NCBI GenBank assembly: GCA_003999685.1
Contig: CP021224.1
Span: 496,001-560,000 of the forward strand
Length of the DNA: 64,000 nt
From: Taiwanofungus camphoratus
Taxonomy: Eukaryota; Basidiomycota; Agaricomycetes; Polyporales; Taiwanofungaceae
Direction of reading: 5' to 3'
This document shows positions 1 to 64,000 of the stretch, one piece after another (within the stretch, counting starts at the first letter, position 1; each line of letters opens with the position of its first letter). Made by a program: the position numbers and the translations under genes. A model generated the notes under the pieces. It made no database searches. It was not told the origin of the DNA and saw only the letters and a list, made by a program, of their open reading frames with translations.

Positions 1-1522
1 TGCGTGGTAACATTAATTCCTACATACTGTCAATCGATGCTCTTCCCAGATTGGCACTTCAAAATGATTTACTCCCGTGAAGTCTACTCACATGTTGTGG
101 ACGTCATACTTAGTGCAAAGTCCCCGAGTTATGCCACTGTTCTCGATCTCGACCGCAAGATCCGACAGGCGATTCTCCCTTGCGTTCGACTATATTTGAG
201 GCCGGATGAAGATGATTATAACAACCCGGAGTTGTGCATGAAGAGCTATCTCATGTCACATTACCGTTGTATCAGTTGAGTGTATGGTCTCCAGCAAAGA
301 AGGCCAATCTCATGAACCTCTCCGGCTAGCAATGATCAATATTCATAGAACATTCTTCGCTCAGGCGCTATTGGATAATCCCACAAATCCTTTATCGAGT
401 CCTTACGCACCGTCCTTCCTGGCGGCAAATCGTTGCGCTTCAATATTACTGAAATCCTTCACTCACCATCATGAACGATGTGGTCCATTGTGTGGTCGTT
501 TCTGGAGTATATGGACTCATGCATTCTCTGCTGCAGTACGTCATTGTTGCCCTAGTTCACGCCCTCACGTCTGATTACATGGTTCAGGTAATTGTGGGTG
601 CCACAGTGATACGTGTTCCAAACTATACTTTGGCCCCCAGTGCTTTGACGGAGTTAGAACTTGCAGTCGATGTGTTCAAGAGAGGTGCCAACCACTCGCT
701 TCGAGCACGACAGGGTCTAGTGCGTCCCATTTCCAACCTTACTTTGTGGAAAAGCTAATGTTGTGTGCGTAGCCACTATTGCTCAGGTTGAAAGAACGAG
801 CTACCGATGCGTATACCCAGTACCAAAGTAAGCACATGCCGAGTCGTCGGCCACCGAAGTTTGGACCAGAAGACCAGTATCAAGATGCGCTTGCCATATT
901 CGGTGGACAGACACGAGTATTGCCCAGCAAAACACTACCAAGAAGACGATCGCGAGGATCGGATGAAGCCTCAAGAGGTAACTTGAAAGAGTCCAGTCCT
1001 CGGGAGGCTCGTCCTTCCAACTCAGCGTCTCATCCGAGCGATATCGGATCCAATGCGGCGCCAATTTCCGAAGTGCACCCTTCTCTAATGGAATATCTTT
1101 CGCAGATTCCTCCTACAGTGTTTTCGGCCGTGGACGTTACACAGCCGGCTATGGAGAGTTTGGCGTTGTTATCAACGCAGTCTCAGCAGTGTATACAAGA
1201 GTCTTTTGCATCGATACCGGAAAGAGGCCCACAAGATGGAATGGAGCTTCTGAACGGATTCCTTGTCAACTCACCATTCGATGATCCATTGTCTGGCTTC
1301 ATACCGGACATCAATGCGCAGATGGGCACCGACATTTTGGATGGAACAATGTGTTCTACCGATGCGGCGATGAACGATCAGTGGGCGTCGCTCATGCAAG
1401 AGACTGGGATGCTCGATGGCTACGAAAACATAGCGCAATTAAATGGCTACACTGCAGAGACCTTCTTCACACAGTTGCCACAGCAAGATCGACCATCTGA
1501 GTTCCCGTCTTCCAACGAATGA
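1..1522 (+). CDS. Fungal-specific transcription factor, C-terminal part (5' end outside window)
   Basis: This is the 3' part of a gene for a fungal transcription factor of the Zn2Cys6 kind; the DNA-binding N-terminus lies outside the window. The visible protein carries the middle homology (fungal_TF_MHR) region: a helix with VVDVILSAKSPSYATVLDLD, then INIHRTFFAQALLDNP followed by NPLSSPYAPSFLAANRCASI, and RFWSIWTHAFSAA. An intron of about 50 bp (gtacgt...cag, near 539-588) joins HAFSAA to VIVGATVIRV. The last exon, ending at 1522, encodes a low-complexity acidic and Ser/Gln-rich tail of about 240 residues, as expected of an activation domain. The gene converges on the GatA gene (172 bp between stops). 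Target genes cannot be inferred. The family call is from sequence resemblance; the zinc cluster itself is not seen, so a regulator lacking it is possible. Confidence 0.75.
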
Positions 1523-1694
1523 ACAACACGAACGTTATGTGATGGTTTTATATTAATCCACTTGTTCCCGCAGATAGCATAGGACTCAGCCAATGTAGAA
1601 TATCGATGTATTCGTAGTCTGGATACAATATGAAAGCTAACATGATTGACGCTTTCGGTGCCCAACCGAATGGCCGTCTGGAAGCTGAGGTGGA

Positions 1695-3643
1695 TCACAA
1701 AGTGTCCTCTTCGCACATCTTGCCTACCTCCATAACCATCTCATCACATCCCCACTGACCAACCAGACTGATACCAACGGGCCATCCATCTTCTCCCAGT
1801 CCCACGGGCACATTGAGCGCCGGCAGCCCCGCCAAAGAGGCGGGAACCGTCAAAACGTCCTGCACATATGACTCCAGTCCCCCATCTACCGGTGCTTGAG
1901 CTGAGTTGGAACATAGCTCAGATGGGGGCAGGTGTGGGGCAGTTTGGATTGATGAAGGATGGAGTAACACGTGCACACGACTGTCCTCTGACATGCCCCC
2001 AATCGTGCTATTCTCCGAAGATGAAAGGATATTCCGCACGCTGAAGACACGATCAAAGTCTCTTCTGACAATTTTGCGCACACGTTGTGCCTGGAGGAAA
2101 TAGTTGTCGAAAGCGCTATAGCAGGAGCAGGTCGCTCTCAGCATGGCAGTGACGAATGTATGAGGAATACACTCACTCTGCTGTCAAGGCATACGCGCCG
2201 AGTAGTATTCGTTTCCGGACTTCTGGGCCAAAACCGCGTGACCGTGTATAAGCGTAAACGCTCGAAGTTTTGGTGACATCAGGCGGAGGAGCGACATGCA
2301 ACCCTATGATTAAGAACGAATTTCATGGGAACACAGCAGGCGATAGAGGTAGAGCGCACCATATTGGATGCCATCATACCTTGCCATGTTGCTGCTCGCC
2401 TCAGCGCTAGAGATCACGTAGTACGCACTCAAAGCGTACGGTGTTGAGGGGAGAGAAACAGGGACGAGGGACGCCCCACGGGCTCTCAGCGAATTCAGTA
2501 CACGTTTGACGGGTTTGAGCATGCTAGGTTGTAATTCGGCCGGGAAATATTCCTGATGGTCGAATTGTCTGAATATTCCGTCAATAGAGGTTGGAGAACA
2601 GGTTACCTGAGGTACCCCTATCCGCAATCCAATCAAAGAACCATTTGACCTTGAAGAAAACCAAGATTCTTGGTGTGCGTCTGATGCTCTTTGTCTTGTT
2701 GCGGGGCTAGCAGCCGTGGGGTCATTAGGATCGTACACAGATAATATCTCTGAAAGACAGCCATTATAAATCTGAGTGTTCAGCCGCCGCAACCAATACT
2801 TACTGAACACTCTTTGAACGTCTTTCACTCTTTTCGCCATGACACCCACGCAGTCCAAGCTATCGGCGTATGAGACAACGCCCCACCTACAAGAAATGAG
2901 GTTAGGATTGAACCGTAGCGTAGCACAAGGATCCGTTCTGTACCTGCTTATAATGCCATACGAAGGTTTCAGTCCTACCACACCACAGTATGACGCTGGC
3001 AATCGTATCGAACCACCGGTATCTGTAGCTAAAGCACTTTTCTTCGTAACAGTGAGATAACATTCAGAACAAGAGTTGATGTGCATACGCGTCACACATT
3101 CCGGCGGCTACGGCAGCTGCGCTGCCACCTGAGCTTCCCCCAGCGGACCGGCGCTCACGGTCGACCCACCGAACAAGGGAGTGTGGTGGCTGATGCGGGT
3201 TGATTACAGGTCCGTGTACAGAGTACACGTTGAGCGAGCTGCGAGGTTCAATAAGATAAAACGACAATGTCCTAAAAGTATTCATACCCCATGCCAAATT
3301 CATCGCAGTTCGTCTTTCCGAGGATCGCTGCTCCGTTGTCCTGCAATAACTTCACCACTGTAGCATCAAAGGGCGATATGAAGTTCTGAAGCATAGCAGA
3401 AGAGCATGTCGTTGGCATAGAAGAGGTACAGATATTATCTTTGACGGCAACAGATAGTCCGTACAGGGGCAGATCAGAATTCGAATTCTCTGGGACAGAA
3501 AGTCCATTTGCAGCGTACACCAGAGCATTCACGCTAGAGTTCTTCGTTTCTATGGTAGTCTTCCACGAGGAATGGCGACTATGAGATCTTCCGGACCATT
3601 GTATCAGTCTTTGTGCCCTTTGACATCCCGAATGGGCATTCAT
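1695..3643 (-). CDS. HER2: Glutamyl-tRNA(Gln) amidotransferase subunit A, mitochondrial (amidase signature family)
   Basis: The product is the amidase subunit of the mitochondrial GatCAB/GatFAB transamidosome, which frees ammonia from glutamine to convert Glu-tRNA(Gln) to Gln-tRNA(Gln). Read on the minus strand from ATG at 3643 it shows the amidase triad: Lys in [13 protein letters not shown] (about residue 68), the cis-Ser in [15 protein letters not shown], and the nucleophile Ser in [20 protein letters not shown], followed by [20 protein letters not shown]. The C-terminus has [20 protein letters not shown] and [16 protein letters not shown], typical of GatA. Several short introns are needed, for example after DEFGMG (gtatga near 3290) and after AAGMCDA (near 3090). 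The start is chosen because it opens the exon holding the catalytic Lys; no cleavable presequence is obvious. It is divergent from MAK11, with 148 bp between starts. A general amidase is less likely given the full GatA pattern. Confidence 0.85.
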
Positions 3644-3791
3644 GAGCTCCTACAGGGCCTGAGGCCTTTGGGAATATTGATACGCGCTTCTTTGGTGTTG
3701 TATTGCAATGGCCTTAGATTTCAACAACGATAAACAATATGATTTACCCGCCTAGGAAATCTCAGTAGGGAGAGAAGAGCATCAGATTTTT

Positions 3792-5407
3792 ATGTCTAGC
3801 CGCAAAGCTGCCATGTCAATGACTTCTAGAGCACACAAAAAGGCCAAGATCGGCAAACAAGCTACTGCAAAATCGGACATAAAGGATATTGTTCTTTTGT
3901 CGCAGCACAAAGCTGAGCATGAGCCTCGATCCGTCTCGGACAAGGGGAAAGAAAAAGAGCGAGCGTCAACACCAGGATCACATTTGAAGGACTCGCAGCT
4001 GAAGAACGTACTTCAGCCCGGTGGACATACGGATTTTCCTTCCCTTCCCTCGACATTCAAAATCATATCCGGTTCTTATGAGAAGCTTTTGTATGGACTG
4101 GAAGGCTCCATGTCTGCAGTAGGTTCAGAATACAAAATTGACTTGAAACCGATCTTCATCTTCCCCGCGCACATATCATGTGTAAGAGCTGTAGCGGCAT
4201 CACCTCACGGAGGTAAATGGCTCGCTACGGGTAGTGCAGATGAGGTGGTGAAGGTGTGGGACCTGCGGAAACGGAAAGAAATCGGAGGACTGATGCACCA
4301 TGAAGGCATGTGAGTCTACAATTGAACCGGGATAACTATTCAATTTCATTCATTGCAGGATCGATCACACATCTTGAGTTCCCTTCTCGTTCTCATCTTC
4401 TATCAGCCTCGGAAGATGGCACACTATGCCTGTTCAGAGCGCGGGATTGGGCTGTCCTTCGTTCATTGAAAGGTCATAAGGGACGCGTAAACTGCGTCGC
4501 AGTACACCCATCTGGGAAAGTGGCATTGAGTGTTGGCAAGGACAGAACTTTACGGATGTGGGACCTTATGCGAGGAAGAGGGTCAGCAAGCACGAAGCTG
4601 GGGAAAGGTTTGCGTTTATTTCCGTACTCTTGGTGTGATACCCAGGCTTATTGTGTATTCCATAGAGGGTGAAGTCGTTCGCTGGTCGACTGATGGCTCA
4701 TTATTTGTCGTTCTTTCACAATCAACTATTGACATATACACTACCGTGCGTTTCGAGTATTTTAAACTCGTGCCGAGTGCTGATTCTTGTATGGCAACAG
4801 GATATGAAGTCCCTCCATACTATCATACATCCATCCAGGCTGCATGACGTCAAGTTCTGCAGGCGAGTCCTCGGAAAGGGGGAAGTTCTCCTCGTAGCCG
4901 CCGAGGACAAAAAATTGTCGGTATACGACGTCCCATCTGAGCCAGAGGGTGTCCCCACTGTGATTGCCGAAATGGTCGGGCACTCAAATCGGTTTGTTTC
5001 TGTCAATCTTCTTTACAGCATGGATTACTGATGTGAAGGACTGAGCTAGGGTCAAGGCAGTCGATACATTATCTGTTGCCCTACCCGCATCTTCACAGTC
5101 GACACGATCATCGACGACTATTGTCTGCACCATATCCTCCGATGGGAAGATCCGTATATACGACATGGCTATCCTCCCATCGTCATCTGGAGAAAAACTT
5201 CAGCTGAACCCTATAACCGAATATGACACAAATGGAACACGCCTGACATGTCTTGCGTTGGCAGATGGTGAGACTGAGAGTAGAACAACTTCCAATGGCA
5301 AGCGAAAACATGAAGAGCTTGACAGAGGTGATGGGAGTCTTGAGGAGGAAGCCTCATGGGAGTCTCAGCGAGAGAATGAGAATGAGGATGAAGACGAGGA
5401 AGACTAA
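3792..5407 (+). CDS. MAK11: WD40-repeat protein MAK11 / PAK1IP1 homologue, 60S ribosome biogenesis
   Basis: A nucleolar WD40 protein of the MAK11/PAK1IP1 family, needed for maturation of the 60S ribosomal subunit. ATG at 3792 opens a charged N-terminal extension of about 70 residues (KKAKIGKQATAK and similar), unlike the short N-termini of yeast homologues. WD repeats follow: VRAVAASPHGGKWLATGSAD with VVKVWDLRKR, then THLEFPSRSHLLSASEDGTL, then HKGRVNCVAVHPSGKVALSV with KDRTLRMWDLMRGR, and a last repeat with CTISSDGKIRIYDM. Introns read by eye are 4310-4358, 4608-4645, 4746-4800 and one from about 4993 to 5050 that joins GHSNR to VKAVDTL. The last 60 residues are acidic, ending in a run of Glu and Asp. 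The stop is only 40 bp from the stop of the converging GPATCH1 gene, so the 3' UTRs should overlap. Confidence 0.88.
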
Positions 5408-5447
5408 ATATTGCTACATTGATATAAATTACTGCATTGCTTCAACA

Positions 5448-8400
5448 CTACATAAAGTCTATCGCTCTCTTGCGTCCTCTTGGTGGCCCCACTTCTTTAC
5501 TTTCGGCAAGTCCACTGGCATCACTAGATGACTTGGTGATTGGCACACCAGGTAACGGCTCCGCCTCTAGGCTCTTGACAATCTCTGGCAGAGGTGCCTC
5601 AATCCATATACCATCATCCTCATCCTCCACTTTCCGTGCTTTTCGTTTTTTCTTTTTCCTTTCTGCGTCTTTGTCCCTTTCCTTATCTCGTCCAGCCTTC
5701 GGCGCACCCAAGTTGAGTTCAAATCCATCCTCTTCGACATCAAAGGACATGAGGGTCACCTTCCCCTTTTTCTTCTTTTTATTGTCATCTTTCTTGTCCC
5801 TGTCCCTGTCCTTGTTTTTGTCTTTGCGAGACTCCCGCTCAGAACGTGGGACAAATGTCGGCTTGAACAACGCCAGATCCACCTTCTCTGGCGGCACTAT
5901 GGAATGTGAGGATTCGTTCTGTTGTGCTTTATAGCTCGCAACGTTCGAGTCGCCTATAGCAAGATGAGATGGCACTGGCTCAGTTTTCACTGACACTTCA
6001 GCACTTGGAGGCATGACAGGCCCAACAATATCCTCCTGCTTCATAAGATCACTATTCTCGTCTTCTTCCGCGGCCTCGTCGTCGCTATCTTCATCGTCGC
6101 TGGCAAAGATCGCTTTGAAAATATCCATCGCTGGCCGCTGGTATGTAAGGGTATCTCGTCCCTGATCCTCGTCCTCACCCAGACCAACGTTCGCCAAGTC
6201 ACGCCGGCCACTGGTCATCTTCCCGCTGCTATTTGGGCCATCCATGATGGACCCAGCACTGACGAGGTTGGGTCCAGTCGTACTAGAGGAGCTGGCTTCA
6301 GCCATGGCCGCTTCCGGCTGCCAACTCTCCTTGGCAGCAGCGGTTGGGGTGAACTCGTCCCCTTTGCCTGCAGCAGCACTCGTCAGATCCACCTCGGGAT
6401 CCTTAACGCCGAATCGCTTGCAGAGTAAGCGGGCAGGCTGCCATGGCTTCACTTCTCGTGTCAGTGGGCCATACATGCCCATTCGTACCGCACCCATCTT
6501 CGGATCCTCCTCCTTTTCCTCGTCCTTTGCTCCCTCGTCTCCCTTCATGTCAGACTCTTCAGGCCTATGCAGCCCTTCGATGATCTTGGGCCCAGTCTCG
6601 ACGACCGCGGCGCTGCGGAAGCGCCCTGCCATAGCACCCGAGAGCGGCTTGAAAACTGTTGCTGCCTTGGCGTAATCATCCAGCTCCTTATTGAAGTCCT
6701 CGATAGTCTGACCTACACTCGGTCCGATTCCGATGCCCTCCTCGTTTGGCGCTCCGGGGGTCACGGAGCCTCGGTTCGCCTGATAATGTAAAAATGTCGT
6801 GTAGCGAGACTGTTTTACAGGATCGGAGGTGAAGGGTTGAAAGCCTGACAAAGCGGCTTTCGCGACGGAGGGATGGAGATATGGGATAGTGATTTCGCCA
6901 GGGACGTGCCCCATTGAGGAGGAAGTAACAGAAGGGTGCGGTGCGGTATCAACAGGCCCGGGAGTAGCATTTTGAGCGTTCAGCAGTCGTTCTCTGTCCT
7001 TTTGAGATATGTACTCAAAGACTGAACGAGGTTTCGATGGCAAAAGCGTCTCGCCAAGGAGCGAGCCTCTCTTAATGACGAATGCATGTGACATTCAATA
7101 TACAACACACAGATGACGAGATATGGGAAGTAGCTACTAACCTCGTCCGCAGACATGAAACTGCTCTTCCACCCTGCATGTGTCGCTGGAGGCTGCTTGG
7201 AGTGAGCTTTGTCCAGTGGCGTGGTGTCAACATTTTCTTTATTATTGTCTTGCTCCCAGACTCGCCGGGGATTTGGAGACCATCCTTGCGGGACATCCGG
7301 AAGAGGAAACCTATATTTCCCGAATTTCGGTCCAGTCAGGACGGAGGTAAATTGATACAGATACAAATATCACTGCGTGCGCACCATCGATCCTCAGCAA
7401 CAGGTCTCTCAGACAGAACGAAACCTTTCAACACAGGGCGTCCGTCGCTAAATGTCTGCATGGTTGTTGACGACGTTATTCTCTTGTCAATGGCACGTCA
7501 GCAAGTACAGCCATTTCAACTATAGATATAAGAAAACGACTTACAGACTGCTGCCGTCTCGCAGAGCGTAAGGTGCTTGAAGAGGCCACAGCAATATGGT
7601 GATCGTCGTCCCCAAGTGCATCATCGTATGCCATTCTTGACCGGCCGTGACGGCCCACAGCACCATCGTACACATCCAGATCATCTTCGTCTGCATCGTT
7701 CAATGCGCCGAGACCAAAACCAGCTGTGTATGATTCAGACTCATTCATCAGCATGCATGGTAATCGGGTGTACGAACAGAAACCTGCCTGATATCTTAGG
7801 TCCTGTATCCCGCCCGCCATCGCGCCCAGCCATCCCAATGCTCTCTTCGAGTCGCATGCCAGGAGTATATCCAAGCCCATGAAAGTTATCTTTCCGCGGC
7901 GCAAGAAGCACAGGTGTGTCACGTCGGGGGTACATATGCTTCCTCGCCTCCTCGTCCTCCTCCTCGCCCGTGCTCTCCTTTATTGAGTCCATGAATCCCG
8001 CGTCTTGTGCCTGACGCTGCGAATGTGTGAGGCGCGGACCAATGCCCTGCCCGATGCGCCAGCCCATCTTCTTGAGGATGCGCGCGCCGACTGAGTCTTT
8101 GGGTGCTGGTGCTAGGGACGCTTCGAGTGCGGCGGTGACCGAGCTGTAAATACATAATGGGAACGCATGGGACATGGTCAATGCGGTGTTTTCCGGAGCA
8201 GTCGAGGTAATAAAATAGCTGCGGGGATGTGAGACACGCACTCTTGCTCTGGTTCGTCCCCAGCGCCAGCACGTCGCCGTAGCTCCGCCTCGGTCCCGCC
8301 AAAGTCCATTTCCTCGTGCTCGTCGACAAGCTTCCGGCTCTCTTGCAGCTCCGCAAGATCCTCTTCGTCCATGAAGTCTTCCGGACGTGCGGCTTTCTGC

Positions 8401-8893
8401 TTCGCTCGCTCCGATCGCGACGACACGAATGTGGAAGGTGCCCATCCTGCGTGGTGCGGTTGGTGAGTGCAATAGGATGGATGCAGTCAGAATGGAGATA
8501 AGCAAAAAGGAGATAGAGACAAGAACGCACCCTCCTTTGAACCAACAGTGTTGAAATAGCCTGCCGAGAACCCGCCCGTGAAAGCACCATGCAACCTCCT
8601 GCGACCTTTCTCGTCTCGGACCTACATGATGCACACGCTGTGTCAGCGGCGCCATTCACTGTTTGAGCGGAATCATACGCACATCCTGCTTCCATAGTGG
8701 AACAAACTCCCCCGTATCCTTCGACTTCTCCAGAGGAGGTAGCGGTGTGCCGATCTACACTCGCGCCATGCGATGAGCTAGACTGTCGGTAGATTCGGTA
8801 GCCACGACGCACCAGACAGAAGGACTCATTTGCCTTTGCGCTAGCAGGGTCAACTCCGAGATCATTCAGTTTCCGTTTCAGCCTGCTAGTCAT
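5448..8893 (-). CDS. GPATCH1: G-patch domain protein, GPATCH1 / TOUGH type (DUF1604)
   Basis: A splicing-associated nuclear protein of the GPATCH1 family, thought to act with a DEAH helicase on the spliceosome. From ATG at 8893 the N-terminus [13 protein letters not shown] and the following exons match the conserved DUF1604 block: [20 protein letters not shown], then [20 protein letters not shown], then [20 protein letters not shown] and [11 protein letters not shown]. The G-patch core is [20 protein letters not shown]. After FHGLGYTPG the protein becomes acidic and low in complexity. The long last exon (about 5448-7090) encodes roughly 540 residues with [12 protein letters not shown]-like Lys/Arg/Asp stretches and a basic C-terminus, [10 protein letters not shown]. 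At least six introns are needed. Total length is roughly 900 residues, usual for the family. It is tail to tail with MAK11, with 40 bp between stops. Confidence 0.88.
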
Positions 8894-11562
8894 GGTAGCT
8901 CAACCGGAATCAAGTGTATCACCCAAGTCGTCCTTCGAGGTGAGATGACTGAACGCGACGAATCTCAGCGACGGGATTTCTTCCACGTGATCTTTCCCTG
9001 AATGGCAATCTCGATCTTGGGCTACTAAGTACTTACTTAACGACCACTACGACAGTGCGACCTGCGAGCTGACTGGCGATTATGCTGCTTTAAAGACCTC
9101 ATAAACGGACATCGGGATGTATGCTCTTCTAGAGGTCAAGCTCTTGTCAGGAATCATTTGTATTTCTTAAATTTATCAGTATTAGCCGAACAGGCCTGCT
9201 GCTACCCTCAAGTTAATTTCAAAGTACCCTCTCGTCTAGCAACACTCACGATACTGCTTGGCAGACCTTGGCAGCCAGGTCTATTCTAATGTATCCCTAG
9301 TCCTACCTCGCCGAGACTACATATGCGACATTGCAACAACACCGACTCTCGCTCAAAGAAATACTCAGCCAAATTTCTCACCGTCAGAGTAGTAGTGTAC
9401 CTGTAGGCTCAGAAACTGGATTTCAGCCGTGCCGCAGCCTATACGCACAGATTGGACCCTTTATCCCGTCGCTCCATGGCTGCTCCCTGCCCACAATTAT
9501 TGCAAAAATGGCCATCTTGGTCAAATAATATTTATGGCCTATAAATACGCCCCGCTATAACTGAGTGTCTGCGAGCGGACTTTCCGTCCACTTAGCAGAT
9601 ACCGCTCTAATAAAGGCTGAATGCACAAAATTTGGGTAAGCAGCTCCTCCCGTACATTGCAGCCTTATGCCTCCCTGCCTGTCGCTATGCACAATGTGCG
9701 TTGTTGTGGCACTCGTCCCTGTACGTTGATCTAGAAGCTGGTGCTGCGGACGATATCAGTCAATAAATGTCTACTGCTAATATAGGCAGCGTCAATCATT
9801 TTTACGATCCCGCTGTCAGTTATGCATTTGATATCAGCTCAAACTGCTGTGTACCTGGTTCCTGGCTTCCTGCATTCCCTGGCTGTACATTGACTGTGTG
9901 GTGCTGTCTTGCTCACAGACGTATCCTTTCGTACTCCCTCTTCTGGAACCGGCTTACAGCAATCCTTACTTTACCGCTCTTGTGTCCCCAATGTCCTTGT
10001 TGCTTGTCGTTGTCTGTCTATGCAACTCGCGACTTGGTCCTAGAACTCGCAAGCTGCATTTCGAAGAATGTTACAGCAACTTTTCATAGGCATATGTGTG
10101 GTCCGTGGCAATGATCCGGCCGAAGAGCTCTGGTTCCTCCTACTCTTCATCTCAAATCTGCTGGGTTCTTCCTAATGCTAGGCGCAGAACTATGCCCCCC
10201 CCTTCGAAAGCGCGAATCTTTGTCGCTATCGCCTACCTGTACGCCATCAACGTTTCGTATGCAGGCGTCGGGCGCTTACTGCACCACGAAACTTATGTCA
10301 CCGCAGTCAACGACCCAACAGTCTCGTCGAGCTTCGATCCTCTGTGGAAGTTAACCTAATGACGATGTGGGCTCAAGCGCTGCTGGCGCTTTCTGAAAAC
10401 TTGGCCAGGCAGCGCTCGAGCCCGGTGGCATTTGGGCGCGACGTGTGAACGCGTTGCCCGAATTGCTTCTGTTTACGTACTCTTCCAAGGACGACTTGTC
10501 CGGCGGTCAAGCTCCGCACGCTCGGGGCATAACTGAGGGGGACATGTCTATGGGCTCATATCTTCAAGGGTCCACAGCGCGGCCCAACAAGGGACAGCTA
10601 TCTATCCTGCAACGCATGTCGCAGCCATGGCCGGACCCATCGCGCTGCATCCAGGGCATCCTGTGTCAGGTCGTGACGTCGAGGAGATAGCCGCGTGCGT
10701 ATGGCGTCTCGTTAGATAGGGTCTCCAATCAATAGTTCCGGGGGCTTCTGGTTCCGTTTGGGGCGGTGAGGGGCGGTGGGGTCTGTCAGATAGTCGGCGC
10801 CATTGAGTACGTCTCAGTGACCTTGCAAAACGCGCTAGAGGACGGTTTGATAGCGTCGGTGTTGATGGATAGGTCGCGTGAGGGTCGTGCGCCGGGCATA
10901 GTGTCGTGCGACATATACGCTATCGCAGGTGATTCGCGGGAGGCGACGTCCAAAACAAGTAACTCAAATTTGTCTGCGGGCGTTCGCGGAGTTGGCTGGA
11001 TCTGATGAATTTTGTCTCTCGTGTGCTTCCGCGTACCTCGTGCGTCTTGCTTTACGATGGATATGAGTGGCTAAGTATATGGCCAAGCCCATGTGGTGTC
11101 CTGTCTTCAAGTGTTTGAAGTACCAGTTCGAACAGCCTCAAGGTGCAGGGTGTTGCTTTTGCGAGACACATCCAACGCTTTTCAAAAATTTTACGAGGGG
11201 TCCATAAGCATCCCAAAGTTTTTGAGTCCACCCAGACCGCCGGCTGTGTTTCGGTTTTTTCTGCACCAACTTGTCCCGACTCTGCCGGACAGGGCAAAAC
11301 GTTCTGCCCCACCCACAACGTCGTCGACACTCGAGAGAATTCTGGGTAAATCGTTGTTGTCGGCAGGACCATTCAAAGGTCCATCAATCAGTCCATATCT
11401 GGTGGCGTGGGCTTATCGTAAACTTTTGTTCGGTTCTCCAAGCATATGATGATACAGCGCCTCTACCATGCGCTCCTTCTTGATTTATATAGGTGACAGT
11501 CCTTCCCAGGCGTGTTGGAACTCTCTCGCTGCCTTTCCCTTCGACATTCCGGTGTTCTCAAA
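8894..11562. other. Gene-free stretch
   Basis: No coding gene, tRNA or intact mobile element could be recognised in about 2.6 kb. Open frames here are short (under 120 codons) and resemble no family. The left part (about 9050-10100) is AT-richer; 10,360-11,010 is GC-richer. The last 100 bases are the promoter and 5' leader of the permease gene. Decayed coding DNA is possible but not shown. Confidence 0.5.
11484..11491 (+). promoter_or_regulatory. TATA-like box of the amino-acid permease
   Basis: TTTATATA lies about 75 bp upstream of the permease ATG at 11563, a usual distance for a fungal TATA element with a short leader. Confidence 0.4.
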
Positions 11563-13969
11563 ATGCCTGAGGTGCCCGTAGGAAGCGCTCCGCCGCCCCC
11601 GACGTACGAGGAGAAGACAGACAACAGCAGCTCCGTCGAGAAGGGCCCCGCAGACGAGTATGTCGTGCAGGCGGATAGCAAATTCCAGTTCGATGCCGCC
11701 GATCTTGACCACGTCCAGCGAAGACTGAAGCAGCGCCATGTCCAGATGATTGCCGTGAGTACACCTCTTTCGCATGTTCGTATACGGGCTTAACGGCTCG
11801 GTACCATTTTCATGGCTGTATCTATGTCGCTAGATCGCTGGTACATTAGGAACGGGTCTTTTCCTTGGTTCAGGTCATGCTCTGCAGGGAGCAGGTCCAT
11901 TGGGTGCCCTCATCGCCTACGGTTAGTCCCTTTAGGACAGGTCGTGTGAGCCCCTTAAGCTCAGATAGTTGGTTAGGACTCGTCGGCACAATCGGTTACG
12001 CGACGCTCTGTGCTGTTGGAGAGATGACGTCTTTTGCCCCAATTTCTGGTTCCTTCCCTCATTATGCTGCCCGCTGGGTGGATCCTGCATTTGGTTTTGC
12101 GCTAGGGTGCGTCAAAGTCGTCGTGTGCTGGTGATATCGTCTCCAGACTCACTAACATCCACCCAGGTGGAATTACTTCTATACAGGTGCCATCTCCACT
12201 CCTGTAGAAATCACCGCTGCGTGTATCTTACTCACCTTCTGGGACAAAAATGTGCGTTTTCCCTGCAAACCTGCTTATTCAAAACCATGACCGTTTGTGG
12301 CGTACATTAGCTTCACCATCAGGCCGGGTATACTGCAGTCATTACATTTTGCGTATGCGCCATCAATATCTTTGGTGTCCGATGGTTTGGCGAGGCCGAA
12401 TTTTGTTTCTCGATCATCAAGAGTACGTATTCTACAGGTCATGACCTTGAACCCGCAGAAATTAATTAGTCTAACACTCCTTTTCGGTGAATTACAGTCT
12501 TGCTCATCACTCTTTTGATTATCACTGGACTAGTCATTGATCTGGGAGGCGGACCAGATCATGATCGCATTGGTTTTCGTGTATGTCATACCTGCGATTG
12601 ACTCGCCACGATGGGCCTTGATTTATGCTTTGACAGTACTGGAAACATCCTGGCGCGGTCGCCGGCGCCGGCCTCGAGCCTAACCATGTCGGTCTCGATC
12701 GCTTCCTGGGCATCCTTTCCGTCATTGTCCAAGCTGCATTCTCCTTCCAGGGAATGGAACTTGTTGCGATGTACGTGCCATGCGTAGAAATTTTTCCTCA
12801 ATTCAATAATCCGTCTGACCGTCATTGCAGCGCTGCCTCTGAAACCGAGAGTCCCCGTCGCAATATCACAAAAGCTGTCCGTAGGGTGTTCTGGCGTATC
12901 CTCGTATTTTACGTACGTATCGGAATTCATCAATGTCACTCTAATTCATCCGGACGTCACAGATCCTCGGTGTGCTCATCACCGGCATGCTGGTCCCTTA
13001 TAATGACCCCGACCTTCTCTCCTCCAGTGGCACGGCCGCCGAGTCCCCATATGTCATCGCGATGGAGCGCGCCGGCATCAAGGTGCTCCCACACATCATC
13101 AACGCGTGCATCTTCACGTCCGCCTTCTCCGCAGGCAACTCCTTCCTATTCAGCTCGTCGCGTATCCTGTACGGCCTCGCATTGCGCGGGCAGGCGCCCC
13201 GGTTCCTCGCGTACTGCACGAAACAAGGCCTTCCGATCGCGGCCATCCTCGCCTCGGGCGCCTTCTCGTGGCTCGCGTTCATGAACGTGTCGTCGGGCGC
13301 CGAGACCGTGTTCAAGTGCGTGCCAATCACGGATTGTTCGGGGACGGAGACACTAACTAACGCGCGCGTGCAGCTGGTTTGTCAACCTTTCCACCACAGG
13401 CGGATTCGTCAGTTGGTGGGCAATCAATATCACGTACCTTCGTTTCTGTGCGTCGCCACGCTGTGCCATTTATGTGTGCTTTTTCACTAATGAGACGAAC
13501 CGTGATCGCATGCAGACAAGGGCTTCAGATCACAAGGCTATAGCCGCAAATCGCTCGCGTACCAGAACCGGCTCCAGCCGTACTTGGCATGGTGGGGCAT
13601 CTTCTGGCTCTCGATCTTCATCCTCGTCAACGGCTTCGAGGTGTTTTGGTCGTTCACCGCGTCCGGCTTCCTCACGAGTTGTATGTGTATCGCAGTACCT
13701 GTCGCGTCAAGCAGGGCTAATGCGGTTCATTCACAGATATCAACATTCCCATCTTCTGCGGCTTGTTTATCTTCTGGAAGGTCTTGAAGCGTACGAGATT
13801 TTGGAAGCCCCACGAAATGGACTTCGTCACTGTAAGTCACACGCGTCCCGAACGATATAATGCTGATTTACAATCATGCTCCCAGGCGATCCCATCAATG
13901 GAGGAGACAGAGATTCCAGAGGTACCTCCGACAACAATTCTTGAGAAGATAGCTTCTTGGCTGTTCTAG
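11563..13969 (+). CDS. Amino-acid permease, YAT family (APC superfamily)
   Basis: A plasma-membrane proton-coupled amino-acid permease with about 12 membrane segments. The N-terminal cytosolic tail (MPEVPVGSAPPPPTYEEK) leads to RLKQRHVQMIAIAGTLGTGL, the classic start of transmembrane segment 1. Further conserved blocks are CAVGEMTSFAPISGSFPHYA, RWVDPAFGFALGWNYFYTGA (intron-spanning), SFQGMELVAIAASETESPRR, NACIFTSAFSAGNSFLFSSS, and RILYGLALRGQAPRFLAYCT. The C-terminal part has LSTTGGFVSWWAINITYLRF and ends KIASWLF. About ten short introns are required, for example one just after HVQMIA near 11755 and the last near 13830-13885. Substrate specificity cannot be read from sequence; relatives carry broad amino acids. 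The ATG is chosen because it begins the conserved Pro-rich tail; upstream in-frame codons lack a start context. The gene stands alone, with TRM140 converging from the right. Confidence 0.92.
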
Positions 13970-14445
13970 TGTTGTATTCGTAGCCAAACGCTTGTTGATT
14001 GCTGATTGTTTATGGGATTTCCACGTACATACTGTACTACTGTGTACATACTCACGTTTCTTCACGGCTACTCTGATGATGGAGGACTTGAACATAATAT
14101 TACTTAACATATATTGGTTCTCTAGGGAAAACTGGCGAGCAATCATCCATGTACGTTCTGACGATGGGCTATCCGGTACAACGACGCGACGTTTGTATCG
14201 ATCATAGCCATAGTCATGGCGTCGGGTAGCATCCCTGCAAGTCATTTGCAAACCATGATTACGAAAAGAGTAGAGTCGCTCGATGTGGAAGTGTAAGAAG
14301 GCTAGCCGCATATCATGGTATTACGCTGGTGAATGCCTGATATTAGTCAAGGATCTGTAATGCGCAAGCACATTCAATTCGACTACGCGGGCCTACCAGC
14401 CTGGGTTTAGAAGACATACACGAGATGTTTTGATCGAACCTTGCA

Positions 14446-16157
14446 CTACAAAACGTGTTCACGCTCATGAGCCTCTTGTGCTGCCAGTTTGCGGAACTTG
14501 CCCTGCATCCATACCCTGTACATCTTCAACTGCCGCTTCCTATTCACAATAAGGCGACGGTCAACACCTAATTGTTCGATTGCAAATAATGGATGTGGCG
14601 CGGGCCGATTTGCGTTGGAAGACGAAGGCGCGGCGAGTTGGGGTGCGTGGAGGAGGGAAGGATGCACACTGGCGAGCGGAAGCGGTGAAGGGCATAAAGA
14701 ACTACTGCCGAGGGATGGAGTAGAGAGTTCTGAATCGATGGCTCCGCGGGAATCTGAAGAAGTCGTGCTAGGTGACGATGGGTGGTCTGATTTGCCTGTA
14801 TCATCTGCATCTTCAAGAATTTTGACAGTGGTATTTGCCTTTGACGAGGGTGGAGCAGGGGAGCCAGTGAAGAGCAAAGCAAGCTCATCTGGCAGTTGTA
14901 AGTGAGCCGACGCTAGCGGTCATTTTTTCAGGGCGCACTTACCTAGTTCAAAGAAGTACACTCTTGTCTTATCCCCGCGTATGTAAAAGTTCTCGTCTAG
15001 TAGTCGGCCCCCTTTGAATCGTAGCTGCGTGAGGTCATGCCGACCATAATCTCGGAAAAGCACTAGTCCCCCCGGTTTCAACATCTTCGCGATTGCAGAA
15101 AATGAGAACACGAGTTGTCAATTTCGGCAAGTTGAACTGTAGCCGACCTTGTGTATATTAGTGATGGCTATGCGCCACTCGTCTGGATGTAGGGCACTCA
15201 AGACAAATACTAAGATGACAATGTCGATACTCTCGGGTTTGACGTCTGGAGGTAGCGTAGAGGATGATAGGTCCCACATGGCGGCTCGAATTGAGCCAAC
15301 CGGAGGAGACAGGTACAGAGGGTTGGTCTTGATGAATCACAGCAGAATCAGAATCATATCAGGATGCCACCTGGATGAAGATACCTGGACGAGCTTCACG
15401 GCGTGCGAAGAGTAGTCATAGGCATGAAGATCGAGATGGGGGTTGCTGTTTGATGAGAGAAGTGGGAACACGGCGTTCCCAGCACCTAGACGGGACCTAA
15501 ATACTCAGATGTGAAATCAAGTCACACACAAAGACGCTTACCACAGCCAATCTCGGCTATGACAATAGATCCTGCCTTAAAGAACTTGTCAGCAGGCTGA
15601 TAGAGAATAAAGCTACAGTCAGAGACCTCGGATTCAGCCGCTTTGGCAAGTTCAGAAAATTCGAGGTGAAGCCTAGTCGTCGAGATGTTATTCCCTACGA
15701 TATAACGAACGAGTCAAAACTAACCATTTTCTATTACGGAAGAAGTTGCTGGAATTCATCTTGTAGAAGTTGTCCCTGTTGAGCAGAAAATACTATCAAG
15801 CTTAGCACACGCGTGCCAAGTGGGGCATACCAATGTCTGGATGGCATCTCGTTATACTTGGATTTCTCAGTTTCAGGTATAGGTGATGTCCTTTGCCGCG
15901 CCAAGGCAGCAGCGATAACTTCCTCCTGACCGTCAGGAGGGGGTACATGATCCCATGCATTCTGACTCCAAACATCAACCTCATCCGTGAGGAATCTACC
16001 TTGTTCATCTATGAGTATGGTCCCTCGTCGATCCTGCCTTCCAACCTTACCTTGACCCAAATGGCGGCTTTTCCTCGCTTACATCATGAACAGAGGATGA
16101 TGTTTTGCGAGTTCCAGAACCGCCAGCTTCTGAGACCGGTGCGAAATCAGTTCTCAT
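14446..16157 (-). CDS. TRM140: tRNA N3-methylcytidine methyltransferase, TRM140/METTL2 type
   Basis: An SAM-dependent methyltransferase making 3-methylcytidine at position 32 of tRNA-Thr and tRNA-Ser. The start ATG at 16157 is chosen because its exon ([10 protein letters not shown]...KPPFGS) splices to [18 protein letters not shown], restoring the family block PFGSRFLTDE; the intron runs gtaagg to ggtag, about 16052 to 15995, the second of two nearby AG acceptors, since the first leads to a stop. Then come the [20 protein letters not shown] block, motif [27 protein letters not shown], a [16 protein letters not shown] strand, and [20 protein letters not shown] followed by [20 protein letters not shown]. 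The C-terminal 140 residues are Ser/Pro-rich, ending in a basic segment ([17 protein letters not shown]). Unlike yeast Trm140 there is no fused actin-binding part. It diverges from the RhoGEF gene by about 530 bp. Confidence 0.88.
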
Positions 16158-16687
16158 GAAGTATGTGTCCAAGAATGGCCTTCTTGAAAGCGACCGTCAA
16201 ACCAAGATTTTGTGGAGGGGACCGCACAAGCTTGGAAGTGAAATGCAAGTACTAACGAGGAAAGAGAAAAAGTTATTATGTAGTTTGAAGTATGGCGGTC
16301 CACGTGATGCGCTCCGTATGGAGTTCTCATGTCAAGTTGATGCACAAACGCCCCTGCGGGCTGAAGCCTGTAAGAAGCACCTTGGAGGAGTCAAACTGAG
16401 ATATAACAGATGTATAGATCCCTGTAGTGAAAAGACATTACTTATGGAACTTTTACATCAACATTCTGAATTGATTTTCACGATACTGATCGCAGGTCAC
16501 ATGTAAAATAATGCTTAGTCGTTGAACTTGTAACTCGGTTAGGCTCAATATATCGCTTGGAGCTTACCTCTGTAACAGTCAATCTCGCTGCGGATACATA
16601 CCTGCTGCTAGACCGCTAGTGCGAGGCTGCAACGAGCTGATGACAAGTGACACATTGTTTCTCATCTCACTCAACTAAGTTGTTTGA

Positions 16688-19600
16688 ATGTCGTCGAGCG
16701 CTGCGCTTTCTCGTCTTTCCACGCCCGGCGACGAAGATCTAGTCAGTCTATATCATCAAGTCCTGGCGGGATTCGCGGAAGAGTCTCCTACCACAGAACA
16801 AGTCATGCATAACGGCGAGCGTGAAGCGGAGACGTTCCACAACCACTATGGAGACGATGGAAGTGATATTCCAACATCGACGCGTCTGCAGGCGAATCAT
16901 ACCTACTCACCTGGTTGTAAGTGTGTTGACGCACTGTCGTATCTTGTTGCTTTCAACTCTTTCAGACTCCCTTGGGCTTCCGCCATCCCCACGTCCCGTG
17001 TCTAGCCAAAGCAACGTTCAATCGCCTACTCAACGGGGACCGAGGCCTCTGCCGCGCATACCTGGCCAATCGTTACCAATTCCACCACCACCGCCTCCTC
17101 CGATGTTGTACTCCGCAGGCATGCCCGAGCCGCGACCTTACATGCCTGAAGAGCTTCCTCCACCGCCGCCACCCAAACGGTCGAGCACCGATTCGTGCGT
17201 ACTTACACCTGCTTAAGATACCAAGACACTTACTGATTGATTACTTATAGGAACCGTAGACTACCTCAAACCCCCGTTGAGCTGGTGTCCAGTAATCGCA
17301 CGAATGGCTATCACTACCCCTCGGGCGTGGTGAATACAGCCGTATCTGGACGAACGCCCTCGTATAACGGGATCTCACCAGAATCGCGTCCGGCTTCTCG
17401 AGCGCTACCTACTGTCATGCGTCCGAGTTCATCCGACAGTACGGCGCACAGACCGCCAGCGATGCCGATGCCTGTCCCTGATACAAGCGACAGTATCGGA
17501 TGGAGACCATCCACGGGTTCCAGTGATGGTGTTTCTCAACGCCAGTTGGCAGCTCGCCCTCCAGGAGCCCTACCTCCCAAGATTCCTGGCTACAACGGCA
17601 GTCTTGACGAGGAGAGATCACCCAGTTCCCTGGATGACGTGTATGCCAGCCCAACAGACTATGCTTCCATCCCAGCTGTATTTTCTTCCGACTCTTCCTT
17701 GAGAACCTACTCTCCTCCTCGTCATACCCCGAGTATATATTCAACTCAAAGCCGTGAGTGTTAGTGTCTATTAGAATCCGGTCCCACTCTGACTGTATGT
17801 AAAAAGTCGACCAGTCCATGCAGGAACTTGGACGGGCAACTTCGGTCGGCTCAACTACATCTTCAGCGTATGGTAGTCCAGCGGTGGTGTACCAGAATGG
17901 CAACACCAACGCGGACGTCGATCGTCACCCATCAATCGTGACGACAACAACATCTTCTTCGCTCTATGCAGGTAGTGACGCTGTAAACATGTATCCAAGT
18001 TCATCGGCCGCCACCACTGTTGAACGTGGCAACTCGGCGGGATCTGTTACTTCCAAGAATTCGGACCGTTGGTTCCAGCCTGGGTCCAGTCGGCATCAGC
18101 AGCAGTCACAGTCACAGTCGTCCAATTATCTACAACCTCAACCTCAAGCGGCCGGTCAGATCTCGCGGTCTAATTCCTCTGTGGCACATGGTGAATCATC
18201 CAGGCGATCGTGGCGCGACAACGATATCGTACGAACATTGCAGGACATCAAACGGCCGCTAGAGTTACATGGAGATTGGCAGGGTGATGACGATGAATAT
18301 TATTATGACGATGAAGATCCATCCGAGGATGGCGACGATCGATTCTTCAATCCCGCTTTACTGAGCCATATAGCGGTTCGGCTGAGGGACAAGGTGCCTC
18401 GGGGCACTCATGTCAAGGGGAGCATTCCGTACCCAAGGGCGTTCACCGGAAAGGATATCGTAGTATGTATCACGTGGTTTTATACTCTATGGAGCTTATG
18501 ATCTCTTACGTTGAATTTCTAGTCGACAATCCAGTCTCAAATCCAGCGTGAGCTTCTGATCACGCATGGCGTCTCTACAAACGACCGCCGCGCTGCTCTT
18601 CAGGTTGCCAGGAGCCTTCAAAGCCAACTCTTCTTTTATGAAGTCGAATGGGGCGGGCGTGTGCTGCAGGATGGTGTTGAGGATGTCTACATGTTTCTCG
18701 ATGACCAGGAGGGCGCCTCCGATGCGCGCGTTGAGCGGGAGGAGCTTCCTACTGCAGTAGTCACGATGTTGACGAGGTGCTATGCTTCAAGCTGTGATGA
18801 CGAAAATCCGTGCTATTCGTATACATGTCCAAGAAGGGTACGCATTCCCCGGGTTCAGTTTCATTTTTTCTGACCAGGCAGTCATGTAATACAGAATAAT
18901 GCACTGCTCCTCACAACTACCGTTGAGAAGGATGATGAGGAAGAGAAGGTATTTGTCCATGTGTATCTGTGTACTTTACCTGATTCGATCTATCGGTACT
19001 AGGATGAGTGGACAAGATCCGTACCACCGGAGGTGTTGCGGACTCTTCCCGAAAGCGAGATTAATCGCCAAACGTTCGTTTCCCCCCCTCTCTATTCAAC
19101 TACTTCCATTCACCCGTTCTTGGAAGGATTATACACAAGGTAATTAACAAAGAAAAGCAGTATCTCCGCGATTTGGATACCGTTGAATCAGTAGGCATTG
19201 AACGCTTATGGGACTAAGCACTGTCTTGCTGATGTGTCGCTTCATGCAGCTCTTCATACAACCATTGCGAAGCGCGACCAGCCCTCCTGTCATCCGCCCG
19301 ATTGAAGTGGACGAATTTATTGAAGAAGTCTTCGGCAATATCCTAGATTTGCGTGAATGTAATCGTCGGCTACTGGAAGTATTATACGTACGGCAGCGAG
19401 AGCAGGCACCTATCATACAGGGGATAGGTGATATTTTCCTCGATGCAGCGACTGAGTTCCGTTTGGCATACCCTATCTATGTTGGACACCTTCCTGTGGC
19501 CGAGAAGAAAGTTAAGGAGGAAAGCGAACGTAACGCTGAATTTCGAAGATTCCTGGAGGTAAACCATATATTCCCATCGTATTCTCTGATTTGAACTCAT

Positions 19601-22600
19601 TCACGGTTTTGTAGCAATGTGCACGCCACCCAGATGCTCACCGTCTCGATCTGAAACATTTTCTCAATCGGCCTTCAGAACGTCTGCAGAAGTATCCGGT
19701 CCTTCTTGAAGCTATCTGCAATGAGACCACAGACGGAAATCCAGATGCCGACTTTCTGAAGGAGGCAATCGAAGCTATTAAAAAGTTGCAGACTGTCTCG
19801 CAGCTGTGGACGTGGCAGTCCGCCATGGGTAAAGGTCCCACCGGCAAATTAGAATGGCATAACCTTGTCTCCGAAGAGATCCGGACGAGTCTTCCTAAGA
19901 AAGAGACTAAGCGGCAGTCGTGAGTTTGTTTTCTTCTATTAGTAGTTGAGTCTCACAGGAGCTGAGTTTCAATCATTTAGCATCATTTTTGAACTGATCA
20001 AGGGGGAAATGGACTACGTCAAGGATCTTGAGAATATCGAAGTGGTATGTACTAACATATGTCACATTCACCAGTGAACCACACTTTATCGTCATAGATG
20101 TATGTCGCCCCGCTGCGCGACATGGATCCACCTATCATTCCTCGGGACAGGCTGGAGCAGTTCATCCGAGATGTCTTCCACAATTTTGCTGAGTTGCATG
20201 CTCATCACCGGAAGATGCTCAACAGCTTCCACGAGATCCAACGCGAGGAGCATCCGGTCATTCGCAGTGTAACTGCGGCTGTTTATGACGCAGTTCTTAA
20301 CTTCCGTGAAGCGTATATGGAGTATATCCCCAATTATCCAATTGCCGCATACCGCATTGACGACGAGATGGCTAACAATCTGGCCTTCAAAAATTTCGTT
20401 GACGTGAGTTGTTCAGCGTAAGCTTGTTGATCGATGTTGATCTCAGTTACCTCTGCATATCTCTAGCAATGCACACGACACCCCGATGCCCATCGATTGG
20501 ACATGAAGAACTTCATAAACAGACCAATTCCTAGATTGCTTCGTTACGAGCTTTTGTTGAAGAATATACTTGACGAGACTCCCGAAGGTCACGAAGACAG
20601 GCAGACAATACCTCAAGTGCTGGAAGTGATCAAGGCTCTTGGGAAGGAAACCGAGCCAGGCGTCATGTCAGCGAAACAGAAGGTCGAAGTATGGCGTTAT
20701 AATTCAAACCTCGTGTTCAAACCCGGGGAAGCTATCGTGAGACTTGCCATGAGCATTACAGTCATCGGGATTGACCTGATTTGCCAGGACATGGATCTGT
20801 TGAACGAAAATCGCTCGCTCATACATTCTGGCAAACTTCTACGTCAACCAGATACAGGATTTGAATGGAACGGTTGGACAGAGCTTTTTGTTCTCCTGTT
20901 TGATAATTATCGTAAGCCCCCATTGTTTCTAAGGTTCTGGGTCCCTACTCATTTGCCGATCATTACCGCAGTCGTGATGACGAAGGCGAAGGAAAAAGAG
21001 GGTGTCACAAAGTACCAGGTCTACAGACGGGTAAGAGAGGCATGAGATCGCTAGAGAAGTCCATTATACTAACTAGCTCTATCTAGCCCATACCCTTGGA
21101 CTTGCTGACATTGGCCAACTTCACTGATCCGCCGACCCAGCGGAGTAGTAATGTCTTTCGTCTTGGACGATCCGAACCTCGATCGGATCGTCACATGGAT
21201 TCCGCTACCACTCCTGGTGCATCAACTACTCCTGAGACTGCTACTGACTCTCGTTTAGTATATCCATGCACTATACATCACAACGGAAGACTGGGAGGAC
21301 TGTATACTATTTTCGCTGAATCTGCACAGATTCGCAATGAGTGGAAGCAGAAACTGGATGAAGCAATTGGCCTACGTAAAGTCGTGCAGGAATCCAACAA
21401 AGTCTTCGAGATCGAGACTCTCAGCGCAGACACATTCTTGATGCCATCCATAGTGCCAGGTGGGGGCGCTCCTGCTTGGACCCACGAGAACGCATTCACC
21501 GGAAAGGTGACTTGTTCTGTGCCCTTCAGTGAGCCTATCTTCTTTATAAGCGCGCGCTTTTTCCAACGTTTGTTGTATCAGCTACCTCTGACGGTCGAGG
21601 TCTTGTTGCTATCGGGTGTGCAGAAGGGGTATGGATTGGATTTCGGCATGATTCTCGGTGTAAGTTCGTTCGGGATGGACTCTGAGAACAGCCCAGGCTA
21701 CTAATCTGAGAAAAACTAGCCATGCGTCGTGTACTCCATTTGAAGATGGTGACTCAATGTGCCATGCTCGAAGATTTCGGCATTTTCCTAGTGTTGGCAG
21801 ATAAAGTCGGTTCACGAAAATCATCAACCTGCTATACTATGCTAATATCCATGTGCAGTCTCTATTTGCTTACCACATAGAAGCGCTTGTGCCATCCTCC
21901 CCTCAGAGCGCCAATACCACTCAAACGCCTCAGAAGCTGAGCGGAAATAAAGATGTCCATTTCTTCAGTGTAGGGAGCCTTAACGGTCGCACACTCGTGA
22001 TCTACATGAAGAAAAAGGGGGTGCGTGTCAACATCGTTGTCTTTTGAGCGGGCATGGTTTCAGCGAGCTGAGAGACCCCCAGCTCGATAGTGTATTCCGA
22101 GTCTTGGAGCCAGTTGTTGGCAAAATAAACGAGAGAGCCAAGGCGCCCCAGACTTTCGGATCTCGCCTCGGTTTACGCTCTCAGCGGTCAGAGTGGTTCA
22201 GAGTGTACAGGGTAGAGTACTTGCCCTTTATCTTGCCAGGTGGTTAACTCATTCGCATTCTTCTCAGGATTTCTTCCTCCCTTCCGAGTCTTATGACCTT
22301 ATATTCCTCAAGGCCAAGATTGTCATCCTTTGTACGAAGGGCTTTGAAATTATGGATCTTACTGAGTATGTCCCTTCAGATTTGGCCTGATCTTATCTGT
22401 TGAGATACCTTGCTCCAGTTTTAAGAGTGTGACTATTCCTCAACGCGACGATCCTCGTTTGGACAAGCTAGCCAAGCGATGTGAGTCATGTAGGCCGATG
22501 GGAATGTTCCGCACCAATCAGGATGAATTTTTACTGTGCTATGATGGTAAGGTATCAGCTATGGGACATGTTTCTCCCATCTCATCTATCTTACAGAATT

Positions 22601-23090
22601 TGGATTATATGTTGATCGTCATGGAGACCCAAGCCGTTCGATGGGCACAATCGAATGGGAGGGCACAGCAGAGCATGTTGCTTGGCACCCACCATACGTG
22701 CTCCTCTTCGACACTCGGTTCATCGAGGTTCGGCATGTGGAAACAGGCCGCCTTGCCCAGATCATCACTGGCAACGACATGCGATGCATCTGGGATGGAA
22801 GAGGTACTATCAATGTTCCTACCACTGCTGTGCCTGGCCCGGATGGTTGGCAGGAAGGTGTATCGCAGGAACCGCGGGTGCATGGGGTTATGACCGCTGA
22901 CGCTCCCATACCTGTTGCTTCGGGCCCGAGGACCGCACGGCCTATAGCGCAGCATGTCTTCGAGCTCATTCCAACTATTCCCCTATACCTTCCCGGTTCT
23001 TTGTCTTCACCCTCGCAGGCGACACACTTCGCTCAAAGTAACTCCCCTCCGCACTCACCACGCCTGAATCCCACACTATCTTTCCGATAA
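16688..23090 (+). CDS. ROM2: Rho guanine nucleotide exchange factor, ROM2/TUS1 type, with two tandem DH domains
   Basis: A cell-wall integrity exchange factor for Rho1-type GTPases of roughly 1,600 residues. Order of domains: a disordered Pro/Ser-rich N-terminus with polyproline runs (LPIPPPPPPPMLYSAG, LPPPPPPK; 16.7-18.3 kb); a DEP domain (about 18,350-18,830; LLSHIAVRLRDKVPRGTHVK ... YPRAFTGKDIVSTI); a first DH domain (about 19,110-19,790); a second DH domain (about 19,970-20,640); a PH-like region (20,700-21,400; GKLLRQPDTGFEWNGWTELF); and a citron homology (CNH) domain to the end (about 21,430-23,000; DGRGLVAIGCAEGVWIGF through EHVAWHPPYVLLFDTRFIEV). The first DH shows FIEEVFGNILDLRECNRRLL and LKHFLNRPSERLQKYPVLLE; the second shows FIRDVFHNFAELHAHHRKML and MKNFINRPIPRLLRYELLLK. 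About 17 short introns are needed. Whether both DH modules are active is unknown. Confidence 0.88.
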
Positions 23091-23623
23091 TGTATCTGTC
23101 TTTGTTTGTATCATGTACTGCATTTTGTTTTCGGTTGTTTTATCGCATGTGTTTTCTAGATTGGTATCTCACTATTATTCTTCTGGCAACCGTCTGCATT
23201 GCTATCTACGAGTCACTGAAATTTGAAGACAGCATACGTAAGCTTTCCGCAAGCATCTTCAGTTTCTTCATGGAGACACGCAACTGGAAGCGGATCAAAT
23301 AACCAGATTAGCCTTCTGACGGCATCTTCAATATCAAGTACATGAATGTGACCTCGTATCTTGTCCATTTTGCCCGCTCGGAGTGATCAGACACCGGCGA
23401 GTTCTCAAGCACGAGATCAATATGATTACATGACATGGGTGCATACGACATATCAAGTCAAACTGTCTATTTATTGCACGACTCAGGAGTAGATTAGTGA
23501 CAATTACTTACGTGAAATCCCACGTTGCGGATATCAAGGGGCAGGGCCGGTATGAAGGACGAGCGCGAGCTGGGTTTGAGCGAGGCATAAACATATGAAG
23601 ATTCCCTCTGGTCTGCGAGCGGG

Positions 23624-24366
23624 TCAAAGGCGGGATGGGAAAACCGGGAGGGGAACGCAGTCTGCGGCGCGGATCTGGCACGGTGCGCCTGACTCGGCTG
23701 AGGGCACGGGTCCATGCACTTGCCTATCGCCCACACGGGGATTCCGATGCTTCGCCCTTGGCGAGCGCGCCAGGGGATTACTCCTTGTGCCAGGTGTCGC
23801 GAGGATGGCCACGCGCCTGGACCTAGATATCGGAGGCGACGGACTCACTAGACATCCACATTCATTCTTCCTCGAATTGTGGGCTGAAATGCGAGAGACT
23901 CTTGAGATGCTTTTCTGAGGTCTGTCGAAGGAATTTTTGTTCCGCAGGGTAGATCTATTCTCAGCCTGTGGCTCGAGAGGCGTCGGTGACCCATAGGACG
24001 CATGACGAGTCGAACGAGGAGGGGGGATGATGTCTATATCATGTAACTCTTTCCTGGGCGTTTCGACTTTTTCATTTTGTCGACCTGGCCCATCTGTGAG
24101 CGCATCCTTTGGTCCCTGCGACGCGGATGACCATTCCGAAGGATATTGGATGGAGTAGTTAAAAGCGCGCTCGGGCTTCTGATAAGGAACCCGTGATTGA
24201 ACCCTGAAGTCATTGCTTCTCCACACAGCGAACTACAAAGGGAGGTCCCGTCATTGGAGTAATCTATGAGGAGCACTGAGTTGCTCACACCACTCGTGTC
24301 TGCGCATTGCTGCAATTTCTTCTGTAATGGACGTTTCGGTCCCAAGGGGCTTGGCTCTTGCGGCAT
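23624..24366 (-). CDS. Hypothetical Ser/Pro/Arg-rich protein
   Basis: No family is recognised. On the minus strand an ATG at 24366 opens MPQEPSPLGPKRPLQKKLQQ and reaches CADTSG, followed by a consensus donor GTGAGC; a 56-bp intron ends at TTTGTAG and the frame continues with FAVWRSNDFRVQSRVPYQKP for about 200 more residues. The product is basic and low in complexity (IIPPPRSTRHASYGSPTPLE, RRVAILATPGTRSNPLARSP), resembling small disordered nuclear or cell-cycle proteins, but nothing specific is seen. The good splice signals and in-phase join are the main support. The gene would be tail to tail with the RhoGEF (534 bp between stops). The C-terminus may be altered by a further intron near the GD in HRNPRVGD. 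A chance open frame is the main alternative. Confidence 0.4.
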
Positions 24367-26056
24367 GACACTGTTGCAAAAGGTTCTTGATCTACAAGGG
24401 GCGTACAATCTGGAGGCAGCGGAGACGGAAAGAACGAAAGTGCACTATGTTCACTCAATTATAGGCCTATAAGGCGCGGCTACTGTGGCGTATGTTGTGG
24501 CGTACCCGAAGACTGACAAGTGGGCGTACAGCCCTTACTCGATTTGTTAGGCCTCTCATGTGTGTATGTGGCACTGGTATCATGCAATCTGCTGGTAGGT
24601 TGGAGGAGTCGATACCACAAGAAGCAGCAGTCCGACCTATTCGAAAGGCGCTTGAATTTCCCATCCTCAGTTGGTACGCTGAGATGAGCACAGGAAGAGG
24701 GCCAGATTCACACCAGGGGAATATAGACCATGCTAGCCATCCTGTTGCTTGGGTGTTCATGAACAAGGAACTAAATAGACAAGAAATAGCCGATGGCGAT
24801 ATTCGCTGTCATGATGATGCTGCCACCGCGACCCAGAACAAGCACTGGCCAACAACACACGCAATCGAGGTCTGAAAGTTGATATTACGGATAACGCAGA
24901 CACGAACATCTTGCCAAGTACAAGAAGTACCGGAGATCCAAGGGTGTTTTGTAGTGTGCGACGGTGTGCGACTCGCGGCGAGTCGGGGGCGCCTATCAAC
25001 CCCTCTGTGCTCTTCCGAAATAGGCAGGTTCAAGTTGGAACTAGTAGCAACTTTGCCCCGCGTTAGTTCGTTTGTTACGGTTAATGACTCCTAGGCACCG
25101 AGGTCAAGCAGGAGATGTTGCTCATCCTCCCATTGGATCGAACTCTGAATAAGGTATGCGTGTTCAAATACTGCTTTCGCTGGCATCAGAGTGTCTTTGC
25201 AGACTTGGAACCTGCCAATGAAATAGGAACTCAAAAATGGAGTCGCTTCCGCTAAAGTTCGGCCTCCTCCTGTCCAAAGGTGACTACTCTCCGGAAGCAT
25301 TTTCCCCCACCAATGTGTAGAGGAGAGGAATGGGTGCCTTGGGAAGGCATTATAAGCACCCTCATAAGTTTGGCAAGGCCCTCCTCCTGACTCTGCTCGT
25401 GATGACTTAAACTTTTGCTTGATTATGTTCAACGTGGGCTGATGAGCTTCCAATGGATCAATTTGATATGCATCTCCATGTGAATACTCCATCGTGGTCA
25501 CTTCGCGGCGAGAGCTTACATGTGTCGATGCTTATCTTGGCGAACACCCCTACCAGGATACGAATCATGGTATGTTGGTTTTGTCGTCACAAGTCCTTAT
25601 TATTCGACCAAATCTGTTACCTGCAACTCAGCTCTATGTGAACAGAGGAACATATTTAATAATTATTAATCTCCCAGAGCGTTTGGAGACATCAGAAGTA
25701 CGTGCTGTATTGGATTTATTTCTTGACTGAGTCATACAAAGGTTGAGAAATTACAGTATGGTTTGGTATTGCTTTGTAGGCATGACATTAGCGACAGGTT
25801 ATGTAATCTTTTCAGTTCATTTACGGAAAGCTTTGGCCACGGCCACGATCAAAGCATCCCAACCTGTGCAGCCGTGTGGCGCGTCGGCAAGCCCTTCCAC
25901 ATAAAAGGCGGTCCACTTCAGCAACCTCACCCCAAGACCGATTCTACTGTCATTGATCGCCAGTTGCGGCTCACCTCACTCAGGCTGCCCCGCCAATTCT
26001 CACCGCTCTTGACATCTGAAACTCGCGGTTGCGCAACGCTTTCTTTCTTCGATACT
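24367..26056. other. Gene-free stretch
   Basis: About 1.7 kb with no recognisable gene. Short open frames on both strands (up to about 136 codons) look random. The last 150 bases are the leader of the next gene. Confidence 0.5.
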
Positions 26057-26557
26057 ATGTCTGAAAAAGAATCGAGTCCTCCTTCCGCCAACGGCACAGC
26101 CTCCTCAGAAAGTACGTCCTCGAACCCGCAGGCAGCGGTAGACTCCATAGCAAAGCGGATTGTGGAGATGTGGAAAAAAGAGCCAGACAGTGTGAAAAAA
26201 AAGTACCTCACTGCGGCAGAGGTACCGGTGGCCGACAGGCCTCCACCAAGACAGCCTTCCTCACTAGATGTAGCGCTCCTACTGAGCGAGTATGCATACA
26301 TGTGGAAGCATCCGACAGCAGATGATTTCTCTATGGAAGGCGCAGCGGAAGACGACACTGATGGGCCATCTGCGGCAGCTTTTTCTGGCCAGGGGCCGCA
26401 ACCAGTCCAGACACTCTGGGTTGAAATCGATGCGCAAGATGGATCTTGTGCCACGGACGTGTTCGGGCACCAATATCCAACGGGTTCCCAAACTCAATTG
26501 GAGACGCTGTATCCCCCAATCGCGACCACGGAGGCATACGATGAAGATGAAACCTAA
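26057..26557 (+). CDS. Small acidic protein with an HMG-box-like segment
   Basis: A single-exon gene for 166 residues. ATG at 26057 is preferred to an in-frame ATG 294 bp upstream because the upstream stretch looks like untranslated leader with no bias and MSEKESSPPSANGTASS is a typical start. Residues of about 25-55 (AVDSIAKRIVEMWKKEPDSV, then KKKYLTAAE) resemble the second and third helices of an HMG box, where a Trp in the pattern ExWKxxP and a K(K/R)Y motif are usual; the first helix is missing. The C-terminal half is acidic (AAEDDTDGPSAAA, AYDEDET). It may be a divergent HMG-box or homeodomain-linked small nuclear protein; the resemblance is short and the function is not established. No operon-like neighbours. 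Confidence 0.45.
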   Translation: MSEKESSPPSANGTASSESTSSNPQAAVDSIAKRIVEMWKKEPDSVKKKYLTAAEVPVADRPPPRQPSSLDVALLLSEYAYMWKHPTADDFSMEGAAEDDTDGPSAAAFSGQGPQPVQTLWVEIDAQDGSCATDVFGHQYPTGSQTQLETLYPPIATTEAYDEDET

Positions 26558-27050
26558 GGCCGTTCGGAACGATGACCAGCACCTACTAGTATACAGAGCG
26601 CTTCATCACGTCTCAACGTTATTATCTCGTTTGTTTATTGTCGAGCATACTCTGTAATGTTTACTATAGACGAAAGTCACACAACCATATTTGGAAGGAA
26701 ATGTGAGCTGATTTGAAGAGCGGAAGTCCTGCGTGCCATATATTCATAGACTGACGGCCTGGAAGATTTTCCAGTATAGCAAGGACTAGCGTTACAGGGA
26801 CTGATCGATCCATTGAAACGCTATCTGTTCTAAATCAAGCGGAACGCGATGACTGCGTCGTTCGACAGGACCTCTGTATGGGACACTTTTGACCTGTTGG
26901 GAGAGATACGCTTGAGCTGCATCAGGAAAAATGCAGATAACTATGTAGCTGGATGTGCTACAGTCTATAGCACTGTATAGTGCTACATATTTGGTTGTAG
27001 CTACCCCGATTTTCCTGATATAGTGAGCCTAATTCTAAGGGAGGAGAAGG
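26558..27050. other. Intergenic stretch before the U6 gene
   Basis: No gene seen. It contains the 3' flanks of the small acidic-protein gene and of the minus-strand U6 gene. Confidence 0.5.
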
Positions 27051-27115
27051 AAAATAAATATTGAGACCCGTAGGTCTACCACTCCGGGAAAGCGTGTCAT
27101 CCTTGTGCAGGGGCC

Positions 27116-27146
<31 letters not shown>

Positions 27147-27170
27147 TTCGTATGTCACCCCGAAGGGGAC
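27051..27170 (-). ncRNA. U6 spliceosomal RNA, copy 1
   Basis: Read on the minus strand from 27170, the RNA starts with a UUCG-capped 5' hairpin (GTCCCCTTCGGGGTGAC) and contains the invariant U6 core: GGAACGATACAGAGAAGATT, with the ACAGAGA box that pairs with the 5' splice site, then AGCATGGCCCCTGCACAAGG with the AGC triad, and ATGACACGC. It ends in a run of four T (27054-27051), as expected for RNA polymerase III termination. The gene has no intron, although U6 introns occur in some basidiomycetes. The 120 nt are identical to copy 2 at 30560-30679, which lies on the other strand. Confidence 0.97.
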
Positions 27171-27211
27171 AAGTAATTATGATGAGTAGTCCAGTCAAGG
27201 ACAATGCAATC

Positions 27212-27232
27212 GCATTTTGTTCAATCGGCGGG
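27212..27232 (-). promoter_or_regulatory. Conserved upstream element of U6 copy 1
   Basis: TGAACAAAATGC begins exactly 53 nt upstream of the U6 5' end, and is preceded by CCCGCC and three variable bases. The same arrangement at the same distance precedes copy 2, while the sequence between the element and the RNA differs. This suggests a polymerase III upstream (PSE/USE-like) promoter element. Confidence 0.65.
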
Positions 27233-27675
27233 GAGCGCGATCACATGATACACACGTCCTCAAGATGAGCTACTACTAGCAGCCCTCGAGCTTCAAGCTT
27301 CGGGTCCCAGAAACAGCTGATATGATGTCCCCAATATGCTCACACTTGAAATCTCATTCAGATCATTCAGGAATGCTACCGATCACCAGCCAGCCCCTCT
27401 GGTAGATGCATCGTACACGCCAGTCTGAACACTGACGGCTGACAATGGCTGACACGACCAATGCGCCATAAGGACAGCGCGGTGAGCACCGTTAGCCATT
27501 CCTTCTTGTCTCTTTCTTTCATCACGCACTTTTCTTCAGGCCCAGGTGGTCTCATTTTTCTATACTTTCAGCTTTCACATTCTTCATTGCGACAGGATCG
27601 CCCCATACTTTCCTTCTTAACCACTCTCCTTGACTCTCGCTTTTTACGCACCTTCTTTTGATTCACATATCTGCT
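27233..27675. other. Intergenic stretch
   Basis: Promoter and leader of the His-rich secreted protein gene. The last 200 bases are pyrimidine-rich (TTCTTGTCTCTTTCTTTC and similar), which is common in leaders of strongly expressed fungal genes. No gene seen. Confidence 0.45.
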
Positions 27676-30313
27676 ATGGTTGTCCTGACTCCCCGCTTTG
27701 CCCTCTTGGCTGCGCTGTCCTCTATCGCCGCCGTCTCAGCCTTGCCTGCCCCGCTCGATAGCGCTGCCATTCAGATCTACTACCGCGACTCGGAGTCAGC
27801 ATCTAGCGCCTCTCATCATGCTACTCACTCCCATACCTTCACTCGTACTTCTTCTGCTGATGCTCCGTCGTCCACTCCATCTGGCTCTGTGGACGATGAC
27901 AAGCCTCAGCGCCAACCCAAACCGGTCATCCCCCTCCCGTCGCGGCGGACGGAGGTTGGCGCCGCCAAAGAGACAGGCTCTCAATCTTCGGCAGGGCACG
28001 ACGCCAAGGAACACGATGACAAAAAGGAGATCAAACATGACAAGGGAAAGGTGAGCAGCGTTGTGCCTATTAAGATGCTTTTCGCGGTGTGACACATGAC
28101 GTTGCAACAGAGAGCAACTTGGGACCCGCTCAATCCTATCCTTCAGCTGGGCGACATCTGGATTGGAGCCCCATCTCGCTTCAGGCGCGATATGAAGGTC
28201 GTCAGCCTCCCTCCTTTGCTCGACAAGAGGCACCACCATGATCACGAGAAGGTGATTGTCAAGGGCGATCACGACCATGTCAACGTCCACCACCGCACTC
28301 TATCGTCCTCACGCATCTTTGGGCGTGCACCGCATGATAGGGTTGTTGTGAAGGGCAAAAATGATCACGTTCATGTGCACAGCGACGACGGACACGACAA
28401 GGTCGTCGTAAAGGGCCAGAATGACCATGTCCACGTCCATCGCTCGCCCCACGATCATCATGACAAAGTGGTCGTGAAGGGTGACGACGACCACGTTCAT
28501 GTCCACCGTTCGCCGGAGCCTCACCATCATGATCATGCGAAGGTGATCGTAGAAGGCGACCACGACCATGTCAATGTCCATCGCTCTCCTGAACCTCATC
28601 ACCATGATGACCACGACAAGGTGATTGTCAAAGGCGACCATGATCATGTTAACGTACATCGTTCTCCGGAACCTCACCACCATCATGATCATGATAAGGT
28701 GATCGTAAAGGGCGACCACGACCATGTCAATGTTCATCGTTCTCCCGAGCCTCACCACCATCACGACCACGACAAGGTGATCGTCAAAGGCGACCACATC
28801 AATGTACACTCAAGAGACATGCATCCATCCATCTACATCTCTGGCGACCGGGGGGACTCGTATATGGTTGCGAACGTCCGCAGACATCACTCACACGACG
28901 AGCATGACAAGGTAGTGGTGAAGGGAGATGACGATAACGTCCACGTACATATGCGGCGCGACGGTCTGCAGATCCCAGGCGTTCCTGGCTCGATCGATAT
29001 CATTGTGCGCACTAATCATTGCTTTTCGTGTACGGAATCCAACTTCCGCTGATTTCGCCCTTATGTTTTCACAGAGCCAGGTCGTCAACTCAACTGTTGG
29101 TCAAAAGATCGCGTCCCTCGTTCTGTCTCAACCGGACAACAGTACTGCTGCCGACAACTCCACTGCAAGCTTTGTCCTCAATGCTTCCGGCGCGGATCAG
29201 ACCCAGATCTACCTTGTGGCTGCGCCTCCCGATCTCTCGAACTCGACCGCCTCTAATACCACAGCCTCGAATTCAACGGCTGCAGATGGCTTAAGTCCTG
29301 CGTCGTTCGTTAAGGTATTGCTGCAACTCCCCGTGTTCGATCCGGAGCACGCCATGATGAAGGCCTACTGCGCGACGTTCGACCCCAATCCGCCTGCACC
29401 CTCGCCTCTTATGGTCGAAATGTGCATGAACGACACTCAGGGCGACGAGCATAAGAGCCAGGTCTTCGCATATGAACCTGACACCGGTGTCATTCGCCCG
29501 ATGTGGTTCAATGGCGAGGACGACGGAACGGACGACTCTGATCCCGCCGATTCCTCTGATGACCCGACCTCGAGCTCGAACTCAACCACAGTTGACCCCA
29601 CGACGCCCTCGAGCGACAAGGTTGTCAATGTCACCAGCCTGGACGAGATGGCACTCGACAAGCAGTTCGGCGATGCGACGCGGCCACCACTTCATGCTGG
29701 CCTGGCGAAGGAGTTTGACGCAGACCCTGGGTTTGCACGCAACGTCACGCTCGTGTTCACCCCTGCGGCGCCTGAGATTATGCCGCAGAAGACTGTTGAC
29801 AACGACTCGGACTCGGACTCGACTTCTGATGCTGACACTTCGACTTCGAGCTCGGCTACTGCTACAGTTTCTGCGTCTGCGACCAGCTCAGATAATGTGT
29901 CTGCAGCCTCTGACATGGCTACGGCTACTGCGACGTCTAGTTCCACGGACTTGGAGACTGCTTCTGCTTCGGCAACACCATTAGCGGCCAAATTCGAATC
30001 TACTACTGTGACGACAACCTCTGGCTCGGCTACTGCTTCTGCGACGAGCTCTGCTACCTCTGCCTCTCTTGCTGTCGAGGTGTACAACCCTGGGGCCTCT
30101 TCTTCAGCTTCGACCGATTCCACGGCATCCACAGCTTCTGCTTCGCCTTCGGATTCGATCGGTGCGCAGGACATGGAGGCTACAAGCAGCATCACGCCGA
30201 CTGATACCGCTACTGAGAGCCTGAGCGGTGCAAGCTCGACGATGACACCAGTAAGCACTGCGCCGTACGAGTGGATGTTCCGGGAGGGAACTGTGAAGGC
30301 GACTCGTTCTTGA
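27676..30313 (+). CDS. Secreted protein with nine His/Asp-rich repeats and a Ser/Thr-rich tail; function unknown
   Basis: Three exons (27676-28050, 28111-29004, 29075-30313; both introns in phase 0) encode 835 residues. The start MVVLTPRFALLAALSSIAAV followed by SALPAP is a clear signal peptide. Exon 2 holds nine units of the form DKVIVKGDHDHVNVH, most separated by RSPEPHHHHDH spacers. Each unit alternates hydrophobic and polar residues around a G-(D/K/Q)-(H/N/D)-D turn, so each could form a beta hairpin with His side chains on one face. Exon 3 encodes a domain with N-glycosylation sites (NSTASNTTASNSTA), four possible disulphide Cys residues (AYCATF, VEMCMN and others), SFVKVLLQLPVFDPEHAMMK, then a long Ser/Thr/Ala-rich stretch typical of O-glycosylated wall proteins. 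No GPI signal is evident. Metal binding by the repeats is an inference. The gene is flanked by inverted U6 copies. Confidence 0.85.
28231..28950 (+). repeat. Tandem coding repeats of about 66-81 bp (His/Asp-rich units)
   Basis: Nine in-frame units with core (K/R)V(I/V)VKG followed by two or three Asp/His/Asn and HV(N/H)VH. Units 5-8 have nearly identical spacers of about 78 bp period, suggesting recent expansion; units 1-3 and 9 are more diverged. Confidence 0.9.
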
Positions 30314-30497
30314 GTTAGCAACAAGGGCGACGTTAGAGTCATTTTCTCTGTTCTTGTCCGATGTACCTTACTACATTATACCTACATTCATTTACGAATC
30401 ATCGACGTCCCCATGTTAGACTTAATACGACATGATAAAATTAAGACCCAAGCATCGCTCATTATTGGGCCGCAGGTAATCCGACCGTGGGAAGAAA

Positions 30498-30518
30498 CCC
30501 GCCATCTGAACAAAATGC
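30498..30518 (+). promoter_or_regulatory. Conserved upstream element of U6 copy 2
   Basis: CCCGCC, three variable bases, then TGAACAAAATGC (30507-30518), starting 53 nt before the U6 5' end at 30560. It has the same spacing and the same 12-mer as upstream of copy 1. Confidence 0.65.
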
Positions 30519-30559
30519 ATAACGCCGCCTCACACTCTCAGTTCATGGCCCACAATGTT

Positions 30560-30583
30560 GTCCCCTTCGGGGTGACATACGAA

Positions 30584-30614
<31 letters not shown>

Positions 30615-30679
30615 GGCCCCTGCACAAGGATGACACGCTTTCCCGGAGTGGTAGACCTACGGGTCTCAATATTTATTTT
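30560..30679 (+). ncRNA. U6 spliceosomal RNA, copy 2
   Basis: A 120-nt U6 snRNA identical base for base to copy 1 on the opposite strand at 27051-27170. It has the UUCG-capped 5' hairpin, the ACAGAGA box, the AGC triad, the GATGACACGC internal stem-loop start, a GTAGACCTACGGGTCTC 3' stem, and a terminating TTTT at 30676-30679. It has no intron. Confidence 0.97.
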
Positions 30680-32294
30680 CTTTGCCACTCTCGTGGACTT
30701 CCTCTGATCTGGTATCCATATCATGGCGGCTTTGCGCTAGCGCGACCTGCAATTCTGGACCAAGTAGCTAACTTTAGAGCTTTCGTATGCCATCGACTGG
30801 TGATGCGACACATCATGATTTTGCCATGACCTCGACGAAGTAGGGAAGAAACTGTCTGGGCCTACTATACTACAACCACAAGTCCTCTCCGAGTCGCTCT
30901 CGTGCCGATCGCAAGGCCTTTCTCACCTTGACATTGTATTCAAACAAGACTCTTCATGATGAAACGAGGTCTGGAAGACTGCATATACGCGCCAAGGCCA
31001 ATCCCTTTTCTATTCAAGGAGCTACCGGATGTCAGGCTGATGAGACATTCGAGAGAGAGAGGGTTGCAATACGGAGCTGTCAGTGTTGACACCCAGAAAC
31101 CAGCTCGATGGTAAGCCTCGTGTTAGTGGCCTGTCATTATCCCTTAGGATGGTGTTTTCTTCCACTGGATTCGCTCGCTCGAGTTCCTTCCGCAGCATTT
31201 AATTTTCTAGGGATCATCTTGGACAGGCTGAAGATAGTTGGTATGTATTATGCGTTTGTCTGGATCCTTGGGCTCTAGTTGCCCTCTTCTCGTGCTTCGA
31301 ATACAATCGAGGCAAGTGAGTTCTTGATTGAAGATCAACTTGGAAGAAGTGGGCATGTGAAGGACGGAAATATCCGTCCAGGTAGTGTTCTTCCCCATTA
31401 TCCCTTGTCTAGTTCAAAACGTTTGTTGTTGGCTCCACCTGAACCTAAGCACTATCGAGACTCATGTTGAAACCTCTAGTCGGGGCCGCCACAATACCTC
31501 TGCTATCTGGCAATGGCCATAGGCCTGTCGTTCTACATACTGAATCGTGTCTTCTCGGCATCAGATGAGGAGAACTGGCGCGCAATAGCGATGTCAGTAC
31601 TTACGATTGTTCCTGGCGTCTCTAACTTCCGATGCATCGACGGAGACATGGGGCTGAACCAGCGTTTGAGCGTCGAGAAATGTGAAGCTGGAAATAGTTA
31701 CAGCTCTGCCACTGATACAAGATGGTTGTTCTACTAATTCTAATTGCATTGGACTTCACACCTCCCTTGAGTACTTAAAGACCAAATATACGCGGGATAT
31801 CTGTGCGCAGATGTACACCGAACGCCCCATCTTTTCCTGCCTCCGACCGATGTCGAGCCATAGTTCGTGCCCGTCAGGTAAGTTCACCATCAGCTACCTT
31901 TCCATACCCCGGTTTATTCAAACCAGTTTAGGTTTTTGAAAATACAAGAGGCGTCTTGTACATTCATGGATAGTAATTGGTGAGACGCTTTGAGCCCATG
32001 AAAGCACTGGTACTTTCCGGCTCATCGTCAGAGCAGATGCGGAGTTTGCGCTGTTAGCACATTCCACGGCATGCCTCGACGTAGATTCCAAAAATCTAAT
32101 AGGAAGAGTGCATCACTTTTTACGTCCATCCATGATGCTGGTTGTCCGATCATAGGTCCTCGATCATAGACCCTTTATGCAGAGAGCGCTATCACGCATT
32201 CAGGTACGAGCTGTGATCTATGTCAACGCTATAACAATGCTCTGTCCCCCGCTCTTGTATGCGCTACGTCCCCCTTCGCAAATCGTCACTCACA
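30680..32294. other. Gene-free stretch
   Basis: About 1.6 kb without a supportable gene; open frames are under 75 codons and unmatched. It precedes the laccase relic and may contain more unrecognisable decayed coding DNA. Confidence 0.45.
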
Positions 32295-32704
32295 ATGGAG
32301 ATGGTCTTCTGTCTATATGTCATTGCTGTACTGGTTTTCAACCAATCCTTAGGGGTCTTTTCCGCAATTGGACCGATAGCGGATTTGCACATCGTAAATG
32401 GCAACGTCGATCCTGATGGATATGCTCAGCCGGCAGTTCTTGCTGATGGCATGTGCCCTGGACCTCTGATTTGCGGAGCGACGGATGGTTTTAGGAGCCT
32501 GCTCTTGTCCCAAAGTTACCGGCTCCGCCTCATCTCGATCTTTTGCAGCCCTAACTTTGTATTCACGATTGACAATTAAGGGGCATGGTTATTCTCCGCT
32601 ATGTCGGTGCTCAGGCAACACTTCATGTTCCATGCAGGAACCCACTGCTTGAGACTAACCTGCATCCCCTCACGGATCCTGAATCGGTACATCTTTTGTT
32701 ACAG
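32295..32704 (+). pseudogene. Laccase (multicopper oxidase) relic
   Basis: A decayed laccase gene. ATG at 32295 starts a signal peptide (MEMVFCLYVIAVLVFNQSLG) followed by the laccase N-terminus AIGPIADLHIVNGNVDPDGY and AQPAVLADGMCPGPLICG. The sequence then jumps directly to the domain 2 segment SYRLRLISIFCSPNFVFTID, skipping the His-x-His copper ligands and several hundred residues. After a stop at 32577 and a frame change, fragments GMVILRYVG and LLETNLHPLTDP, from the domain 2/3 junction, follow. No domain 3 or copper-binding C-terminus is seen. Active laccases are about 500-530 residues; the pieces here total about 140. No intact laccase is in the window. The match is from recognition of conserved laccase phrases (for example AIGPVADL, YRFRLVSISCDPNF, ETNLHPL). 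Confidence 0.75.
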
Positions 32705-33304
32705 TGAATCCTCATTAATATGTTAGTACCGTTTTGACAGCGTTACTAATATCTCTCGCCTTCCAAATTGCCTTTGCACGTACTACCTTGTAGCTCAAGA
32801 TGACTGAACTTACTGTCTGTCCAGCTCGGCCTTCAAGCTTCTTTGACTCGGAAGAGATCCCCATGATCACTGGTCCTCGTGGGGAGCATTGGACGACAAA
32901 ATCCACAAACACCTTGACCTGCTAGTATCGTATTCGTTTCATCCCACGGTTGGGGCCAGTAGGTTATTGAAGACTTACAAGGCCTCGCTTGCCTAGCGAC
33001 TTATGTATGGTAGCTGTGAGATTTCGATACTTTGAGATTTCACATCGATGTCTGCAAGCATATCGCGCAGGTCAATTGAGTTTGTAGCATGAAACCGGAA
33101 GTTCTGAACTGGGTTAAAGCACCGGTGGCATCCTCGGTGTTCAAACCTGTTCGAGAAGGTTATCGCAAACTTGTGATTATTGCCATGACGTCGGAGACAG
33201 CCGGTTTCATGTGATCTGCAGAGCAATGAGCTATGGCTCAGCGCACCGCAGAGGCTGCATCGAGATACAACCTGAAGAGCAAGTAAACAATCTTTGCTGT
33301 AGCA
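32705..33304. other. Gene-free stretch
   Basis: Between the laccase relic and FMP52; nothing recognised. The right end must hold the FMP52 promoter. Confidence 0.45.
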
Positions 33305-34491
33305 ATGTCAGGTGCATGGATCCTGTCAAGTCTCTATTACTGTCTAGATTCGCTCAACGTCGTACGGCGCAACAGGTCTTTCCGTGCTTGTGCTGGGTGC
33401 AACGGGTGCTGTCGGCAAGCACGTCCTGCAGGAGGCGCTCAATTCGTCTCAGTTCTCGCATGTTGGCGAGTACGGTCGCAGAGTGACCTCTGCCGACCAG
33501 ATTTCGGCCGGGAAAGAGAAGCTGGAGCAGAAGACAATCGACTTTGAGAAGCTTGGGGACGCCGGGCTGCAGGACAAGAAGTGGGACGTGGTCTTCATCA
33601 CGTCAGTTGCCAGCTGAAATACCCTGTACTACTCCGATGGCTCAGTGTGCTCGTTGAAGGCTAGGTACAACTCGGAAGGCTGCCGGTAGCGCCGCTGCAT
33701 TTGAGAAGATCGACAGAGAGTGAGTGTCGTCGTGTAACATCCACGTGTGTGTCTCGCATATTAATGAAACTCCTCCAGATATGTCATCAATGCAGCCCGT
33801 GCGGCAAAGTCTGACGACCCCTCTCACACACAGCGCCTGGTCTATGTATCCGTACGTCACAAGGCTCGATATACCTGCATGTACTGAGCGGCGTCCCCAT
33901 CTCTACCCCAAGTCCGTTGGAGCCAATGCTTCATCCCCCTTCTTGTATACAAAGTCAGTCTGTCGCGGTCACCAGATTGCTTCGTGACGCCTTTGACTCA
34001 CGCCACGGCGGCGCTTGCCAACACTGACGAAGGAGCAAAGGGTTGACCGAGCAAGGTCTCGCTGCTCTAGGCTACAGCGACACGATCATTTTCAGGCCCG
34101 CGGCGCTCGGAGAGGCACAACGCAACGAAAGCAGGCCTCTTGAATCTATCTTCATGTAAGCCGCCGCATCTACGAGTGATTGACCTCTACACGGAGCACC
34201 CATCGCGCCCCCATTTCAGGAGAGCCACCAGCATCCTGGCCAGGTTTTCGTCTAACATTTACGTGCCTGTACGTCAGCTGCCCCGATGCGAGCGCATTCG
34301 CCGCGGAGCCAGTACTTACCACTCTACAGGTCGCGACTGTCGCTAAGAGCATGAGAATTGCTGGCGAGCTCGGGTCCTCCGCCCTCCCGCCCGCGGCTGC
34401 CGCGAAGAAGGAGGGCGGGCCAGATGCACCCTTCACTGTTCTTGACAACAGTAGCATACTCGCTCTAGCTAACGCCTTTGCGAACAAGTAG
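33305..34491 (+). CDS. FMP52: FMP52-like NAD(P)-binding mitochondrial protein (TIP30/HTATIP2-related)
   Basis: An atypical short-chain dehydrogenase-like protein of the FMP52/TIP30 family, found at the mitochondrial outer membrane in yeast; its reaction is unknown. The Rossmann nucleotide-binding motif GATGAVGKHVLQEAL lies at the N-terminus, then VGEYGRRVTSADQI, KWDVVFITLGTTRKAAGSAA (across an intron), RLVYVSSVGANASSPFLYTK, KGLTEQGLAALGYSDTIIFR, and the C-terminus FTVLDNSSILALANAFANK. The start is set by a 7-base first coding exon: ATGTCAG at 33305-33311, then an intron 33312-33375 (GTGCAT...AACAG), then GTCTTTCC, giving MSGLSVLVLGATGAVGK, exactly the family start. Without it the frame has no ATG before the Rossmann motif. 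Five or so further short introns follow. About 240 residues, usual for the family. Neighbours give no functional hint. Confidence 0.85.
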
Positions 34492-35395
34492 CCACACAGC
34501 GCACGCCAGGTCTTGGATCTCGATGCGCTGCGTCTGACCAGGATTCATCAGGACATCAGTATATGTAACGTGCCATACACTTTTTTCCGAGAAAGCCACC
34601 CTTCCGTGTGTGTGCTGAAGTCAGTCATGTCGGACGAAGCCCTGGTGGCAATGCCTCACGCTGTAACTGCCGCGGGGCTCCGCAAATTCAAGGTTGTGGC
34701 GGGCAATGGAATTCGGACATCCTTGCGTGCAATGCACGATGTCCCGGCTGTGTCAGTACGCTACAGCAAATGTCGCTGAGGTGTCAGTCAGTCACTTGCA
34801 AGTACCAGTGACGTGACAGAACGACACGCCGTGGCACGCCACGGTCGAGATGTCAATGACCAGTTTAGATGGAAGGAAGCTGTACAGTACCACTATAGTT
34901 CCTGCGCGGCAGGACTGTCAGGCAGCACTGGTGGACAGCTCAGAGCTGCAACACCAAGTCCGATGAGCCTGAGAGCGTTCATCTGAATGGATGCCAAGTT
35001 CCCAATATCGAGATTACCTTCAAGACTTGAATAACGTTCGGCAGGCCCATGTGAGGTCAGGAACTCAGACCTCCATCAGACACGGTCCTCGATTTGGGGA
35101 ACTGCCGTAAGCGTTGAAATGTTCCGAGAGTTGACTTGCCTCCGAGGCAACGCACAAAGGCATCCACTTGTGTCCCGAGATTCCTGTACAGCACGTCCAC
35201 GGTGGTGTCGTACTCTGGCCCCGACAATGGTTGAGCCTTTTTGGCCCAGCGCCGCGGCGTCAGCTTTGCCAGCGTCACCTGGCATCTCACGGGTAGAAAG
35301 GGGCCTTTGGGGCGTTGCGTTCGCGTTCACACTGAATACCACCAAGTACCCGTTCACCACCAATCGTTGCAGCTAATCTCCTGCTCTTCACCACC
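34492..35395. other. Intergenic stretch
   Basis: About 900 bp with only short unmatched frames; the right part is presumably the promoter and leader of the next plus-strand gene. Confidence 0.45.
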
Positions 35396-36841
35396 ATGGG
35401 AAGGGCGCCTGATATCTTTTGCGAACAACTCTACTCTCTCGGCCACGGCGCCGCACAATGGTTCCCCGAGGTGAGCAAGGACCGCGAGGTGCTTCTCGGC
35501 GACGTGGGGTGCATCCTCGGAGAGTCCTTCAGCCCCATGTTCAATGCCACTTTCCCTGCGGACCACAAGATCAACCAAAAGTGGGGCACTCCGCCACAGT
35601 TTCAGCCGTTACGGATCGCAGATTCCCAGGTTCAGAGACGGGAGGCCGCCATCCCACCCGGTCCTTTGTGCAGCCAGAGCGTCGAGTATGAGGACCTCGG
35701 CGATCATGCGTGAGTGGTCACATCATCTTCCGCACATCATCAATCAATGCTTATCGCACGACACCTGCAGACACGGGACAAGGGGGGACTTTCGCTTCAG
35801 ATGCAAACAGGGCGCGCTCGAGGGGGCCGTCATGGTCCTCAACGGGGAGACCGCCCAAGCAGAGCTGCACCCAGATCCCGCCCTCACCAGCTACATCATG
35901 CGGAACCACAAAAGCTGGCTCGACCACGCCACCGAGACGCTGGGCGTCGACGTCAGGGAGGAGGACGTCGTCATGGTGCGCGGGTGGACCAAGGCGCGCG
36001 AGTGGAACTCGGCCGCGTTCTTCGAGGGCCAGGCCGCGCGCCTCGCGTTCGGCGGCGGGCCCGGCTCCCTCGCGCAGGCCGCCTTCGCGCTCGACGTCCC
36101 CCCGGGCGGGTGTATGTCCGGCCAGTGGGCCCAGCGCGCGGCGCCGCCCGCCGACCCCCGCGCGCATCCCGACCAGTGCGTGTTCATACAATACTACAAG
36201 CTCAAGTCGCGCCCGCCCGCCGTCTCCGGCGTGATCAAGAGCGGCGCGCGGCCGCGCGGCATCACCCCTCCTTCAGACGAGGACAGCGAGGCGAGCGCCA
36301 GCAGCCCGCTGGACCAGGTCTACGTCGAGCAGATCGAGGAGGCGGAGGAATACGAGATCATAGACGATTTTGACGAGCTCGAGGAGCTTTACGGCCCTCA
36401 AAAGAAGGTGCGTTCGCCCGAGCTCTCTGCGTGGTATCCGCTTTTGACTTTGCAACGCAGTGGCGTGATCCCGTCGAATTCGTGTTGGACTATATTCTCG
36501 AGGTCCGTCCTCCTTCACAACCTTGTCTAATCGACACTCATGCATGTCACAGTACTCGCAGGCATCGGTCGCGATCGCCAGTGATGCTGATGTCACTGCT
36601 GTCTGCAAGGTACGCAGTCTTGTCCTGCTGTAGATCTATCTATCACTAATCGGTCCGCCTGAAGGGACATGGCTTTCCTTGCGACATGGCTCAGTTGCTT
36701 GAGGACGTTCTACCGCCTACCGAGGTCAACGAAGAAGGATGTGCGTATTGTGCCGTATCGATATCAGCCCGACCCCCTACTGACTGTCTTGCCAGTGGGA
36801 ATGCTCTCTTATGGAAACCTGGATCCAAACGAACGGACTCC
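35396..36841 (+). CDS. Uncharacterised Agaricomycete-specific family protein (starts MGRAPDIF)
   Basis: A member of a family I recognise as expanded and uncharacterised in Agaricomycetes. ATG at 35396 gives MGRAPDIFCEQLYSLGHGAA, then QWFPEVSKDREVLLGDVGCI and FSPMFNATFPADHKINQKWG. After an intron (about 35710-35785) comes FRFRCKQGALEGAVMVLNGE, TSYIMRNHKSWLDHATETLG, VREEDVVMVRGWTKAREWNS and an unusually GC-rich exon (35,790-36,400). The C-terminal part is acidic (QIEEAEEYEIIDDFDELEEL) and then VEFVLDYILEYSQASVAIAS and GHGFPCDMAQLLEDVLPPTE. The end is uncertain: reading through gives a stop at 36839-36841; using the donor gtgcgt at 36740 and acceptor at about 36795 extends the frame to about 37005. 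No catalytic motif is evident and no function is proposed. Introns near 36410-36455, 36500-36550 and 36610-36660 are needed. Confidence 0.75.
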
Positions 36842-36848
36842 TAATTAG

Positions 36849-37402
36849 AGCGTGTCGCAGGCCCGCAGTGGTGTGTTTATATTATTATTTATCATGCTCG
36901 AGCCTATCGTACCGTATTCATAATATTTCTCTTACGATAAATCTCCGTGGATGTAAATATCATAATGACGGTAATGAAACGCGATCGTGTTCCAGTCCTT
37001 CGTGATCGCAGTCCGTTACCGGTTATCCGTGCAGAGGTTACCTTCTCCCCAGAACAGGGTGATTCTGATCTTGTGCATTGCGCATTGCACAGTACCAGTG
37101 TGGCCACTACCTGTGAAGAGGGAGCCTTTGCATGCCCAGAACTGGGAGATTCTGGTCTTGTGCACTGCACAATACCAGAGTCCCATATGGAAACAGAGCC
37201 GAAGGAATCAGCTGAGCCATCTCCACGCTTGCTCGCACACCCAAATAGAACCCGTGGGACGTTCCGTGTTATACCCACCTTCGACATTCCACCCATTACA
37301 TACACACAGAAGCTATTGATATAAGATGTATTGCTGACCGGGGTACGATCGCCGAGACACCTGCGTGCGCTTCGCGATGTCGGAAAGCCACTAACTTGTC
37401 CC
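36849..37402. other. Intergenic stretch with a degenerate tandem duplication
   Basis: Two diverged copies of a segment of about 60 bp, starting near 37049 and 37135 (period 86 bp). Both contain CAGAAC, then GATTCTG, CTTGTGCA and a variable ATACCAG/GTACCAG. No gene supported. Confidence 0.5.
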
Positions 37403-39611
37403 TCAAGATGCGTGGACGTATGGCGCGCACACGCTAGCATTGTGAACCTGGGACGGATCTTGAGTAAGGAAACCGAGCTTGACGCCCTCGAGATAGGACC
37501 TGCACGTTCATATGTATTCAGGCATAGTATACGTAGAGAGTCCTTCCCCCTACCATTGTCGAGAGAGGTTGCCAGCCAACTCCGACTGCTCAACCTTGAA
37601 GTTCCAGAACTGTAAAATCAAGTAAGGAAACGCAGAATGGAAGGGGCACAAGGAGGATACTCACGATCCATCCCGCGCCCTTGCTATACGCGAGCTTTTG
37701 CGCGTCCGCCCACATGTACAAGAATTCGTCTGTCGCGCTGAACTGCGTCGGAAGGCCCCATTCGCCAAACCAGAGTGGACTGTCGCCGAGAGCCGCATCC
37801 GCCTGCACCCGCTGCAAGTCTGCGCGTCGTGAATATGATGGACTAAGCTCCTGGAACCAGGATGGAGATGCTAGGGCTTACTGCAGATGCTTTCCATGTA
37901 AGCCGTAGGATTAGGGTCAGCAACGCCCTGTCGAACCGTAAGTGCTATTGTCAAAAACAAATCTCGAGTAAACACCTCACCCCGAAATTATAATACAAGT
38001 GATTATCATATCCTTGAGGTCCGAGCGCGGCATTCGCGGGATTGGGAGGGTTATTGTACTGCCAATTGATGTCCATGAATCTGTTGGTGGCAGGCGCTCA
38101 TCAGCATCACATGCCCCCTGCAAACTGCAACATCTTCCTACGTTGTAACAAGTGCATTGTGTTGATTGTTTGTAGCGAGACTGAAGTTGAACATCGCAGG
38201 GACAGAGAGCTGGAAACCGAGCTCCGCCAGGATCGGTACGGCCTCCGCTAGCGCCGCCTTAACCTCCGGGTTGAAAACCGTACTTGTGTTCGCAATATCT
38301 GCGAGGGCAGCCGTGAAGTTGGTCGTGGTGATTTTCGTGTCCATTGTCAAACCGGGCACCGCGATGCCGAGGATCAGCTCGACAGCACGGACGGTGTCTA
38401 CGAAATTCTTTTGGACTGAGGGGGAAGGGGTGAGTCCAATGCGGGGGAGAGACCTTTTGCAAGAGACCTACATGTGCCGTATCCAGGCGTTTCTGCGGCG
38501 TTCATGATGGGCTCGTTGATCGCCTCGATAGCAAAGACAGAGGCAAAACTTGGGTCCAGATGCGCGAGCGAGGTCATGACGGCCGTCCATACTAGAGCAC
38601 GTTGATAATTGTAGTCGGTCTGAATGAATCTAAATGAGACTTTAAAAAAAGCGATGCAGGCCGCCAAGTCTTACATAGAATTCAACATATTCTGTGCAAC
38701 TAAGGCATTGTGAGTCGTGAAAACGATAACAAAGGGCGCAGAAGACACCTACTTGCCAGTGAACGAGGAGTCACCAGTTTGGACGCCCGGGAGAGCATGG
38801 TGGTCGAGGATGACTTGAATGCCAGCATCACTGAGCATCTTGACACCTTGTTGCTGAAGCATGACGATGTCAGCAATTCAGGTACATTAAACAAAGTGGG
38901 TGCAAAATTCACGAGATAAGTGATACCGCCCCGTGGGTAGAATTCGGTCTCGCGGTTAACTAGAGCTTCTACGATCCAGTAACCGAGCTAATTTGAAATA
39001 CACAACACCATGAGTACGATGTCTGACCAGTCGCAACACATGCGTACAGGTATCCGAGCAGTATTAATACCATCAGCAGCCAATTGATTTACATCGTCCT
39101 GGGTGAACCAAGTTGACCTGTTGGGTGCCCTGGTAAAGAAATCTGGTCAAATAGTACCACTCAGCACACGTACCAATGCCGTGCAAATGCCTGGTCGGCG
39201 GTATTGGGATAGGCTTTGACATATGCACTGGTCAAACAGTCAGCCTACCGCTGGAAAGCTGATGTTTTTGGTGACCGCAGATGGCTCACAATTCCGATCC
39301 GATACATTGTGAGCAGTCGGCACAATTCTGACCACCCATGGCTAGCCATTCTGTCGAATGCCAATGAGCAGGGTTCTTGAGACAGGGCTGAGGGGAAAGC
39401 GGAAAACGTCCATACCAGCAGGTAACATCCAAGGCTCCAATACGAGCCTAGAACGAGTGTCAAACCGCCGATCGTGGACAATGTAAGGCGATCGAGACAT
39501 GAAAACATACCATCCGCCGATGTTCACGCCGTAGATCTTGCTGGGCATGCTGCCCGCGGCCACGGTGTAGATCGATGCGAGTAATGCAGCGAGACTAAAG
39601 AGGACGTCCAT
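37403..39611 (-). CDS. Secreted glycoside hydrolase family 5, exo-beta-1,3-glucanase type
   Basis: A secreted glucan hydrolase acting on wall or substrate 1,3-glucans. From ATG at 39611, a signal peptide MDVLFSLAALLASIYTVAAG leads to MPSKIYGVNIGGWLVLEPWM (across an intron) and EWLAMGGQNCADCSQCIGSE. Then QDDVNQLAADGINTARIPLG and YWIVEAL, DAGIQVILDHHALPGVQTG, the acid/base Glu in FAIEAINEPIMNAAETPGYG, and the nucleophile Glu in SPLWFGEWGLPTQFSATDEF. The C-terminus is FWNFKVEQSELAGNLSRQW, then an intron from about 37545 to 37505, then SYLEGVKLGFLTQDPSQVHN and ASVCAPYVHAS, with the stop at 37403. Ten or more introns of 50-60 bp are required. Both catalytic residues are present, so it looks intact. 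The subfamily (GH5_9-like) is from resemblance. It is followed on the same strand, upstream, by a secreted lipase, but each has its own promoter. Confidence 0.9.
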
Positions 39612-39663
39612 CTTGCTCGGGCGACGCCTGAAGACTTGGACGTCTCACATGGGTATGCGTCTC

Positions 39664-39670
39664 ATTTATA
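39664..39670 (-). promoter_or_regulatory. TATA box of the GH5 gene
   Basis: TATAAAT on the minus strand, about 55 bp upstream of the GH5 start codon. Confidence 0.5.
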
Positions 39671-40420
39671 ACATTTTTGACCGCCTCCGCCCCCGGATAG
39701 AAGCGATCCTGTTAGCCCATTGTTACAACCCCGACCTCTTTCGGCTTGCGGAGAGGGCGAAAGAAGCGAAGGACAGAATAACATGTGCGGCACGGGGAAA
39801 GGCAGGCAAGTGAATTTGCTCGCACACTGCACATCGGTCTCAGGACTCGGAGATAAGACTGCAAAAGCACAAGAGGACAAGGAACCTGTGATAGATCAGA
39901 AAGTGAGATGGCGTTCAGCCGCGTTCTGTGCTGGCAAATCGATTATGGATTTGATATTTTGGTCGTGGACGCGTCTGGAGATTCTGCACAGGACCTTCAA
40001 GGCTGGTCAAGTGACCTTCGTCACGCTCGTCGACGCGTGCAACCTCGACGCCCACTATTTAACCAAATATAATGGTCGATGCTTCTTACAGGACCTGCGA
40101 TTATTAGTTCAATGGATAGCCGGGAATTATCCTATTGGACACCCCGTGCAAAATGGGTACATGTCGAATCGATATCGATGTCCTCAAGGCTTTGCGGATG
40201 GGGAACAGTGTGCATTTAGACGATAGGCAACTTCAAGCAAACACTGACGCCCTTCACCCTTCCCATGATCATACTTCAACTGTGAAGTCACAAGACAGAT
40301 GCAAGAGGCAAGATGTTTTCCAAGTAGCGAATACAAGTTGCTACAGGACAATATACGGAATGATGAATACAAAATTGTTCCCACAAATAACACAAAAAGG
40401 AGAATCGGGCGCCCGTTCAG
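39671..40420. other. Intergenic stretch
   Basis: GH5 upstream region and lipase 3' flank, both minus strand. Only short unmatched frames are present. Confidence 0.5.
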
Positions 40421-41686
40421 CTAGCAACCCATCTCAATGCCATTGTAAGGACCATCGTGGTCCGACTCGTCTCCATCCCAGATGGACGGCACGTCGCCAA
40501 CGATGCACTGTGTGCTCGGGTTGTCCTGACCTAACCACATGATGCCGCCATCAGAACCGCCATCAAGTGAATGTATCAAGTCACGAGCACACGTACCTGG
40601 ACATGCTGCCCATTCGCCGGAGTCCTCGATGTGCACCTCGCCGGACGGGTGGACGAACCCGAGAGACATACCCGGGCAGATGGGAATGGGGTCTTCCTCG
40701 TTATTAATGTGTGTCACCGACGTCGGCTGCGCGTCGACGTAGTTCGCGAACGCCTGATTGCCCACCTACGACGCACGGACATAGCAGTTCAGTACCGGTA
40801 GCAAGATTCAGACGGCTCGAGCGCAAACGGACCCGCGGCAGACCATATCCGATGAAGGAGAATGTCGCATCCGAGATGTGGAGCGGGAGGTAGACAGCAT
40901 CAAGGAGGGCAATGGCGGCCCCTGTAGATAGTAGTCAGGCAGAGTTCGGAATTTCATCGCGAAGGAACAGACCGAGCGAATGTCCAACTACGGTCACCTT
41001 GCTGGCACTGTGCTTTGACATCGCGCTCTGCACGGCCGACAGAACGTTTGTGGCAGTCCTACGGAATTCATTAGTTCTAGCATGTTGAGATCAGATCGTC
41101 TATCAAACACTCACTTCGATTGCTCGTTGGCAAACCCACTGTGCACCTCGATATCGGAACTCAGCCCAGGGAACAGAGACGAGTCTAGAGTCGTCTTCTC
41201 AATATCCGCATCCGTAATGAGGGGCAGACTGAGGCGCGAGAGTTCTGAGGTCGAAGGCACGCTGCAGCAATACACCAACTTACATTTCCGAAGGATCCGT
41301 GCCCTGGTGCGATACGATCACGGTCTCTAGCGTAGGGTCGTATCCCACAAACCCTTGACGCCGCTCATGAGCGGGGACGCAAGGGTTCCACTATTGATGA
41401 TGGTGCACTCACAGTACTGTATCGAGTCGCCATTGCCACCGGACGCGACGGGCTCGAAGTCGGGGTTTGCTTCGCAGTTCGCCCCGCAACTCCATGATAG
41501 AGTCTCTGAAGCATTGCAGTACCCCGTGCTCGCGTAGTAAGTGTACGGCGTGTAGTCTGTGATCTGCGCGCCCGGCAACGCAGTGATCGACGCCCGCGCC
41601 TTGAGAGTCGGGTACCGTGAAGGGAGGGCCTGTACAGCAGACAGAGCGGCCACTGAGAGAGCAGCACCTAGTACGAAAGGGCCCAT
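40421..41686 (-). CDS. Secreted class 3 lipase / feruloyl-esterase-like
   Basis: A secreted alpha/beta hydrolase of the fungal lipase class 3 family. ATG at 41686 begins a signal peptide MGPFVLGAALSVAALSAVQA. The mature part has YTYYASTGYCNASETLSWSC, an intron after SIQYW (about 41315-41412 region) leading to FVGYDPTLETVIVSHQGTDP, then LFPGLSSDIEVHSGFANEQS, and the nucleophile elbow VTVVGHSLGAAIALLDAVYL. The catalytic Asp lies in THINNEEDPIPICPG and the His probably in GFVHPSGEVHIEDSGEW. The end is SDHDGPYNGIEMGC with the stop at 40421. Cys residues near both ends would form disulphides. Four or five introns are needed. Length (about 300 residues) fits the family. Natural substrate (triacylglycerol or feruloyl ester) cannot be decided. 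Confidence 0.9.
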
Positions 41687-43382
41687 GGCGACTCCGTAGC
41701 GGTTGCGCGCAGATCAAACTCCTGAGTATGGGGTTTGGGCGGTGAGACAACAATAGACGGCCCGTTTTAAGCAGCCCTTCGCCAGGGCACCGCTACGGCG
41801 CAAGTGCCGTCCAATTGGCAGGGAAGCAGTGGCGACCATATGCAGGTGTCCGGCGTTGATGGATTCGGTACGGGAAACGAACGTTCTTGTTAGGCGATCC
41901 GCACGCACGCGAACTCGTTGAGCACATGCAACCACCTCTATTGGGCGTCTTCATTGGGCTTGCCGCTAAAGTACAGCTGAAAGTCTTGAACTGCACAGGA
42001 GCAACAAACGGCATCGTCATTTCTATTCAGCCTACTCTGAGGAAATATTCCGTCTGATCGGTCTCACTTCTGGCTGATATTTGATTCAAGTTGTATCATG
42101 ACAGACAGACTTAAGACAGTTTATCGTGAGCCAATTTCCAGTTTCTGCTTCACCCACGATGGCACGATGGGCTGATAACTCAGGCACTACACAGGATCAC
42201 AGCGCATCATTGGCAGACAGACATCAAGGCCGACTCGCACGATATAACGATTCTTACGCTGATCCAGCTTCGGTTACGTACTTTATATTACCTCGGGACC
42301 TGAAGATGATACACACTCACTAACGTGGCTCGAAATATTGAGCACATGCGTGAGTGGGTGTGGAGGACTGGAGGTAACGTTCGTGGTTTGAAAGTGACGA
42401 GAGACGTATACACCGTATCATCTGCTCACCGAACCTATATATATCGACAGTTGCATGAGCTAGGCAGCGACCACAAGGTCATGGGCGATAACTGCGACGT
42501 GTTGCTAGTAAACGTCTATGAGCAAGGCAGGTTGTATACCAACAACTGTTTCGGATGCTCAACGCAGCATGCATGATGAACAAAACTCCTGTGTAATTGT
42601 TCCGTCGGAGTCGAGATCAACACGAATAATGGAAGACAACTTTGTCAGATATACTCGACTGTAGAAACCATCAAATGCGGACTCGATGCCGATGAACATT
42701 TTGTAAGTACTGTCGTCGCTTGGCTATGGCTGCTTACGGATTGTAATGGCGCTCGCCGTGCAGCTGAAGCCCAGGCAGAGGCGATTGTATGCCTTCATCT
42801 TGTGCAGCGAAGTAGCAGCGGTACAGGACAATGTAGAACTCCATTAGTTTTCGCGTGGGTGAACTTGTTCATTCAGTCTTGCCTTTGATTTGTCCCAGGG
42901 TCTCGTGTTGACGTGGCCTGCGAACGCACCGGTGTGATCTGACCAGGCAGCGGTTCGAGAAATATACATATCCGCCTAAGTAGGTATATTTGAGATGTTA
43001 GATGGATGACATTGGACATAGGTTGCCGCAAACGTAGAACGGTAAAACGGGCTTGCAGTGTACATCTGAGACACTCGCTCGGGGATTGTCTGTATACAAG
43101 TGTGCTCCTATTTCCACAACGCGTTTAGGCACGTTACTTCGGGTTTACGATCACGTGCAAACCGCTTCAAACATCGACAACCTCTATTCAGATCCTCGAC
43201 ATCGCGCGGACAATCCTCCTGATCTAGTTCACAGAGAGTTCTGCTTAGGATTCTGTAATCGCTTTGGTACGCTTAAGAGTAACTTGGTACATTTAAAATG
43301 AGAATACCAAAGCCCATGTGCGTGTACGCCTAGTCCAGAACTTTCTTTCTCGGCTTTCGCGTCTAGGTCGCTCAACGCCACC
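41687..43382. other. Intergenic stretch, one possible small spliced frame
   Basis: About 1.7 kb with no recognised gene. On the minus strand near 42560-42850 two short frames could splice into a small protein starting MEFYIVLYRCYFAAQDEG; it matches nothing I know and is not called. The right end, with CGCCACC directly before the next ATG, is the leader of the cofactor B gene. Confidence 0.4.
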
Positions 43383-44348
43383 ATGTCCAGCACAGTCAAC
43401 ATCTTCGTAGTTTCCCCCGACACACGTTCTGAGAGGCGATTTGACCTCCATATCACGGTGCAGCAGCTCAAGGTCTGTCAAGGTCTTAGAAATCGACGCG
43501 GATCGCTAAATCCCACTACTGGCATGCTGCATCGCGATTTGTAGAACAAGCTTGAGTTGATCACTGGAATCCCTGTCCAGAACCAGTCTATATCCCTGTT
43601 GAATTCTGAGAATGACACAGAACCCGTTGCGGAGCTGCAGGATGACAGCAGACCACTTGGATTCTACGGTGTGCGGGATTGGCAGGTGCTGAAGGTGAGC
43701 GCGGATGATTTGAAGTGTCCATGCTGATGTCGAGCGGAGCTATGTACTCTAGGTGACGGATTTGAATCCGTCTACTTCGTTCACTGGACAACTGAGTGAT
43801 GTCTCCCAAGTACAAAAGTTTGAGTTGAGCGAAGGCGAATATGCACAGCGGCAAGGTGCGTCCAATTTGCTCCTGGCCCTCGATATTCACGACCTTCTAT
43901 GATATCTCAGACACTGTCCTCGCTTACAAGCAGCGTAATAAGATTGGTCGTTTTGCGGACAATGATCAGGAAAGCGCGGAAGCCTCTGTCCCGCAGGTGA
44001 ACATACCTATTGGTTCGCGCTGTGAAGTAGAAACGAGTGAGGAGAACTTCCATAAGCGTGGGACCGTGCGCTTCGTCGGGCCTACAAAGTTTGTGAAGAC
44101 TGGGGTCTGGGTGGGCATTGAGTATGACGAGCCTATAGGCAAGAATGATGGGACGTAAGTGGCATTCTGCTCGTCGACCTTTATCGGCTCTGACAGTGTT
44201 TGGATTTTTCTGATCCTCGCGGTACAGTGTGCAAGGAGAGCGGTACTTTACGTGTCAACCCAACTTCGGTGTGTTCGTAAGGCCGGACAGAGTGAAGGTT
44301 GGCGATTTCCCGGTCGAAGAAGTTAGCTTTGACGATGACGAGATATAA
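43383..44348 (+). CDS. ALF1: Tubulin-folding cofactor B (CAP-Gly protein, Alf1 homologue)
   Basis: A tubulin chaperone that binds alpha-tubulin with cofactor E. ATG at 43383 sits in a strong context (CGCCACCATG) and starts [20 protein letters not shown], the N-terminal ubiquitin-like domain, spliced (after QLK, intron about 43474-43540) to [20 protein letters not shown] and then [21 protein letters not shown] linker with [17 protein letters not shown] leads to the CAP-Gly domain: [60 protein letters not shown] and [18 protein letters not shown]. The glycine-rich GKNDG motif is present. The C-terminus EVSFDDDEI is acidic and stands in for the usual acidic tail. Five short introns. About 230 residues, standard length. 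It is followed on the same strand by CDC48, 500 bp away. Confidence 0.92.
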
Positions 44349-44850
44349 TGTGATACCTGCTGTATTGTGAGTCTGAAATGCTTTAACTCTTTTTACGATG
44401 CAGGAGCTGAATCCTACTTTCCAGATAGTAACGTTTTCGATTGTAGATTCTGTGACATTGAGATGACTCTCAGATACCGACGTATTTCGCAGTAAGCTCG
44501 CTAGGCGTTGAGCTTTTTGCGCTTCTGAATTTGCTCTGAGAATCGTGACGACTCCACAACACACTTCGCCACGGCTTCTCTGTTTGTTTCTGATGCACGC
44601 CTGTCTTCCGCATACAATCTACAAAAGCACAGCTGCAAAAAAATATAATATACAGAGGCTGACAACGTTTCGTCGGGAAACTGCTCGAATAAGCTAGAAG
44701 TCGCCGGGAGACCGCCGAAGTTCTCACGGGTCTGATTGGGTCATACAGTGCTCGAAGGACGCGCGTCGTCCTTGGCCAGAACCTTTATAACTAGGTCCAC
44801 TTTCTGTCCTCTAAGTCTTTCATTTTCTATTAGTTCTCGAACTGGTAACA
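44349..44850. other. Intergenic stretch, CDC48 upstream region
   Basis: No gene seen. The 100 bases before the CDC48 ATG contain a pyrimidine-rich leader (CTTTCATTTTC and similar). Confidence 0.5.
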
Positions 44851-47771
<2,921 letters not shown>

Positions 47772-48253
47772 GTGGTTTGGGTATCCTATCCTAGTCTTGT
47801 TTCCATGTTTGTGCATTATGAGCATTCGAAAAATGATTAGAATGTCGTCTTCACTGTGTAAAGTAACCTGGCTGCACTCGTGTTTCGTAATCTGATTTGA
47901 CGCATGGAATATGGAGACAACGTGTAGCGGAGTGACGCCATGACTTTGAATTGGAGTATATGGTCTGCTCATCCAGAGGTCAAACATAGTCTCGATTATT
48001 CCACCCAGCAGGACTCGCCTAGATATCGCCCACTTCCAGACACCCGTTAGAGTCCGTGTTCTATTTGGTGACTGCACCGTCTATCATAGACTCATGGAAG
48101 CCCGGGGCACCTTCACATCTGCCACTCGTTCCTTCTCCTCCTCTTCCCTCCGCGAGCGCCTCACCACCCTTACAAGTTCGCCTCTCCGCCCTGTCGCCGC
48201 GTTGCACACGAACATCGAGTCAGTCCGCGATCCGAGATGCACCGGCTCAACTC

Positions 48254-49946
48254 ATGGCTGACGCGTTATCCTCTAGTTTCGTGCCCTCGAAGATCCCCAG
48301 GAAAAGGCGTCTACAGACGCTCGCCGTGGCCATATGGTCGACAGTCATCGTATGGTGTACCTTTGCGTTCCTGCTCCTACTGTCAGTACTTTCTTTCTTG
48401 CAACACCAAAACTTAACGTTGAAACTCGGCTATCTGCTGTAGCTCCTTTCCCCCGCTATGGCCGCTGCTTGCCGCGTACATGTTCTGGATACTGTGCGTA
48501 AACCAGAGCCCGGAGCAGGGAGGGCGACTGAGCCCTTGGTTCCGTTCCGCACGGTTCTGGAGGTATTTTGCTGACTATTACCCTGCGTCGTGAGTATCAA
48601 CTTGTTGTGGCACTCGCTTTCTGATCGTGACCTTATGATCGTCACGGACCAGTATGCTCAAGGTGAGCTGCGAAGCGTACATTGTGTTGAGCGGGAAGTG
48701 TAACTGTCTGGCGGAAATATCGGTATGTGTAGACGTGTGACCTACCTGCAGACCGACCGTATGTATTTGGATATCATCCACATGGCGAGTTTTCCTTCCT
48801 GCTTTGTGCTCGTAGGAGGATTAACAACGGGGACTGCTGCAGGCATCATCGGCATGTGTGTATACAATCTTTTCTCATCAAAGAAAGGAGACGATGCCTT
48901 ATACCCACATTCACAGGGGCGCCGTCTGCACATTCGCAACCGAGAGCACCGGGTTTTCGCATTATTTCCCCGGCATCGTGCCGCACCTGCTAACACTATC
49001 GTCGAATTTCCGTGTGCCGTTCTACCGAGACATCATGCTTGCGATGGGCATCTGCTCCGTCAGCAAGAGCTCGTGTAACAATATCCTCAAGGGCGGGCCT
49101 GGGCAGGCCATCACCATTGTCGTTGGCGGGGCTGCAGAGAGCCTGAGTGCCCGTCCGGGCACGGCGGATCTGACGCTGCGGAAGAGGTGGGCAGCGTCGT
49201 GCAGCGTGAGCAGCTAATACAGTGCTGACAATATCGCTAGATTGGGGTTCATCAAGGTCGCAATCCAGCACGGGTAGGTCCTCCCCACGCTCCTAGAGGA
49301 TCTTCCGCTGAGCGCGGCGCGTCAGAGCTGACCTCGTCCCCGTCTTTTCCTTTGGCGAGAACGACGTATGTTCACGTTGGCCGTAGTTGCGTCCCGGTAG
49401 TCTGACGTGGGTGCTACGCAGATCTACCAGCAAATGCCGAACGAGAAGGGGACGACCGTGTACAAGCTCCAAAAGAAGTTCCAGAACGTGTTCGGTTTCA
49501 CGCTCCCGCTGTTCCACGGGCGCGGGCTGCTCAATTGTGCGTCTCTTTCGCTGCATTACCACTCGCCGGTGGGTGCCAACGACGCGACCTCTGGCAGACA
49601 ACCTCGGCCTGATGCCGTATCGACGGCGTATTGTTGCAGTTAGTGAGTGCCGCGCGCGTCTGTTCCTGTATCGGTTCGGAATGCCGTCGTGCTAATTCCC
49701 CATTGCGACGCGGTGGCAGTCGGCCGCCCGATACATGTACAGAAATGCGAAAAGCCTACACTAGAAGAAGTGACACACATTCAACAGCAGTACATCGAGG
49801 AGCTGATGAGGTGCGTCGCGCTGTCCATTCGCCTTGTACGCCGGAAAAGTGTGGAAGTCACGCTGTTGATTTTGCGCAGGATCTGGAATACCTACAAGGA
49901 TGAGTTCGCGCAGACGCGGACACGAGAGCTGAGCATCATTGAGTAG
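48254..49946 (+). CDS. DGA1: Diacylglycerol O-acyltransferase type 2 (DGAT2)
   Basis: An ER and lipid-droplet enzyme making triacylglycerol from diacylglycerol and acyl-CoA. The start MADALSSSFVPSKIPRKRRL is followed by a membrane hairpin (LAVAIWSTVIVWCTFAFLLL, intron, SFPPLWPLLAAYMFWILCVN). Then RSARFWRYFADYYPASMLK, TCDLPADRPYVFGYHPHG with the DGAT2 HPHG motif, IIGMGAVCTFATESTGFSHY, FPGIVPHLLTLSSNFRVPFY, AITIVVGGAAESLSARPGTA, HGADLVPVFSFGENDIYQQM and FHGRGLLNYNLGLMPYRRRI. The end is RTRELSIIE, stop 49946. The intron splitting HPHG appears to be of the GC-AG class (48785-48842), since only that join restores the motif. An upstream ATG at 48094 could add an N-terminal exon if another intron exists; in its own frame it meets a stop near 48260. 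About nine introns. Confidence 0.9.
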
Positions 49947-50311
49947 TGTTGTGTGCGTGTGTTGATTTTTTCTATTTGTTGGCTGTTAAGCAACTACATA
50001 TACGCAACCCATTGGTGCATTGATTGTCTCGTTGATTCGACTCTTGAGATGCGATGATATACTTGCGGGACACAAAAGCGAACTGCTGTGCCATTGTAGT
50101 GCCATCTCAAAGCTTTACAGGTCCAGTGGCCCGACATGAGTGGATCGTGATCTCAAGAAAAACCAGCATTTCTACATCCCGCATACATGTCAGCATATGT
50201 GTTCACATCCAGGACACGAATCTATTCTGAGAATCTAGGCACAAGAACAGCACGTATATGCAGATCTGTAATCTCTACCGTACTGGTACCAGGCACCCGG
50301 CTGCTCGACCA
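49947..50311. other. Intergenic stretch
   Basis: 3' flanks of DGAT2 and of the converging LRR gene. Nothing else seen. Confidence 0.5.
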
Positions 50312-51218
50312 TCACATGCCCTCCTTCTCGATTTCCTCGCCGATATCCTTGGGCAGCGATTCTAACTCACGAATAGGATGTTTCGTGTCCATGGATACGA
50401 ACGAAGAGGTAGCGGAGGGTTGGAATGCAAGCCTTAATTCTGTTCGCAAGTGCCAAGTCGCCCATATGCTCAAAGTAATGGCCAAGGGGTCACGACTAGC
50501 GGCATCATCCCACCACATATTTATCCTCAGATGGGGGATAGCAGCGAGATCAGCGCTTTCTGTGCAGAGTATCAAACCCATTGACAAATCGCCGAAACGA
50601 ACATGCAGGAACTCACGACTTGTTCATTTAGAGAGGTCTCGGGCAGCACAATCCCAATATGAATGATAAGATGAGTCAACTCCGATGTGCCACGCAGTAA
50701 GTCCAGAAGAGCATTAGGCTGGAGGGATACAGTATCGAATTCCAGACACATCTCTAGGCGGGAGGGGCGAGTGTCGGATAAGACGGCGGTGAACTCGTAG
50801 TATTCGGACTGTCGAGGTCCAAATGGTGAATCTTACAGGCCAGGCCGAGCGTATAGACGATGTTGGCCCTTGACTTGACGTACTCCAGGTCAGCCCAAGA
50901 ACAATGAAGTTGAGATTCTCGATTTGATTGATGAAGTTGCTCTTGAACCTCAGGCTCCATCCAGCTATACGTGTTCTCGAGATCAGTTGGTATTTTCAAC
51001 TTGCGTAGATTGGGAAATGCATAGAGCAAATCGTCCACGTTTTCCATGTAAGACTCCCATAATGTAAGTGTGTGCAGATGAGGGTATTGGACGGTTCTAT
51101 GCGTGATCTCTGATTCGAAAAGCTCTAACTCTTGAAGACTAGAACTGGAATTTGCGAGGTGTGGGAGGATGTCCTCGAGGTGTCTCAGCATTGTTGACCA
51201 ACTATTCTTCAGCCACAC
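50312..51218 (-). CDS. LRR protein, F-box/LRR type, C-terminal part; possibly decayed
   Basis: The minus-strand frames encode a leucine-rich repeat protein like the numerous F-box/LRR proteins of Agaricomycetes. Seen are LEDILPHLANSSSSLQELEL, YPHLHTLTLWESYMENVDDL and AFPNLRKLKIPTDLENTYSW, then after a frame change LEMCLEFDTVSLQPNALLDL and TSELTHLIIHIGIVLPETSL, and finally a non-repeat tail AAIPHLRINMWWDDAASRDP ending EEIEKEGM at 50312. The join near 50,800-50,830 needs either a 28-bp intron (gtaaga...cag), shorter than any other here, or a frameshift. No F-box is visible upstream; the frame before 51218 is closed by a stop. So this is either a gene with unseen 5' exons or a truncated pseudogene. 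No partner or substrate can be named. Confidence 0.55.
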
Positions 51219-52385
51219 GCAAACTCGACTGGAAGTCCCTCAACATGGCAGCAGATGTTTTGTAATCCACGCCTACGATGAACAATTCTTTAATAAATTT
51301 GAGCATAGGGAGTAAAAATAAAAGACTCGAATCCAGTCCCAATATGTACTCGATCATGCCTCATCCTGATGGGTGAAATGAAAGAATGAGTCATCACCAA
51401 AAAGCTTGGACATACCGGTGATGGTCAACGCTCAGTGGCCACGCCCTAGGTCATTATGAGATTTTGGTCGAACTCATGCATGGAAAATCAATTCCTGGAG
51501 CTTGTCTTATTGCCTCTTGAACTCTTCCTTCTAAGAAGACCCTGCCAGATGGATAAGTGCTGAAGGGTCTCCTCATCAAAACATTTTCAGTAAGAGCGAT
51601 AGGTGTCAGAGATCGTATAAGCGTTCTGCAAAGGCTAGTCGTGAGTGCATTGAATAATGAGACTGAGGAAAGTTGATCTCACAGCCAGCAATGCAAATAT
51701 ATAATGCCATCTGTGCAAGATGAGATTATTCATCAACATGAACCAAATGTACATGGATCAGGATGTATTCATTTCCTAGAAGATGATGTCGTCGTCACGG
51801 CAAGGAGGGCCCCTTCACGGAGGGATGTTGATACCTGAGTCGTGATGTTTCGAAAATAATCCCGAAACATCACGACTCAGGAATGAACATCCTATGATGT
51901 ATATGACCATTGCTCACTGCCTGAATATTGTGAGTCTGGGCTGACAACTGTGCCACGTACTCTTCAACTTCACCAGTGGCGATGATGAATCGATCGATAG
52001 CTACTTGCAGAGCCCTTGAGATAGAAGTAGGAGCTTTAAAGAGTCCCCGAAATTTTCCAAAAGGACGCTATCGTTGTGTAAGATTCGCTGTACACAATAT
52101 CTGTTCAGAGACTGTTCATTTAAAAAGATGTTGGGGCGACAGTCGGACCTGCGTTTCGGACGTCTCAGATACGGACAAAGATGCGACAGAACAGGTTCAA
52201 CAAGGCTGAATGCACAAAAAATAAGTACATAGTACGCTTTGTACGCATGGGCTGATAGTAGGCGCTTGACACCCTGCATCGTGTGTGCTGTGAGTAGTAG
52301 TTGTTGCTTGTCCTGTTCGTCAAGTCACCAGCTCATACCGTTATTTGAGTCATCCTCTTCATCTCGAACCCTACTTCGACAGAAA
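51219..52385. other. Intergenic stretch with one hairpin repeat
   Basis: No gene seen apart from the 5' leader of the BTB gene. It contains a near-perfect hairpin (51823-51892), described separately. Confidence 0.5.
51823..51892. repeat. Hairpin (inverted repeat), 30-nt arms
   Basis: CCTGAGTCGTGATGTTTCG (51834-51852) is perfectly inverted at 51863-51881 around a 10-base loop; with the outer bases GGATGTT/AACATCC the arms reach 30 nt with two mismatches. A short MITE-like element or palindrome is possible. A degenerate second copy lies at the end of the BTB gene. Confidence 0.75.
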
Positions 52386-54056
52386 ATGGCAGAAGCTTCA
52401 ATGCAGTCTATCCCAAGGGCCCAGCTCTCTTTCGGAAACCATCCCTTCAATAAGCCGAACGCTGACGTGATCCTTGCGTCGTCAGACCATATCATCTTTC
52501 GAGTACATCGAACTATTCTATGCGAGGCGTCTTCTGTGTTTGAAGGCATGTTCCTGTTGCCTCAGCCTGCGAGAGTAGGTCAGTCGCACCACCTCACCGA
52601 TGCAATAGCCAACGAGTTGGATGGTCTCCCTGTCATCCGGGTTTCGGAGAACAGTCAAACTTTGGAGAACCTGCTCAGGCTTCTTTATCCCATCTCAGAC
52701 CCTATCCTGACCGATCTTAGCGACGTCCAAGCCACACTTGACGCAGCAGTCAAGTACGAGATGGATGAAGCAAAAGGAATATTGAAGAGCCAGCTGCATG
52801 GATTTGTCTCTATTGCACCTCTTGTGGTATATACGGTTGCGTGCCGTCACATGTTCGAGGATATCGCTTTACAGGCAGCCAAGGCCATATTCTCACAGGA
52901 TCTTGTTGCTCAATATGTGCCAGAGTTGGCTACTATAACGGCAGGTGCCTATCTTCGACTCTTGCAGTACTGTCAGGCACAGTGGAACGGAAAAGTGGAC
53001 ACCACATTTGTCTTCTGCAGCCCCCCTTCAAAGGCTTCTATACTGAACGGACCGGGAATGGCATTCTCGCCAGCTACCTGTGATATTTTCAATTTTTCCG
53101 ATGCGGACATCATACTACGCACTTCAGATCATATCCTTTTTCGCATTCACAAAGTCATTGTGGACCTCGCGTCTCCAGACCTCACACTGCAGAAACTTCC
53201 TCACATCAGTGATGGCAGCCAATGGTCTGCTGAAGAGAGCCAGGGACACCTCCCAGTGATGCAGCTGGAAGAAAACAGCCATACATTATCCATTCTTTTG
53301 CAGATTCTCTATCCCCACTCTGATCCCGAGCTCACTGACTTGGAGGACATTCTCTTGTTGCTGTCTGCAGCAGAGAGGTATAATATGAAGAAAACAATGC
53401 AACTTTTGATGACGAAACTAATGGCCACTGAAATCGAACCTTTGCGGATGTATTATATAGCAGTTCGCCTCAATCTCAGTACGCACGCTGCTGAAGCTGC
53501 CAAGCGCACTCTTCAGCTACACGGTGACAAGCTGAGCATGTACTACCCAGAAGCAGAGGGTGTCTCCGCCAAGGCTTATTTTCGTCTTTTGCGATACCAC
53601 GAGGAATGTCGAAAACGCGCATGTCTATTAACCTACAACTACAAACGGATGTTATATCCTTGGACTTCGAGATTTCATGAGAAGTGCCCACGACAGCGCC
53701 TCACACATTTTGCGGATGCCCGGTATTCGCTGACATGCTGGTATAACTCGTACATCGACATATTCAGGGAGCTACTTGAGACAGGGCAGTCTTATCTCTC
53801 TATGGCTACAGCAATTGCCACACTCGAGGCGACAGTCAAGGCTTGCCATGTGAAGGCGCCTTGTGCCTTTTGTTATTCCCCGGAAGGAACCTTGTTGCTC
53901 ATGGAATTCAGTCAGTTCTTTGCAGAGGAAGTGAAGCGAGTCGTCTATGAGGTCAGTATTAGCAATTTCAGCAGGAACTCGATGTCTGACACAGGAGTTC
54001 TGCTTTGTTCATAGGTTGCATTGGATCTAAGTGATGCAAAGGATGCTTGTGCTTGA
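52386..54056 (+). CDS. Double BTB/POZ domain protein 1
   Basis: A protein with two BTB domains in a row and no other known domain; such proteins are common and uncharacterised in Agaricomycetes. ATG at 52386 starts MAEASMQSIPRAQLSFGNHP. The first BTB (about residues 26-150) has ADVILASSDHIIFRVHRTIL and LCEASSVFEGMF, and GLPVIRVSENSQTLENLLRL, then LLYPISDPILTDLSDVQATL. The second (about residues 235-370) has DADIILRTSDHILFRIHKVI, VMQLEENSHTLSILLQILYP and LTDLEDILLLLSAAERYNMK. A tail of about 130 residues follows. The large exon ends at YE, and an intron (53951-54014, GTCAGT...ATAG) joins it to VALDLSDAKDACA with the stop at 54054-54056. It is paralogous to the next gene. BTB pairs may dimerise and may bridge to cullin-3, but no cullin-binding evidence is visible. 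Confidence 0.85.
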
Positions 54057-54103
54057 GTGTAGATGTTTATGGTCTAAGACCCGTAACATCACGACTCAGG
54101 CAT
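54051..54103. repeat. Degenerate copy of the 51.8-kb hairpin, overlapping the BTB stop codon
   Basis: The right arm AACATCACGACTCAGG (54086-54101) is identical to that of the hairpin at 51823-51892. The left arm CTTGAGTGTAGATGTTT (from 54052) is a diverged form and includes the TGA stop of the BTB gene. Confidence 0.55.
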
Positions 54104-55078
54104 AAGCTTTGCCATCTAGAACAGTGTTTTCATCGTGGACGTGACACAGCCATGCTCGCTTTTGGTATCCTGGTCTTGCTTTTGTACTTGAATGACCACA
54201 TGTATGTGGCTCAGGTTTCTGGGTTGTTCATTTCATTGTCCTATTACTTCATGTGGTTTCCAGGGTTTGTTTCCTTCATTCATTGGCTCACAGTCCAGAT
54301 GTAAAGTTCTTATATCATGTGCCACGCTTGTGATCTTGTTCTTCATACCGCCATCGGTCTCGCAGTGCGTTCTGGATAACTTACTGCTGCTCATTACCTA
54401 AATTGTTCCGCTATTTTAATGACTATCGCTTACAGCGCCGGATTTCTCCTTGAATAGTGCTGCCTCAGAGCTGATTTGATGCTACGGTGAGGGCAGTCCG
54501 TGAGACTAAAGGTATGGCGATCCTTAGTTGAATGTTATGACTCGAACTGTGACACAATCTAATCTGAAGCTCATGGACACGATGAATGCTATTTCGCCCC
54601 TTCCGCGTGCATTGTGTAAGGTGTTATGTCCTGCTGTGTAAGATAGAGCGGTTTCAGACGGGGGGGATCAGTATCCGAGCGGGTTCATCGTAAGCACCGT
54701 GAGTACCGCACATTGAGGGTTACCACGAACGTTTCAGTACGAGCGTCGGTATTTTGGCAGATACACTTGACACTTGGTGGACTTGCTTCACTCGGATAGT
54801 AGATGCCTCGATGATCGGCAGAACGTGCTAAGTTCAGCTGTCCCTGCGTGCAGCTTCACCTAGGCCTGCGTTCTGTTCCTCGGCGATGCTCCGGAAACAT
54901 GGCAGCTGGTAAGACGTTGACATGATGCGTGTTGATACGTTACTGATGCACATAGCACCGACCTGGAAGTGGCGTGGCTTTGCGTGTTCACACCCTGCCT
55001 GCTGTGGACCAAGAGTCCCACGCAGTATATACCTCCACTACCTGCCGGCAGAAACGCCACCACCAAACCTCTTCGATT
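54104..55078. other. Intergenic stretch between the two BTB genes
   Basis: No gene seen; short hydrophobic frames near 54,150-54,400 have no support. TATATA at about 55025-55031 is a plausible TATA box, 50 bp before the next ATG. Confidence 0.5.
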
Positions 55079-56695
55079 ATGGAGTCTGTTGCACCTACGC
55101 CTACACCCTCAGATGCGCAAGCTCCTTTCGACAACATGGCCGCTAACAGCATTCTGCGTACTTCCGATTGGGTCGATTTCCACATCCATAGCGTGATCTT
55201 AGAAGAGGCATCTCCCTTTTTCAAACAATTATTCAGTATCCCGCAGCCCACTGAGCCAAACGAGAAGGAAAGAAACGACCGTGACTTTAGAGATGGTTGC
55301 CCAGTCATCCCAGTGACCGAAAATAGCAAGACAATAAACAGCCTTCTGCGCCTCTGCTATCCAATCGCTGATCCAGTGCTAGACGATCTTCAGGACGTGC
55401 GTGCTGTGCTGCAGGCAGCTAAGAAATACGAAATGGAGGAGGCGACGGTGCTGATGAAGAGTATGCTTAAATCCTTCGCTTGGCGCCACCCCTTGCGGGT
55501 TTGGGCGATCGCATGTTGCCTTAGGCTCGATGACGGGGCTCGTTTTGCTGCTACCATCATGTCGCGCAAAGAGATGACATACCACCATCTACCCCAAGAA
55601 ATGCACGAGGTATCTGCAGGCGCCTATTTCCGACTCCTCAAATTTCACCGCTTGCGTGGCAAGGTCGCAGATGGTTTTTCATTTTTCGATGCTGGCCTTG
55701 AGGATAATGGAAATCGCGAGAAGGCAATAGCAATGGACAAAGGTCCTCAGTCTCTTGAATTCTTCCAACATCCTTTCGCAGACATCATTTGTCGTTCATC
55801 TGACGGCGTGGAATTTCGCCTGCATAAAATTATATTATGCATGGCTTCCTGCGTCATTCGTGAATTGATTACGAGTGGTGTGGGTTTATCAAGAACCGAC
55901 AGACCTATTGGCCCACCAGAGCTTTCTGTGTTAGATTTACCCGAAGACAGCTCGACTTTGGAGATACTCTTCAAACTCTGCTATCCTGTGGACAGCTCAT
56001 CGGTTGTACGTGATGGTAAAGTATCCATGATGCAGGCTGTTTTGCGAGCAGCTGCGAAGTACCGGATGGGTCGGGTGGTCCAGCTCATGCGAGAGCAGTG
56101 GACGCGGATAGCCAGGAAGGAGCCTCTACAGGCTTACCTCACCGCCGCACAGTTGAAGCTGGACGATTGCGCTAAGGAAGCAGCCAGACGCATGCTCAGT
56201 CGCGATATCGACGGCGTATACGTGCCTGAGCTGGAGAGCTCGTCTGCGTATGACTATTGCCGGCTGTTGGACTACCATCGGGCATGCCGTGCGGTTGCGA
56301 CAAGCATCCTCAAACCAGAGATGTCGAGGATGGCGGGTTCACAGAATTGGTCCTGTAATGACGAGCGTCGATGTGGCAAGTCAACTCGTGCCAGAAGAAC
56401 GATGGATGATTACAGCACAAAAGCTGGCCAATCTGAGTCAACATTACCTCCAACCATAATGGATAGTCTCGCAACATTGGAAAAACGCGGAGCGTACATT
56501 ATGCCTGTCGAATCCGCTATATGTGCATTGTTGGACTGTCAGGACTGTTGCACCCAGATTGTGGCGAAATTGTCCAATTACAAGAAGCTCAAAGGTGACA
56601 TTACCGATGCGATCTCCAAGGTAAGGTGCCAAGTTAGACTGTATCACGAACTGCTTAACCGGATATGGTGACAGGTTGAGCTACAATTGGCTTGA
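55079..56695 (+). CDS. Double BTB/POZ domain protein 2
   Basis: Tandem paralogue of the preceding gene. ATG at 55079 gives MESVAPTPTPSDAQAPFDNM. First BTB (about residues 25-150): SILRTSDWVDFHIHSVILEE, ASPFFKQLFSIPQP, CPVIPVTENSKTINSLLRLC and YPIADPVLDDLQDVRAVLQA. Second BTB (about residues 230-360): ADIICRSSDGVEFRLHKIIL, LSVLDLPEDSSTLEILFKLC and AVLRAAAKYRMGRVVQLMRE. Both halves end with the same kind of helical bundle (EVSAGAYFRLLKFHR; SSAYDYCRLLDYHRA), as in the first gene. The long exon ends at AISK, and an intron from 56621 to 56674 (GTAAGG...GACAG) gives the end VELQLA with the stop at 56693-56695, matching the intron position of the paralogue. The function is unknown; the TATA element lies 50 bp upstream. 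Confidence 0.85.
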
Positions 56696-57747
56696 ACCTG
56701 GGATTTATTTGATTTGGTTCATCTGGACTGCGATAAGGAGCATTGAAATCTCGAACACTTGAGGCCAAATTGCGCATTGTACATTCAGCGTGCAATATTT
56801 TTTTCCAAGTTTTGTCACCAGTCTATAGCAGGTAGAGTCTTCTACATACTGTACTGATACGACCGTAGGTTCGGTCACATGTAACAAGGCCTCCGAATTT
56901 GCCCCTGATCACGGTCATGCTATGAACTAGCCTCAATCAGAGGCCAGAGCTAAAAGCACATTTTGCTCCTCAAGATTTGTGTCAAGGCCTTGCAGGATGT
57001 GAACGTGATCGTGACGCGGGGCATTTGCACGCGAAGTACAGTAGATAGCACTGGGACACCTCAGTCGTCTACCACGAGCACGGCACGACTGAGGTCCTTT
57101 TTATACGATACAGAACCCAACGAGCTGATAGAAGTAATATGTAGTCTTACAACTGTAACAGGTATGGCATAGCAATCGAGTTGTCTACCACAAGCACCGC
57201 GCGACTGAGTCTTACAGATGCATGTACCGGGCCTATGAGTGTGCCGTTTGTCTCCAATGGTTCTGCTCATGACAAACAAGGATTTCTGCAGAAAAAGCAT
57301 GCGGAGACATCGAAAGAGGTACTATGTATCATAAATGTTTCATGGTTTAATGATGTATGAAATCTGAGGCAAGAATGTTGTTGAAGGGCTGAGCTCTTCA
57401 CGTTGTCTCCGCAAGTCTACATAGCCAGCCTTCCTCAAAATCGTTTCAGGATGTGTAGTCTACATGCGCAAGGACCGACTCTCGGTATTTAGTGCAAATG
57501 GTATTGTTAGTAATAGTACATGCGATGATTCTAGAGGCAAGATCAAGACCACCCAATGCTGTAAACACGGAGAAAGAGCAGCCACGACGGACACCACGCA
57601 GAAGAAACGGTATCTAGTAGCGAGACAATAAGTGATACGAATCGAAAGCAACGTGCTAATACATATATACAAAAGTGATTAGGCGGCTTGACGATGCGTA
57701 AGTGGCATATACGGCTAGAACTGAGGCAGAGGGGGACGGGGAACGGT
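56696..57747. other. Intergenic stretch with two related hairpin-like repeats
   Basis: ACCTCAGTCGT (57058-57068) is inverted at 57085-57095. A related segment at 57177-57209 shares GTCTACCAC, AGCAC and CGACTGAG with it. No gene is seen; this is the 3' flank of both BTB2 and ERG13. Confidence 0.5.
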
Positions 57748-59615
57748 CTATGCCTTGGGCTTACGGCCGTACTTCCGTCTGTACTTGCCATCGATGCTTT
57801 CAAGGTAGAACCCTCCCGGCCAGATGTTGTCGAGGGAGCCCTCAGGGGTATACGAGCCGGCGTTGTGGTTCTTCTCGCGCAGCTACAAGGGGCAGAGCCG
57901 GAGCTGTCAGCAACCCCATCCACATGTAACGAGCACGAGGACACTAACATGCAGCGCATCAACGTATTCCTGGCACGGCACCACCTGCATGCTCGTGAGG
58001 CGCTGGACGAGGTCCATCTTCTCCTTGATCTCCGTCGTGTCGCCCCTGACGCGGATCGTGAAGAAGCTGCTCGCAAGCCCGCTGCCAAAAGCGAACATGC
58101 TGATGCGCTTCCCGCGCAGCTCCGCGGGCTCGACGCTCGCGAGGAGCGACGCGAGGCCGCCGTACAGCGACGCAGTGTACATGTTGCCACAGCGCCGCGC
58201 GCACTTCATCGATTTCTCGACGGTCGTCTCAAACTCGGACTTGGCGACGGCCATGAACGCCTTCTCAAGCGTCTTATCCGTCAGCGACTCCTTGTATGGC
58301 TGCGCGAGGATGGCCTCGGGGTTTGGGACGGATGTGTATTTCGGTGATTTGGGGTTCGCCATGAAGTCATTGTAGACCTGAAGGCGAAGGCGTGAGCATT
58401 TCACACGGCATAGGAACGAATGGCAGACATACGAGACGGGCATGGGCCTTCTGGACCATCTTGCCGTATGGACTGTGGAACACAGGATAGTCGACATCTT
58501 CGAGTGAGAATGCAGCAAGCGACGATGCGTCACTGTTGCCGTTCAAGCCCGCGATCTTCTTCGCCTTGGCATGTTTCCGGCGGAAGGCGGTGTATGATGC
58601 ATCGATAGCGGACACGTAGGTGGTGATAGAGAGTGGGCCGTCGACTTCGGGGTATTCGGAGTCGAGCTTCGGCTTGTAGAAGTCGTAGGTGTTAACCATG
58701 TGCGAGCCATGGATGGCTAGAAGAGTCAAGAGTACCAGTCAGCACAACTCGATGGTACGAAGCGGAGGAAGTCAGTCTAAATGGAAAACACCGAAGAGTG
58801 AAAGACGCCGAAGGGTTTCCATCTCCGCTAGACCCGCCTTAGCAGCAACGACGACAGATGGAACGGTGCAGCCCGCAGCTATGTGATACGTTTCGAAGAG
58901 GTACTCACGCTCAAACGCCAGAGGCGCGTTGGGGCCGATCAGCATTGCACAGGCACCAGCGCCACCGGTGGGCCGCCCGGTACCCTCGGCGTAGATGGCA
59001 ATGTCGCCCGCAACGACAATAGCATTGCGGCCGTCCCATGACGAAGACTCGACCCAGTTGATGGCGTTGAAGAGTGACGCGGTAGAGCCGTAGCAGGCGT
59101 TCTTCGAGTCGACGCCCTCGATATCTGTGTTGCCTGCGTCGGCGAACAAGTCCATAAGGACAGTCTTCGTCGCCTTAGACTTGTCGATGATGGTCTCAGT
59201 GCCAACGTCGATACGGCCGATCGACCTCGGATCGATGTCGTACTTCTCGAGCAGGTTAGCGACGGCTGAACATGACGTGAGTGACTTGGAAACGATTCCG
59301 GTGGGTTTGAACAATACACACCGGTCAAGGCGAACGAGTTGATGTCTTCGCGGTCATCACAGCAGGCCATGAATTTCTGGCCAAGACCGATGGTGTATTT
59401 GCCCTTTGCGACACCGTCGAACTCCTCGAGCTCCTCCTCGGAAATGCACTGTTCGTCATGAGCCTCAGAGAAAGCCCCTCACGCGCGGCGTAATGCTCAA
59501 CACGTACCCTGCGAGGGAAATACATCTCCATGGCAAGGATTCCAACGTCTTTGGGACGCAGGGGCGCCTCGATGTCGCTGTGCACGCGAGCAGAGCCGTT
59601 GAGAGGGATGGTCAT
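57748..59615 (-). CDS. ERG13: Hydroxymethylglutaryl-CoA synthase (HMG-CoA synthase)
   Basis: The cytosolic enzyme joining acetyl-CoA and acetoacetyl-CoA to HMG-CoA at the start of the mevalonate and ergosterol pathway. ATG at 59615 starts [20 protein letters not shown], then [37 protein letters not shown] and [18 protein letters not shown]. The catalytic Cys is in [20 protein letters not shown], preceded by [20 protein letters not shown]. The catalytic His is in [18 protein letters not shown], and [20 protein letters not shown] and [20 protein letters not shown] follow. The end is [20 protein letters not shown] and KPKA, stop at 57748. Five introns are seen, one of about 190 bp near 58,713-58,905, unusually long for this window. 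About 475 residues, the normal length. A TATA box lies 85 bp upstream, and a CCAAT box near 59,800. Confidence 0.95.
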
Positions 59616-59697
59616 GATGATTGATGTGTATAAAATGACAGGTGGTGCGAACGAGGGCGTTTGGAGAAGGAAGGAAGGAAAGGGACGATTATCACAG

Positions 59698-59704
59698 TTA
59701 TATA
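59698..59704 (-). promoter_or_regulatory. TATA box of ERG13
   Basis: TATATAA on the minus strand about 85 bp upstream of the ERG13 ATG. Confidence 0.45.
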
Positions 59705-61095
59705 GCGATTGGAGATGAGGCGACTCAGGCGAGGAAGGGAAAATTTGTTTTTTGGGAGTGGTGGTACGACCACCGCTTGCGTTTCGGATATTCTGATTCT
59801 GATTGGCTGCTACGGGGTTGCTGTACGCAGCCACTACCAATATGTTGTCAGTCCATACAGCTCCATATCGCACGACCACTGTCAAATTATCCACGGACAT
59901 GTCAAAAACATTGTTGCCCATCATTCCATCGGAGTCCCTTCACCGCTCTTGTTATCAAGCCCATCGTCCCGTGGCGTTTTCTGCAGTCGGACAGGCGGTC
60001 TCTCATTTGTGTTCGACCTTAGCTTCAGTCTCCTGCTCTTGCTTGGGTGATCGTTTGTTTTATTCTCCAGACTGGATTGAGATGTGAGATCGAGGTCGTC
60101 CAATTTAAGCGTCGAGTTGTCTGATTCGGCGTCTCTTATTGTTTATCTCTCTGCAAGAGGCCGGGTATCCTATACGTTTAGGAGAGGTGCCATGTACCAC
60201 GGGATCTCATTTCGCAAGCTGTTTCGTCTTCAGGCTTTCAAAGAACAAGACATGTAATCGAATTCTGGTTCTGCATGTGCTCCTGTGCCTTCCTGAATTG
60301 TGTCGAACCGGTATTGAAGCCTGTGAAAAATAGATAACCAAGCTCTGTTTTCATCCAAGCTCATTGGCTTCTAGTGCCATAGACGGCCCCATCTGGTCCT
60401 GGAATCTTTGTCGTATCGTAAATGGTCTGCTTCGTGCTATACACATATGGCATGTTCCTTAACCTTCGTCTCAGAACTTGAGACGTAAACAGTTCGATGA
60501 TAATCTTCCTATTCGAGCCGCGGTGTAGGCCGGCCGTTTCACACGAAGAGCGGCTCTTAAGAGCTTGATCGGAATTAAGTGGGCCGCCTTACTCTAGTTA
60601 TGACTGATGCGTGCCTTGCTTTATGATACTGCATTGGCGGATAAGGCTGTCAGGACACCAATGATCTCAATGCTTCACCAGGCTGTCTCTGTGCTACGTA
60701 TCTGATTTTAGCGGTCTAGGTTCGTCATTGGTCTAGGGTCCCCCAAGATCTTGAGCAGTAACTGCTCGATTATGGTGCTCCATTACTCGCATAGTCCAAC
60801 ACCAGGCGTACACGATTATAATTTATAAACCAGACATTTGACATTCGTGCTAAAACGTCAGACGGGGGTCATGAGTAGATACATATGCGAAATGGCAAGC
60901 GCTTCCGATGAGGAAACTAGGTCTCGACAGGAGCTCAACGAGGGCGAGGCTATAGCAAGTCCTGGACAATATGGACAGCTTTAGGCCGGGGAATGAAGGG
61001 TAACGGATGGCTGAAACCACGTTGGCAAAGCTTTCAGTAAGCCGGGCCGCCTGGACCAGGATGCAAGACGCACCTAGAAACGCTCGTGGTAAACT
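59705..61095. other. Gene-free stretch
   Basis: ERG13 upstream region and about 1 kb with no recognised feature. A CCAAT motif (minus strand, near 59,800) fits the ERG13 promoter. Confidence 0.5.
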
Positions 61096-61351
61096 CTATT
61101 TGGGCAGCACGAGCTTCCCGTCCGCGTCCAGCTCCGGGAGAATGTCGTACGTCGCGAGAATGGAGGCCATCGCCATGAACATCGTCAGGTCGGCAAAGTG
61201 CTGGCCTGAAGCGCGGACGGCGTGTGAGCCAATTATCGCCCAGAACCATAAGTCACATGTAGAGCATACCTGGACAGACCCGCCGCCCGAAATTGAAGGC
61301 CCAGGTGTGTGGGTCTAGCTGAGATATTTCAATGATGTCGTGTGCGATAGC
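61096..61351 (-). pseudogene. Cytochrome P450 C-terminal relic (haem-binding region)
   Basis: On the minus strand the frame reads AIAHDIIEISQLDPHTW, then AFNFGRRVCP, a 66-bp intron (GTATGC...CTTCAG), and GQHFADLTMFMAMASILATY with DILPELDADGKLVLPK and a stop at 61096-61098. FNFGRRVCPGQHFAD is the P450 haem-binding signature with the axial Cys, of the fungal CYP type near O-methylsterigmatocystin oxidoreductase. Between AIAHD and DPHTW the usual 30 or so residues (YPDPxxFxPxRF) are missing, and no ExxR helix, I-helix or N-terminus could be found upstream. So only the last exon or two are left. A complete gene would be about 510 residues. It could still be the end of a badly read gene, but the missing ERR-PERF segment argues against. 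Confidence 0.65.
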
Positions 61352-63167
61352 TCACTGGTGTCCGAGTATATCGAGTTCTACCTATGTGCATGCTGTATCC
61401 CGGGAAGGTGGATGTCAGGGATGCCGTCATAGATCCTGAAGACCGGCGGACTATTCCACAGATCATGTCGGTGACAAAAAGATCTGGTTGCCGCCCGTAC
61501 ATTGACTCGTTCGTTCCCTGGAGTATAACTAGACAGGACGGATACAAAAAGATAACCAAATCATCAACATCACGTCTGGCACGGGGACAGGCCGCAACTT
61601 ACATTGGTATAAACCGCCCAGGTTGGGCTAAGAAGCTAAATTTTGCTTACATGTCATAGCTCACTGAGTCTGCCGAGCTCCTTTCTTTATCACAGCTTCA
61701 CCGTTTTAACAGTGGATTGGCATGCGAAGGTTCAAGAGAGAGTAATGATTCACCTGTAATGGCATCTTTCGCTAGACTATGACTAGCGTTGAGGAACGCG
61801 AGTGCTCCGCCTCAGCCATCACCTCGTCACGCGAATCGCATCTGTTGCGTTGATCGGATGCTTGCAATGAGTGCGGAAAGTACCGTTGGAGCTGAGCCAA
61901 AAAAATTCCTTCGAACGAAGTAGAGTACACCCGGCGCGCGGTCTTGACGTTGCGATCCGACAACCATTTTGCATTCGTTAATAACGTCGCATGCGCGCTG
62001 ACCACAGGTGTACATCTGGCAGCTTCGACTGCCGTTGCAATAGCCTCCACCGCGGAGGGTTGTAATACAAATGGAAGTCTGCATCCGTTGTCAACGAGCT
62101 TGCTTTTCAGAACCTGTAAATGCTTCCCTCATATTGTGATTCAGCACGAATACAAGCCAAGTGGTAACACTGCCAGTACCATCAAACTTTGGGTCATCAA
62201 ATGTACAAGACGATATAACCAAGCGACTGGCCATGATTAGTAGACTATCTTGGCAAATTAAGTCATTGCCGTGCTCCCTGCAGCTCTTTTTATCAAAATA
62301 CCCATGGCGTCACAACATGCAATAGCGTACACTGAAGCCCCGCAGAGTTCATCAATCCGATCAATCGCGGAATCATAGCTTCGGTCGCTCTTGATTGTCT
62401 CTCCAGAAGGTGTATGCAAATTGTCAAGGATGTTCAAGATCGGGTAATGACATTCCGGTACAGTATTCTCTAGGAGCGAGCTGGTTTTTGCGATGAGAGC
62501 GACGTGAAGGGGTTCAAACATTGATCAGCTAGACTCGTTCAATCTGCCATAAATGTGTGGCTGATTCAGAAAAATGTGATCCTAAAAACAGTCCATGCCT
62601 TCACGTACTATGAACATGACGTCGTCTGACGTGAGTATCACGTCTGTAATCCACCTTGCAGATAGAGGGTTTGCGATCAAATGATCTGACTGTTGGCAGC
62701 CCAAAGTAGCTTTCTCCTGAGGCATAGCATCGGGAGGGGTCGAAGATACCATAATTCCATTCGCAATGTAGTAGAGCTCGACACCCCCTTCAGTCCAAGA
62801 ATCATGACTAGAACATGCTATTCGAGTAGAAAACGAGCTATCGGAAACGAGCGCGAACGAAAAGCACTCCAACTTCTCCGAAGTGCTCAACTGTTGTTGT
62901 CTAAGAATAATCGTCAAGCACGATATTTATTTCGAACCGGTGACCGCGGCGTGGTCACGTGCCAGCATCATACACATAGCGGCATGATGCTGAGCCTCAC
63001 GATAGCCTGTCTTAAACACCTTTCTGATAGGCTTTGAGCCTTCTCCAGCTTGCAGAAATAGCGACCCTGAGTCCGGGCATTTCATGATATCCTTTGGGCG
63101 CGAGGGTCTCCCAAGGAAATCGATATCTAGAGATTCAAACCTCGTAAAGTCAGGATAGACCATATCG
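61352..63167. other. Gene-free stretch
   Basis: Minus-strand frames (for example one of 78 codons starting 4 bp from the VPS9 ATG) resemble no family; not called. It must include the VPS9-gene promoter. Confidence 0.45.
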
Positions 63168-64000
63168 ATGGACTCAGCGCTCGGATCCCAAGAGCATGGG
63201 GAAGAGGCGCTGCATGAACCTTTGGACAGGCTTCATATTGGTACATCGGCGATTGCAGTAAGTGCTGATGATCCTGATTCCAACCCATGGGAAGACTCGA
63301 CTACAACATCCCTTGCGCCTGACCTGGGCGGACACAATCTACGTATCCCTGACCCTTCCTCCCTGGACGACCCTACCACTCACCGGTTTACTTCGGAAGC
63401 GGGTGAGAAAATGATACATACAAATGCAGATGTGTTACTGGAGTTTGATCCGCTCGCAAGTGCGGAGGAGAAAGCAGCGAGAGACGCATGGGCAGATTCC
63501 CCAGCACATCCCCCACCTAGCCGGACAGACGAGAGTCCTACTATTCCTCCGAATCTTCCTGCAAAAAATGCAGAGGGCACATCGCAAACCTCCTCACAAC
63601 TATCCTCAACACCAAATCGACCATCATCGCCTATCCCTGCATTTCCCACCCTTGCAGCTCTCGCACGGAGCTTCTCGCTACCGCTCGGTGCACGCAGCCA
63701 ACGGTCTCGTTCTCTTGATATGGCGACCCCCGTCCCCTCTCCCGCCACACTTTCCTCTTTTGCCCAGCAGCAGTCCGCACCTCCTACAGGTAAAGCCGCG
63801 GGAGATGGTTCGAACGCCAGCACAGAGCCGAGCGGAAGTGGACGAAGTGCGCCAGCACAGAAGCAAATGGATAGGGTCAGGGATAAGAGCAGGGATAAAG
63901 ACAACCCGCCCTTCGACTTTCAGAGATTCTTAGACCAGATGAAGATGAGGAGCGCAGAGCCAGTGGCCAAGTACCTTCGGTCGTATGTCAGTGTCGTCCT
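63168..64000 (+). CDS. VPS9: VPS9-domain Rab5 guanine nucleotide exchange factor, first exon (runs off the window)
   Basis: A frame without stop from ATG 63168 to the window end encodes the N-terminus of a Rabex-5/VPS9 type exchange factor, which activates Rab5 GTPases in endosomal traffic. About 220 residues are disordered: MDSALGSQEHGEEALHEPLD, PSSLDDPTTHRFTSEAGEKM, FPTLAALARSFSLPLGARSQ and Ser/Pro-rich stretches. Then comes PPFDFQRFLDQMKMRSAEPV followed by AKYLRS, the helical bundle that starts the VPS9 catalytic core. The exon seems to end just there: GTATGTCAG at 63984 is a good donor after CGGTC, so the last 17 bases are probably intron. No stop interrupts 270 codons. The catalytic VPS9 domain proper lies beyond the window. 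Confidence 0.8.
   Translation, partial: MDSALGSQEHGEEALHEPLDRLHIGTSAIAVSADDPDSNPWEDSTTTSLAPDLGGHNLRIPDPSSLDDPTTHRFTSEAGEKMIHTNADVLLEFDPLASAEEKAARDAWADSPAHPPPSRTDESPTIPPNLPAKNAEGTSQTSSQLSSTPNRPSSPIPAFPTLAALARSFSLPLGARSQRSRSLDMATPVPSPATLSSFAQQQSAPPTGKAAGDGSNASTEPSGSGRSAPAQKQMDRVRDKSRDKDNPPFDFQRFLDQMKMRSAEPVAKYLRSYVSVV

What the first reader, a model, noticed from the sequence alone, without database searches (positions are those of the whole stretch)
27051..30679. Two identical U6 snRNA genes in opposite orientation with a shared upstream element at exactly -53
Copies at 27051-27170 (-) and 30560-30679 (+) are identical over 120 nt, while their flanks are not. In both, TGAACAAAATGC starts 53 nt before the RNA, preceded by CCCGCC and three variable bases. 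Everything between the element and the RNA has diverged. This is what a conserved basidiomycete polymerase III upstream element would look like, and such elements are little described in these fungi. It also shows the two copies are kept identical by selection or gene conversion.
Basis: partly seen in the sequence, partly recalled or inferred. Interest (0 to 1): 0.72.

Follow-up and report, generated by a model that had tools for sequence, protein, structure and literature searches.

The report
Fungal U6/U5 shared promoter element
A short DNA signal found before two identical splicing-RNA (U6) genes of an unnamed fungus also stands at the same place before its other U6 genes (in one of them only in part) and before its U5 genes, while U1, U2 and U4 use a different signal that a family of jumping genes also carries.

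Summary
Both U6 genes are real, identical over 120 nt, and carry CCCGCC-N3-TGAACAAAATGC at -62..-42 in unrelated flanks. The genome (33.2 Mb) has five U6 genes. Four carry the element, with up to three mismatches, at exactly this place; the fifth keeps AAATAC there with CCCGC shifted 4 nt, and is the only copy with a base change in the RNA. Random shifts never reached the signal (0 of 20,000). A pattern search made before U5 was located also hit both U5 genes, starting at -61/-62. U5 has internal T-runs that Pol III should not read through, so the element looks like a general snRNA element, not a Pol III one. No U6 gene shows a TATA box or a B box above background. U1, U2 and U4 use another element, GGTCCGTGCG at -55 to -59, mostly with TATA; as bait it found four U1 genes that Rfam's U1 model missed. 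The same element and spacing sit in LTRs of a Ty3-like lineage (96 of the 100 listed of 147 hits). A SNAPC3 homologue is encoded. Best reading: a PSE-like core element, probably SNAPc-bound. Binding, expression and conservation are untested; a published Flammulina motif aligns weakly.

The parts
30560..30679 (+). U6 snRNA gene; 120 nt ending in TTTT
   Evidence: Rfam RF00026 87.1 bits; first TTTT at +117
27051..27170 (-). U6 snRNA gene, identical over 120 nt to the + copy
   Evidence: Rfam RF00026 87.1 bits; identity
30498..30518 (+). class A upstream element CCCGCCATCTGAACAAAATGC, -62 to -42 of the + U6
27212..27232 (-). class A upstream element CCCGCCGATTGAACAAAATGC, -62 to -42 of the - U6
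30676..30679 (+). TTTT, presumed Pol III terminator of the + U6
   Evidence: sequence, position +117
27051..27054 (-). TTTT, presumed Pol III terminator of the - U6
   Evidence: sequence, position +117

Best explanation
The element (class A: CCCGY-N4-TSMACRRAATRC, -62 to -42) is the core upstream promoter element of U6 and U5 genes in this fungus, the counterpart of the metazoan PSE and plant USE. Most likely a SNAPc-type complex binds it and places TBP and the initiation factors about 10 bp downstream, near -30, without a TATA box. Pol III is chosen for U6 and Pol II for U5 by something other than this element or a TATA box (gene-internal sequence, or sequence below -41). U1, U2 and U4 use a second core promoter, class B: GGTCCGTGCG at -55 to -59, followed after about 14 bp by TATA in most copies. 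Shown: position-locked elements, the class split, no TATA or B box above background at U6, a SNAPC3 homologue. Inferred: that class A is a promoter, SNAPc binding, and the polymerase assignment (from T-runs).
For: Pattern CCGCCNNNTGAACAAAATGC with up to 3 mismatches, run before the U5 genes were located, gave 55 genome hits (reverse-read control 41); 4 lie at exactly -53 of U6 genes and 2 at -52/-53 of the two U5 genes. Stretches of 0.6-3 kb around the other 49 sites were scanned with Rfam: one tRNA about 306 nt away, nothing else over the cut-offs. Degenerate pattern made from these six elements: 7 zero-mismatch hits in the genome, 6 of them the same six. Shift test: 0 of 20,000 for 5 U6 and 0 of 20,000 for 5 U6 + 2 U5. 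The only U6 copy with a damaged element (CCCGC moved by 4 nt, AAATAC in place) is the only one with a change in the RNA. TATA: 0 of 5 U6 and 0 of 2 U5 have a 6/6 match at -42..-19, against 7 of 9 U1/U2/U4 genes. B box: best match equalled by 44-100 of 100 shuffles in each of 5 U6 genes over -400..+600. SNAPC3: one PF12251 hit, E 4.6e-13, and human SNAPC3 in PDB 7XUR, E 1.3e-4. Human SNAPc contacts DNA in the registers -57 to -35 (PMC9758055, passages), overlapping -62..-42.
Against: No binding or expression data. Class B sits at the same distance and could be the SNAPc site instead. One of five U6 genes lacks the full element. One U5 has a 5/6 TATA-like TATCAA at -24, reached by 0 of 500 random windows upstream of it, so the lack of TATA at U5 is not clean. 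Of SNAPc only SNAPC3 was looked for. Published mushroom work reports TATA boxes for all three Poria cocos U6 promoters (PMC9441760, passages) and for SrU6-3 of Stropharia (PMC13117603, passages), so TATA-less U6 is not general. A gene-internal A-box role in U6 was not tested. One zero-mismatch class A site (C2:2933098) has no known gene.
Confidence: 0.7

Rival explanations
1. A Pol III-specific upstream element of U6.
For: Present at 4 of 5 U6 genes; not seen at -100..-1 of the U2 and U4 genes.
Against: Both U5 genes carry it at the same distance, and U5 has TTTT at +38/+39 and TTTTT at +88/+90, which should stop Pol III.
Confidence: 0.1
2. An activator or architectural-factor site (not SNAPc) that happens to be fixed at -62..-42, with SNAPc binding class B only.
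For: Two unrelated motifs at the same distance; no binding data; class B with TATA is the more canonical-looking core promoter.
Against: Fixed to within 1 nt at six genes, unusual for activator sites (general knowledge); it is the best shared block of U6 and U5 in -200..-1.
Confidence: 0.25
3. A relic of gene duplication: flanks copied along with U6 and not yet diverged.
For: Three U6 copies lie within 35 kb on one contig.
Against: Outside the element the flanks are at 0.20-0.46 identity in all ten U6 pairs, and the element recurs at U5, an unrelated RNA.
Confidence: 0.03
4. Chance similarity of two sequences.
For: The 12-mer alone is expected about 4 times in both strands of 33.2 Mb (arithmetic) and occurs in a repeat.
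Against: 0 of 20,000 shifts; both U5 genes among the hits.
Confidence: 0.01

Closest known systems
[quoted passage not shown]
   Same: About 21 bp, gene-external, roughly -60 to -40, shared by a Pol III gene (U6) and a Pol II gene (U5, inferred); a SNAPC3 homologue is encoded.
   Different: In vertebrates a TATA box marks the Pol III gene; here U6 has none and most U1, U2 and U4 genes have one. The vertebrate PSEs of both classes are interchangeable; here two unrelated elements divide the snRNA genes.
Plant USE (RTCCCACATCG at -70) plus TATA (PMC9845283, passages; PMC12133305, passages, where the USE serves as a finder of RNA genes)
   Same: Upstream element shared by U6 and Pol II snRNA genes; usable as bait for RNA genes, as class B was here.
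   Different: Other sequence; plants have TATA in both classes and set the polymerase by spacing.
Budding-yeast SNR6: TATA plus downstream B box with TFIIIC (recalled)
   Same: Fungal U6 gene with a T-run end.
   Different: No TATA and no B box above shuffles here.
Flammulina filiformis U6 motif GGTAATGCAAAACT, in four of four U6 promoters without typical TATA (PMC9318071; passages and figures-and-tables section)
   Same: Shared motif in TATA-less mushroom U6 promoters; best register on our genes is -49, so its AATGC overlies the 3' end of class A.
   Different: Its position in Flammulina is in a figure not held; no CCCGC half is mentioned in what I read; the match is only modestly significant.

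Membership tests
U6 spliceosomal RNA (RF00026) | Score above Rfam gathering | tested here: met
   87.1 bits vs 44, both copies; 5 genes in the genome
U6 spliceosomal RNA (RF00026) | Pol III-compatible body and T-run end | tested here: met
   First run of four or more T at +117 in 5 of 5
PSE/SNAPc-type snRNA promoter | Fixed upstream element at about -65 to -40 | tested here: met
   -62..-42 in 4 of 5 U6 (fifth in part); start at -61/-62 in 2 of 2 U5
PSE/SNAPc-type snRNA promoter | Element shared by Pol II and Pol III snRNA genes | tested here: met
   U5 and U6 share it, U2 and U4 carry another; polymerase inferred from T-runs
PSE/SNAPc-type snRNA promoter | TATA box at the Pol III gene (vertebrate type 3) | tested here: not met
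   0 of 5 U6 genes better than 4/6 at -42..-19
PSE/SNAPc-type snRNA promoter | SNAPC3 core subunit encoded | tested here: met
   PF12251 E 4.6e-13, 7XUR chain B E 1.3e-4
PSE/SNAPc-type snRNA promoter | SNAPC1 and SNAPC4 encoded | not tested
   cap of genome searches reached
PSE/SNAPc-type snRNA promoter | SNAPc binds the element | not testable with these tools
   needs EMSA or ChIP
Plant USE-TATA snRNA promoter | TATA at about -30 in U6 | tested here: not met
Yeast-type U6 promoter (TATA + B box) | B box near the gene | tested here: not met
   best GGTTCGANTCC match 7-8 of 10 in -400..+600, equalled by 44-100 of 100 shuffles in each of 5 genes
U1 snRNA (four class B genes) | ATACTTACCT 5' end and conserved body | tested here: met
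   4 copies, mean column identity 91%; ACTTACC was part of the bait
U1 snRNA (four class B genes) | Rfam RF00003 gathering score | tested here: not met
   no genome hit; best 25.4 bits vs 69.5, E 0.0048, in 1 of the 4 loci, starting at ATACTTACC
Ty3-type LTR retrotransposon (class B repeats) | Paired LTRs, target-site duplication, Pol domains | tested here: inconclusive
   3 of 3 pairs compared 96.6-99.8% identical over 548-565 nt; 5-bp duplications by eye in 2 of 2 elements read; Tf2-1-like SH3 domain E 2.7e-11; reverse transcriptase not tested

The most novel reading that the evidence does not exclude
This fungus runs its spliceosomal RNA genes from two unrelated core promoters that do not follow the polymerase: TATA-less class A for U6 (Pol III) and U5 (Pol II), and class B with TATA for U1, U2 and U4. 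This is the reverse of the vertebrate TATA rule. In addition, a retrotransposon lineage has taken up the class B snRNA promoter, element and spacing, to drive its LTR.
Probability: 0.45. Interest if true: 0.75.

Novelty: new variant of a known kind. Interest (0 to 1): 0.6.

Why it matters
U6 promoters of mushrooms are used for guide RNAs, yet the papers read here describe few elements in them: no PSE seen in Poria cocos (though TATA and CAAT boxes are reported), no typical TATA in Flammulina, Ganoderma and two of three Stropharia copies, one shared motif in Flammulina. A 21-bp element at -62..-42 gives a direct target for promoter tests and for asking what chooses Pol III without a TATA box. 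The class B promoter already works as a gene finder (four U1 genes), and its presence in LTRs opens the question whether retrotransposons borrow the snRNA machinery.

Tried and rejected
Related species: exact U6 patterns in viral contigs and genome contigs found 0 contigs; the class A pattern in viral contigs gave 7 contigs with no U6 in the next 80 nt by eye, taken as chance. U1 by exact ATACTTACCTGG gave 5 places (control 1), none with a full class A or B element in the 110 nt upstream by eye, taken as complements of splice sites. RF00003 gave no U1. The Flammulina motif against -66..-39 alone was not significant (191 of 2,000 shuffles). Over -200..-1, five of seven genes agree on one register, matched with at least that score by 6 of 1,500 shuffles; the plain ungapped test is weaker. 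The 31-nt shift test of class B on three U2 and one U4 was weak (28 of 5,000; L008 left out because it shares 3' flanks with L007); I ascribe this to U2 and U4 5' ends differing by 1-2 nt. The exact 10-mer at -55..-57 in 4 of 4 U2 and 1 of 2 U4 genes carries that case. The second U4-like copy (L041) shows neither element nor an AATTTTTGG Sm site by eye and was left out as a probable pseudogene. RNase P, RNase MRP, SRP and U3 were not searched genome-wide (cap reached). 190,004 bases of sequence not chosen for class B held no GGTCCGTGCG, too little to say that it is rare. Passages of PMC5430836 (Coprinopsis) held nothing on the element.

Full report
Observation. Both match RF00026 at 87.1 bits against a gathering score of 44, are identical over 120 nt and carry CCCGCC-N3-TGAACAAAATGC, with TGAAC starting 53 nt before the RNA. 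Outside the element the flanks are at random identity.

All U6 genes found in the genome. The window is part of a 33,194,378-base assembly in 15 contigs, and five U6 genes score over the cut-off. Four are identical over 120 nt; the fifth (C3, L005) differs at position 111. The best 21-column block over the five upstream regions is exactly -62..-42, 27.45 bits; random shifts reach at most 21.22 (0 of 20,000). Identity of the ten U6 pairs is 0.20-0.46 in the three stretches outside the element and 0.29-0.86 in the element; the six pairs without L005 have 0.67-0.86 there.

Other genes with the element. Four are U6 genes. When U5 genes were then located by Rfam (two genes), two more of the 55 proved to lie at -52/-53 of both. 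The remaining 49 sites were scanned with Rfam in stretches of 0.6-3 kb (20, 20, 9); the one hit is a tRNA about 306 nt away. A degenerate pattern built from the six elements, with up to one mismatch, has 11 hits (control 6); of the 7 with none, 6 are these genes (expected, as it was built from them) and one, at C2:2933098, is unexplained. U5 genes have internal TTTT and TTTTT runs, whereas all five U6 genes have their first run of four T at +117. U5 is therefore taken as Pol II and U6 as Pol III, by inference from established termination behaviour.

TATA and B box. Between -42 and -19 no U6 gene has more than 4 of 6 matches to TATAAA or TATATA; the two U5 genes have 4 and 5. The best B-box match in -400..+600 is no better than in shuffled sequence in all five U6 genes.

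The second promoter class. U2 (four genes) and the better U4 (one of two) carry GGTCCGTGCG at -55 to -57 and, in three of these five, TATATAA 14 nt further on; one more has TATTTAC and one CCTAAAG at that place (by eye). RF00003 had found no U1. The bait GGTCCGTG-N36-66-ACTTACC gave five places; the reverse-read control gave six, so the number alone means nothing. Four of the five, however, are copies of one RNA, 91% mean column identity, beginning ATACTTACCTTGATGG, each with a 6/6 TATA match upstream. At a relaxed threshold Rfam scores one of the four as U1, 25.4 bits, E 0.0048, starting at that base. GGTCCGTG and ACTTACC are there by construction; GTGCG beyond it, the TATA box and the spacers of 13-15 nt are not.

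Class B in repeats. GGTCCGTGCG-N10-30-TATATAA has 147 genome hits and none in the reverse-read control. Only 100 are listed: 3 are U2/U4 genes, 96 read as one repeat sequence and 1 is other (C2:1354206); 47 were not seen. In 30 fetched repeat loci the spacer is 14 nt in 28 and 15 in 2. The repeats are LTRs of about 550 nt: three of three pairs compared are 96.6-99.8% identical, two of two elements read have 5-bp duplications by eye, and one internal end encodes a Tf2-1-like SH3 domain. A pattern that leaves out this repeat's main sequence, GGTCCGTGCGYRH-N8-12-TATA, has 19 rows, 18 distinct sites, control 0: 7 snRNA genes and 11 of repeat type, 10 of which share GGTACTTGTATA. One pair of these was fetched and one member compared; it is a related LTR subfamily. 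Membership of the others is read from the printed match. Among the sites seen in these two calls only C2:1354206 is neither snRNA nor repeat. The stretch between the two motifs looks unlike in snRNA genes and LTRs, which argues for shared function rather than copied sequence (inference).

Machinery. One SNAPC3 (PF12251) match is present, and its fragment matches human SNAPC3. Human SNAPc contacts the PSE at -57 to -35 (PMC9758055, passages). In vertebrates the TATA box directs a PSE promoter to Pol III (PMC6004067, passages; PMC3499247, passages); here TATA goes with U1, U2 and U4.

Literature. Searches that combined U6, snRNA or promoter terms with basidiomycete, mushroom, PSE or SNAPc terms showed no description of either element in the listed titles, abstract starts and the passages that I read; this holds only for this open-licence library. 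The nearest is the Flammulina motif (PMC9318071, passages and figures-and-tables section). Poria cocos authors saw no PSE but report TATA and CAAT boxes (PMC9441760, passages); Stropharia has TATA in one of three (PMC13117603, passages). A search for LTR retrotransposon with snRNA promoter gave six papers, five listed, judged by titles and abstract starts only, none on this subject as far as these show.

Verdict. A real snRNA core element, wider than claimed (U6 and U5), in a two-class system, with SNAPc binding likely but unshown.

Noticed in passing
L044-L073, e.g. L047:1202-1766 (C1): LTRs of a high-copy retrotransposon lineage carry the U1/U2/U4-type promoter (GGTCCGTGCG, 14 nt, TATATAA) in mid-LTR; a related subfamily (L121, L122) has it too.
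   Followed up: partly
L111, L112, L114, L115: Four divergent U1 snRNA genes that fall below Rfam's U1 cut-off, found through their promoter.
   Followed up: partly
window 26921-27019: About 99-bp element with perfect 10-bp terminal inverted repeats ATCAGGAAAA/TTTTCCTGAT, MITE-like, 31 bp beyond the 3' end of the minus U6.
   Followed up: no
window 28462-28797: 78-nt tandem repeat (4.3 copies) coding a His/Asp-rich protein stretch (P0004) in the gene between the two U6 genes.
   Followed up: no
window 30653-30666: The 3' part of U6 holds a possible hairpin AGACC-UACG-GGUCU, partly an insert to the Rfam consensus; the whole fold is no better than shuffles.
   Followed up: no
L116:99-119 (C2:2933098): Zero-mismatch class A site without an Rfam RNA; AATTTTTTG, like an Sm site, lies about 92 nt after it. 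Possibly chance.
   Followed up: partly
L041: Second U4-like copy (53.2 bits) without promoter element or Sm site by eye, probable pseudogene.
   Followed up: no
G000 C5:233,888-526,676: One U1, two U2 and three U6 genes lie within 293 kb of one contig; the two U2 genes share 3' flanks by eye, as from an inverted duplication.
   Followed up: no
L123:157-183 (C2:1354206): GGTCCGTGCG followed by TATATAA after 10 nt instead of 14, no RNA family found.
   Followed up: no
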